Source: Zopfochytrium polystomum (taxonomy: Eukaryota; Chytridiomycota; Chytridiomycetes; Chytridiales; Chytridiaceae). Taken from it: 64,000 nucleotides of DNA. The notes beneath the pieces were generated by a model that worked only from the letters and a program-made list of their open reading frames with translations, was not told where the DNA came from and ran no database searches. Below, piece by piece: positions 1 through 64,000 of this stretch (position 1 is the stretch's first letter; the number at the start of each line of letters is the position of its first letter). The position numbers were made by a program, and so were the translations under genes. The stretch spans positions 62,001-126,000 of the forward strand of contig JAIVFJ010000139.1 in assembly GCA_025765615.1 (NCBI GenBank), in the 5' to 3' direction.

Positions 1-2424
1 GATCGGCGGCGCTTCCCAGCCCGCCCGGTCCGAGGTGGGGGGAGGTCGGCTCGGAGAACTGTTCCAAAAGGCGATGACGATGAAGTCAAGCTGGTTTTTC
101 AGTCGTTCACCGTCACTGAGGGCTGCGCCGACAACGGTCCCTATCCGACCAGGGGCGGATGCCAGTGAGCAGGACATTTTCGCCGACCTGTTCTTCCGCA
201 GGCGCATCAACGTTGTTCAAGTTGTTCACAAAATGTCGTACCTAAGGGACAGGCACAGGACCCCCGCATTTTTGCAGTATGTTTTTCCATTCTCAAAGAG
301 AGTCCTTAAATATCCACTGGCGGTGAGCTCACAACACCCACCCAATATCTTTAGGGCCGCTATTTGCGCGATGGGAGCGAGCGACGAGGCGGTGAAAAAT
401 CTTCCGCAAGATGTCATGATGTACTACTACGAATTCGCGCGGTCGCAAGCCATGCAGTGGCTCGACGCTCCATCGCTGGAGAGTCTCCAGGCTCTTCTAA
501 TTCTCGCCGATGTTTCCCTTCGTTGAGTTCATGCTGTGCATTGAAATTGAAACGAGGCATTCGCTTATCTACAGGCAACCTCGTTCTTGGTCTAAACAGA
601 TATCGGCAAAAATGTGGTTGCGCGGATGCTTAGCGGCTTTGCCTGCAGATTGGTGAGTTTAGCAAATCAAATTTTTTTAATCTCGGCTGAACAATTTGGT
701 GGCTGTACAAATATCCCCCCAGATTGTCTTGCTGCAACTCGACACAGATCCCGATGACTTACCCCAGCATTTTTCTCGCGTGGAGAAAGAAGTAAGAAGA
801 CGATGCTGGTACCTCGCAGCATACATCGAGCGATGTGAGTTTTTGTTCTCTTGGCCTCTTTTGAAGCCGTTTGACCTTGCTCCTTTCCTCTTCAGATAGG
901 ACAATTGCAACCAATCGTCCAGAATGCACTTCTCACAGCAACCTCAATGCAGTCAAAGCCATGTGCTCGGATAGTCTTTGGCTATCAATGGATCCTCAAG
1001 CTGTCGACCATTTGGAGCCACTACCCAAAGACACCCCAGTGGAACTATTTTACCAAATCTTCGAGGTCAATCTATCCACCATCAAACTCATTTCGCCTTC
1101 CCCCAAATTGACTCCCTCGCCATCGACGAAAACTAACTCCAACCAAATGCAAGACTGCCTGAACAAAGCCGAGCAATGGTACGCTTCCGCACTCCCCTAT
1201 CTTTCCATCGATATTGAGTCGCTATCCGCGAAATTGACAATGTGGGCACTCGAAACGAACCAAGAAGCAACGCCGATCCGATGGCACGTCGCAGCGATTT
1301 GCACATACCACGCATCCAAGCTAAACCTCACATACGGCGTGCTGTCCCGCATCCTCCCCACCCTCCTCGCCCCGCCCAACCCCAGCACCCCGAACATCGG
1401 CATTCCAGCTCTGCAAATCAACGCCGCGGACCGGGCCGCGCTGCAGGACGCCTTCGCCACGGCGTGGGCCTCCGCCGACGCGATCGCGGCCGTCGGCACC
1501 GCGCTCGACTTTCTCGGCGTCCAAGTGCCGGTGCTCGCGGCGCTGCCGCTGTTTGCCACCGCCGCCTTCTTTGCTCTTGCGTCGCGAATCCTCGCCGCCA
1601 CCCCGCCGCTGCCGCTCGCACCGCCTCCTGGCGCGACCGCGGCCGTCGCGCAGCAGGTCCTGGCTCGGATGCTCGCGAGCTTTGAGCGCCGGGTCGCCGA
1701 GCGGCCGATGAACGCGGTCATGCTCGCGGCCCTCGGCAGCGGGTCCGGCCCGCCCCCCGGTGCCGCGGGAAACGCCGTCTCGCACGTCAAAAGCAACCCA
1801 TCCGCGTCAGCTGTGGCGGCGCCGTCCACCACCGCGGCGACCCCGACGCTCTCGCAAGCCGCGACCCTGCCGCCGAAACCGCTCCCATCACTCCCCACGT
1901 CGCACCTTCCCACCATCACCCTCCTGGAAGCGTCCGTGCGCGCGTGGCTCGCGTGCACAGATCTATCGGGGGACTGCGTGCCCGTCGCGCCGCTGGTCGC
2001 GCTGTACCGCCTTGCGCAGCAGTCTGCGGCGTGCGGCGGCTCTCCACTTGTGCCACCCCACCCGGCGAACCCGCCGTCCGTGGACGCCGCGTCGTTGTCG
2101 TACCTGCCGACGGCACCGCAGTCGACCGGTCCCCCCGGCGGGTTGTCGACGGCGTGGGTGTGGCACGCGTACGACCGTGGAGGCGGTGGTGGGCCGGTGA
2201 CCGTGGGTGTGGACGCGGCCCCGACGGCGGCTGTGGCGGCGGCGGCGACGACGACGACGACTACTGAATTGAGGAAAGAAGGTGGCGAGTTCTTTGACGA
2301 GGAAGATTATTGGCGACGGTGGGACGTTCTGCTGCGCGAGCTAGATCTCGACGGGCCGGAGGGGGGCGGGATCGCGGGGATGGCGCTTGAGAGGGAGGAG
2401 GAGGTGGCTGCCGGGGAGGGATAG
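1..2424 (+). CDS. Fungal Zn-cluster type transcription factor, C-terminal part (5' truncated by window edge)
   Basis: This is the middle and C-terminal part of a fungal-specific transcription factor, paralogous along its length to the next gene. The Zn2Cys6 domain would lie upstream of the window. Readable exons are about 1-276, 355-521, 600-652, 723-834 and 896-2424. All five junctions match those of the neighbouring paralogue in position and phase. Conserved blocks include PGADASEQDIF, INVVQVVHKMSYLR, AICAMGAS, DVMMYYYEFARSQA and LDTDPDDLPQ, which fit the fungal_trans regulatory domain. The C-terminal third is Ala/Pro-rich, with two hydrophobic segments near LPLFATAAFFALA, and ends in an acidic tail. 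The target genes cannot be inferred. The family call is firm; the protein start is outside the window. Confidence 0.85.
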
Positions 2425-3124
2425 CCAAACCGTGCGTTGTGCGGGTTTCAAGTTTGGGGGAACCAGACGACGACGACGTTTAAAAGTGTTTCTGGAGAAA
2501 GACGACGAGTCTGCTCACGAAATGCTTTGACCACCAAAAGGATGGTAATGGGTGAGGCAGGAGAGGTTATTGAGCACTCTTCATCTGGCTTGGTAAGAAG
2601 TTTGCACTTTTCATCAATATATCGAGGGCAACCCGTACCCGGTGCGCCGGAGGAATTTTCTGTCAGGTCGCGCGCAAAGACGAGGAACTGCAGGACAAGG
2701 CTGCAGTGATTGGCTCAATTTTCTAGACAATGGCAGGGTTCAGGGAGAAGTGGCTTTGTCAAATCCGCACTGTTCCGGCGACTTGCTGATGGTGATACAA
2801 AAACAAATCCGCAATTGGCCGGTCCAGTCGACAAAACATGTGAACAAAATGGCTGCAGATATTTGTTTTACTATCACTTTCCCATTGAAAGGGATCCGAC
2901 TGTCGTCGGGAGTCCCTGCCTGTTGGTGGACTCGAAGGTGCACGAGCAAGCAGAGCCACTGACCTCCGAGTTCCACCGGCTTGAATTCGTCAGAATGAGA
3001 TGGGGAAATAATCGAAACCAGAAAAATAATATCTCACAAAGAAAATGGGACACACACCCTCGCCGTTCTCGGCGGCGGCGGCGACTGTGGCGACGGCGGC
3101 AAGCAACCCGTCGGCGATTGCAAC
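2425..3124. other. Intergenic region between tandem paralogues
   Basis: About 700 bases lie between the stop codon of the first Zn-cluster gene and the proposed start of the second. Short open stretches on both strands show no family similarity or convincing splice structure. It presumably holds the 3' end of gene one and the promoter of gene two. Confidence 0.5.
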
Positions 3125-6094
3125 ATGGTCAGCATCCACCGTAATCCCAGCTGCTACCGCAACCACTTCAACGTGCACGGCGGCCGCGTCCCACCAGCAG
3201 CAAGGGCGGCTATCTCTTCCTCCACAGAGGCCTGCGGTGCGTGCTGCTCAAGGCCACAACTCCCCTCGCCCGGCGGGCGGCTTGTCGGCGGCCCGTTCCC
3301 GTCACCGGCCGCCACGCCGACTGCAGCGGTCGTGCGGGAGGAGGGGGAGGAGGAAGAAGCCGCTTACCACGACCACCACCATGGTGCCGCGTTCTTCAGT
3401 GCCGCGGCACGACGACACACGACCTATGCGCTCGGTCGGCGGTGGTGAGTTGGGCGGGTGGGTGGCTCTGACTAGTCTTTTCCCTGAAACACAAAAACCA
3501 AACAAATACAAAACACAAACAAAAAACAAAAAACAACAAAACACGGGGAAAAAAAAAAAAAAAAAACAAAAAAAAACAAAAGGTCCTGCGAACACTGCAG
3601 AAAACGGAAGCGCAAGTGCGACGGCGTGCGGCCCGTCTGCCGGCGCTGCGCGAAAGACGGCCTCGCGTGCGTCTTCGTGGGCACCAGCGAGAGGATCGAC
3701 CCGCTGCTCGCCCACAAGCACAACCTCACGATCTGGAGCGCGCTCTCCAACTTCGCGTACTCCCGCCAGCCCCACAACAACAACTACGACGACCACGACG
3801 ACGACGGATCATCGCGCCCCGGTCATTGCCGTCCGATGCTGCCTTCGCTCGCGGGTCATTATTACCATCATCATCATCACGCGCCGTCTAGGTCGCGAGA
3901 CGACAGTTTGCCCTGCTCCGAGGAGGGGCCAGGAAAGATCCTGAAGCAGGCGACAGCCGAGGTACAACAGAGCTTCTTTTTCGATTGGCCGTCCTCTCTC
4001 ACAACCACGGTGGTTCCCATGCGGCCCGGAGCGGACTGCAGCGAGCAGGAAATCCTCGTCGGTGTGTTCTTTCGAAGGAGCATCAACGTTGTTCAGGTAG
4101 TCCACCGAATGTCGTACCTGAGGGGCAGGCACAAGGCTCCAGCGTTTTTGCAGTTGAGCTTCTCCTTTTCCACAATACTTCCTGTCCGGTCACCCCTAGT
4201 AACTTTACGTGTTTAATGACTTGCAGAGCCGCAGTCTGTGCAATGGGAGCAAGCGACGCAACGCTCAAGTCCCTGCCTCACGATGTCATGATGTACTACT
4301 ATGACTTTGCTCGGTCGCAAGCGGTGCAATGGTTCGACTCGCCGTCGTTGGAGAACCTCCAAGCACTGCTCATCCTCGCAGAGCTTTCACTCCGTTAAGT
4401 TTTTCGTGCTGTTTTTTGTAGATTTTGAATCCGCCAAACTTTCCTCTCGCTCATACTTGGAATCTCTACTACTTTTGTGTCAAATGCAGACATTGGCAAG
4501 AATGTGTGCGCTCGGATGCTCAGCGGATCTGCTTGCCGGCTGGTTCGATCGTTCGTTTGTTTCACCGTCACCTTGTTCTCTTCTTTTGCTAAGTTTCAAC
4601 ACACATTTCTAGATGGCACTGCTTCAGATTGATACCGATCCCGACGATCTGCCCCAAAAGTTCAGTGCAGTGGAAAAGGAGACGAGAAGAAGGTGCTGGT
4701 ACCTTGCCGGATACATCGAGCGATGTAATGATGTTTGTACTTGTTCACAAAATTTCCTGGAGCTGAACCAGTACTTGGCAGACAGGACTATCGCCACCAA
4801 TCGACCAGAGTGCAATTCTCACTGCAGCAATAACATGAAGCTCATGTGTTCCGACAGCCTATGGCTCTCTTTGGATCCTCAAGCCGTGAACTTTTTCGCT
4901 CCAATGGAGAAAGGCTCCCCTGTGGACGTGTTCTACTCAATCTTTGAAGTTAACCTTCGAACGATCAAGCTTGCATCGACTTCTCTGAAATCCCCTCTTC
5001 AAGTACGAGCTGACAACGACAACCAAATCCAAGACTGTCTGAACGAAATTGAGAAATGGCACGCGACGGTTCCACCAATCCTGTCCATGGACATCGAGTC
5101 GCTATCAATGAGGCTTGCGGAGTGGGCAGCTGGGCCGAACCACGAAGCCACGCCGATCCGGTGGCAGGTCGCGGCATTCTGCTTGTACCACGGTTCCAAG
5201 TTGAACCTTACCATCGGCGTGCTGTCACGGCTCCTCCCCACCGCCCTCCACACCGCGTCCCCACCCTCCCCAACCGTCGCCGTCGCTCCCAGCGCCACCA
5301 ACCCGCCACCGCCAAACCCGTTTCTCTCCGCCGCAGACCGCGCGACGCTGAACGCCGCCTTCGTGTCCGCGTGGTCATCTTCCACCGCCATCTCCGCCGC
5401 GTCCGCAGTCCTCGACCGTCTCGACCTCCCCGTTCCGACCCTCGCCGCCCTCCCTATCTTTGCCGCCGCCGCCTTCCTCGCCCTCGCCGCGCTCATCCTC
5501 CCGCACACCACCCGCGCCCCACCCCTTCACCTCTCCCCGCCTCCCGGCGCAACACCTGAAACAGCCGCATCCCTGTGTGCGCAGATGCTCGCGAGTTTCG
5601 AGCGGCGGCTGGCGGAGCGGCCGATGAACGCGGCCATGCTCGACGCGCTTGGCGGACGCGGCAGTAGCAGCAGCTCGAGCAGCGTCGCGGGCCGCAACGG
5701 CCGCGCTGCGACGCTGCAAGTGGCAGCTGTGCGGGCGTGGAGGGAGAACGCGGATCTCTCGTCGGACTGCGTGCCAGTAGCGCCGCTGGTCTCGCTTCAC
5801 CGGCTCGCGGTCCACGCCGTCGCCGTGCCCAGCGCGTCGGCGTCTCCGAAGACCATGTCCGATTCCTCGCCGCCGCCGCCGTCGAAGCCGCGCGGGGCCA
5901 CGGCGACGGCGGCGGCGCCACGGGCCGCGGCCAGCGGGGAGGAGTGTGGACGGCAGTGGGACGAGCTGCTGGACGAGCTGGAGCTCGGGGCGGTCGGCGT
6001 GGACGAGGTGTTGCCTGCGTGCGGATGTGGGCGGTTGCGGCGACTGCCGGTGGTGGTGTTGCAGTCTGAGAAAGTCAAGAGAATGCCTAATTGA
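3125..6094 (+). CDS. Zn2Cys6 fungal transcription factor (tandem paralogue)
   Basis: A sequence-specific nuclear regulator with a Zn(II)2Cys6 binuclear cluster followed by a fungal_trans domain. Proposed exons are 3125-3444, 3583-4152, 4227-4393, 4490-4542, 4613-4724 and 4782-6094. The cluster begins just after the first intron and has spacing C-X2-C-X6-C-X6-C-X2-C-X6-C (starts SCEHCRKRKRKC). The start at 3125 is chosen because only that frame joins the cluster in phase; the longer open frame from 3045 does not, so the N-terminus is uncertain. A His/Asp-rich linker follows the cluster. The intron at 4725-4781 is 57 nt, a multiple of three without a stop, so retention would add 19 residues. 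It shares intron positions with the upstream gene, which indicates tandem duplication. The C-terminus is Ala/Ser/Pro-rich. Confidence 0.88.
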
Positions 6095-6215
6095 GACGGC
6101 AACGGACTTTGCTCCCAACGGAATAATGGCAGACCAAACCAAGCCAAACAAAGGAACACTCACCACACTCGTAGCACTGCTGCGAGGATCTTCCCTTCTC
6201 CCACTTCGCCCGAGC

Positions 6216-6247
<32 letters not shown>

Positions 6248-6513
6248 CTGTGTGTGTGGTTGCGGTCCCCTTTCGGTGGCGTTGCTTTGGCCCATCAGGT
6301 CGGACGAAGGAACTGAAACTGCCGGCGGCGGACTGCGGAGTCTCCCAGGAAAATGCCATGGATCGTGGGAGCAAGGCATCTTGTACAGCGAGTGCAGCTG
6401 CAACACTTAGTTATGCTTGTTGCTTGTTGGACACCTACTCCAATTTGGCTCCTAGTGTGAAAGGAGAGGAAGACAAGCAAAAAACAGTTGTTGTTTTTTT
6501 TTTTTCAAAATGA
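6095..6513. other. Intergenic, with (TG)n microsatellite
   Basis: This stretch holds a TG dinucleotide run at about 6217-6258 and an oligo-T run near 6497. I see no supported gene. Confidence 0.5.
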
Positions 6514-7704
6514 TTGATGGTTTGGCTGCGGCCGTTCGAAAGCAGGCATCGATCGACACCAGACTTCGTGCCATCCACCCCTTTGTCAACCTCCAGCTCA
6601 GCATACCCGTGGTCGAGGAAGTTCTTTCAGTTTCAGTTTCGAAGAGGAGCATCCGCGATGGACCGCAATATACAGAAAGACTGGATACTTCAGTCGCCAG
6701 ATGAAGGGAGATTGCAATTGATGATTTGATGCAGAGCACTGCGAATGGATTCGAGACTTCGTAACGACTCACCCTCTTTCGTTCTTGGACAAGGTGAAAA
6801 AGGCTTTTGAGGAGGAGTGGAACTTGGAAATCGATATCTCATCCGTATGGAGGATCATGAGAGAATGGGGATTCACGAGAAAGGTATGTCACTCTTTTTC
6901 ATGAGGACCCGATCTTCAGTTTCTTTCTATCGTGAATCAGGTAATCGAGCGTCAGGCACTGGACATCAAACGCGAGGACCTCATTTGCTTCACGATGGAG
7001 CTCAACAGCATCGATTGGAACCATTACAACTTTGTTTTTCTTCATGAGATGTCGTTTGACAATCGTGAACCGTTATGTCAATCGCAAGGATACGCTCTAG
7101 CAGGGCAGCGTTTGCGATTTTGAGACGGGTTTAGGCGCCTCCCAACAGTTTCGCGGCTGTGTTACATTGGCGTTGGCGACCTTGCTTGAATCTGTGATGA
7201 TGGAAGGGATGTTCACGCACTTGAAATTCCTTGATGCTTGCCGAAACTTAGAGTTGAAATCAGGTCAGTGGTTGCGCTGACCTCGCCATTCTTCCTTGCT
7301 CTGGTAACATTATCCTCACTTTGATGTCATCGAACAGGCAAAGTGCGGTGCTATCCCAGCTATCATTCCGTATGGATAATGGATGGTGCAAAGATCCATT
7401 TCGACCCATACATATCTCTCTACTTCCGTTCAATTGGAGTCATTCCAGTGTTAGTTCCCACCTACTGCCCCTTTATCAAACCCATCGAAATTCTCTTCGG
7501 TTTTATGAAAAGTCACACGCAACGAGAGTACCCAAAGGCGAACTGACACCACGAACTCTCCCAGGCTTTGTTGCAAGAATTGTGCCGAGGTTCGAAACGT
7601 ACCCAATGCAAAATATGTTTAAGCATTGTGGTTACCAGGAGGATGGTGTTTTCGATCCAGGCGCTGGTTCGAAGGTCAACGTGAAGAAGGCCAGCTTTAA
7701 ATAA
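6514..7704 (+). pseudogene. Decayed DDE_3-superfamily transposase
   Basis: This is a broken transposase of the Tc1/mariner-like DDE_3 group. A helix-turn-helix type segment is readable at about 6735-6891 (VWRIMREWGFTRK), then an intron-like gap to about 6941, then the core. The first acidic site reads FLHEMSF, with His where the family has Asp. The second site is VWIMDGAKIH, with Asp present, and the third region is KPIEILFGFMK, with Glu present. A stop follows QRLRF at about 7123. The frame is lost near 7546, after which the C-terminal block (HCGYQEDGVFDPG) continues in another frame to 7704. I found no terminal inverted repeats by eye. The family assignment is good; loss of function is supported by the missing Asp plus the frame breaks. 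Confidence 0.72.
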
Positions 7705-10149
7705 ACAGCTATGCGAGATGGATTCATTTTATTTGTGACTTCCAAAAGTAATGATATGGAGTTTTGCATGGCAGAAATGGAAGGGGGTGTTGAAAAAGAA
7801 ACAAAGCGTTTCGCGAAGCAAAGCAGAAAGGAAGAAAACAGATCACTGACTCTAATCAACTTCAGCAAGCAGCGGTTCACACAGCATCTTCAAGTTCATT
7901 CGGCATGGTCCTCATCAACTTGATCTTCAGTGCCACCAAGAAATGCACATGCAGTTCTCGATAACAGGCAAAAACTAACTTTATTGGGCTGTTGTCTAGG
8001 GGATGTTTCAACCCCACTACTTGCCTAGTCCACAAACTATCCCTACTGATCTGTTTAACAGGGGTTTTCAAACACAAAGAATGCATTCAGAGGGACAATC
8101 CTCTGAAGGATCAGTGCAGTGGCGATGATTACTTGTGTGGCCCTGGGCTGGTGCAAGGGGAAATGGAAGGGCACTCCGTAGGGCGCAACACAACCAGAAT
8201 AGAAGGTAGAAGAGGGAAACAGGGTTTTTTATCACAGGAACCTATTCTCAAATGCAACAGGAGCGGCTAGTAGTGCGGTGGGACAGACAGGGTACAACTG
8301 AGTACCCCTCACTGCGTGGCGCTGAGCGAACCCTTGTTGTCGCCAGCAACAGGGGTGGGAGAGAGAAGGGAGTTGACTATGTAGGGTCAGAAGGTTGCCA
8401 GAAGGGAACCTGCATGCGGAAACACCTGTGACTGAGCATGTGCCGCGCCTGGCACAACCACTCAATCACTTGACCAACGGGCTTGATCACATCGCACTCA
8501 TGCTCACACATCTCACTCTCACAGCAACAGAACCAAGGCAGGCACTTGTAGATCAAACTCTCAGGTGTCAGTGGCAGCGCTCTGTGTTGCCCACGACACC
8601 CTCGCAGTGACAGAAGGTGGGGGACAATGACACCGTTGTCATTGCCACCACCGCAACTGTCATCACAGTGGGCAAGCACCAAGGATCCGCACACCAACAC
8701 GGAGCCAGCAGTGCCACACAGTCACTGGTGCGGCCAGTTGCATTCCCCACCCACTGCCCCTTAAGAGGAGCCCCACCAAGGGACACACCTGGATACATAC
8801 CATCTCTCACTACCCTCACCTTGTGAGCCAAATGGATTTGAAGGGACTCTGTATTGATGCCAAAGGACAGAAATCAGATTAAAGAAAAAAAAAAGGAAAA
8901 AGAGAAATGGCCCAGAGAAAGATAGAGAGAAAATTGACAAGTCAACCCCTGACTTGGAGCATCCACCACAAATGCTCCAAGTCCCCTAACCCTATGCATG
9001 TATGTACAAGTGCCAAAAATAAATCATAAATTAAACCTAAATTAGGTGGGCATGGGGTACAGTCTGTCAGACACCCCATCCCTAGGGAGTTGGGCTGTCT
9101 CCATTAGTCACCAAAAAAGAAAATAAGTTGAGAAAACCCTGGCTCAACAGAAACTGTTAAGAAAAAAGTAGTAAAAGCAGGCCCAATAATAAAGACAGGT
9201 TAGCCACAAATGCACTTTGATAACGCCTTGGAAACTGGAGAACCAGGAATGATAATAGGGTCTCGATCCTTGCGGTTTTATGACACTAGGCTTTTTTTTT
9301 TTGAATAAAATCCCAAGACTTTTTCACTGAGACCTCATTTTGGCTCCCAGGCCTTGAAATGTGACAAATCTTGAAGTTTTGCAATTTAGACCAAAACTGC
9401 AATACCCAAGATAAATATTGGTTACTAAATATTAAATACTAGCCTATGTAAGGGCTCTCTGCTGCTGCTTGCGAGAGTTGGCTGAGATATACTCCATTGT
9501 TTGGAGGCCATCTTTCAATGGCTACAGACACACTTTTCGTTGATTTCAGAATTACAGCATTCTCCAAAGTGGACCAAACTTGCACGGCTCATAGAGAAAC
9601 AACTAAGCTTTAAAAATTTTGCTTTGTTTTACTTTTTTTTTGAAAAATCTGGCCACAAAAATTTTTGGAAGAAAAAAATGTTTTGGCAGGACATAGACTG
9701 TATCTGTGTGGAAAGAAATTCCAGCAATTAGTTGCTCAATGCTTTCTTTGCTTTGCAGTTTTTGCCTCAGCACTATCAAGAGCCTTCCTTTTCACATGAT
9801 CAAAAGTTCCACTGTCAAATATATGATCACTTAAACATTTTCCAAGATAAATGCCGATTTTCCATTGAGCGCAGACAGTTGTTGTCCTTGTTCTTCGTGT
9901 TGAGTGTTTCCACATGCAACAAATCGGGCTTTCCATCACTTCAGCCAGCCAAAAGGGTCAAGTGTGTTGGCAGAAACCCATTTGCAGAACATTGCACATT
10001 TGCCAGGAGGAAGATCTGCCCATTCTCAGACCTTGTGCTCGTTCATGAGAGAGTGAAGTTCCTCAAGCTTGGATGCAGTCCATTCTTTGTTGTAGTATGA
10101 TGTGTGGGCTTCCTTGTGGGAATGTGGCACTGTTGGGAGTTGTGATAGG
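7705..10149. other. Gene-poor, repeat-like region
   Basis: About 2.4 kb without a supported gene. The base composition is lower in GC than the flanking genes, with A- and T-runs near 8890 and 9297. Short open frames at 8395-8610 and 8617-8826 are Thr/Ala/His-rich and show no domain I recognise. It may be decayed transposable-element DNA. Confidence 0.4.
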
Positions 10150-10397
10150 TGTTAGGCGGAACTGACTGGTTAGCAGCAAGAGGCACAAGACGAACCTGAA
10201 CCTATTGTGACTGTCAGTTATGTTCTCACAATGCCCATGGGAGAGCAAGCCACCGCCAATGCAGACCTGGGCGCTGGCTTGCACTGATGACAAATACTCC
10301 GAGTATTAAGTGGAACAGAAGCCTGGTGTCAACAGTTTTCCTCCTCCTCTGCTCAAGCAGATAATATAGGAGAGGTTTTTACCCTGTGCTGGTCACA
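10150..10397 (-). repeat. LTR-like direct repeat, copy 1
   Basis: About 248 bp that recurs at 16882-17131 in the same orientation, with about 30 differences by eye, mostly transitions. The ends are TGTTAG on the left and GTCACA on the right. Read on the minus strand it contains TATATTATCTG and the purine-rich AGAGGAGGAGGAAAAC followed by TGTTGACACC. Either the whole 248 bp is an LTR, or the LTR is only 10150-10334 and the purine run is a polypurine tract. It most likely belongs to the copia-type relic just upstream on the minus strand. Confidence 0.5.
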
Positions 10398-10761
10398 CCA
10401 ACTATCACGTTTACAATCGGTGAATTGGTTCCTTAGGGAAGCACTTTGGAAAGCGTGGTTCTGGCTTGGCTGATGCAAGGTAGAGTCGCAAGAGATGGCG
10501 AGTGATTGTTTGATTTGCAAGTAGCTTGCAAAGTCCTGTTGGTGCATCTTTGATGTTGACACTGACAGATGGTGGAAGTGGTCATTCGATGACAGGTTCT
10601 GGTTCAGTGTTGATGGATGCTGCTATGTGGTCTGCTGATGGAGCTAGGCTCTCTTCAGGTTCCTCTTCATCTTCACCCAGGACGACAGCAAATGTGTCAG
10701 GGTTCCAACCATAGTTGTCATTGTCATTATCGTCTTCCATATCTTGGGGAAGAGTTGGAGG

Positions 10762-12290
10762 TTGATCAGAGGTATTTGTCGATGATGGGTTTTTGGCCTT
10801 GGTAGTATTCAAATGGAATGCAACCAGTGTTAGTGTGTTGCACACGATTGTGCAGGAATGAAGCATGGCGTATTGTGTAGGACCAGAAGAACTGTGGAAG
10901 CTGGGCTTCAATCAGGAGACAGGAAGCAATGTGGGTGATGACTTTGATGGTATTTTCTGCGACACCATCACCCTCCTTGACATAAGGGACAGAAGGCTGA
11001 AAGACAATGGGCAGTTGGAGGTTGATACAGTAGGCCTCAAATTGCTGAGTATTAAGACCAAGGTTATCTGCCTGTACAAATTGTGTTTACCAAGTGGGGA
11101 AGATTTGCTTATGACAGAACTCAATGTGAGAACCAACCAGGTAGGGAAAGGAAGAGAAAGGAAAGGGAAGGAAACCTCACCCCAGCTTGGCATACAACAC
11201 ACTGGCCTGGGGAAATCATACCTCTACTAGCTTGGTCAGGTAGCACTGGCCTAAGAGGACTCCATCCCCAGCTTGGTCTTGTAGCACTGGCCTGGGGAGA
11301 AACACCAAATAGGAAAGAAAAGAATTGGTTGTTACCAAGGTAGGATTTATTGAGAGAGAGTAGATAGAAATAGAACAAAAGAGGAGAGGGAGTATTTGTA
11401 GGAAGGGGGTGGAGAGAAAGAAGAAAAGAAGGAAGAAAGAAAGAAAAGATAAAAATGGAAAAGACATAACAAACGGAGAAAATGAAAGAAAGAACAATTT
11501 GGGAGGATGAATCACTCTTTCAGCCACACACCCCCTCCACCCAGTGTCTCTCCTGCCTCCAAATTTGTGGTGAACATAATTTGAGGCTATGAGGCCACAT
11601 CAGTGCAGGGACAGTGGATTGAAAGGTGTGAAAATGAGAGAAAAGGAAAATGAGTAAAGATAAGAATGAATAGGATGAATAAGGGGTGTGCCCATTCAGC
11701 ACAAGGAACACAGGATGCTCTTTATAGTGATAAACACTAGAGCCTGTGAGGGATGTGATGAATGGTAATAAAGATAAAAAAAAAATATAGGGGGCCAATA
11801 TAATGACATAGTCACAACTGGGGAAGAGCTTTTAGGGAGACCCCAGCTAAGACCATGGTCAGTGAGATTAGGAATCTCACATGCTCTGCAAAATCAATGT
11901 GATCATTTATATACTGAGTGACACCTACTGCGCAAGCGACAGTGTTGACTCTAGTGTAGTCTGTGGCAGAGTCGACAAAAACTTCAAAGTAGTTGAAACC
12001 GTCAAGAGAAGTGTACTGATCTTGCCAGTTTGGTCGGTACACAGCAACTGCAGCAGAGCAAAATCAAAACGAGACTTGGCCATGAGGTGTTGCTGGCACA
12101 CGCAAATGAGGCAAGGCTCGCATGTTGTTGGTGGAGCAGGAGCACCAATGACGTCACCAGACTTGAGAGTGCTGCGCACTTGCTCTCAGTGGATTTGGCC
12201 AAAACGTGGTGGCAGAGGTCACATGCAGTTGCTGGTGATGCATAGGAATGGGCTCAACTGAAATTGTCCTCTGCGCAGATGGGTGCTGGA
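10762..12290 (-). pseudogene. Ty1/copia-type integrase relic
   Basis: Minus-strand remnant of a copia-type polyprotein, with frame shifts. From 12180 downward come a GAG-pre-integrase-like Cys block (TCEPCLICVCQQHL) and the integrase core start (DVYRPNWQDQYTSLDG, then FVDSATDYTR). After a break at about 11850-11090 the core resumes near 11065 with ADNLGLNTQQFEAYC, GDGVAENTIKV and QLPQFFWSY, then FLHNRVQHTNTGC before a stop near 10762. In copia elements this order is integrase followed by reverse transcriptase, but no RT block is visible between here and the repeat at 10150-10397. The relic is interrupted at 12287-12291 by the chromovirus insertion. Confidence 0.65.
11090..11850. other. Unidentified insert inside the copia integrase
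   Basis: About 750 bases separate two halves of the copia integrase core. The segment is A/G-rich on the plus strand (11140-11175, 11400-11500). It contains two near-repeats of about 60 bases at about 11180-11300, each with AGCTTGG and CACTGGCCT. No coding domain is recognised. It may be a short nonautonomous element or a solo LTR; exact ends are not clear. Confidence 0.3.
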
Positions 12291-12291
12291 A

Positions 12292-12644
12292 TGTCAGGAA
12301 CAGGGCAGGACAGGACAAGGCAGACAAGGAACTGAGAGGAGTGATGATTGTATTGGAAACAATAATTCACTTGAGGGATGGGACAGGTCCCCCATCCCCA
12401 TTTTATACCTTTTGAGAGTCTTCCTTGTCAAGACTCCAAGAAAGTTCCAGAAAGAGCAATTAGTAATACAATGATACCAATGATACCAATGACAACAAGA
12501 CAAGTCAGGAAAGCAAAGAAGGTTCCAGAAGGTTCCACAAGGTTCCATGAAGGAATGTTCTAGAAGGTTCCAGAAGGTTCCAGAAGGTTCCATGAAGGAA
12601 TGTTCTAGAAGGTTCCAGAGGTTTCCAGAGGGTGATTCATAACA
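12292..12644 (-). repeat. 3' LTR of the chromovirus
   Basis: Left-hand 353-bp LTR, which is the 3' LTR in element sense. It is identical to the right LTR except for A versus C near 12400. It holds a cluster of AAGGTTCCAGAAGGTTCC-type short repeats at about 12520-12630. The Pol stop codon (complement of 12645-12647) abuts its edge, preceded in sense by the purine run AAAAGGGGGAGA, a likely polypurine tract. Confidence 0.95.
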
Positions 12645-14954
12645 TCATCTCCCCCTTTTAGGCCTCTTCTGCAACTTGGTGGGGTACCTGGTCTTGAACT
12701 CGAGCAGAAGGTCTTGGCAGTGAGTGAGGTTTGACTCAGGCTCCCAGGTGTTGTCAGCATCTGAGTAACCTTTCCACTTAACAAGGAACTTGAGTGTTCT
12801 TCCAAACCCCTTGGCATCCAAGATTTGTTCAACCTCAAATTCCTCTTCACCTTCTACCTCAACTGGAGGAGGAGGAGGAACAACTCTGCCTGGAATGGAA
12901 TTGGCCACAAACTTCTCTAAAAGGCTGACATGGAAAACTGGGTGGATCTTCATGGATGCAGGGAGATCCAGCTTGAAGGTGACTGGATTGATTTGCTCCA
13001 GGATCTTGAAAGGTCCCAACTTGAGGTTGTCTAGCTTGGGACTTGGTCTTTTGGTCTGCAAGTTCTTCCTCAGAAGCCAAACTTGCTGACCCACAGCAAG
13101 GTCATGGTCCATTCTGTGAGTGTTGGCAAATCTTGAGGCATCTTCTTGGGCTTGCTTCAGGGTGGAGTCCAGGAAGGAGTTGATGATCTTGAGCTTATGT
13201 AAGTGTGAAGCCGCAGCAGGAGCTTGGACATTGGATAGGGTCTCTTGTCCCAGAAGATCTCCTCTTGGATTGAAGCCATAGGTTGCAAAGAAAGGAGATA
13301 GCTGGGTGCTTGAGTGGAGAGAATTGTTGAGAGCAAATTCTGCCAGTGGAAGGAGGGTGGGCCAATCATCCTGTTGATAGCTGACATAGCACCTCAAATA
13401 CTGCTCCAGAGTCTGGTTTGTTCTTTCTGTTTGTCCATCAGTCTGAGGGTGATAAGCAGTTGACAGTTGAGACTTGATTCCAAGGGCTGCTGTGAGTGCT
13501 TTCCAAAATTGAGATCTGAACTGTGGTCCTCTGTCACTGACGATTGACTGAGGCAGCCCATGGAGCCTGAATATGTGCTGCAAAAACAGGTCTGCTGTTC
13601 CTTGTGCATCTATATTCTCAGTGCAGGGGATAAAATGGGCCAACTTTGTCCTTCTGCAGATGACAACAAGGATAGAGTCAAATCCATGGGATGGGGGCAG
13701 TTTCACAATGAAGTCCATGGATATTGATGACCAAGGGCTGATGGCAATTGGGAGGGGCTCCAGAAGTCCATAGGGCTTGTGTCTGCTGGATTTGTTTCTT
13801 TGACAGGTTTCACAGCTGCTGACATAGTTCTTGATGTACTTCCTCATGCCCGGCCAGTAGAAGTCTCTGGAAACAAGCTCATATGTCTTGTGCTCTCCTG
13901 GGTGTCCAGCTGTTGCTGCATCATGCCTTGTCTTGAGTATCTCAAGTTTTTCCTCTTCTTGGCTGATTTGAATCTTGTGAGGCTTGGGGTCCTTGGAAAT
14001 AGCATGGGCCCACACACTGTCAGGAAGCAATGAAAGGTGTGTCTTGGATGGTGTGGTGAAACCATCTCCCCCTTCAGGTGCAAGGCCTGTCCTTCTGTGC
14101 TCATCAGCAGTGGGGCTTGAATTGTTGACTGGGAACTGTGATTCTTGAATCTTTGACTGAGGGTTCTGTTCTTGGCAAAGACTGTGAGCTGTGGAGCTTG
14201 AATCTTGAATTTGGACTGTGAACTGTGGTACTTGAAGCTTTGACTGTGGGTTCTGTGAACTACAGACTTGGCCATGACTGTGAGCTCTATGAGCTGTACT
14301 GGAATCTTGACTATGAACTGTGAACTGTGGAACTTGAATCTTGGCTGGCTGTGAATCTTGAATCAAGGGCTTGAGAGCATGAGACTTGGGGGCTTGACTT
14401 GAGTTTTGGGTGACTGTTCCAATTGGTGGAGGTTGGACTTGACCAGTGACCCAATCAATGTCAGGGTTCTGGGCTTGCAGCCATGGTAATCCCAGGATGA
14501 CAGAGAATGTGGGTGAGCCGAGATCCAATACTTCCAGGTTGACCATGGATGGTGGAAAGTCTTGGATGTGGAGGTTTAGCTTGGTTTCTTGGCTGATTTC
14601 CTTGAACAGAGCATGATTGGCAAAGTGGACCTTGAGGGGTGTGGATTTCTTGATGGTGGGAATGGCACAAGACTTGGCAAGGGTGGCATCAATGATGTTG
14701 CAGGATGATCCAGAGTCGATAAGGGCCTTGGTTGTGATGGTTGACTTGGGTGAGAGTTGAATCTTGACATCCATGGTGAGTTGGTGGGGCTTGGAATCTG
14801 AGGTGTTTGTGGTGCTGGTGGTGGTGATGAAACAGGGGCAGCTTGGAGGAGGGTCCAGGGAATTGCCCCTCAGTGAGCCTGGACCTGGGAGTTTGGGTGC
14901 TTCTTCCTTGGGCAGTCCTTGACAGCGTGCTCCTTGGAGCCACAGTAGAAACAC
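12645..14954 (-). CDS. pol: Chromovirus Pol: protease - integrase - chromodomain, no RT/RNase H
   Basis: The open frame of 769 codons is given from its first ATG, but it overlaps gag and lies in the -1 frame, so it is probably made by frameshifting at 14891-14897. A retroviral-type aspartic protease has its LIDSG catalytic motif at about residues 78-82 and ends near residue 170. A linker (about 175-340) with repeated PQFTV and QDSSTAH units occupies the place of RT and RNase H. The integrase zinc finger (about 344-385, ending CETC) follows. Catalytic D414 (SMDF), D474 (VSDRG) and E510 (QTER) give exact D-35-E spacing. A C-terminal chromodomain at about 690-745 (LVKWKGY, NTWEPE) is expected to target insertion to marked chromatin. 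The frame has no internal stop. Confidence 0.93.
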   Translation of the reverse strand: MFLLWLQGARCQGLPKEEAPKLPGPGSLRGNSLDPPPSCPCFITTTSTTNTSDSKPHQLTMDVKIQLSPKSTITTKALIDSGSSCNIIDATLAKSCAIPTIKKSTPLKVHFANHALFKEISQETKLNLHIQDFPPSMVNLEVLDLGSPTFSVILGLPWLQAQNPDIDWVTGQVQPPPIGTVTQNSSQAPKSHALKPLIQDSQPAKIQVPQFTVHSQDSSTAHRAHSHGQVCSSQNPQSKLQVPQFTVQIQDSSSTAHSLCQEQNPQSKIQESQFPVNNSSPTADEHRRTGLAPEGGDGFTTPSKTHLSLLPDSVWAHAISKDPKPHKIQISQEEEKLEILKTRHDAATAGHPGEHKTYELVSRDFYWPGMRKYIKNYVSSCETCQRNKSSRHKPYGLLEPLPIAISPWSSISMDFIVKLPPSHGFDSILVVICRRTKLAHFIPCTENIDAQGTADLFLQHIFRLHGLPQSIVSDRGPQFRSQFWKALTAALGIKSQLSTAYHPQTDGQTERTNQTLEQYLRCYVSYQQDDWPTLLPLAEFALNNSLHSSTQLSPFFATYGFNPRGDLLGQETLSNVQAPAAASHLHKLKIINSFLDSTLKQAQEDASRFANTHRMDHDLAVGQQVWLLRKNLQTKRPSPKLDNLKLGPFKILEQINPVTFKLDLPASMKIHPVFHVSLLEKFVANSIPGRVVPPPPPVEVEGEEEFEVEQILDAKGFGRTLKFLVKWKGYSDADNTWEPESNLTHCQDLLLEFKTRYPTKLQKRPKRGR
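13934..14432 (-). repeat. Degenerate repeat linker in Pol
   Basis: This part of pol encodes three imperfect copies of a unit of the form QNPQSK-(I/L)Q-x-PQF-x-V-x-QDSS-TAH. At DNA level it appears on the plus strand as recurring GAACTGTG and CTTGAATCTTG words. It lies where intact elements carry RT and RNase H. Its far end (LLPDSVWAHA) resembles the segment that normally joins RNase H to integrase. Confidence 0.65.
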
Positions 14955-15793
14955 AGTCCCTGCTGGGCCCTCCTTGTTTTCTCCTCTTGGCTCAGAGGAC
15001 CCTTAGGAAGTGTCTCAACTGCATCCACTTGCATGGGTTCAGGAACTGTAAGAGCTTGAGGGACTGGGGTTGGTCTTGATGTAGTTCCTACTTGTCTTTG
15101 CTTCAGCCTCTTGGAGTAGAGTCTGTTGTCAATCTTGATGGCAAGGAGAATGTACTCTTCCAAGGTCTCAGGGATGTGCAGAGACTGGGAGAGCATGTCT
15201 TGGATAGACTCATGGAGACCATCATGGTACAGCTCCATCAGAGCTGCATCATTGTATCCAGAGTCTCTGGCTAGTTGCTTGAATTGGTTGGTGTAGGCCA
15301 CACAAGATTGCTTTCCTTGCTTGATATGCTTGAGCTTGGATCTTGCTGTCCAAGATGCGTAGGGGTCTCCAAAGGTAGCTTCCAGCCCCTCCCAGAGCTC
15401 TTGCAGGGTGGTGGGTGTGCTTGGGAGAGATCTGTACCATGATTGAGCTTGACCAGACAGGAGGGTGCTTGTGAAAAGAACCTTGACTTGCTCACTGGGA
15501 AATCTTGAAGGTTGGAGAAGGATGACATTCTCCACAGTGGCCATGAAGTTCCTAAGGTCTTTGGCCAGCCCAGTGAACTTGTCAGGGCTGGGAACCTTGG
15601 GCTCTCTTGCTTGGTTGGCTTGAGGCAGGGGAAGAGCTTGATGTTCTTGTTGGTGAAGTTGTTGTTGAAGCTGGTGCTGCTGGTGAAGGACTTGTTCTTG
15701 AAGTTGGTGTGTCTGTCTTGAGAGGGCTTGTAATTGGTCCATCAAGGCTTGGAAGGCAGTTGCATCAGGGAAGGTGTTGTTTGGGTCAGACAT
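14870..15793 (-). CDS. gag: Chromovirus Gag with CCHC zinc knuckle
   Basis: A 307-residue Gag-type structural protein. The N-terminal part has a Gln/His/Leu-rich coiled-coil-like stretch (residues 20-55). A retrotransposon capsid region follows (PSPDKFTG through the SWYRSL and WEGLEATFGDP motifs). Near the C-terminus is a zinc knuckle C-X2-C-X4-H-X4-C (CFYCGSKEHAVKDC), which binds element RNA. The start is the first ATG, 28 bases after the 5' LTR-proximal priming site. It overlaps the pol frame by 85 bases. Confidence 0.93.
   Translation of the reverse strand: MSDPNNTFPDATAFQALMDQLQALSRQTHQLQEQVLHQQHQLQQQLHQQEHQALPLPQANQAREPKVPSPDKFTGLAKDLRNFMATVENVILLQPSRFPSEQVKVLFTSTLLSGQAQSWYRSLPSTPTTLQELWEGLEATFGDPYASWTARSKLKHIKQGKQSCVAYTNQFKQLARDSGYNDAALMELYHDGLHESIQDMLSQSLHIPETLEEYILLAIKIDNRLYSKRLKQRQVGTTSRPTPVPQALTVPEPMQVDAVETLPKGPLSQEEKTRRAQQGLCFYCGSKEHAVKDCPRKKHPNSQVQAH
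14891..14897 (-). promoter_or_regulatory. Candidate -1 ribosomal frameshift heptamer CCCAAAC
   Basis: In sense the heptamer is C CCA AAC, in the correct phase for gag codons CCA AAC and seven codons before the gag stop. A -1 slip enters the open pol frame directly. The X-XXY-YYZ form is the standard eukaryotic slippery pattern. I have not evaluated a downstream pseudoknot or stem. Confidence 0.5.
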
Positions 15794-15820
15794 GATGGCA
15801 GAGAGTAGTGGGAGAGGGTG

Positions 15821-15831
15821 AAGTGAATTAT
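15821..15831 (-). promoter_or_regulatory. Self-priming primer binding site (11 nt)
   Basis: Two bases inside the 5' LTR, the sense sequence ATAATTCACTT is exactly complementary over 11 nt to AAGTGAATTAT in the LTR (complement of 15904-15914). That segment starts 35 nt after the LTR TATA box, where the RNA is expected to begin. No tRNA-type TGG start is present. This is the Tf1/sushi self-priming arrangement. Confidence 0.8.
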
Positions 15832-15833
15832 GA

Positions 15834-16186
15834 TGTCAGGAACAGGGCAGGACAGGACAAGGCAGACAAGGAACTGAGAGGAGTGATGATTGTATTGGAA
15901 ACAATAATTCACTTGAGGGATGGGACAGGTCCCCCATCCCCCTTTTATACCTTTTGAGAGTCTTCCTTGTCAAGACTCCAAGAAAGTTCCAGAAAGAGCA
16001 ATTAGTAATACAATGATACCAATGATACCAATGACAACAAGACAAGTCAGGAAAGCAAAGAAGGTTCCAGAAGGTTCCACAAGGTTCCATGAAGGAATGT
16101 TCTAGAAGGTTCCAGAAGGTTCCAGAAGGTTCCATGAAGGAATGTTCTAGAAGGTTCCAGAGGTTTCCAGAGGGTGATTCATAACA
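15834..16186 (-). repeat. 5' LTR of the chromovirus
   Basis: Right-hand 353-bp LTR, 5' in element sense. It contains TATAAAA on the minus strand at 15949-15943 and the predicted RNA start at 15914, leaving an R-U5 part of about 81 nt. Short AAGGTTCC-type repeats lie in U3, at 16050-16165. Confidence 0.95.
15943..15949 (-). promoter_or_regulatory. LTR TATA box
   Basis: TATAAAA on the minus strand, conserved in the other LTR at 12401-12407. It lies 35 nt before the 11-nt segment complementary to the priming site, which supports that segment as the RNA 5' end. Confidence 0.65.
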
Positions 16187-16881
16187 TGGAAGGACATAGA
16201 GGTAGTTTGGTGAAAGTATTTCACCAGCCTTTGACTCTGGTGTGCTGTTCCCACCATTTTGGCAGTGCAGCCAGAAACGCCATCTGTCCCACTGATCCTT
16301 GGTAGATGTGTGATGTATGTACTGTAGGCCTCCTCATTGCAGAAAGCCTCTTGAGAGGGAACAGGTCATCTGCGTTAGGTCCTGGATTCCTTTTTCGCCA
16401 ATTACTTGATCTGAAGGTTGCTGATAAAGTTGTTGAATTTCGTCAGTGTCCTGCTGGTGAACATGCTGACAAAGGAGATTAGGTTGGACAACATTGTGTT
16501 GCACATAGTGATGATCGAGTTGCAGGAGAAACCAGTAGCTCGAAAATTCAGAGGAGTTGCTTGACAGTGCAGCAGTGATGAGTGGTAGCTCTACTAGTTG
16601 TTTGAAGCTGTTCTTGATGGAGAAAATGGTTCAGGAGAGAAGATGTGTGTTGCACACAATGCTTGTTGCAAGCTGCCTGTTGGAAGAAAAATTCTGAAAT
16701 TGGAATAGCAGTTTGGCACTGCCGAAAAGCAACTGTGTGCCAATTTCAGGCCGAAAATCAAAGTTTTGGTGGCGTTGTGCTTGAGGGTGTGATGTAAAGC
16801 GAAATGGAGGGAACTTAGAGCAATTTTGTCTGATGAATGGTTACGTTAGAAATATCTGTTCCTGCCTGACTTGCCATGGTG
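16187..16881. other. Transposon relic DNA upstream of the chromovirus
   Basis: This begins with the right copy of the TGGAA target duplication. It probably continues the older copia-type element, because removing the chromovirus joins it to the integrase relic. No intact frame is present. Confidence 0.4.
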
Positions 16882-17131
16882 CGTTAGACGAAACTGACTG
16901 ATTAACAGCAAGAGGCACAAGAAAGACCTGAACCTATTGTGACTATCAGTCATACTTCTCACGATGCCCATGCGGAGAGCAAGCCACCACCAATGCAGAC
17001 CTGGGCACTGACTTGTGCTGTTAACAAATACTCTGAGTATTAAGTGGAACAGAAACCTGGTGTCAACAGTTTTCCTCCTCCTCTGCTCAAGCAGATAATA
17101 TAAGAGAGGGTTTTACCCTGTGTCAGTCACG
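16882..17131 (-). repeat. LTR-like direct repeat, copy 2
   Basis: Second copy of the repeat at 10150-10397. Its termini are CGTTAG and GTCACG instead of TG and CA, consistent with transition decay. The purine-rich tract and TATATTATCTG are conserved. It may be the 5' LTR of the copia relic, but the five bases flanking the two copies do not match. Confidence 0.5.
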
Positions 17132-18500
17132 CTTGCCTAGCAACTGTTATTGCGTGCATATCACCATTATGTATCAATTATTCATAACAGAGTTTTTCTC
17201 TTTCTCTCCAAGTTGGGGAGAAGGACCACCCATAAACACACATCTCCACTTCATTCACTCCTTCCACTCACTCACTCAGAGTAGACTGTTTACAATGGAA
17301 AGTCACGTGAGCAGAGGAGCACCTAGTTTATGTCAGTTGTTATTCTTATAATGGAGAAAAACATCACCAGCCTGTGCTTTCAAGGCTATCAAGGAATGGC
17401 CAGCCAGCGATTCCTTTGTGTGACCAGAGTTGATTAGCTGCATCGTCCAGTATGCCTTTTTGTTTCTCCCAGGTTTCTTTGGCACTTGGTGTGTGTTTTT
17501 GTCAGCCATCTTTACTTTTTTCATGTTTTTTTTTGAGTACCAGTTTGCTGGAAGCGGATCAGTGAATGTATACCAACAAAAAAAGTGTCATTTGATGCAC
17601 GGAAGCTGGATCTACCTACATGCAAAAATTGCGATCTAAAAGAGCTTGGATGTCACAGGATCTCAGTGTGTGCAGCTTGTGGCAAGTCGGTTGCGCTGTG
17701 CCAACATTGGCACGTGATTTCGTCGTTTTGAGACGTCCTTTTTTCACAAGCAAAACAACAGAACTAATTCACACAGCATTTGCAGAAATGGTGGGCCTGC
17801 AACATATTAAATTTTCACGAGGATCTGTCCTGTTTCAGTCGAGCACTGATGATTGTATAAGTGAAAATTCGGTTTTCGTGCCAATATTGGCATGCTGACC
17901 GTTCAAGGGTTAATATTTGACAACAACAAAGGCGTCCAAAATCGTGCGCTACGTGCAGATTGACTCAAAACAAGGAAACTTTTGCCCAAGATTGCTCCTT
18001 ATCTTATTCTAACTCAACAGCGTTTGCAGGCTTCAGTGAGACGAGCCCCGATGGGCCTTCGAGCGAGTTTGAAGTCACTTTTTTCCCGCACTTATTTAAT
18101 ATTGAGCAAAACTTTCAAAAGAACACGACCTCGACTTACCCATTTTCTGATGTTGGCGGGGAAAAGGAAGCTTCCTGTCGATCAGATTCCAGTCCTTCCA
18201 GACACTGGTTCACAGACACAGGAGGTGGATTGTCCCGACTGCCTCCTCTCGATTCGGGTGATCGACGATCCTGCATTATGAAATTTTCCGGATTGGTGGT
18301 GGAAGTCCCGTGACGCGCGTGCCAAGGAATTGTGCGAGCTGCACAGCGCATGGCAAAATTTCAACAAAGCCGTCCCACTTTCATCTTCACACCCTGCTCT
18401 GGGGATGAGTGGCTTCTCCGCGACCTGGCGACTTCACCTCACGGCTTTTATTCATAAATGATTGCGGGTGAAAAGGTTTTGAACAAGAAAGTAGAAGGAG
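17132..18500. other. Gene-poor region with a possible piggyBac zinc-ribbon relic
   Basis: No intact gene is supported. At about 17590-17740 on the plus strand, one frame reads KKVSFDARKLDLPTCKNC, then a CAAC pair and ALCQHW. This resembles the C-terminal Cys-rich domain of piggyBac-like transposases. No DDE core could be read next to it, so the identification is weak. The last few hundred bases presumably hold the promoter of the dioxygenase gene. Confidence 0.25.
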
Positions 18501-19789
18501 ATGAAAAGCAGCAAGTCGCAGCACTCGGCGCAGCCACGAGCGGCTGTTGCTCCTCCCCCGGCCGCCCGCGTTTCCCGCTTCTTCACTCCAGACCGGATCG
18601 CCCATCTGAACGAGCACGGTTTCGTCGTGATCCCCGGTGTCGTCGCAGATCCCGCCTTTTGCCAGTCCCATCGAGATGCCCTCTTTGAACAGGTTGCGCT
18701 GTGGGACCCCACGCTGACTCCGGACGCCCCGTCGCGCTGGACAAAAGCCTCGCTCCCTGCCGGTACTATCCATGGCATCGACCGTCTATGGCCGCATACC
18801 CAGACTCTCTGGGACGTGCGCCAGCACCCCAACGTCGCCGCCTGCTTTGCAGAGTACTGGGACTGCGACCCCACAGACCTCGTTGTCTCCTTCGACGGAT
18901 CCAACACGTACGCTGGCACGCAGTTCGTCGGCGCGGAGGAAGGCCTTGGCGAGGAATACAGCAGCCGGGAAGCCGCTGCTGGATTCTGGGCGCACTCGGA
19001 CCAAGGTAGACCGGACCCAAAACAGAATGGCGGAGCGGAACCGCTCGAGGGAAAGTGCTTGCAGGGCTATTTGAATCTCGTTGACTCCGACGGGGACAAC
19101 GACGGCGGGCTCGTTGTGTGGCAGGGCGGTCATCGCGCCTGGAGGGGCTACCTCAAGGCGAATCCCAAGGAGAAGGGAAAGGGCAACTGGTTGAAGTACC
19201 CTTTGGGGTTTATTCTGGAGATTCAGGCCGACGGAAGAAAGTACCTAGACGACACAGATCCGGCGAAGTCATCTGGCCTGCCATTTCCTATGCCGCGCAC
19301 GCGCGTGCGAGCAAAAGCTGGAGATATGGTTTGTGCGGACAAGAGCGGGGTGTTGTCGATCAGTGAAGATACGAGAAAGAAGGGTCCGAGTAACGCCATA
19401 TCCATCCCTCAAAATTTCTTAAGGTCTTCTGGTTTAGCAAAACGCCTCACATGAACGACGCTCCAGCTCGACGAAACGTGACTGCACCCGAAGGTCGTGA
19501 TCGTGCCGTCATCTACGTGTGCATGTGCCCCCGCAGATTTCTCACTGACGAGGACACTACGAAGCGAGCGTTGGCTTTTGCGGAGAACCGGATGACGTCG
19601 CATTGGCCGGCGGGCGGGCAGGTCAAGGTGTTTACTTTAAGCTTCACGACGGCCAAGGCGAACGGTGCCGAGCAGCAACGAAAGGTTGAAGTGCTTAGGA
19701 GCTCTGAAAAGGCAGCAACACCGTTGCGACTGTCGCCGTTGGGATTGCGACTTCTGGGTTTTGAGCCGCCCAAAGAAAGGCTGGTTTGA
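18501..19789 (+). CDS. Phytanoyl-CoA dioxygenase (PhyH) family protein
   Basis: A non-heme Fe(II)/2-oxoglutarate-dependent oxygenase; the substrate is unknown. Exons are 18501-19328 and 19424-19789, giving 397 residues. The intron (starts GTTTGT, ends TTAAG) restores the conserved distal motif: exon 1 ends AKAGDM and exon 2 begins VFWFSKTPHMND. Iron ligands are H165 and D167 (FWAHSDQG) and H285 in the distal motif. Nearby ARRN or a later Arg would hold 2-oxoglutarate. Reading through the intron gives a shorter protein without the third ligand, so the spliced form is preferred. There is no signal peptide, so it is likely cytosolic. The neighbours give no functional context. Confidence 0.88.
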
Positions 19790-20745
19790 CGGAGGCATTT
19801 GTTATAAATATATATTAGTTTGACCAAATGAAGATCAAGCCTCTGACCCTATCAATTCTTTGCGTGGAATTTTCTCGTCCTCATTTGTCCGGCCAATGAA
19901 AAATCCTCCCCCAAATGTACGTGAGCGCTGGTGACGGGCTGTTACATTAGTGTGATTTGTGGAAAGGGATATTTATTCATTTGCGAAGTGAACATGGCCA
20001 AATCAGTGCTCCACCCCTTTCCGCCACCGTGGCAACTTCTTCACTGCCAATGGCCGATCGCCTACACCGTAATCGAAACCATTACCAATATCCTCACTAA
20101 CCAACTGCACCTCATCAAGTCACTTCGTATGAACCAGACCTCTTTCTTCGAACAACTACTTAACCTCCGCCTCACTGACTTCAAACCCAAGCTCCCTATC
20201 CTCGCTCTCTTTGCTGCCTCTTTCGACATCTCGCATTGGCGGGTTGGAAAAAAAAAAAAGGAGGGTCGCCCATTTTCCCGGGTCTGTATTCGGGGCTGTG
20301 GGTGGGTTGCCTCCAGAAATCATAGTCTGGGACATCTCAACTGAGCAGAACTTACAACTGCTCTGCGCAGTGTCACTTTAGTCCTCACTCTGTCCCAGTG
20401 CCATTTGCTTGCTCGTCGAGTGAGAGGCTATCTTTTTCGAGTCCAACCAGCTGGTCAGTTTCCTTCACAAAGCTCCCCTCTCTGAATGGGCCAATGACGA
20501 TCGTCAATCCTCCAGCAGCGCTGCCGGGCCCACCACTCCGACGGTCTCGCTCGTTGTTTACATCGGGGAACAGAGATTATCTTGCGTTCGCAAGGGGCCA
20601 GGAAGCCGTGTGGAAACTGTGTCAGCGACGAGAGCTTCTCCTTGAATTATGCGAGGGTGAAAAGCAACACTGAGTTAAACTTTCTGCGCTTGCTTGCAGG
20701 CCTTCATGTTCTTCCTGACCTATCTCAACGTCAACTAAGGTTTCG
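19790..20745. other. Intergenic, no supported gene
   Basis: Small open frames at 19931-20344 and 20398-20673 on the plus strand show no domain or codon pattern I can support. Confidence 0.45.
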
Positions 20746-21356
20746 TAATAATACTCCTTTTATTTCCTGGACTCCGGCGACCAGCAGTGTTCGGAGCGTC
20801 AATCCACCGCCTTTCCACCACTGGAGCGCCCGATTTGGTTGAAAGCTGTGGCGTTGTCTATTGCGGTTTCATCATTTGAGGTCCAGCCCACTTTCCTTCC
20901 ACCACTGGAGAACATTGATGTATCCGTGCCTCAACGCCCACCGGAAGGCCACCTCGGTATATTTGAGGGGCAGTCCGCTGTCTTTCCTCCACTGCAGTAC
21001 ATTGAGTTGGCAAGCCATGCTGGCAGCATTCATTGCCCTTTCATAGTACGTCAACTCAAGTCCACTCTTCTTCCACCACTGCATCACGTTGACTTTCCCT
21101 TATTAGACGCCTCGTGCAGAGCATCATCATCGTACTTGAGGCGGAGCCCCGCTGTCTTTCCACCACTGGAGAATCTAATCCACCCAGTTTGGCTCGCGAA
21201 CTTCATCGCCAGGTTAGAGTAACGTAGCTCCCGTCCAGAATCCGTATCTGCACATTGAGATCGCGGCAGTGAGCGGCTGGCGCAATGATCGTGCTGGCCA
21301 ACACGGCCCCGACAAATCTTACGCTTTGCAATAGGACTTTGAGCCTCCGAATCCAT
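20746..21356 (-). pseudogene. Broken ankyrin-like repeat gene (VLQWWK-x-SGL repeats)
   Basis: On the minus strand at least five copies of a 29-residue repeat can be read, of the form NVLQWWK-x-SGL-x-L-x-Y followed by an Ala-rich helix. Two adjacent units are clean (20872-21087). Others are split by stops (after SGLDLK near 20872, before MQWWK near 21088) or a frame shift (near 21165). The DNA shows matching TTCCACCACTGG words spaced about 87 bases apart. Proteins with such ankyrin-like repeats are common in chytrid genomes. The lesions indicate decay, although assembly errors could contribute. Confidence 0.6.
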
Positions 21357-22986
21357 CCTCCGTCGGTTACCGTATTAAATTTCCTGGTGCGGACCCCGTC
21401 GAGCGCGTCAATTTAGAGTTCCGGTAGTCTGTCTTGAGGTGCGAGCTGCCGTTTCTTCTTTTTCTTGTTTGACAAAATTCCGACCTATTGGTAGACTTTG
21501 GTCAACCCGGTTCGTTCCCGGAAATCCGATCGCCGGTCGTACGCTGTCGAGTTTCGTCTTATAAATATGCATTTTCCTTACTCTTCTCACGACGACAATC
21601 CAGTCGTTTCTGACTTTGACTTATACATATTTCCGCAGATCGAGTTTCTGCAAGTGGACGTGATCCAGACGACAATTTTACTCCTGCCAAGAAGGGAAGA
21701 GCGACGGCGTTTATTAGACACCTTCAAGAAGGCAGAAATATAAATAGAAGAACACAGTGTTCTCTAATTCCATCCTCCCCTTGGAGCACAACTCTTCTGT
21801 GACCACATCGGTGTACACCTCGAACCGAATTCAACGGAAAACATGTGCTTGGTCAGCCTTTGGGCTTTCCTTGTGTGGGAGTTCGTCCTGTCCTACGGGT
21901 TGCAAGCTCACCTTCGACATCGAAGCGCTACTGCCTGGCAAACACAGCCGCCGCCACCGCCCATGGGCGGCCGATTTGTTCAGAGGGCGCTCGAGGGGGC
22001 TGCTGGGACCGCGTACCACGGCCGGCGGCGACGGACCGATTGAGCGTTGCAAGAACCGGGCGCTCGGCGGCAAACCACCTAGTGGAAGAGACCTCGCGGA
22101 GTCACTAAATCCATCGCCCATTTTGCGCAGCAAAATTATTGGTACAGACATATCCTTTTTTTTGTATCTGCACAACAAATGGGGCCAGGACTTGAACCTT
22201 ACTGTTTCACGCTGCGCAATCAAATTTTAGCCAAATCCTGAAAACTTACTGTGCACTGGATCCAAAACAGACCTGCCAAACGGAAAAAGCAGTTTGTTTA
22301 TAGGATTCAGCCGTCGGTCCCAACTCCCATCTTTTGCATCCAAGTTTATTTTGACTTGATTCCAAGTTGGTTGGTCAAAGTTTCAGGATATAGCTGTAAT
22401 GAGAAATGGGAATTTCTTTGGGCCGCTATCATGTAGTGGTTCAGCGGAGTAGCCACTGGAAGGTAGTGATTTTGTGGCTGGGGAGGTCTTTATTCAATGA
22501 GACTCCAATATGCTGCTGCTTTCTGTCAGACACACAGTGGTGGAAAAACACTGACAAAGCTCAATCAATCCAACTGAACCATTTGGCTGGGGCACCTGTC
22601 GCTCAAGGACCCAGCCAGCGCTCTAGTCCTATCGCCAGCCGTTGGTTGGAGCCTTGGAGGGAGCAAGAAGAGTCGCAAAGTGGAATAACAGAGATGTGTG
22701 ATAATTGAGTCCTGGTAAAGTGACGTCACGAGAGAGGGTCCCTTGTGCTTGTATTTGCAGTTGTTTCCCGATTCGTCCCCGCGCCCGTGCGCGTGCTGCG
22801 TGAGTGCCGGTGACGCAAAGCAATGCCCCGATCATCCAAATTCAATCCTCAACAGGCTGTGCATGACTGCACCAGTGCGCATACATACAATACGTGTAAT
22901 GTGGGGTTGCGGTTCACATTTACTCATCACAATGCTCGCGTGGCACATGACATGCTCAAAAATTGAGGGGAAATTGCATATGCAGT

Positions 22987-23039
<53 letters not shown>

Positions 23040-23506
23040 GAATCTCCCTCGAATCTCTGTTGCTAACGCACAATGCGCCACAGTCATCCTGTTTCTTTTC
23101 TCGAAATTGAAACAATTTTTTTCCGAACAAAAAAAAACTATTGCTTCGTTTGTTTTTCCATTGCTCTGCCTAGCATTGATTGGCCGGATCTGATTGGCTC
23201 CCAAGGGAAAAGTCCGTCTCCTTGTGCTGCGATGCTTTTTCGTGCGCAATCAGCAAGGAATCAATTCAGTCGTGCGTGGCTCGCAACAACGCAGACAAAC
23301 GAGACAAGACAAAAAATAAAAAAATAAATAAATAAAGCACTCTGAAGGACACAAGAGAGAGACAGGTGAGGTATCCAGACGTCCAGACAGACAGTCAGAC
23401 AAACTGTGAGGACGCGGCCAGCCCGACAGGCAGTCCGACAGGCAGTCCGACAGGGAACGGGCGCACCCCTCGGCTCCGCGAGCAGCAGCAGCAGCAGCTG
23501 ATGTGA
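21357..23506. other. Long intergenic region with (CT)n tract
   Basis: About 2.1 kb without a supported gene. A plus-strand frame of 157 codons at 21757-22230 shows no recognisable domain. A CT microsatellite lies at about 22985-23036. Short CAGTCCGACAGG repeats lie at 23385-23455, just upstream of the Frizzled-like gene. Confidence 0.45.
22985..23036. repeat. (CT)n microsatellite
   Basis: An almost pure CT dinucleotide run of about 50 bases, with two interruptions. Confidence 0.9.
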
Positions 23507-26500
23507 ATGAGAGAAACAACAAACAACTGCAACTACGGCAACATCAAACAACTGAGCAGCTGTGTGTTCCTGCCATCATCGGCCATGCCGCCTACGACCC
23601 TGCCGTCGCCGTCGCTGTCGATGCCGCCCCAACACCACCACCACCACCACCACCGCCAGCAGCAGCAGCCGCAGCGGTCCAAGGCAGCGACAGCTTCACG
23701 TCATCGCCGTCCCCGTTCCCCTCCAACCTTCTTCACAACAGCCTCCGCCGCCACCGCCGCCGCAGCCCTGCTCTCGCTCATGGTCCTATCCAGCCTTCCC
23801 GCGTCCGCCGCCCTCGTCCCAGTCACCCAAAACCAGGCCTGCACGTCCACCGCCTACACTGGATCGCTCTGCTCGTCGCTCATCAACTACTCGGTGGCCG
23901 TCCCCACCGCGAACCAAGCCGACATGGAGACGTTTATCTCAAACTACTTCACCACGGTGAATCTGATCAAGGACATTGACACGACCTGCTACACTGCAGT
24001 GGCCACCATCATCTGCGCCAACGCCTACCCAAAGTGTGTCAACGGTGGGACCCATCACTTCTTTTCTGTTGTTTGTACTTCTTCTTGGCTTGGCTCTTTT
24101 CTGCTGTTCCCACCCCGTCTCCGCTTTTCGCCCGAAAGCGGTCGATATTTCCGCTGGCCCTTGAACGAAACCCTAACCCCCCGCACTCCTCCCCTGCCGT
24201 GCCCTTCTTGCAGGTAAAGCACAGCTTCCGTGCATGCACAGCTGCACGGATGTCCTCGCGGCCTGCCAGGCCAGCCTGACCCCCAAGGGCCTGTTTGGAG
24301 TGTTGCAGAGCGGGCTGTCCAACTGCACGGCCGTGTCGTCGATCGACACCGAGGCCTACCCAACCACCAGCTGCGTCGAGCCGACGACGATACCGGCGGC
24401 GTCCAGCACCACCCCAACCAGTTGAGTTTTCCTTTTACGTCGTTGTTGGCTTCCGCTCCCCGCACTATGTTTGGGAGCAGACGAGGAGGCGACGAAGGCG
24501 GGTGGCGGAAAACAGCTTCCCTGTTTGTCTCTCTGTCTCCCTCTTTCTCTCATTCGCGTGACACGTGACTTGATGCGTGTGCTTCCTGCTTTCTTGTGTC
24601 TTCCACTCGCCTGGAAGAAGGGGGCGGAAACCGCCGTCCCAGAAATGCTCGTCCATCACTCGATGTTTTGTGCTCACACCCACGCATATCGACTCTTTCA
24701 CTAGCAACCACCACCACGGGTACCGGCGGCACCGCCACCTCGTGCCCCAAATTCTTCCTCCCCAACACGCAAAACGGCACGACGCGCACCTGCAACCCGT
24801 CCGGCTGCTGCGTGCCGTGCCCCGTGCAGGACTACATCTACCCCGTCGGCGCCTTCGCAAAGTCGGTGCTGGCAGTCGAGATCGGCAACGGCATCTCGGC
24901 CGCCATGGCCGCCTACGTCGTCGTGTCGTGGGCCGTGCTGCCCGGCCGCCGCCAGCACCCGGGCGATATTGTGCTGCACTTTGCGGTGGCCGGCATGCTG
25001 TGGCAGGCCTGCGCGTTCTTTTTGTACGGCGACCCGAAACGGATCCAGTGCTACGACAAGGTAACCGTGTCGAACGCGACAAACAACTTGCTGTGCGGGT
25101 TTCAGGCGGCGTTTTTGATGTTGACGGTCCACGCGCTGGTCTTGTGGGGCGGCTACATGGTAATTTCGTTCATTTTATTTTTTGCCTAGCCGTGAAATTC
25201 AAAGTAATGGTTCCTGTCTCTCCTTCCCTTCTCTCTCTCCCGCAACAGATTATGAATCTGCACCTGACTATCGTCTACCGCTCCAACATCCTCGAACGCT
25301 ACAAACCCCTTGGCGTGATCGTCTGCTGGGGTTACCCGGCATCTTCACAATCATCCCGTTCTTTGTGGCGACGGTCGACGCCAGCACGGGAGTGACGTGC
25401 CTCGTGTCACCGGACAAGGCAAACTACTACTTTTTCAGCGTGCAGGCGCTCATCATCATACCGTCGTTCTTCATCAACGCCGCGACGATGATATACATTT
25501 TGCGCGTGTCGCGGCGCGGGGCGCGGTCGCTCAGCACCAACGGCGGCAGCAGCACCGGCGCCGGCGGGATGGACGGGGCGAAGCCGATGAGCGCGCGGCG
25601 CCAAATCATGACGCTGCTCAAGATGAACTGGCGGTCGCTGCTGTTGGCTGTCATCTTCATCTTCACGTACATCACCTACGGTAAGCCTCCCCCCGAATCC
25701 CCTTCCCTCGTGCATTTTCCACGCCTGTTGCGACCCCGCTAACGCGCTCCTTGCCCTCCTAGTCATCTTCTTCAACTTTGCTGTCCACTCGATCGCGTCA
25801 ACGTCGTGGGAGACACCCTGGCTGCAGGAATGGGTCGCCTGCATCATCACGGACAACTCGACAGACATCAAGGTGACGCAGGACAAGTGCGCCGCGCAGT
25901 TTGCGGCCAACCTCCCGGACTTTGGCGTCATCTTCTTCTCGAACCTGCTCGTATCGTCCATCGGGCTTTGGGTGTTCCTCATCTTTGGTAAGGAAAAAGA
26001 AGTGTTCTTTTTTTTTCGGTTCTGACCGCACCTATTGGTGCAGGCTTCAGTCTCCAAGTACTCAACGACTGGGGCGAGTTCTTCTACAGCTGCTGCAGCG
26101 CGCGGGACCGGCGGCGGGCCGCGGGGGAGGTCGACTTTTCCATGTCGCCGCTGCAGCTGCAGTCCGGATCGACGGCGTCGTCGCTGACGCTGACAAAATC
26201 GGGGTACCCGTCGTACGCGGGCGGGGGCGGCGGTGGGCAGAACAGCATGGTCTCGTTCAGCCAGACAGAGTCATACGGCGCCGGGGCGGGCGGCGCGCCC
26301 GGGTACGACGGGTCGGCGTACGCGCAGTCGATGCTGCAGCAGCAGTTCCAGCAGCAGGCGTTCCAGCCGCAGCAGCAGCAGTACGGGATGATGCCGCCGC
26401 AGCAGCAGGCGCAGATGCAAGGTGGCGCGTTTCCCGTCGTCGACGACGCCGCAGCCGTATTCGGGGTGGCAAGGGGCGGAAGCGGGGGCGGCGGGGATGC

Positions 26501-26583
26501 CTCCAACGTGGCAGGGACCCGGGCAGCAGTTCCAGCAGTTCCAGCAACCGCCGGCGCAGCAGCAGCAGCAGTTTTGGCGGTAA
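23507..26583 (+). CDS. Frizzled/Smoothened-like seven-transmembrane receptor with cysteine-rich domain
   Basis: A plasma-membrane GPCR-type receptor. Exons are 23507 (or ATG 23585)-24044, 24214-24420, 24705-25159, 25249-25680, 25763-25987 and 26044-26583. A His/Gln-rich N-terminus leads to a hydrophobic signal segment (ALLSLMVLSSLPASAA). A Cys-rich extracellular region of Fz type follows (CYTAVATIICANAYPKC, then LPCMHSCTDVLAAC). After a Thr-rich linker come seven hydrophobic helices with VVVSWAVLPG, LWQACAFFLYG, LCGFQAAFLM and the last-helix region NLLVSSIGLWVFLIFG. The C-tail is Gln-rich and ends QQQQQFWR. Two frame breaks are needed: one base is missing near 25328-25331 (GGGG) and one is extra near 26430. 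No Wnt ligand is known in fungi, so the signal sensed is unknown. Confidence 0.78.
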
Positions 26584-27661
26584 CAGCGTCCGCTTTCTTT
26601 TTGGAAGGATGGTGGGTTGTGGTTCGGGGGGCGTTCGAGTCGACGAGGGATTGTCTTGCGCGGGCTTTTTCAACTCCATTTTTTGAAATCCTTTTTCTCT
26701 CTTTCTCTTCTTTGGGGCATGTTCTTCTTGTCAATGTTTTTCTTTCAAGGGTGGTGGAGGACGGGGAACGGCAGTCTTGGCTTGCTACGCGAGTTGGAGT
26801 GAGTGTGTATGCTTGTTTGCGTTTATGTCTATGAGCTTAGTTTTGCCGTATCGCCCTCGCCGCCTCAGTTCTGATTCATATCTTCTGTGTGGACGTTGCT
26901 CTTTCTTTTGTTCCCCGCGCGCGTCAGCTCGCTCCCACCTACTCGCAGCCCGCAAGTCTCTCGTTTTTCCCGACTTTGCCGTCGACGTTTTCTTTCTCCA
27001 TTCTTGTTTCCCTTCTTTTTTTTTTTTTTTTTTTTTTCTTTTGTGGTTTGTTTGTCTGATAGAAGTTGTCCGCTCAATTTGTCCTCTTTTTTTGGAAATC
27101 ACATATCACGCTTCAAGCTAGTCTTCACCTTCTCTCTCTCTCTCTCTCTGTCTGTCTCGCTGTCTCTCTCTCTGTCGCTGTCTCTCTTTGTCAGTCTCTG
27201 TCGCCGTTTGTGTTGAAAGAAAGCACGCAAAACTTTCATCTCGCGGTTTCGAGAGAGACACGGGAACCTGCTTGAACCGTTTCTGTCTGTGTTCCCTCCC
27301 GAACCAGTTCCGTCTTTTTCATCCCCCGAACCGTTCTCGGACCGCCTCGAACCGCCTGGAACCCAGTCGAACGTTCTCGAGCCCGTCTGCACCAATTTGT
27401 CAACGCAAGTTGCTTGCCAATCCACTCGAAAGCAGACAAACAATAAATACCCCCCCCACCTTCGAAGTTCATCTATCGTCCATTTACCCTCGCACCGGTG
27501 CTATTACGCAGCAAACAAACACAACACACACATACACACACTCTCTCTCTCTCACACTCACTCACTCACTCACTCACTCACTCACCCACACCTCACTCTG
27601 CTCAAAAAGGCAGCAGGAACATCTCCCTCCTTTTCAACCAAAAAGAAAAAGGCAAGAACCA
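26584..27661. other. Intergenic between receptor and BAG gene
   Basis: Pyrimidine-rich DNA with a T run at about 27017-27037, a CT/CTGT run at 27130-27190 and an ACTC tandem repeat at about 27553-27590. No gene is supported. It likely contains the BAG gene promoter. Confidence 0.55.
27553..27590. repeat. (ACTC)n tandem repeat
   Basis: A run of CACT/CTCA tetranucleotide units, about 70 bases before the BAG-gene start codon. Confidence 0.85.
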
Positions 27662-29301
27662 ATGTTCCACATCGTCACGCCGAGCTCCGGTTACGGCGGC
27701 AGCAGCTACGTCGACTACGACCTCGCCGCGCGGCGCCGACGAGTGCAGCAGCAGCAACAACAACTGCAAGAACAGCAGCGCCGCCGCCTCCAGCAGCACC
27801 TCTACCAGCAAGAGCTCCTCCGCCGCGAGGAGGAGGAGGAGGAGGCCGCCGCAGCCGAACTGGCCCGCCGCCGGGCTCTGCAGGAACGCGTGCGGCGCCA
27901 GGCCGAGCTGCGCCGGCTCCAGGCCCAGCAACAGCAGCAGCAGCAGCGGTACCACCGCCACCCGCTCTACTACCACAGCCCGCAGCAGCCGCAATACGGC
28001 TACGACGGGTTCTACCACGACAACGACGCCGACGGGTACTATGAGGACAACGACAGCGACGGGTACTACTACTACCAGCCGCAGCGGCACCACCACCACC
28101 ACTACCCGGCCGCTACCACCGCGTCATTCCGACCGGCCGCAGTCTTCACATGCGACCGGAGACCGCAGACCCCGCCGTCGGACCGCGACGACGACGACGA
28201 CAATGCGTACGACAAACACCAATCGGCCCCCGCGGTGACGGCGACCGCGCGCGACAAGACCTCGCACCGGCCCGAGTGGCGGCGCATCCCCGTGCGCGGC
28301 GGGTCGCCCCCGGCGGCGGCGGCCAACACCACGCCGCCGCAACCGCAACCGCAGCCCGCCCCGTCCCCGGCCGCAACCCCCACCACCACCACCCCCACCA
28401 CCAACAACGACACCACCGGCACCACGACCGACGCCAAAACCTCAGCCGCCCTCGCAACCCTCCAAACCTGGACGCGCACCCACGCCCTCCCTCGCCTCCG
28501 CGCCCTCGCAACTCTCCGCCGCCTCTCCCGCACCCTCCACTCCCTCGACCCGTCCCCCGACACCCCCCACGAGCTCACAATCCCGTCCGCCGGCCCTCGC
28601 GTTCCACCCCGACGGGCGTCTGGACCTGTCAGCGCCCGGCAGCCGCGCGTACTTGGCCGCGGAGGAGCGGCTGACGCGGCTGGAGCTGGCGCTGGACGGG
28701 GTGGCGAGCGGCGGGAGCGCGGCGGTGCGGGGGCGGAGGAGGGAGCTGGTTGCGGAGGTGGAGAGGCGGGCGAGGGTGTTGGAGGAGGAGGTGAAGGGGA
28801 GGGCGTGGAGGGAGTGGGTTGCGAGGAAGAAGAACGAGGGGGAGGGGGGAGGGGGAGGGGGAGATGGAAGGGGTGCAAGGTGAGGAGGTGGGTGTGAAAG
28901 ACGGTGGAGTGGTGCTGGCGGAGGAGGCGGCTGTGGAGGCGCAGCAGCCTGAGGATGACGCGGTCGAGGGATCTGATGCGCGGAACGAGCGTGGGGAGTC
29001 GGCTGCGGAGGTCGCGGACGACGACGCAGTCGATGGATCCGAGCAGCTGCCTGCCACGGATGTTGCAATGGCGGAGGAAGAGGAGGTGGAAAAGGACGGC
29101 AGCGAGGACGCCGACCCCGACGCGGACGCCGACCTCGGCAGCGATGGGTGGGAGCAAGTCCATCACGACGCGGCGGCCGCGCCGGCGGAGGAGAAGGAGG
29201 AATTTGAGCAAGGTGCGGGCGGTGATCGCGAGGGCGACGGACCGTCAGCCGAAGCTGTAGCGGACGGCGAGACGGCCATGGCAGTGGACGTGCGAACCTG
29301 A
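27662..29301 (+). CDS. BAG-domain Hsp70 cochaperone, with two apparent frame breaks
   Basis: The ATG at 27662 opens a Gln/Arg-rich coiled-coil N-terminus, a Tyr/Asp/His-rich segment and a Pro/Thr-rich linker. A BAG-type domain follows (FHPDGRLDLSAPGSRAYLAAEE, then LELALDGV and an Arg/Glu helix), expected to bind the Hsp70 ATPase domain as a nucleotide-exchange factor. The tail is strongly acidic (EEEEVEKDGSEDADPDADAD) and ends at 29301. The three parts lie in three frames. One extra base is needed near 28590 (between HELTIP and ALAFHPDG) and one near 28850 in a run of G tracts. Both are compatible with homopolymer errors. The BAG call rests on residue pattern and is moderately sure. Confidence 0.62.
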
Positions 29302-29622
29302 TATTTTTAGTTCTGTTTTGCTGGTTGCCTTTCGACTCCGCCCCTCCGACTTCTTCTCTTCTCGCTCACCGTCCTCTGCTGCTATTTCCATTTCTATCCA
29401 CGCCAACTCTTTCTCTGCTTGGGCTGAAAGTTTCTCACCTTCCCTCTTATTCATTAACTGTCTTTTGTTGATCTGTTGAAATATAACATGTTTATTACGC
29501 CAAAAAATGAGCCCAACATTTTCGATCAAACGCTAACATCCAGGTCAGGGTGACAGAGCGAGTCCTCACGCACTTGGGAGGGCGAGAGCTGCCGACGAGA
29601 CGGGAGCAGCCGTAAACGATCT
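29302..29622. other. Convergent intergenic region
   Basis: About 320 bases between the 3' ends of the BAG gene and the cupin gene. Only pyrimidine-rich UTR-like sequence is seen. Confidence 0.5.
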
Positions 29623-29625
29623 CTA

Positions 29626-30424
29626 CGCTACGCATCGACAAATTCCTTGAGGTGGCCCATCTTGACAAACAACACCGTCTCGTCCTCGCCCTCCCCGCCG
29701 CCCGCCTCCGCCGCGATGATCTCGATCCGCCTGCGCCCGGCCTCCGCGTCGCGAACCGGCGGCAGCCGCGCCCAGTCCCGCACCCCGAGCACCTCGTCCC
29801 ACACGCCGACCTCCTCCCCCCTCCTTCTCCTCCCTCGCCCCCTCGACGCGCTCACACCGCACACGCACAGCCGGCCCGCCACGCACCACAAACACCTCGA
29901 ACCCGCCATCCGCGGCGCCGCCCACCCCCGCCCGGAACACCTTACCCGCCCGCACGCCCACCACCACGACCCTCTCCCCATCGCCTCCCTCCCTCTCATA
30001 CAACACCCTGACCCTCACCCCCTGCCCCTCCTCCTCACCCCCCACCAACGCATCCCACACCACAACCGCCGGCTCGCCCGCCCTCATCCACCTCAACTTG
30101 ACCAGCACCTCGCACCCGTCCTCCCCGACAAACGGCTCGTGCTCGGATCCAACAGGGTTGCGAATGTACGTTCCAGCGGGCGCGGCGCCGTTGATTTCGT
30201 CGCGGAAGGTGCCGGCGAGGACGAGGAGCTCTTCGCCGGCGGAGTGGGTGTGGCGCGGGAAGCGGCGGGTCGGGGCGTAGCGGACGAGGGTGGTTGCGCG
30301 AGCGAGCTCGTCGCCGCGGCGGTCGAGCATGCCGCGGGTGATGCCCGGGGTTGGGGGACGGGACGAAAGAGAGTGCGGAGGAGCGGACGAGGGCGGGGAG
30401 CGTGAGGTCGGCGTTGAGTTGCAT
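29626..30424 (-). CDS. ChrR-like cupin protein
   Basis: A small metal-binding cupin of the type found in the C-terminal half of bacterial ChrR anti-sigma factors. It starts MQLNADLTLPALV at 30424. A first cupin follows, with metal-ligand motif RFPRHTHSAGEELLVL and the later Gly/Asn/Pro motif TYIRNPVGSEHEPF. The second half ends in a degenerate cupin (DWARLPP, then VLFVKMGHLKEF). Reading the whole protein needs two net +1 shifts: one extra G near 30347 (before GMLDRRGDE) and one near 29820 in a run of G tracts. The ligand and reaction are unknown. The family is mostly bacterial, so gene transfer is possible but not tested. Confidence 0.68.
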
Positions 30425-30548
30425 TCTTTCTTGTTTTTTTCTTTTTCTCTTTTTTTTTTTTTTTTTTTTTCTTTCTTTCTTTATTCCCAATTGGCAATTG
30501 GTAATCAGCGCTCCAGTTCGATCGGGCGATCCAAACTCGATTCTCGTT

Positions 30549-31106
30549 TCACTGCTCCGATACCGTGGCGGCGGGGGCGGCGGCTACCCGATGCCGCTGC
30601 TGCTGCTGCTCGCCGGCGACGGCAGGCGTCTCGGCCCTGTGCTTTGCGACTTTGGCCGGCAGGTCCGGGTCGGCCATGAGGTCTTGGAGGAGGTGGGGGG
30701 TTTTTTTTTTATTAGTTGGACCCCCGATTCGGGCGTTCACGCGTTATGAAAGTATTAGCTTTGCTGAACAGAAAGAGTCAAAGGCGTATGCCTCGACGCA
30801 GAGTTGATGGAGGGGGATGAGATGTCGCAAGAACTGTCTGTCTGTACCCATCAGGTAGTCCTGGATGTTGTCCGGCCTCGAAACCAGAACCTGCGACGTC
30901 AGGTAGCCCATGATGTCCTTTATCTCGGGGTGGCGGCGGAGGTAGAGCTCGTTGTCGATGCGCATCTGGATCTGTGTGATTCGGGGGAGAGAGGGGCCGA
31001 AGAAGCTGTGTCACCTCATCTGCCGCCAGTATCCGGGCGCAGGCGCTTCTGCCCCGCCCTTTCAACGCACCGCGTCGAGTTTAAGCCGCGTCCGGTCGTC
31101 CAGCAT
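30549..31106 (-). CDS. RIIa-domain protein, RIIAD1-like (ciliary)
   Basis: A 97-residue protein in three exons: 31071-31106, 30848-30971 and 30549-30682, with consistent phases. Exon 1 gives MLDDRTRLKLDA. Exon 2 gives IQMRIDNELYLRRHPEI and the RIIa core ending SRPDNIQDYLM. Exon 3 gives DLMADPDLPAKVAKHR and a Gln-rich tail. The order (helix, NE-x-YL, RPDNI, DP-x-LP) matches animal RIIAD1, a small dimerisation/docking protein linked to axonemes. Reading straight through the second intron gives a different C-terminus, so the spliced model is preferred. It is transcribed divergently from the R-SNARE gene, about 210 bases away. Confidence 0.75.
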
Positions 31107-31318
31107 GATTTATTCGTCCCGTGGTCGACGCACACTTCAAAATTGTCTTGTTCTGAGTTGTTGCTAAAAACAGATCACCTAGTAATAACCCAGAGATTCT
31201 GCAAAAGCGAAAAAAAAAAAAAATAAAAATAACAAAAGAATTCCAGAAGCCACTCCTCACCACCTGCGCACTCCCGTCCGCTCCCCCCTCTAATCTCCCC
31301 AGGGCAAGCGGGCCTCAT

Positions 31319-32660
31319 ATGTCGTCGACGCAGCCCGGCGTGAACCGGGAGGCCGCATACCGCTTCATGAACACCGTGCAGCGGTACACGCGGCTGATCG
31401 AGGACCCCGCGGCGCAGCAGCAGAACAGGGAGGACTCGCTGCGGCGGCGGGAATGGCTGTCGGTGAGGCGGGACGACGGTGTCGGCTCGAACGAGCGCGT
31501 GAGTTCCCCATCCAGCGCTTTCTTGTTTTTGGCTAGCTGGTGCAGATTTCGCAGTTTCTGACCGGGGTGTTCCGCATGCAACTTGTTTGGGGACGGTATT
31601 TATTAGTCGCCGCTCATCGACTCGCCGGCGCTGTTCAGCCTGCGGTACTCCCGGGAGGCTGTGTAGGTATCTAAAGTTGGGGGCGACCCTCCTGCCAAAC
31701 TGACCGCTCGATCCCGATCTCCGCACAATCCCCCTCCGCCCCGCCGCAGCGACGAGATCGGCAACGCCGGCAGCAGCGCGCGCAGCAGTTCGTCGACGCT
31801 GAACGGGCAGTACCCGCAGCCAGACGTCGCTGGGCAAGCGGCCAGCGTACGAGACCGCGGACGACAGCCAGCTGGAAAGCGGCGAGGGCGGCGGGGGTGG
31901 TCCGCGCACGATCCAGGACCGCATTTCGGACGAGGTCGAGGGCGTGAAGGGGATGGTGGGGAGGATCATGAAGAAGATTATGGACCGCGGGGACAAGATC
32001 GAGCAGCTGCAGGACTCCGCCAGTGGGTGGTTTTGCCTTGATTCGTTTATTTTCTTTGGTTTTGAGAAAGCATACGCTGACGAACAACACCCAAATAGAC
32101 GACCTCAGCAACGTTAGCGGCATGTTTCGAAGAACGGGCGAGGTCGCGTACACCGAGTCTTGGTTGAAAAACTACAAAGTGGGCATTGTTTCAAGCCGAA
32201 GAGTCCGTTGGTCCCTGCGTCGCATCTAACAGGATTCTATTTCCACAGGTTCGGGCATTCTGCGGCGTGATTTTCACGTCGCTCATCGTCACATCAATCG
32301 GTAAGCCCAATCGTGTGCCGGAGTTGGTGGAGCCCTACCCACAACGGCGAACGTTGCACTCACACTCCACACACGAAACATTACCACCCAGGCATTCTCT
32401 TTATTATTTTCTACCTCCTCATAAGCCGCCTCTTCCAACGGCCCACCCCGGTTATACCTCCCCCGGCAACCCCAACGTACCCGTACCCGTACCCACCCAA
32501 CCCGTACCCGTACCCGCCGTACTACCCGTACCCCGGCCAACCGCCGTACTGCCAGCCATACCCCGCCCCGCCGCCAGCTCCCGCGCCCGCACCCGCGCCG
32601 GCGCCCGCACCCGCACCGGCACCAGCGCCACCAACAACGCCGAGGGCGCCGGGCACGTGA
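31319..32660 (+). CDS. R-SNARE (synaptobrevin-like) with Pro-rich C-terminal tail
   Basis: A vesicle fusion protein. Exon 1 is 31319-31498. Further exons begin about 31610 and 31750 and after 32098, 32248 and 32389. The N-terminus (MSSTQPGVNREAAYRF) is not a longin domain. The SNARE helix runs from RISDEVEGVKGMVGRIMKKI through MDRGDKIEQLQDSA to MFRRTGEVAYTESWLKNYK. Its central Arg in MDRGDK is the R-type zero-layer residue. One transmembrane segment follows (VIFTSLIVTSIGILFIIFYLL). The lumenal or extracellular tail is unusual, about 65 residues of PYPYPP and PAPAPA repeats. One extra G near 31803 breaks the frame inside exon 3. In most R-SNAREs the protein ends soon after the membrane segment. 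Confidence 0.75.
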
Positions 32661-33117
32661 AAGAAAAATGGAATCCGACAGGGAACTGTTCAGCTGTACC
32701 TCATAACTATTATTTTTGTTTTTGTTCCCACACCGCAATACAAACATGTAGTCTCGTGCATTACACCCCCACGACTCTCTGATAAACTCTTCGGTGGAGT
32801 AAAGGTAGTGATGGATCTTGTAGGAAGCGGAGATATATTCGCAGAAAGAACTGAAACGATTGTAGACTGCATCGGGCTTGGAACAGACAGTCAAGTCTCT
32901 GTTGCTAATGTGTAGGCCGCGTGCGTGCGGCTTGGCTTTGACGTGTGCAGTCCTCTCTCCTTGTGCCAATGATACTTGGTCAAGGTTGGGTGCATGGAGA
33001 GCAGCTGAGAAGTTCGTGCGGGAAGCGAGCCGACGGTTCCACCCGGAAGTGATCAGATGAAGACACAATGAGCAGAAGCATCAGGAGCGAACTATTCTAC
33101 CCCCCCCCTTCCTCTAC
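32661..33117. other. Convergent intergenic region with open minus-strand stretch
   Basis: A minus-strand frame is open from 33068 to about 32757 and reads protein-like (NRDLTVCSKPDAVYNRFSSF). It could be an extra 3' exon of the next gene, but I found no acceptor in the required phase. Confidence 0.3.
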
Positions 33118-34707
33118 TCACCACATCTTGAGTGCGGGGAGCGTCCAGCCTGTACCGGAACTCATTCCCCCGCGAGAATCCAGACAACGCGATGGTGTTG
33201 CATTTTGCTTGTTTGGCCTCGTAACGGTCCTTTGGGGGCTGATATCTGAATAGGGCGGAAAACTGTTACCAGCAAGGCTTGGTGAGTAAGAGCCAAAAGG
33301 CACCTCAGGCCAGTCTCTGTAGCCAAGCGTCCAATGGGGTCTGGGTCGTCAACGTGCGTGTACTTGTCGTTATTCTGAACGGCTCCGGTCGGTTCTTTTA
33401 ACCCTATCCGGATTGACTGGGAGGCTCGGATGGGGGCAACATCACCCAGCTGATGCACGATCCTGTTCCAACCAATAAACCAATAAGGACACAACACTAA
33501 TTGCACGTCCCCACAAAAAAGAAAACGGACGCCATTATTTTCATTGTCGTTTACCTAGAAAGTCCTCTTAAGGTAGCAGGATCCCTCTTCTGCACCCACT
33601 CCGCCAAGTCCCTGTGCCGCAGCGCCTCCAAAAACACCGCGTCCGTGTCTCGCGGGTCGGGCGAGCCCGGCGCGCCGAGGATCTCGTGGTCCGCGCGGAG
33701 CATATTGCGGTGGCGGTGGGACCGGCAGAAGCCGTTTTCCGTCATTTTGGTCGGGTTCTCCGGGCGGGGTGTCGTGTCGGCGACGGCGGCGAGGGCTTTG
33801 GCGTGCGCGACGCTTTTGCCCAGTGTCTGTGGAGGTGTTTTTTTTGAGTAAGGGCATGGAAACCCGTGAATTGGTGCCGTTGAGCACTAGCAAGTCGTGG
33901 GAACTCTCACCGGATCGCAAGCGTAAGCCGCCCAAACGCTCCCGAGCTCTTTGATCTCCCCGGCGTCGCTGATGTATGCCGTTGTGGAGGGGATAATGGT
34001 GCCTTTGCTGACCTCAGAGGCTTTGAACGTCAGTCCTTGGTCGTAGCTTGTTTTCATCTGGGACTTTTTCTCCCTGTGGTTCTGCGCACCATCCTTCATC
34101 ATTCTGCAGCTCTCACGGAAGGGGGGGGGGGGGCAAGAGAATACCAGATAATGCAGTATCTCACCGTCCCGTCCTCGGTTACTTTAAATTTGGGAAGGCG
34201 CGTGAACCCGGACTCCACTGGCGCGTTGACGCCCTGCTCCGTATCGAGGTTTCCCGGACGCGGTGGACTGGCGTAATCGAGCACCGTGCGCGTCTTGAAA
34301 GGATCCACAATCCTAGAGAGGAGGAGGAAGAGGGAACCGACTGGTCAACGCGCACAACAGAACGTCCCGCAAAAATCACCCCCGCTGCGATCATCAACCT
34401 GAACGCGTCGGACTCGTCGACGTCCTTGTCGTAGTTGACGTGCGGGATCACGTTTTTTGTGTAACCGGTGCGGCGACGAGTCTCTGCAATGAGGACCTTG
34501 ATGCCTCCGACGAGCGCCGGCTTGAGGTCCTTTGGGGAGACGCCGTTGATGGGGTAGGCGAGTAGCGGGGTGGAGGCGGGGGGCGTGGTGGCGAAAGGTG
34601 GTAGAGTTTGTGGTGGAGTAGAAGGAGCGCGGGTCGAGCGACGCGCCGGCCGAGACGCCGATCATGTCGGACGGCGCCGTGTCGCGCCCGTCCTTTGTGG
34701 TCGCCAT
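33118..34707 (-). CDS. Uncharacterised protein with repeated E-x-G-(F/Y)-x-(R/K) motifs; possible axonemal protein
   Basis: Six exons join in phase: 34399-34707, 34165-34312, 33911-34057, 33555-33826, 33304-33462 and 33118-33303 (acceptor at 33262 for the last), giving about 390 residues. No enzyme or fold domain is recognised. The motif recurs: RRTGYTKN, VESGFTR, ENGFCRS. Pro/Tyr/Arg-rich low-complexity segments lie between them, a style seen in ciliary microtubule-associated proteins. That suggestion is inference. Exon 1 needs one extra C skipped near 34599 (between NSTTF and ATTPPAS). The last exon ends KMW-stop, although a good donor (GTGAGT) overlaps that stop, so one more exon is possible. 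It is divergent from the hydrolase gene. Confidence 0.55.
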
Positions 34708-34924
34708 TTCTTTTGAAGCTCTTGCAAGTGTTGAATATTATATTAATAATAATAATAATAATAATAATAAACTTGATGTATATTGATAGTACCGAATGTA
34801 GAGAGTGGGACTTTGATTCTCTGGTGGTGGTTGGGTCCTGACGACGTCACTCTTCTCGAACCTCCCTGTCTCTGGCTGGCGGTCTGTCTGCGGCTTGGCG
34901 CGGCGCCTTCGGCAAAACGTGCCG

Positions 34925-34976
<52 letters not shown>

Positions 34977-34997
34977 CGCTCCCCAACACACACGGAC
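34708..34997. promoter_or_regulatory. Divergent promoter region with (TAA)n and (CT)n
   Basis: A shared upstream region between two divergent genes. It has a TAA run at 34741-34770 and a CT run at about 34928-34972 that ends 25 bases before the hydrolase start codon. Such CT tracts are common core-promoter elements in fungi; a role here is inferred. Confidence 0.45.
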
Positions 34998-37283
34998 ATG
35001 GTTGCCGCCGCCATGACGGGCGCCGTCCTGACGGCCTCGATCCTGGCCTCGGCGTCGTCGAACGCCTCGGCCTTCCTGCCGCTCTCCTACACAAGCTCGC
35101 TGCTGGCCGCCGCCCGCTCCCACGCCCAGGCCCGTTTCGGCTTCCTGCTCGACAGCCCCTTGGTGCGCCCGCTCGTCGGCTCGTGGTGGCCGTCCGTTGC
35201 CGCCGTGCTCCTCGTCCTCTTGCTGCACTTTGAGATCTCGGCCTCCCCCGTCCGCATCACCCATGCCGACGACACCACCCCGATCGAGGAGTGGGACGCG
35301 CAGTACGGCAGAGTCAGAAGGATCCCGCTGCACCTCTTTATCAGGGAGCACTGCCCAGCCCTGGTTCGCGGCGTGTTCTACCCGAATCTGTTCCTCTTCA
35401 ACGGAGATGTGAGTAGTGCGCCATGATCGGCGATCGCCCCGCCTTTTGACTTACTCACACAATCACCCTCGCTCGTGCAGCTGCAAACCATCTTTGCCTC
35501 TGCGATCGCCCAGTTCAGGGACAGGCGCGTTTTTTACGAAAGGTACGCCACGCGCTGAACACGCGATTCCATCCGTTTAACCTGACACCCCAGAGAAATC
35601 TTGAACACTCCCGACGGAGGCATCATATCAATCGACTGGAGCCCGAAACTTCCAACCACTGACTTGAAAGCAGAAAAAGTTCCCCTTATGGTTATTTTCC
35701 ATGGCCTCACCGGCGGATCGCACGAAACCTACGTTCAGGACTTGGTCGAGCGGTGGAACGAAAAGGGTTACCGAGCGGTTGTTGTCAACTCGAGGGGTTG
35801 CGCTGAGACGGAGCTCAAGTCGCACATCCTGTACAGTGCGGGCTGGACTGAGGACGTTCGCCTGGCTGTCAACTACATTAAGAGGATCCTCCCAAACACT
35901 CCTCTTTTCGCGACGGGCTTCTCCCTCGGTGCCAATTTCCTCACCAAGGTTGGAATAACAAATTTGAGCGGCCCCTCGAAAGTTTTAACCTTTGTTCCGC
36001 AACATCACTTACAGTTCGTTGGAGAAGAGGGCGATAAGTGCCCTTTCGTAGGCTTCACCGCTGTTGCCAACCCATTTGACCTTCTTGTCGGCATCAAATC
36101 ACTTCATCATCGTTGGATCGGTCGTGCTGTTTATTCACCGGCCATGGCAAATAATTTAAAGCGTGTTTATCTACGGTATGCACTTTTTTCCCTTCCGTTA
36201 CCTTTTCGTATTCGTCACTAAGAAGCCTCCAGACACCAGCACATGATTCACAAGAACCCTCACCACGCGTTCGAAGCAAAAAACGATTCTGGACGGAAAG
36301 ACGATCGAAGACTTTGACCAAACCTCACGTCAAAGGTTTTTGGATTCCGGACGGGGCACGAGTATTACCGCATGTCGTCGTCGGCGCAGTATGTTCCAGA
36401 CATCAAAATCCCTGGAATGTTCTTGTCTGCGCTAGACGATCCCGTCGCCTCCGCGCTGGCCATTCCTCGATACGAAATCCTCGCAAACCCAAACCTCTTC
36501 CTTGCCACCACCAAGAAGGGCGGCCACATTGGTTGGTTTGACGGCTATTTCAGCGCTCGCCGATGGTTCGCAAAGCCCCTGGTGGAATTTGCCGAGGCTC
36601 TCGTTCAGGTATGCGTGACCCGTAACCCTCAAAGTTGAGTCCAACGCTAACAGCAAGTTTCCTCCCGAACGGTAGGCGCGTCTGTCGATTCCGGCAGACC
36701 TTGAGCCGGTTGAAGTGCACCATCCAGCACCAGCGCCGAGACCCCGGCTTCATCAGCCGTACAGCAAGCCGGGGCACAAACCGCCCCTTGCGCCCCACCT
36801 TGTCTTCAAGCACCGCGAACACACCGCGACACTGCGGCCGCCCCGGCTTCGATCCCAGCGGCGGTTGGCACCCTCGTCGGGGAACGCTACAGCGGTTGTT
36901 ACCAAGCCTGCTCCAACCGCCAGGTCAGCTCCTGCTGCCGCTGCATCGTCTGCAGGACCGTCAGCAGCAAGCGGGTCGTTCCAGGAAGCTGAAGCGGCGG
37001 CAGAGGAGCCGGTGGATGACGAGACGCTGGGGATTGGGGCGTCCGGCTGGCAGGCGTTTGAACGTTTCATGTCTTCTAAAGAAGGGCAGATTGCCATGAC
37101 GATGGGTTCGGGTCGCAGTGGGGTTTGTCGTGGGGCTGGCGCTTGGGTCGAAACCGAGGCGGCGGGGAGTGTTTTGATGGACTGTTCTTTGTTCCAAGTT
37201 TTCCGGCAAAAGAAACAAGCCAATTGTTTATTTTCTTTCATTCAACCAACCCGACCCCTCTCCAACCCTCGAAGCTCGAAGCC

Positions 37284-37290
<7 letters not shown>
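34998..37290 (+). CDS. Alpha/beta hydrolase of the EMB8/YheT family
   Basis: A membrane-linked serine hydrolase. Exons are 34998-35408, 35481-35542, 35594-35948, 36015-36175, 36233-36608 and 36676-37290. The N-terminus has a hydrophobic segment (VAAVLLVLLLHF). The fold begins at VIFHGLTGGSHETY, with SRGCAET, nucleophile Ser in GFSLGAN, acid Asp in SALDDPVAS and His in KKGGHIGWFDG, which is the family triad. The intron at 35949-36014 is in frame and would otherwise insert 22 residues before FVGEEGDKCPF. Two frame breaks lie in exon 5: one extra A in the A6 run near 36280 and one base missing near 36323. The C-terminal region is Pro/Ala-rich and its true end is uncertain. Substrates of fungal members are lipid esters. 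Confidence 0.8.
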
Positions 37291-38248
<958 letters not shown>

Positions 38249-38578
38249 GAGGTTCTTCGCTTTTTTTGTTTTTGCAGTTGTTGTGCAACCGCGGTCATGG
38301 CGATTGGTTGGGATGATGGGTCGCCGAATAAATCTCTGGTAATAAAGATATCAGGCTGTACATAAGAAGTTGGCGAGGTTCATCTGGTTGTGCGCAGGAA
38401 GAAGAAACTGTCCCTCATCACGGTGAGTTCGCCGATGATACATCAAAGTCATTTCGAGCACGTGCCCCTACTATCCATTATTAATATCCAGATAGGAGCA
38501 ACGCCTCGAAAATTAGCACGATGCCCAACTCATAAGAAAAGTTATCGTTGTTGACCCGATTTAGAAATTAGAGGCGGG
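38249..38578. other. Intergenic, no supported gene
   Basis: About 330 bases with T-rich 3' UTR-like sequence after rps14. Nothing further is seen. Confidence 0.5.
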
Positions 38579-39343
38579 ATGGAACCAGCAGCCGACCGGC
38601 TCTCCTTCGTCGGGTCGCCTTCCACCTTCGCTGGAGCTCCCAGAAGAGCAACGGTCGGCCTTCGGCAAGTTGGGCTTTCCAGCCTGTCCGCAAACCCGTT
38701 GTCCACCTACAACACTGGTCCGCCCATCGGCCTCCTCAACCAGCGCCACTCGGGGCTGTTCACCGTTGCGCCTCAAATCTATGATGAACCTCCCGGGAGC
38801 GCATTGGCGCCAGAACCCGATTACGAGACGGACGAAATCGACAATGAAGAGAGGCAGCCTTACGCCGTACCGGAATCCACCGAAGCGCCGTCCGCCGACA
38901 AAGACCTACCCCCGTCGTTCTCAGAAGCGCTGCAAGGCGGGTACCCGCAAGCGGCGGACAAGAGCGACAGCGGCGTCGCGGTTGCGACACCCAGCACGAT
39001 ATTCCACCAGCCTCGCCAGCGCCGGCGGTCTCGGCAGCAGCAGCCGCAGCAGCCGACGCCGCCGACCAAACAGTGCCGACGGCCAAAGTCCCGCAGCGGC
39101 GGCGGCGGTGCGAGGACGACGGTGGTGGCCGTGACGAGCCGCGACGGGGCGTACGGGAGCTTTGCGGGCGTCGACGTGCGGCTCAGTTCCCACGTTGTGG
39201 TTGGGTACACGGCGGTGGCGGCGATGACGGTGGACGGCGAGGGGTCGCCGCTCCTTTTGCAGAGGCAGCGGCCGAGGGTCGCGGTGCGGCGCGTGGCGAG
39301 CGACGGGCAGGAGGAAGCGTGTTGCGTGTGCTTCCATTGGTGA
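38579..39343 (+). CDS. Hypothetical protein, low complexity
   Basis: A single open frame of 254 codons, kept because the first 130 residues have mixed, protein-like composition. Examples are VGLRQVGLSSLSANPLSTYN, an acidic DYETDEIDNEE stretch and LPPSFSEALQGGYPQAA, a possible PPxY-like adaptor site. The second half is Arg/Gln/Gly-rich and ends in a Val/Ala-rich part with CCVCFHW. No domain, signal peptide or membrane helix is certain. The true C-terminus may lie in another frame. Confidence 0.4.
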   Translation: MEPAADRLSFVGSPSTFAGAPRRATVGLRQVGLSSLSANPLSTYNTGPPIGLLNQRHSGLFTVAPQIYDEPPGSALAPEPDYETDEIDNEERQPYAVPESTEAPSADKDLPPSFSEALQGGYPQAADKSDSGVAVATPSTIFHQPRQRRRSRQQQPQQPTPPTKQCRRPKSRSGGGGARTTVVAVTSRDGAYGSFAGVDVRLSSHVVVGYTAVAAMTVDGEGSPLLLQRQRPRVAVRRVASDGQEEACCVCFHW

Positions 39344-39501
39344 ACAGGAAAGAGGAAGCGTTGGGTCAGTACAATAATGATGTGAACAGAATGAAATGAG
39401 GGAGGGATGCACCGAATAGCCGAGGAAATCAAACTCAAGTTCGCTTCGACAAGCGCAAATTTTTGGCTTTCTCAGGGTTACCCACGATCGATCAGCCGAC
39501 A

Positions 39502-41234
<1,733 letters not shown>

Positions 41235-41550
41235 CGTTTCCTTTTTTTTCCCCCCTTTTGCACCACTACGTTCCGGTCTATTCCAATCGTTTCTTGTAGA
41301 GCAGCAATAAGTCCACTTTGGCAAATGAACTACGAACCTCCAGGTCTCCATTGTATGTTATACATTTCGGAAACACAGTAGAAAGACATGATCTCCTAAC
41401 CCCGACGATGCCAAAAATCCACATTGGCTCACCAAATGCTGGCTGAAGGGCTTCACTCTTTGAACGCACGCGCATTTCAACCTTTCCATTCATTGTTCCC
41501 ATAAGGCAACAACGTTCAGCAGAACCAAAGAGAGAAAAAAAACCCCCAAT
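41235..41550. other. Convergent intergenic region
   Basis: About 316 bases between two convergent genes. No coding or structural feature is seen. Confidence 0.5.
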
Positions 41551-42839
41551 TCACTGGTTGCACGGCTCAGGGATAGGGACATCGTCGGGGATGGGAGGGT
41601 GGAGGACCTTGCCCACGTAAAAGTACTTGTCCGAGTTGTCGTAAAAGCTAGTCCACTGTTTCAAGGACTGTAGGGACGACACAGAGTAAGACAATTGGCG
41701 ACAGAAATGTCACAAGAAGCGTGTTGTACGAACATCAATTTCAGCTTCCGAGAGTCCGCGAAGGTCGTGCGTGAGGTGGGTCTCAAAGCAACCTAATGGG
41801 AATCGCATGAGCGGTTCTCCAAACAGATGTGGGTTGGTAGAACACTGACCGGTGATGTACGCCCGCGCGGCGTCCTTGCCGGCAAAGAAGCTGTAGCCAC
41901 CTCCCTTGCCGTAGTACTTTGGTCCAGCCGAAACGTCAAAGACGCGGCCGCTGCAAAGAAATGAGGTCAGATCGTGAGAGTAACGAGGGTGAAAAGTGAT
42001 TTACATACTTGATGGCAATGTAAATTGGGAGATCTGGGTTGGATCCATCGTACTGTGCAAGCTCCTCCAGAGTAAAGATCCTTTCCTTCCACTAATGGGC
42101 AAAGAGAGGGGGGGTCGTACCAAAGCAACGGAGAAAAAAAAAGGGCGTTAGGAGTTCCGTTTTCGAATCGATGTTCACTTGGTTCTCCACAACTGAGTAA
42201 AGGGTACGCAGTGAGAGATGAAGGGATGAAGAATCCAGCAATCCAAAAAAAAAAAAAAAAAAAAAAAAACTTACAGGTCCAGAAGGCTTTACGTACTCGG
42301 GCTCCTCGTCCTCGTTCTTCGTCTCCGCGGTAGCGCTGCCCGCAGCGCCAGCAGAAGCCTCGGCCTTGGCCGCGGACGTCGTGGAGCCAGCCGCTGCGCC
42401 CACCGGCTTCTGCTTCTTCTGCACCTTCTCACCGCCATCGCTCTTCCTCTCCTCCCCTTTTTTCGCGTCGTCCTTCGCCGCCAGAGACTCCCATGCACCA
42501 TCGGGCGCACTGCCGCCGCCGCCATCGCCGCCGCTGGCGCCGCCAAACACATCACCCCACCCGAATCAGGTTGCGCCAGTGCGGGACCTTGTAGCCAAAG
42601 GTGAGCGAGTTTGTGGTGACGAGAGAGACGGAGACAATGGTCGCCCCGAGGGTGGCGAGGACGATGAGGGCGGTGGCGAGAGTCACGAAGACGGTCGCGA
42701 TCGACGACGACGACGACGGCTTCTTCGTGGATGCCGACGCGGCGGGGCTGCCGGCCTTTGCGGGCTTCTTGGCCTCGTCCCCGCCGTTGCCACCAGCGGT
42801 CTCCGCGCCCTTCGACTTGCGTTGCCGCGTCTCAGCCAT
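41551..42839 (-). CDS. MAPR / cytochrome b5-like heme-binding membrane protein
   Basis: A membrane-associated progesterone-receptor-type heme protein, the family of Dap1 and PGRMC1, which binds heme and supports cytochrome P450 enzymes. Minus-strand exons are 42275-42839, 42009-42091, 41850-41950, 41734-41792 and 41551-41667. The N-terminus is Lys/Ser-rich, then one membrane helix (IATVFVTLATALIVLATLGA), then an acidic linker. The b5-like domain runs from RIFTLEELAQYDGSNPDLPI through INGRVFDVSAGPKYYGKGGG and YSFFAGKDAARAY to CFETHLTHDLRGLSEAEID. One extra G in the GGGG run near 42562 breaks exon 1 between NLIRVG and DVFGGA. The intron 1 donor is followed by an A/T run of about 25. Confidence 0.85.
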
Positions 42840-43023
42840 CGTGATGGTGGATTTAATTGATTGGCAGCCAGTGCCGCCTGACAAGGAAAAGTCGCCACAA
42901 GTGCGCCACACGTGCGCCACACGTGCAAACGCAAGGTATCGTTAATGTGACCCTTATTTTTTTTTTTTTTTTAAACTGCAACATCCCTTCAGAGCGGAAG
43001 CCTCTTTAAATACAATCGTCTCC

Positions 43024-44867
43024 TCAACTTACAGCCGCTCCCCTCTTTGCCCCCTTCTTCTCATCCGCCGCCGACTTGAGCTGCCCGCAAGCGCCCATGA
43101 TATCTGTTCCCCTCGCGGCCCTGACGGTACACCTTACGCCAGCATCCTTCACCGCCACCTGAAACCGCCTGACCGCGTCCTCGTCCGACGTCTCGTAGTT
43201 CGACCCCGGCCACGGGTTGAACGGGATCAAATTGACCAACGCACCGGGGAACCGCCGCACGATCCGTGCGAGCTCCCTGGCGTCCCGCTCAGCGTCGTTG
43301 ACGGCCTTGAGCAGGACGTACTCGAACGTGACGTGCCCGTGCTGGTGCGCGGGGACCGCCGGGTTGTGTTTGAGCGCGGAGAGGTAGGCCTTGACGCCGC
43401 GCAGGACTTCGGCGATCGGGTAGGTTTTGTTCAGGGGCACAAGCTCGTCGCGGAGGGCGTCGGTGACGGCGTGCAGAGATGGCGAGGCCGCAGCCGAGCT
43501 CGGAGCCTACGCGGGAGAGGAGTGGTGCGACGCCCGAGGTGGACAGGGTGGTGCGATGCGGGGAGAGTCCGAGACCGGTGGAGAAGGTGCGGATGGCGGT
43601 CGCAACGTTGCGAAAGTTCAAAAGGGGTTCGCCCTGACCCTGATTGCATTGGAATGGAGAATGAAAAGAGGAAACATCGTTCAGAGGGAGTTCCCATTCC
43701 CGCAAATTTTCTTCCCCGCCAACACCGGCCTACCATCATGACAATATTTGTTACATTCCTCGGCTTCGAGCTCGACAGCGGAAAGTCCCCGACCTCCCGC
43801 ATCGCGTGCATAACCTGCGCCACAATCTCGCCCGCGCTCAAATTGCGCAGTAGCTTCTGCGTGCCGGTGTGGCAAAATGAGCACGCCAAGGAGCAGCCGA
43901 CCTGGCTGGACACGCAGACGGTCCCGCTGACGCGCGCGGGCGCGTCCGAGCTCAAGGCACGCCGCTTCCACCCGGCGTTGTCGGGAATGAAGACGCACTC
44001 GGCTGCGGCCTTTCCCGCGGTCCCGTCGAAGCCGAGCAGCCACTTGCGCGTGCCGTCCTCCGAGAGCGCCCGCTGCCGCACGATCACGTCGTGCACCGCA
44101 AACTTGGCGCTGAGCGCCTCGCGCTCCGCCTTTTGCAGCGTGGTGATGTCGTCGAGCGACTCGACGCCGGTGCGGTAGATCGCGTCGTATACTTGCGAAA
44201 TGCGGAACGCGGGTTTGTTGGCGAAGGCGTCTGTACTCGTGAGCAAGCTCGCAAAGACGTCTTTCGGCTGGCCAAGGAGCAGTATTTTGTTTGCAGCGTT
44301 CCGCGGGATTTTGGTGGGCTTCGATACTGCGCTTTCGAGATCGATCTGCGGTGGAGGGGGCTTCTGCTCTTCCGCTTGACTAGTTTTGGATTTTGATGTT
44401 GGGGTACTGCGGGCTTCGGCCTGGGCAGAAACCGAATCGGCACTTGGAGAGACTGTCGGAGCGACGGAGTTGATGGGAGCATATCGCGGTTCTCTGGCGT
44501 CCGGCGGATTCGAGAGGCTGCCCTTTCCAGAAAATCGACTAATTCGACTGCGTCGCTTCATCGCGGCCGCCCGCTTCCTCGGTGAAAACGAGAACGAAGG
44601 AGCAACGGCCCGACCGTCGTGGTCGCCCCAAATGTCTGGTGGAGCAGGCGGCTCTTTGACACGCTTCGTGGTTTTCCTGCTGCTGCTGCTGCTGCTCGAA
44701 GTCAAAGAGCGCTGCGATGCTGAAACAAGCAGGCTAAAGTTCTGGAGTACCGCCGGTCGAGTGTGGAATGCAAGAGGACACTGCGCGGTTGCGGATGCCC
44801 GCATCCATAAGGCAGGGAAAGCAGCAGCATGAGCGCGATGGGGAGGGATTTGTCTCAAAGACAGCAT
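43024..44867 (-). CDS. RlmN-type radical SAM rRNA/tRNA adenosine-C2 methyltransferase
   Basis: Methylates C2 of adenosine in rRNA and tRNA using a 4Fe-4S cluster and S-adenosylmethionine. Exons are 43734-44867 and 43024-43639. The [4Fe-4S] motif is C325-X3-C329-X2-C332 (CSLACSFC, followed by HTGTQ). The exon junction restores MMGQGEPLLN. The distal half shows HRTTLSTSGVAP, then LHAVTDALRDELVPLN, VTFEYVLLKAVND and LIPFNPWPGSNY, with the late Cys of the mechanism in VRCTVRAARG. The first 60 residues are Arg/Ser/Ala-rich without acidic residues, which suggests mitochondrial import. Two bases appear missing near 43482 (TCTCTG). A GTAAGT at the 3' end could allow one more exon. Confidence 0.88.
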
Positions 44868-44975
44868 ACTGTTTCTCTTTTCTTCAGTTGTGGTTCTTTT
44901 GACATGTCATTATTATTGCTGCTTGACAAGTTCTGTGGCAAAATGATGCTAACGTTACAGCACAGAGGTTCACCC

Positions 44976-47900
44976 TCATTCTGGTCGATGCACAACAATG
45001 TGCGGAGGGGGAGGGAGCGGTCCATAAGAGGGCGGTCCCGACCCTTGCGCCACACCCATTCCTTGAACCGGCGGACCCGCTGACGACAAGAAACCGCCGC
45101 CCTGCGGCATCTGGAGGTTCGGCGGCTGTTGCTGCGGGTGGGGTTGTATGTGGGATTGTCGGTTCGGAAAGTGCATCGGTGGCGGTCGCAGCAAAGGCGG
45201 CGGTGTCGAGTGGTTTGCGCTTGGCAGGTACTGCTGCGGCGGGGCCTGGTTGTACCCAAAGGGTGCAAGCGGTGCGTTGCCCGACATTGTGCGGTACGGT
45301 TGGTGTTGCGGTTGCGGGAATGGCGGGAACTGGCCTGGCGGCCCATACGGCGATGGCGCAAGAGAGGGATAGCGGTTGTGCTGCTGGGATTGTTCATGGG
45401 TTGGCGGCTGGCGATTCATTAATGAAGTAAAGTCCGTCTGCGGTCCGAGATAAGGAGGGGCTAATGGTTGCGCGAGGGGGGGAGGCGCCAGTTGTGGAGG
45501 CGCGAGGTGACGTTGCTGCTGTTGAATGCGAGAGGGCGTTTGCTGTTGCTGCTGCTGGTTTGTAACTGATGCCAGAAGGTCCAGACTGTTTGGGGATAAT
45601 GGCACGTCCAGGACAACTGGTTGTTGAGTTGTTTCCAGGTCCGCCGAGGCGCCAGTGGCAGTCCAGGCCGGATCCCCTGGGCCGCCAACGCGCCACGAGT
45701 CAACAAAACCTCCGAGTCCCGCAAGGTCGAATAGGTTAACGTCCCACAAACCCGCCAGGTCTGCAGACGAGTCGTCCGTTATTCCAGCTATCACATTCAC
45801 GTCAAAAGACTGTGGCGAGGCGGGAGCGGAAGAGGGCAAGCCGTTGTCGCTTCCGGCTCGTGGAGGAACTTGCAATAACCGTGACGACAAGCTGGATGTT
45901 GCAGCGCCCGGAGCTGGTGATCTAGGCGGAGTCCCGCTCCGCTCCCTCTTTGGCGGACCATCGGGAAAATCGGAGCGCACCGGCGTCACCGCAACGTCTG
46001 CACCGTCCAGTACGGCCGCTGCATCGAGCTGAATTCCTTTCAGTTCCAAAAAGTCCGAAATTCTTCTCCAGAACCGATGTAACGTAAGAGAAACGCTGCG
46101 GAGGTTGTCAAAAACGGACAGACATCGTCGGAGCTTCTGCTTCGCGTCAGGCATCGGGGGTTTCGAAGGTGTGAACGAATCGCTGGGAGCAATCAGTTTT
46201 GAAAGACAAACTGTTACAGCCATCATGACACCGTAGGAGAAATTGGGAAAGATGATTTCGGATTCGTCCGACTCAGGGTTCGTGACAGGAGCATTATCCA
46301 ATAGGGCAACAATCGAGCTGGCCGACTCAACACAGATGGGATCGTCGATTGTTCCATACGCAGTCTTCTGAAACAGAATCCACGCACTGTGGTACCTGGA
46401 CCCGCACCGTGTTGGTAACTTGCAGAAAGCGCCAAGGATAGTAGCACACTTACATCAAGAGCATCGCGTACTTTACGTTCCACTTGGGTCCCATCTGCCC
46501 CTCCTTCCAACTTGGGTCGATCGACTCATACCACCGTCGGAGACGGCCCTCTGTCTCGGTAACGAACACTTCTCGATTTGCCGGTCGGGCTCGGTTTGCG
46601 AAGCGAGATATGCTTCCTGTCTAGAAGATTAAAAAGTTTCCATAAAGCAAGCAATTGGAAGCGGGAGGCGAAACTAACCAAGAATTCCCATCAACTCAGT
46701 GTGGCGAAGGAGGTTGGATACGGTCTCGTCTTCCGCACGTGGCGCTCGAGTGTCCCAGTCGTTGGAGTCAATTGAAAGCGGACGCCCGCTCATTAAGCTT
46801 GACAAAAGAAGGTTCGCACAGTTCAGGTGGTGTAAAAACAATGAGCGAATGAGGGCCGCCATACCTCACGTAAAACTCCGCGAGCATTACACAGTACCAT
46901 GTTCGTCGATGCATTTCCAATCTTACACTGTCCAATGCTGGATGCTTAATCCCAACCAGCCGCAGTTCTCTGTGGAGTCCAATCTTTCGCAGTCGTTTAA
47001 CAAACGGGACGCACAAGGCCAAACATGAAATTTACCTCTTGGCATTTTCTGACCGCCATTCCGACGTAAGTCCATGTGGCTGTAGCCTTACCCTTCCGGC
47101 CACCAGCGGACATTGAAAGAATGATCAATGCCTGAGCCGTGAACAGATGACACTCTTCAATCCTTTCAAACCAGATCTTTTTAGAGCGGGCAAGGCAATC
47201 ACGAGAAAGCTCTTCGGCATCAACTCCATCCCACATGCTGAGAGACGATGTGAACTGCGCTGTGACTGTCATTATGGATAGAATGAGGAGAATGAACGGC
47301 CAGTGCGCCTCCTCTTCCAGTTCATTTTGAGAAAGCAGGGTGCCAAGCTCATTTCGAAACCAAGGTTCATCCAGCATGGGGAACTCGGGCTACAAGCGTT
47401 GATATTTTTGACGACAGTTAGTCCTGCACAGCTTATCCCAGCGCGTGCACCTACATGGAATTTTTGGAAGTACTGATCAACAAGATGATTGATGAGTGCA
47501 GGAGGGTACGGTAGCAAAAGGCTGCGATGCAACGCTGGTCGTGGCCGCTGGCGGAAAATGCTGGGAAAAGTTCCCGGAATGGAGAACACCCCAGTCGACC
47601 ACCGGGGGTGGGATCTGTAGATTTGATCTTTTTTCGAGCCCCCTGTACAGAAAAGAACGTTAAAATGAACCTCGCTGTGCTTAAAGGAAACCCAACCGAA
47701 CGCGCTGGTAGCTCCGAAAAAAATGAAGTAGCGGCCACTCGGGTCTGCCAGCATTCCACCTTCATACGAAGGTCCAACCATGGACGAGGGAAGCGAAAGC
47801 GGCCGCTGCTCCTGCAAATTTGGAGAGTTCCAGGGCCTTGTTGAAACAGGCGAGTGAGGCGGCGGACCAGGGCTCGTTTCGACCATCGGTGAGAGCGCCG

Positions 47901-48887
47901 GGGGCTTCAACTCGGTAGCAGTCGGTTGCGCAGAAGACGGTGCCCCTACGGGCGTGTGCGCGGGGTTCGAGTTCCAGTTTCCGTATTGCTGGGGCGGGGT
48001 CTGGTTCTCCGCGTTGTTCGCCGGCATTTGAATGACAGCAGGCCCATGACTGTACTCAGTATCTGGGACTTGCTTCGGAAAGTGAATGACCCCATCCCAG
48101 TTCTCTGCCAGACAGCCTGGAGAGATCACATTTAAAACTGATTCAACCGATCGCAGTCTGCAAGGGTGGACAGTTAGAAATAGTAGCGGGACGTCTTTTG
48201 CTTATCGAACCTTTTGTCTAATATGCTGAATTTGTTTTTCCGTACAGTGGGTGCTTTCTTCTTTACCATTGGTGACTGCAGCCAACACATGGTTGAAGTC
48301 ATATTTAGTGTTGCCAAGAAATTTAGCTTCTTAAAACGATCGATATTTACGTAGTGGCAAGCGCTGGGCTGAGAGCGGCATCCTACGCAAGGTGTTTCGC
48401 CTGAGCACTTGATGCGCTTTTTTCTGCAGGGATCGCAGGCGCGCACGGTCCGAGATCGCTTCGATTTGCCGTTCGATGCGGTACCGCCTTCCATAAGCTG
48501 ATCTGACGGCCGCTTGAGAGGGTTGCCTCCCGACGACGACGGTGTTGCAGCCAGCGAGGAGGAGCCGGGGGCGACGGACGAGGAATGAGCGCGGGCCATA
48601 AACTCGTCGCCGTCGCCGTACTCTTCGTCCTCGTCGTCGTCGTCGTCGTCCTCGTCGTCTTCGTCGTCGTCCTCGTCTTCGTTGTCGTCGTCCGCGAGAA
48701 TCGGTTCGGACTGACGGAAGTGCTGGTGCTGCTGCAGGCGGGCCCTTCGGGGGTTATTGCTACCGTTGACGCCGGAACGGCTGCTGATGCTGCTGCTGCT
48801 GCCAGTGCTGCTGGATGCAACGGCGGCCATCGTCGCGGGGGAGGGCGCAGCGGCGGCGTCGCTTGTGGGATGATGATCTGACCTCAT
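44976..48887 (-). CDS. Zn2Cys6 fungal transcription factor with fungal_trans domain
   Basis: A nuclear regulator in many exons. Exon 1 (48351-48887) has Ser-rich and very acidic stretches (residues 66-95). The Zn cluster at residues 151-177 is C-X2-C-X6-C-X5-C-X2-C-X6-C (starts CDPCRKKRIKC). Exon 2 (from 48157) begins with the coiled-coil RLRSVESVL. The regulatory domain is recognisable from ALINHLVDQYFQKFH, EFPMLDEPWFRNEL, LFTAQALIILSM and ATATWTYVGMAVRKCQE to RRTWYCVMLAEFYVR and SGRPLSIDSNDWD. The last exon (to 44976) carries a long Gln/Pro-rich activation-type tail ending PPPPHIVVHRPE. It is unrelated in detail to the tandem pair at 1-6094. It is divergent from TAF5. Confidence 0.87.
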
Positions 48888-49112
48888 CGGGGTGCGCGGT
48901 GTATGTCTGGTGGCACGCTGGAAAGGAAGGAACCCGGGAGCGAAAGAGAGAAGTGAGGAGGAGATACTGACAGACTGACAGACTGACAGACTGACAGACA
49001 GACAGAGACAGAGAGACTAACGTCAAAAGAAAAACTTTCATTAACCCTGTCGAGTTTTCAATTTTCCGTAACGCCGACAGCGACCGCCACCTCTTCGCGA
49101 ATCTCTGCTGAC
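48888..49112. promoter_or_regulatory. Divergent promoter with CTGA/CAGA repeat
   Basis: A 225-base region between divergent start codons, holding a tandem CTGACAGA-type repeat at about 48966-49018. Confidence 0.5.
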
Positions 49113-51920
49113 ATGGTGGGTTGTTGGTATGCCCACCTCCAATAAGGCTCACTGTACCACACACCCCTCCTAGGGCGACGATGCAGATCGAATCGTTGCG
49201 GCGTACCTGCACAGTCGAGGTCAGTCGGCTTTGACGGCGCTCGCCCGTGCCCACTACTGGATGATCTCACCGGAAACAACTGCGGTCGTTCCCTCCCCTC
49301 GAACAAACAAACAGGCTTCGTGTCTGCCGAATCGGCGCTCCGCCAGGAAGCAAAGATAAAGCCACTCGAGTCGCTGCAAGATGAAGCGCGCATGCAAGCG
49401 GCGGAGGCGTCGATTCCTGAATTTATCTTGTTCTACAACGAGTCGGAGATGAACAACCCATCGGCGTACAAGCAGAGCTACGGCAGGCTGCGAAAATGGG
49501 TCGAAGACTCGTTGGAAAAGTACAGGGTGCGGTGCAGCTATGGTTTTCCTGTTTCTGTGACGGAATGCGCCGCGGTTTTACGCTAGCCTCTCGTTTACTC
49601 ACCCGCTCCTGGAAACGCAGATGGAGCTGTCGTCTGTGCTATTTCCAATCTTTGTTCACGCGTATATCGACCTTGTAACAAGGGGCATCGTTGATCAAGG
49701 TGAGAAGCGGTGACGACTGTTCGGTCCAAGTTCATGTTGACAACAGCTCTCGCAGCGCGGCTGTTCATGGACGCGTACCAGGCAGACCACATGGAGGCTC
49801 ACGGTGCCGACGTTGTTCGACTCTCTTCGGTGACGTCTCCCGCTCTCGCCCAGGAAAACGACCTCGTGCGAAGTTTTATAACGAACAGATATTGCGTTAG
49901 AATGAGTAGATACTCGTTCGAGCTTCTGTTGGCATTCTTGCAGGTGCATGAGAGCTTAGCATGAAAGTTTTCAATTTTCATGACTCTCACTTTGGTTGCG
50001 ACTGGCAGGACAACAAATTCATGCTCCTCACTCGACTAGTTAATGGGCACATATCTATCAAAGGTACCGCTTTGTCCCCGCTCGCCTCAGTGGATCCCGT
50101 TGCTGAAAGTTCTCCAGTTGACCACCAAAGGCCGGGAATGTACTCTGCGCTGGACGACGCAACGGGGTTGACCGGCCTAACATTCTCCGAGATGGAAACC
50201 TTCAACCAACAGCCCGTCTCGCTCGGTCTCCTTCCGCCAGATCCTTGGGTCGTCTCCGAAATCGAATCAGCGCTTACGCAGAACGTAAGTGTTCGTGTCG
50301 TTGGAAGTAGCATTCGGCCTTGACACGACACTTCAGCGAATGGATGTGGGCGAGATGCGCGACGAGCTGCTTTCAAATCTCAAACGGGAACCTCCTCCAG
50401 ATGCGCCAGCGCGGGAGACTGTACCGCTTCCGAACCCGTGAGCAAATGGTTTCGTCCAGTTAAGGGAGCCTATCCTTGACCCTCTCTATGTCTTTAGCAA
50501 ATTTTCAGACATTTTGCGAGAGATTGAGTCGTTTAAAGAACTCAAAGCGCGGATAAATCTGGACCGGACCACCTTGCCGTCTATTTGCTGTTACACTTTT
50601 CACAACACATACGAAGGGTACCTCATTGGAAGCGTAACCAATCATAGCCTAACGCCAATTCAGCTTGTCGTCTCTGAGGATGTCAGACGACTCAACCCTC
50701 GCGATTGCAGGCTTTAATGACTCTTTTGTTCGCGTTTGGAGCCTGAAGGGGGACAAGCTCAAAGGTATGCCTTGTTAAAGGCCTCGAAAAAACGAAGACG
50801 TCATCACTAATGCACAGCTTGCCTGAATAAGATGACTCTGATTGTGTTTCTCTGATTGGGCATTCTGGCCCTGTTTATGGGGCGGCCCTAAGCAGAGACA
50901 ATAAATTCGCCCTCACCAGCTCCGAAGACAGCACTGGTGACGAGAGACAGCTTAGAAGATGAATTACTGATATTCGGTTACAGCTCGATTATGGAGCTTG
51001 CAGACTTTTTCCAACCTAGCGGTTTATAAAAGCCATAATTATCCTATTTGGGATCTCGATCTCAGCCAAGACAATGTTTACTTTGCAACTGGGTCGTATG
51101 ACCGCACTATTCGACTGTGGCGGACAGATATAATTAATCCACTAAGAATATTTATTGGGCACAAGTACGCTTTGCTTCTTGTCGTTGCGATTGTTAACAT
51201 TTTCCAAGTTCCGACATTAATGTAGGCTGATTATTAACACAGCGCCCGGCGATTTAACCAGTCGATTTCTCCGACAGTCCGTCCGCTTCCATCCAAACTG
51301 CAACTATATTGCGTCTGGATCCAGCGATAGTCAAGTTCGACTTTGGAACATTCAGAAAGGAAACTGCGTGAGGCTCATGAAGAGCCACATCGAGTCTGTC
51401 CAGTCGCTGGCGTTCTCGCCAGATGGCCGCACCCTTGCATCTGCCGGTACGGTTTTTTAGTCCATTATTTCCGTTTTGTTCTCGACATTAAACGCTGATA
51501 TTTCTTGCGCACAAAAGGCGAGGACTGCCTCATCAAGCTGTGGGACCTTGGAAGCGGAAAGCTGATCAAGACGATGACCGGCCACTCCAACGTCATCTAC
51601 TCTCTAGCTTTCAGCCGCGACGGAAACCAGCTCGTTTCCGGGTCCGCGGACAACACGGTGCGCATTTGGGATCCAAAGACTGCTGACGCGACCGAGTTGA
51701 AGCGAGAGCCTGGCGGAAGGCTGAAAGCTCTGGACGCGTGAGTTGTGTTGCTCGCTTGCGGCTTCCAGCTCTTGGCGGTTGACCGAAGTTTTTCTTACAA
51801 CTCAGGTCTCCTGATCAACTGGGTGTCTTCCCGACAAAAAAGACACCCGTCTTTCATGTTCAGTACACGCGATCAAACGTGGTGTTGGCGGCTGGTCCTT
51901 ATCTGGGAGGATCGGCGTAA
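49113..51920 (+). CDS. TAF5: TAF5-like TFIID subunit, LisH-NTD2-WD40
   Basis: A scaffold subunit of TFIID (and of SAGA in fungi). Early exons are 49113-49115 (ATG only), 49174-49219, 49315-49526, 49621-49699, 49747-49943, 50009-50063, 50091-50284 and 50337-50437, with more to 51920. A LisH-like start (DDADRIVAAYLHSRGF) is followed by the NTD2 region (YKQSYGRLRKWVEDSLEKYR, SVLFPIFVHAYIDLV, LVRSFITNRYCVRMSRYSF). At least six WD repeats follow, for example GSYDRTIRLW, GSSDSQVRLW, AGEDCLIKLW and GSADNTVRIW. The ending PTKKTPVFHVQYTRSN, LLAAGP-like, matches TAF5. No frame break is needed. The start relies on the ATG|GT intron and is less certain. Confidence 0.9.
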
Positions 51921-52120
51921 AAAGCCTGCGCGGAACGTCTCGTTGCCGCGATTATTCCAAAGGACTTATGACGTGAATCAAAGCGCTCCCATTTGCTGAG
52001 CAAAATTTTGTACCAAATAAACAGTTGAAATTGCGGGAACTGCTTTTACGTCCGCACTATCCCCCGAATCCCCCACCGGACCCCTCAGCCCGAAAGGAAT
52101 CGGAATCCAGCAAAAAGCAA

Positions 52121-52622
52121 ATGGCACACAACTGGATCATTTGGCGTCTCTACATGGCCCACGTGTGCGGCCTCCCGGACGAGCGCCACGCCGTTCGGGT
52201 CCTGGCGGAAGCGCGAGACAATTTCGACAGCAACATCCTCGACTTTATTCGCCGCCTCGACGGTGCAGTACACATTTACAACACCTCCTCTTACCCACAC
52301 TCCATCCGGCATGTCTTCATTCGGAGGGGAGGGAGGGTCCGAACCAGCTCTGTGCCGAACAACCCCCCGTCCATCCGTCGGGACGAAACCATCTAACCGA
52401 ACAAAAATAAACTAATACCAAACCACCGTCCGTTCACAGCAAAGGACCAGCTGCGCGCCGGCGCGATCGCGCGATCGCTCGAGATCGCAGAGGAGCTGAT
52501 CGACCCGACGGACCCCGACACGCTGAAGCTGACGGCGCGCGGCCGGCTGCTGCGTGGCGACCCGCGCGGCGCGATCGGGATCTACCAGGACGCGCTGCGG
52601 TACGCGGGCGAGGATTGGGTAA

Positions 52623-52665
<43 letters not shown>

Positions 52666-53876
52666 GTTAGGCGGGGTTGGGGGCGACAAAGTTGGAATCG
52701 TAACGCTGACCGTCCGCTGTGCGAACACCCCTTCCGCCCTCATTCTACCTCCAACAACTCCTCCCCCACCCTGCATTACCGGGACATTCATTTTTTAGAT
52801 CATCTTTCACGGGTTGGCTGAATGCTTCGCGGCTGTGCAAGAGTTGGACACCGTGCGTGCTTTCTGTTCTTTCCCCGGGCTGCCCACTCCTAACGCGTTT
52901 TTTCTGTTCCTCTGCGTTCAAGGCGGAGACTATGTACCAGCGCGCGCTGTCGCTCAACAAAAACGAGGCGAGCTTCATCGGGCTCGGTCGGCTGTACGCG
53001 AGTCGCAACGACGACGCGCTGGCAGCCGCCTTGCTCGCCGAAGCTGTGGAGTAAGTGGAGGGGCTCGTTTTTGTTCTTACACATGCAGCCGATACGCTGA
53101 TTCACAAGCTTGGCATTTAACCTCGCGCACAAAGACTGTCGCCAAAGTCGACGGGGCTGTTGGAGCTTCTCGGACAAGTGTACTCGCGCAGCGGAGAGTA
53201 CGAAAAGGCGACCGACTGCTTCCGGCGGATCGTCGACCTGGAACCGTTCCACTACGACGTGAGCGCTACAAGTTTTTGCTTCATGCTTCAAATCTTTACA
53301 CTCGCGTCGTCCGTCTCACTCTCCCCCCACTCCCCTCCAGGCGACACTCTCCCTCGCAACCCTCCTCCTCCGCCAGCACCAACTCGCCTCCCGCCGCGCC
53401 CGGTCCTCCTCGGCCGCCGCCGCCGACTCCGCCGCCGCCGCCGCAGCAGCAGAAGCACTCCACGACGAGGCGCTCGCTGCGCTACGCACCGCGGTTGTGC
53501 TGAGCCCCGGCGGTGGTAGCGGCAGCAGCTGCGGCGCGGGGTCAGCGGCAACGCTGTGGAACAGCGTTGGTGTGGCAGTGGGCGACGCGGGGCGGCGTCG
53601 GCAGGCGGCGGCGGCGGCCGCGTGCTTCAAGGTTGCCGCGGAGGCCGCGACGCGGACGTGTGCGGCGCCGGCGCCGGGCTCTGCGGACGGAAGTGGCTGT
53701 GGCGGCGGCGGGGTGGAGACACGGCAGCAGCAGCAGCAGCGGGAGCTGGTGATGCAGAACCTCGGGTCGAGCCACGTCCGGACGATGCAGTATGCGTCGG
53801 CGGCGGTGTTTTGGGGGGCGCTGGACGACGGGCGGAGGGAGAAGGTGGACGGCGGCGCGGGGGTTGGAAGAGAGTG
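52121..53876 (+). CDS. BBS4: BBS4-like TPR protein (BBSome subunit)
   Basis: A tetratricopeptide protein of the BBSome, which carries membrane cargo in and out of cilia. ATG 52121 starts MAHNWIIWRLYMAH, matching the BBS4 N-terminal helix (NWLIHLHY). Coding exons continue to RRLDA, then from about 52439 (KDQLRAGAIARSLEI through IYQDALRYAGEDW), 52798 (IIFHGLAECF), 52921 (AETMYQRALSLNKNEASFIGLG), about 53136 (LSPKSTGLLELLGQVYSRSGEY) and 53341 to the stop. The block LWNSVGVAV and then VRTMQYASAAVFWGAL aligns with conserved BBS4 TPRs. The protein ends there, so the last TPRs and the tail of animal BBS4 are missing. An open frame upstream to 52025 could extend the N-terminus. The second-last intron after 52619 holds a T run of about 37. 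Confidence 0.82.
52627..52663. repeat. Poly-T run in BBS4 intron
   Basis: About 37 consecutive T just after a 5' splice site. Confidence 0.9.
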
Positions 53877-54090
53877 AGGAGTCAGGAGGCCTGGCCGGGT
53901 TGTGTTGAGTGAGGATCAGAATTGAGTCGATGTTTGTTATTGAAATCTTGTTAGGAGGGCAAACACATTAGTGAAAAAGAGAGAAGGAAAACCAAGATGA
54001 TGCTACTTTGAACGCCGATTACAAACAAATCAAAAGGGAAGAGGAGGAGGTGCTGCGTGCTGAAAGGGGAAAAACCTATCCTCCACGGCC

Positions 54091-54522
54091 TCACAAGAAC
54101 CCTGCAACTACCAGCGCAACCGCAACAAGGACACCACTCCACTTGAGGTGCGAGCGCCTCCCCCCATCGGCGGCAGAGCACGCAGACAGGCCGCCGATGA
54201 CGACGCCCTTTGCGACGGGCTTGCAGACGGGTGCGACGTTTACTTCGGCGGTGGAGACAAAGAGCGACGGGGTTCCCGCGCAGGTGGCCGAGTTCTCGTA
54301 GAAGGCGGCGGTCGAGGCGTTGACGAGGGAGAAGGACGCCGCGTCGAACGGGACGCAGGAGGGCGACGACGACGATGAGGCGGCGGCGGTGGCGAGGGTG
54401 GTGAGGCGGATGGAGGTGAGGTTCGTCGCGGGCGGGCAGGCGGCGAGCGAGGCGTTGTAGGTGACGGCGAGGGCCGGGGTGCACTTTGCGGGTGAGCTGC
54501 TGCCGCCGTTGTTGTACGCCAT
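54091..54522 (-). CDS. Small Cys-containing protein with hydrophobic C-terminus, paralogue A
   Basis: A 143-residue protein of unknown role, similar along its length to the protein at 63335-63772. Shared features are the start MAY(N/D)NGG, a TYNASLAACP-like motif, SLVNAS-x-AA, the block ATCAGTPSLFVSTAEVNVAPVCK, GVV(I/V)GGLSACS and a hydrophobic C-terminal helix (VLVAVALVVAGFL). About six Cys are conserved and several N-glycosylation sequons occur. The C-terminus looks like a tail anchor or GPI signal, but there is no N-terminal signal peptide in this frame, so an upstream exon may be missing. Confidence 0.6.
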   Translation of the reverse strand: MAYNNGGSSSPAKCTPALAVTYNASLAACPPATNLTSIRLTTLATAAASSSSSPSCVPFDAASFSLVNASTAAFYENSATCAGTPSLFVSTAEVNVAPVCKPVAKGVVIGGLSACSAADGGRRSHLKWSGVLVAVALVVAGFL

Positions 54523-57500
54523 TGTTGGGGATTATTGAATTGATTGACTCGATTGATAGTGCGACTTTGTTTTTGTTCTTTTCTTTGAAAAACACCACAC
54601 GTGCCCTCTGCTCCTTATTTGTACATTTTTCGGAAACTTTTGCGTTTGTAATAATCGACGAAAGGCGGATAATTTCTTTCCAAAGGCGGGCAAGATAACC
54701 AAAAAAATTTTCGCTGTTGCACAAGGTTGTGTCGGCTTGAAAAGGAAATTCGAGGTCACAGCCATCCATAAAAGGCAAACGGCTTCGCCTCCGCGTCAAT
54801 TCCGCGTGTTAACCCCCCCCCCCCCCACACAGACGAGTTTTCCGTGTGGCTCGACAGAACGAACAAAAAAAGAAGAACCAGACGGCCTTCGGGAGAATCG
54901 GTGGCGGAACGCCAAAGTCACGAACAACGGTATCCAGCGACGTCACTTAAACGGATTCCGCAAAGCCATGTCCACACCCTGTTCCATGATCTACCGCACA
55001 TGTACCGCACCGAACGAGATGTACTCTTCGCAGATCGCATCTGAAAGACAAGCGAAGTCTGAAAAATGCTTTACGAAGTCATCGCAACCAACAACACACG
55101 ACAGCGCAAACTTTCCGTCAACTGACAGGGAACAACAGTGGCTCAAGTTGCCGGCGAAACGCAACCTATCACGGCATCCATTCAAGTTATACCCATGACT
55201 CTGGTGCAAATACAATTGGGCCAGATGATGTAGCCGGCGACGTTTTTTTACTGTTAGAGTTTTTGCCCTGAAACAACAAATAGAGCACCACTAGCAGGAT
55301 TGGCAAGCGACGCAAGTTCAAACAAAACGTCAAATGTGGTCTCCATAAGCGAATATGGCAGCAATTTCATCAGAAGGGAGGCGATGACGCGCCGCCACTT
55401 CAGCCGGCCTGCAGAAGAGGCCAAGCCGACGCAACCAGGGGCGGCGTCGGAGCTGGTGGCACGGGTGGTGCCCGGTGGACGGGGGCTGCGGAGGCGCGGA
55501 ATCAGGAGGTGCGACGCGGGAACCGGCAGTGGTCGCGCGAGACCAAGCAAGCAAAGATTAAGTCCGTGGCGACGATCGACGATCGACCAGCTGGCGCAGG
55601 AGCTCGAACCTACTGGAGGAGCTATACAAAGGACAAGCAGTTTCTGGGAGGACGAGCTCGGAGGCGATTGGAGACCTCGGCACCCCGACGATTCTAACTA
55701 ACAATGAGAAACAAATACAACACCGAGTTTTCCTTCAATATAATACCGACAAGCCGAACTACATCGCAGCATTCTCGCCATATTCAGGCCGTCCCGATCG
55801 CCATCTCACTTCTGATAGACGTGCGAGATCAACAAAGCAACCTTTTTGTTTGCGATCGCTGACGCACCATCCGGTCTGTCATGACTCCGAATCTCATCGC
55901 ATCTCCCATAACGCGCCCTCTTGGAACTGGCGCAAGCGAGGAGCAGGCTTGCCAATCGGTTTCCAGTTTAATGAAGGGAGCTCGTGTTTATTTGAAAGCC
56001 CTCCTTTTCATTTTTTCGCTTGGAACGGCAGGAAAAGTGCAGTGTCCTCGCAGCAGCTGCAGCCTCCTTTCTTGCATTGGAGTCTTCCACACTCACACTA
56101 TCGCAGCTCAACGAACCTGCTAGATCTTTCGGATTGTGGTCTTAAGGCGCGGAGAATTGACTTCCAGAAACGTCGAAGAGTACCCCCGCCTGCGAATCGG
56201 CTTGGCTCGTCGGCGGGGGTTAGCTGGCTCGTGAAGGGTCTGGCTGGCGCAAGAAGTTGCATTAACTCGTTTCTAAAAGCAGTTCAACCTCCGCAAAATC
56301 CTTGAATCTTCAACGGGAAATCATCAGGTGTCCGCAAAGGCGCCTTCATTTAGTGACGGGTTCCAAAGGTCGGCACTGGTTCCCAAGAAGCAGTTCGAAC
56401 AGAGTCCTCTTAGATATTACCCGGTTCCGGTTTTAGAATAAACTCTCACTGCAACCACCACAGTCTCGCCTTCTACAGGCGGCCCCGTCCAAGATGCATG
56501 TCCAGCATTGAACTGATTATTGAAAAGAATTACTGGAATCTCTGCCTCTTCTCTACTCCTGAAACCAACAATCGCATCACCCCCGGTGCGTTTTATGTCG
56601 ATAAACAATCTGATTTCGAAGAATGATTCGAATGAGAAAATTGATTCGTTAAATCCAAAGAGTGAGTAATTGCCCGGACTCACATGGGACCGCAGCCTTC
56701 GAAGTGCGTCCAAAATTCTTTCTAGAAAATGGGACAGCTCAAGATGCTCGCACCGACAAGAATATACCGTGGAATTCTTGGACGTGCAGCTCTTTGTTGA
56801 CGATGGAGCAGCCGTTGAACTGTGAGATGACAGCCTCCGAATCCCTTTGATGGGTGAATGCGATCGCCGATGTTGCTGGTCCTGACCGTTGCCTTTACAC
56901 ACCGATTCTACGAATCAGCGCCAAGAAGAAGGAATAGCGACCCAGTGAGAAAGGCGTTGGGAACACTGTATTCAGCGTACACTTGCCCGAACTGTGAGAA
57001 CAGAACTTGACTGAGAGCCAGGTTCGGGCCGTGATTTCGGCAGCGTTTAAGACGAAATGTTGACTCTCAGGTCTAATGAATTATGCTTTCGATCCACAAA
57101 ACCAGTCTTTTTCGTTCGCATATCACTTAGACTACAGACGTTTTTTGGTCATGCATCGAAGCGGTTTCTCGGCGCTTGACGGATGCTGTTCAACTACTGA
57201 ATGAGCAGATTGGAACGGGCGCATTCCGTCTTGTATCAGCCGTCCCAATGGCTCCATGTTGAACGACCCACCTGCATTGACGAAAAACCCCATCCAAGGT
57301 GTCACGCAAGTCAACCTCATCCGAATGAGCAATCCAAAAGTTTTCAGCCAGGTATGAATGGCAAGTTCGGGCGTCGGTTGGTTCATTCTTTCTCTTTTCT
57401 CTACCTAACTCTGCCCAATTGTAATAGTGTCGATGTCACGTAAATCTGCCTCCCATCGAAGCTGCTTCTCGAACATTCGGCGAACAGGGTCTGTGGCGTG

Positions 57501-57616
57501 GAGCCTGAGAGGGAGGATCAGTTGCTGGTTCTTCCCGATTTGGGAACTTGCTACTGGCAAGATGGCGAAGGGAGACAGAGTGCAAGGGAGAGCACGAGAG
57601 AGAGATATAGACAGAG

Positions 57617-57673
<57 letters not shown>

Positions 57674-57817
57674 CAACAAAGGACTCCCAAAACCACCCGA
57701 GACAACCCGCCGACCTTGTCACATATGCGCGAACACACATAAAAAGAAAAAGAGAGACGATCTCTCTCTCTCTTCACCCTTTGTCGAATTTTTCAATTGT
57801 CAGCGGCGAAACAATCC
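54523..57817. other. Unresolved region with protein-like fragments on both strands
   Basis: About 3.3 kb in which no complete gene could be built. Protein-like stretches are: minus strand 54991-55215 (LRFAGNLSHCCSLSVDGKF), minus 55254-55550 (TTFDVLFELASLANPASGALF), minus 56417-56902 (SPGNYSLFGFNESIFSFESF). On the plus strand near 57150-57260 is CIEAVSRRLTDAVQLLNEQIG, followed after a shift by NPIQGVTQVNLIRMSNPKVFSQ with a good donor at 57351. A C run lies at about 54815-54826. It may hold a decayed or many-exon gene. The end holds the promoter of the ATPase gene with a GA tract. Confidence 0.35.
57614..57673. repeat. (GA)n microsatellite
   Basis: About 60 bases of GA repeat with one AAAG interruption, about 145 bases before the ATPase start codon. 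Confidence 0.9.
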
Positions 57818-62687
<4,870 letters not shown>

Positions 62688-63334
62688 GACAAAGTTGTAA
62701 CAGCATATATTGCATTATAGTCGCCTAATAACATTATCAAGTCAGTGTTGAATGGGTGGTTTTTTACAAACGAGAAATATGTGAAGAAGTCCCATCACCG
62801 GTGGAAGTGAGAAAGAGGAGAGGAAGGGGAGCGCGCATCCTCATGCTGGGTGATCCTTTTTTTGACTCATGGTTTCCCGCTCAGAAACAATCCGACGTTT
62901 CATACCTTTTGCCGTGGTGTCGGAATAGCCTTGACCTCACAAACCCCGCTCCGCGCCTTTCGTTCTCCCATTACTAGTCAACAACAAGCCAACACCCAGA
63001 CCGCACCTAACCCGCCGGCAATGCGAACAACAATATTCATTACCCAGACTGCGCATTCGAGCAGATCTGACATCTTCCCTTTCTTGGAAACAACAATGGC
63101 GGTGGGGAACGACCTGAATTATTTGGTGTGACCAACAACAAAGTTACCGACAAGAAACAACATTCAGATTCTTATAGAGAAAAGAGGTATTTGAACACTA
63201 CTCGCAATGGTTTCATTATGGAAAGTAGAACGGAACAACTAATAGATGGAAGCTCGGGAAAGAAATCAGTTTTAGGTAAGTAACAAACGGATTATTAGCG
63301 GGTGTGCATGACCCAGCCCAGAGCCCAACAACTC
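62688..63334. other. Convergent intergenic region
   Basis: About 650 bases between convergent genes, without a supported coding region. The short plus-strand frame at 62850-63131 has no recognisable domain. Confidence 0.5.
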
Positions 63335-63772
63335 TCAGAACCCAGCCGTCCCCGCCCCGACCGCCGCCGCGGCCGCAACCACCACAACGACCGCCTTCGC
63401 CCACGACCCCCACCGTGCGTCGCCTTGCCGCCTTGCGCCCGAGCACGCCGAAAGGCCCCCCACCACCACGCCCTTCTTCGCGACCTTGCAAACGGGGGCG
63501 ACCGAGACTTCCGCGCTGCTGACGTACATGGCGGGGGTACCCGCGCAGGTGGTGGAGCCTTCGTAGACGGCAGCGGCGGAGGCGTTGACGAGGGAGGCGG
63601 AGGCCGTGGCGGCGGGGAAGGCGTAGCAGACGCCGACAGAGAGCAGAGAGGTCAGCGGCGTGGAGGTGAGGGACGAGGAGGCGGACGGGCAGGCGGTGAG
63701 GGTGGTGTTGTAGGAGAGGGCGAGGTAGGATACGCAGCGAGTCGCGCCCGTGCCGCCGTTGTCGTAGGCCAT
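63335..63772 (-). CDS. Small Cys-containing protein with hydrophobic C-terminus, paralogue B
   Basis: A 145-residue paralogue of the protein at 54091-54522, on the same strand, with MAYDNGG at the start, LSYNTTLTACP, ATASASLVNASAAA, TTCAGTPAMYVSSAEVSVAPVCK, GVVVGGLSACS and a C-terminal Ala/Val helix (VVVVVAAAAAVGAGTAGF). Here an extra Cys occurs in SVGVCYAFP. The role is unknown; a surface or secreted protein is likely from composition. No signal peptide is seen at this start. A GT run lies just upstream (63779-63800). Confidence 0.62.
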   Translation of the reverse strand: MAYDNGGTGATRCVSYLALSYNTTLTACPSASSSLTSTPLTSLLSVGVCYAFPAATASASLVNASAAAVYEGSTTCAGTPAMYVSSAEVSVAPVCKVAKKGVVVGGLSACSGARRQGDARWGSWAKAVVVVVAAAAAVGAGTAGF

Positions 63773-64000
63773 TGTGTGAGAGTGTGTGTGTGTGTGTGTG
63801 GTCGAGGTGCTGGGAACTGCTTGAGTTGAGCAGTTTTATATGTACACTTTTCTCTCTCTCTCTCTCTCTTTTTTTTTTTTTTTTTTTCTGTGGGGGGCAT
63901 ATGCAGTTTGTGGATTTGAAATTCAAGATGTGGGGGGGGAAAGATCAAAATTTTCTTCTGCGCTGCGCTTCCGTCCAAATTCGTGTAGTTTTGCTCTCCG
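63773..64000. other. Upstream region of paralogue B to window end
   Basis: Contains a GT run (63779-63800), a CT run and a T run (about 63850-63887), then mixed sequence. No gene is seen. Confidence 0.5.

Follow-up and report, generated by a model that had tools for sequence, protein, structure and literature searches.

How does a retrotransposon that has no reverse transcriptase (RT) or RNase H (RH) of its own come to bear the marks of recent mobility? The question is raised by a 3895-bp Ty3/gypsy chromovirus of Zopfochytrium polystomum, which occupies positions 12292-16186, minus strand, of the window (the whole stretch of 64,000 nucleotides that was analysed). A preliminary description of this DNA had noted LTRs with one difference in 353 bp, a 5-bp target-site duplication (TSD), and open Gag, protease (PR), D-D-35-E integrase (IN) and chromodomain (CHD), with no RT or RNase H. 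All of this held: the sole difference between the LTRs is A/C at 12400/15942, the duplication is TGGAA, and domain matches and catalytic residues bear out the coding content. The features are as follows.

12287..12291 and 16187..16191: target-site duplication TGGAA, copies 1 and 2, an identical 5 bp on either side
12292..12644, minus strand: 3' LTR, 353 bp, sense TGTTATG...CTGACA, one difference from the 5' LTR
12645..12659, minus strand: polypurine tract (PPT) AAAAGGGGGAGATGA, adjoining the 3' LTR
12645..15002, minus strand: 785-aa open frame of pol type with PR, linker, IN and chromodomain in that order, offset by -1 from gag
12687..12839, minus strand: chromodomain (Pfam PF00385, E 1.4e-15)
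13420..13727, minus strand: catalytic core of the integrase with D-59-D-35-E, whose codons start at 13715, 13535 and 13427
13785..13958, minus strand: integrase zinc-binding domain (Integrase_H2C2, PF17921, E 6.7e-24)
14096..14097, minus strand: deletion junction, at which full-length relatives have a further 1410 bp (470 codons) encoding RT and RNase H
14097..14402, minus strand: PR-RT linker, repetitive and fast-changing, with bases linked to the RT deletion
14481..14735, minus strand: match to the aspartyl protease domain, opening with an IDSGSS motif
14870..15793, minus strand: Gag of 307 aa with a capsid domain and a CCHC knuckle (Retrotrans_gag, E 2.2e-12)
14891..14897, minus strand: heptamer C CCA AAC close to the stop codon of gag, a candidate -1 frameshift site by position and phase
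15821..15831, minus strand: primer-binding site (PBS), 11-nt match to the predicted RNA 5' end of the same element (Tf1-type self-priming)
15834..16186, minus strand: 5' LTR, 353 bp, from the LTR pair comparison
15904..15914, minus strand: self-primer AAGTGAATTAT, predicted RNA 5' end, 35 bp past the TATAAAA start (sequence prediction)
15943..15949, minus strand: predicted TATA box TATAAAA inside the LTR (sequence prediction)

The ends are of Ty3/gypsy type (TG..CA LTRs, PBS, PPT and a short TSD), and Ty3/gypsy pol has the order PR-RT-RH-IN. This order is present in a full-length relative (L009) but absent here, where the pol frame runs from aspartyl protease to Integrase_H2C2, rve, SH3-like and Chromo domains, and a Pfam domain search of its 785 aa returned no match to RT or RNase H. 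Residues 354-701 match the Ty3 Gag-Pol chain 7q5b_A (E 1.5e-61), and in a structure-chain comparison the chromodomain also matches MPP8 and HP1-type chromodomain chains. The full-length partner with the same LTRs that the preliminary description had asked for does exist: complete relatives measure 5305 bp and have the LTRs, PBS and PPT of the RT-less copies, and the window copy is a complete copy minus exactly 1410 bp, in frame, at 14096/14097 (as displayed for L009). The segment of L009 that corresponds to the deletion has domain matches to RVT_1 (E 3.2e-40) and to RNase H. The proposed selective loss of RT/RNase H, with the frame open across the junction, is borne out. Element classes are ~98-99% identical across aligned stretches. 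Both the 320-aa and 1255-aa stretches are open in 5/6 bounded full-length copies, and these intact frames suggest that the full-length relatives are autonomous partners.

If the RT-less form were a mobile lineage, as had been proposed, further copies with the same junction and different TSDs would be predicted. A genome-wide search found the RT-deletion junction at 285 places (<=1 mismatch; 0 for a reversed-pattern control) and its exact IN-bearing form at 70, these and the other genome-wide counts being of places and not of insertions because some copies sit in tandem arrays. Among 26 distinct junctions that were read, 14 lie in copies with two LTRs and a matching 5-bp TSD, and all 14 TSDs are different; the remaining 12 are incomplete, belong to a tandem array or lack cleanly matching ends, and partial loci were excluded from the bounded-copy set. 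LTR pairs are identical in 3/5 RT-less IN-bearing and 7/11 RT-less IN-deleted copies (10/16 overall). An assembly collapse or one-off local deletion, which would make the missing segment peculiar to this locus, can be given practically no credence against a junction so widespread, TSDs that differ, and a further place (C117) identical to the window copy over 581 bp. As a non-autonomous family would, these elements lack an essential enzyme, have many independent insertions, and have a partner with the same cis signals.

RT-bearing copies can be counted by their RH/IN boundary (353 places, <=2 mismatches) or their upstream boundary (238 places, <=1 mismatch). We dropped the idea that RT-less copies outnumber full-length ones, given 353 RH/IN boundaries at <=2 mismatches against 285 deletion junctions at <=1. 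An allelic contig with an empty site was also sought: the joined host flanks matched at 100% only on C139, in two separate pieces, and the remaining 41 flank matches listed were repeats at 83-92% (40 candidates scored), with no clean empty site among them.

The cis signals are well preserved in our aligned set of 22 copies, which was drawn from the first places listed and the best LTR matches, a sampling that favours young copies. The PBS is identical in 22/22, and its 11-nt complementarity to the self-primer was reached by 3/2000 shuffles, although the RNA start is placed from the predicted TATA box only. The PPT is unchanged in 21/22 copies across all classes (L029 is changed at the first base). 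The exact 11-mer with the candidate frameshift heptamer is likewise present in 21/22, being absent from L049, and the RNA fold 3' of this candidate slippery site was no better than shuffles (z 0.60).

We considered whether the RT deletion might have recurred independently, by repeats or via spliced RNA, rather than marking one lineage. The integrase core of many copies is missing through a second deletion that has an 8-bp microhomology (TGAGGAAG) at its join and so could recur. The RT junction, however, has neither microhomology nor GT-AG ends; the 1410 bp begins GACAAC and ends CTGTCA, ruling out a spliced-RNA origin. Moreover, the bases 7 before and 6 after the join are both at r2 = 1.0 with the deletion. 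This common flanking haplotype is, in the aligned copies, the mark of one origin, and we hold recurrent deletion to be highly improbable.

We consider it very probable, from these sequence comparisons, that the window copy belongs to a non-autonomous mobile chromovirus sub-lineage whose RT/RNase H deletion has a single origin, is mobilised in trans and has been shuffled among copies by recombination. One ancestral in-frame deletion would have taken out the RT-RNase H module, leaving RNAs that would retain the LTR promoter, the self-primer and PBS, the PPT and the Gag frame. The family probably packs these RNAs into its particles, where the RT/RNase H of full-length copies may reverse transcribe them in trans, and the family integrase may then insert the products. 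In mixed particles, template switching by RT would make the deletion an allele within a recombining population of elements; a second in-frame deletion took out the integrase core, and one IN-deleted copy once more has a full-length-type RT segment.

The second deletion, the recombination and the RT-bearing IN-deleted copies were missing from the preliminary description, and they bear on its proposal of a non-autonomous lineage that provides capsid, protease and targeted integrase itself and borrows only RT/RNase H. The lineage is recently mobile and specifically lacks RT/RNase H, but the comparisons did not bear out the self-supply. On contigs C1-C77, where completeness for exact matches is inferred from the order of the listings, 63 of the 99 exact RT-deletion junctions listed are also integrase-core-deleted, 28 are IN-bearing and 8 are unclassified; the integrase-deletion junction alone occurs at 192 genome places, and all four combinations of RT and IN presence and absence are found. 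Since the core is lost at 63/99 of these RT-less places, integrase is evidently dispensable to the RT-less lineage.

RT-less copies might nevertheless be kept for their own Gag, protease and chromodomain-integrase, supplied in cis or to a pool, and borrow only RT/RNase H. In line with such a role, of the bounded non-tandem RT-less IN-bearing copies 5/5 have an open Gag stretch and 4/5 an open pol; of the IN-deleted ones 11/11 have a pol frame free of stops, and Gag is open over its whole 320-aa stretch in 9/11. Both large deletions are in frame, as are 7/9 distinct coding indels (three of these being length variants at one linker spot). Furthermore, pairwise pN/pS in the IN-bearing class is 0.18-0.30 for gag, PR, IN core and CHD; in the IN-deleted class it is 0.09-0.23 for gag, PR and CHD, compared to 0.95 for the orphan integrase remnant of that class (L012, L022, L037-L040 and L047, which are rearranged, tandem, duplicate or unclear at the 5' end, and L034, which has no 3' end, were left out of this comparison and the next). 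When unique variants were counted, however, the contrast between the remnant (0.68) and gag+PR+CHD reached no more than Fisher p = 0.077, and the remnant did not differ at all (p = 1.0) from the equivalent stretch of IN-bearing RT-less copies; in full-length copies this stretch gives 0.56, from three variants only. Low pN/pS in RT-less Gag, PR and IN may also be imported, because recombination with full-length copies is frequent, and the copies are young, so that their frames may simply be undecayed. Neither VSDRG (second catalytic D) nor LVKWKGY (chromodomain) occurs as an exact string in one copy (L041), and another (L035) has an in-frame stop. With the integrase core so often gone, we regard upkeep of these copies for their own proteins as possible but doubtful.

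The opposite reading is that full-length proteins do all of the mobilisation and that open frames reflect recency and recombination. The dispensable integrase core and the many identical LTR pairs suit this account, as does the gag tree, in which the classes are mixed as under shuffled labels (137/200 shuffles as low). The in-frame nature of both deletions and most indels, and the uninterrupted pol frames of all 11 bounded IN-deleted RT-less copies, argue the other way, and we see such pure parasitism as evenly poised between right and wrong.

Recombination is apparent in the decay of linkage to the RT deletion: from r2 = 1.0 at the two bases beside the join, the mean falls to 0.49 over 17 sites of the neighbouring linker, 0.20 over 10 sites after the join and 0.04 over 13 sites in gag. 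Of all site pairs in the 22 copies, 1278/2346 are incompatible, and neighbouring sites are far more compatible than permuted ones (0/1000 permutations as low). L049, which is RT-bearing and IN-deleted, is a mosaic of 10 IN-deleted-type, then 15 full-length-type, then 5 IN-deleted-type sites, presumably produced by template switching; gene conversion between chromosomal copies could account for part of the recombination. A more speculative reading is that the family is a population that shares modules, its copies having or lacking the RT and integrase segments separately while using the same particles. RT-less/IN-bearing and RT-bearing/IN-less RNAs could then complement one another like a split-genome virus, the RT module being regained by recombination and not permanently lost. 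We think this unlikely, but if it were true, selective loss of RT/RNase H would represent a lasting division of labour instead of decay.

Non-autonomous LTR elements take several forms. TRIM and LARD elements have no coding capacity, and TR-GAG elements have gag as the only coding sequence between their LTRs; unlike the former, the chytrid element has open Gag and PR-IN-CHD frames, and unlike the latter it also has protease, integrase and chromodomain. None of the papers listed in searches of the open-licence literature describes a mobile LTR lineage in which RT/RNase H is the only loss, and none of those listed deals with Zopfochytrium polystomum transposons. Nor was any other protease and integrase protein without RT seen among the 120 listed of 3575 matches in precomputed Pfam domains, a length-limited and weak comparison.

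The phenomenon is known in kind, from Athila and Quinta; what is new is the module lost. As here, Athila elements of Arabidopsis without RT have spread, keep gag open under purifying selection and recombine with autonomous relatives, by which pol has also been regained; in the excerpted account those families lack pol and keep gag or gag+env, unlike the in-frame excision of RT/RNase H alone that leaves PR, IN and chromodomain, and unlike chytrid classes that are ~98-99% identical in aligned stretches and still exchanging (PMC2410132). Similarly, RLG_Quinta of wheat centromeres is a Gag-coding non-autonomous partner that shares LTR ends and PBS with the related autonomous Gypsy element RLG_Cereba, by which cross-mobilisation is proposed. 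In the part of that report available, however, Quinta (dated to 28-35 million years) has GAG + DUF1 only, without RT and INT, and the integrase of Cereba ends in a CR domain rather than a classic chromodomain (PMC11302176). Barley Sabrina, WHAM, Surya and Giselle are likewise high-copy and non-autonomous, gag+ or gag-, with a PBS conserved with the partner, but lose RT and IN jointly or all coding, as excerpted (PMC5738225). Mosaic copies are described for Onsen, from pairwise recombination of co-packaged family RNAs during bursts; these were shown experimentally, according to the sections seen, whereas the chytrid recombination is inferred from genome copies and involves presence or absence of an enzyme module (PMC5668417). 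Tf1/sushi chromoviruses share the chromodomain integrase and the pairing of the RNA 5' end (predicted, in the chytrid) with the PBS after the 5' LTR; judged by extracts of the source, the chytrid lineage differs in being without RT/RNase H and in having gag and pol in separate frames (PMC10085805).

In this fungal family the single loss of a defined enzyme module is found at hundreds of places, and the deletion can be tracked as an allele by its linkage decay relative to full-length partners. The family makes testable both whether non-autonomous LTR elements contribute proteins to a shared pool and at what rate helpers and parasites recombine. With 5' LTR-internal junctions at 659 places (<=2 mismatches), against 285 for the RT deletion (<=1 mismatch), annotation by RT only would miss about two fifths of the family.

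The element at window positions 12292-16186 (minus strand of contig C139, in an 80.16-Mb genome) has 353-bp LTRs with one difference, a TGGAA target duplication, and open gag and pol frames. Pfam matched its capsid, aspartyl protease (PR), zinc-binding and catalytic integrase (IN), SH3-like domain and chromodomain (CHD), but gave no match to reverse transcriptase (RT) or RNase H (RH) in it. LTR searches across the genome yielded pairs spaced 4952 bp apart as well as 3542 bp, and among the loci read we found the full-length partner sought since the preliminary description: five copies (L009, L010, L011, L017, L019) align with the window element up to 14096/14097 and again beyond it, with another 1410 bp in between. 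The extra 1410 bp equal 470 codons (pol frame of 1255 aa in full-length copies vs 785 aa in the window element), and in L009 they encode RVT_1 and RNase H domains (Pfam). At the join, inspected for L009, there was no microhomology, and the missing piece had no GT-AG ends. Some full-length copies have intact frames and identical LTRs.

The junction left by the RT/RH deletion occurs at 285 places in the genome (≤1 mismatch; 0 for a reversed-pattern control), 70 of them exact and followed by integrase. For the family as a whole, the 5' LTR-internal junction was matched at 659 places (≤2 mismatches). We read 26 distinct RT-deletion junctions (the first 20 places listed, a few reached through LTR matches, and the window), 14 of which lie between two LTRs with matching 5-bp duplications; these duplications differ in all 14, bearing out the earlier proposal of a mobile lineage. 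The 26 junctions are distributed as follows.

Bounded RT-less copies with integrase (5): window element, L032, L035, L041, L044
Bounded RT-less copies with integrase deleted (9): L014, L016, L018, L021, L029, L036, L045, L046, L048
Remaining 12, partial: L024, L031, L043, second junction of L029/L030
Remaining 12, tandem array: L037-L040
Remaining 12, without clean matching ends: L022, L033, L034, L042

Since LTRs are identical in 3/5 IN-bearing and 7/11 IN-deleted RT-less copies, movement has been recent.

The IN-deleted class is missing, in addition, a 774-bp (258-codon) part of the integrase core flanked by two TGAGGAAG octamers, and this second junction occurs at 192 places (≤1 mismatch). 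Among exact listed places on contigs C1-C77, 63 of the 99 RT-deletion junctions also had the integrase deletion, 28 lacked it and 8 were unclassified, and 5 of 77 full-length upstream junctions had the integrase deletion too. Ten of the 78 integrase-deletion places there were assigned to neither RT class, although two of them (C19:46269 and C40:46308) lie 258 bp after a listed RH/IN boundary and are thus RT-bearing as well. RT-bearing IN-deleted places that lie close together (two on C25, two on C36) may be duplicates.

Copies with either deletion alone, with both and with neither are present, and the 22 aligned copies do not fit one tree: 1278 of 2346 informative site pairs were incompatible, with an incompatibility of 0.074 between neighbouring sites compared to 0.544 after permutation (0/1000 permutations as low). 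Class changes numbered 10 on the gag tree, like shuffled labels (137/200 shuffles as low), 7 on the protease-linker tree and 4 on the integrase-remnant tree (0/200 for each), and an intermediate 8 on the C-terminal tree (15/200). Linkage with the RT deletion was complete at two bases, the 7th preceding the join and the 6th following it, and its mean was 0.49 across the adjoining linker, 0.20 past the join and 0.04 within gag; this decay is the pattern that one RT-deletion event would leave on a recombining background. Locus L049, which carries RT together with the integrase deletion and is bounded by a target duplication of its own (GTCAG), reads in order as 10 sites of IN-deleted type, 15 of full-length type (located to either side of the RT segment) and 5 of IN-deleted type, and appears to be an RT-less backbone that regained RT, or the product of an equivalent exchange. 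Conversion after integration is a possible source of this mosaic; since its LTRs differ at one base, the exchange likely preceded integration.

It had also been suggested that RT-less copies use their own capsid, protease and integrase and borrow only RT/RH, which is possible. Frames are mostly open in the bounded copies, and the two large deletions have lengths divisible by three, as do 7 of the 9 distinct coding indels (three of the nine being length variants at one spot). In the IN-deleted class, pairwise pN/pS (from non-independent pairs) was 0.09-0.23 across gag, PR and CHD but reached 0.95 for the orphan integrase remnant; IN-bearing RT-less copies had 0.23 for their integrase core. However, counting unique variants shrank the contrast (remnant 0.68, gag 0.35, PR 0.12, CHD 0.22; Fisher P = 0.077). 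The corresponding stretch of IN-bearing RT-less copies gave a value no different from the remnant's (0.47; P = 1.0), and in full-length copies it was already 0.56 (three variants). Moreover, constrained sequence could be imported by recombination, and of the five IN-bearing RT-less copies, one (L035) contains a stop and another (L041) lacks two exact motif strings. With integrase gone at 63 of those 99 RT-less places, this enzyme at least cannot be required in cis, and the suggestion is on balance no more than possible.

The LTR carries TATAAAA at 238 and AAGTGAATTAT 35 bp further on, whose complement lies 2 nt past the 5' LTR (an 11-nt match reached in 3/2000 shuffles), the arrangement described for Tf1/sushi self-priming in the available text of PMC10085805. 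The PBS is identical in 22/22 copies and the PPT in 21. Because promoter, self-primer/PBS and PPT are kept, RT-less RNAs are predicted to bear the usual cis signals. A candidate heptamer, C CCA AAC, in the right phase could direct -1 frameshifting to pol; a supporting fold downstream of it was looked for and not found. Their RT/RH must be supplied by another source, the simplest being full-length copies, and particles common to both RNAs, with template switching inside them, would explain both movement and mosaicism. Recombination among co-packaged family members has been demonstrated for Onsen (PMC5668417). Known examples of non-autonomous LTR elements that encode Gag and move with the help of relatives are Athila (PMC2410132), Quinta/Cereba (PMC11302176) and barley families (PMC5738225); in the available portions of these sources, RT and integrase were lost together or the whole of pol was lost, whereas here RT/RH alone was excised and PR-IN-chromodomain kept in frame. 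A literature search of incomplete coverage found no description of such excision with later separate integrase loss and apparent RT regain.

Several minor observations concern the family. At L037-L040 (G000:C6:359194-373925), four or more RT-less units with common LTRs and broken pol frames are arrayed in tandem with a period of 3171 bp; junction spacing suggests other arrays on C25, C47 and C63. LTR length varies across the family, for example 308 bp in L032 and L044, a form whose difference appears to lie in GGAACCTTCT-type repeats within U3, and 358 bp in L033 and L048. Relative to L009, the PR-RT linker has a 60-bp in-frame expansion in 11/21 copies (including L014 and L016), of 57 bp in one copy and 9 bp in another.

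Around the window element, 240-bp direct repeats (10151-10388 and 16883-17122; 90% identical), with similar stretches in L036, L034, L025 and L011, suggest that an older, different repeat may surround it. Its host flanks (11992-12291 and 16192-16491) resemble 41 other genome stretches among the matches listed (83-92% identity), and it appears to have inserted in repeat-rich DNA, as would be expected of a chromodomain integrase. Adjoining ORFs at 865-2424 and 4613-6094, without Pfam matches, look by eye like diverged paralogues with a common stretch around RTIATNRPEC. The protein at 18516-19454 is 100% identical to DFJ73DRAFT_828204 of the chytrid Zopfochytrium polystomum (87% of query covered), whose record is placed on a 417,739-bp contig vs 177,930 bp for the window contig, reflecting either another assembly or a duplicated copy.
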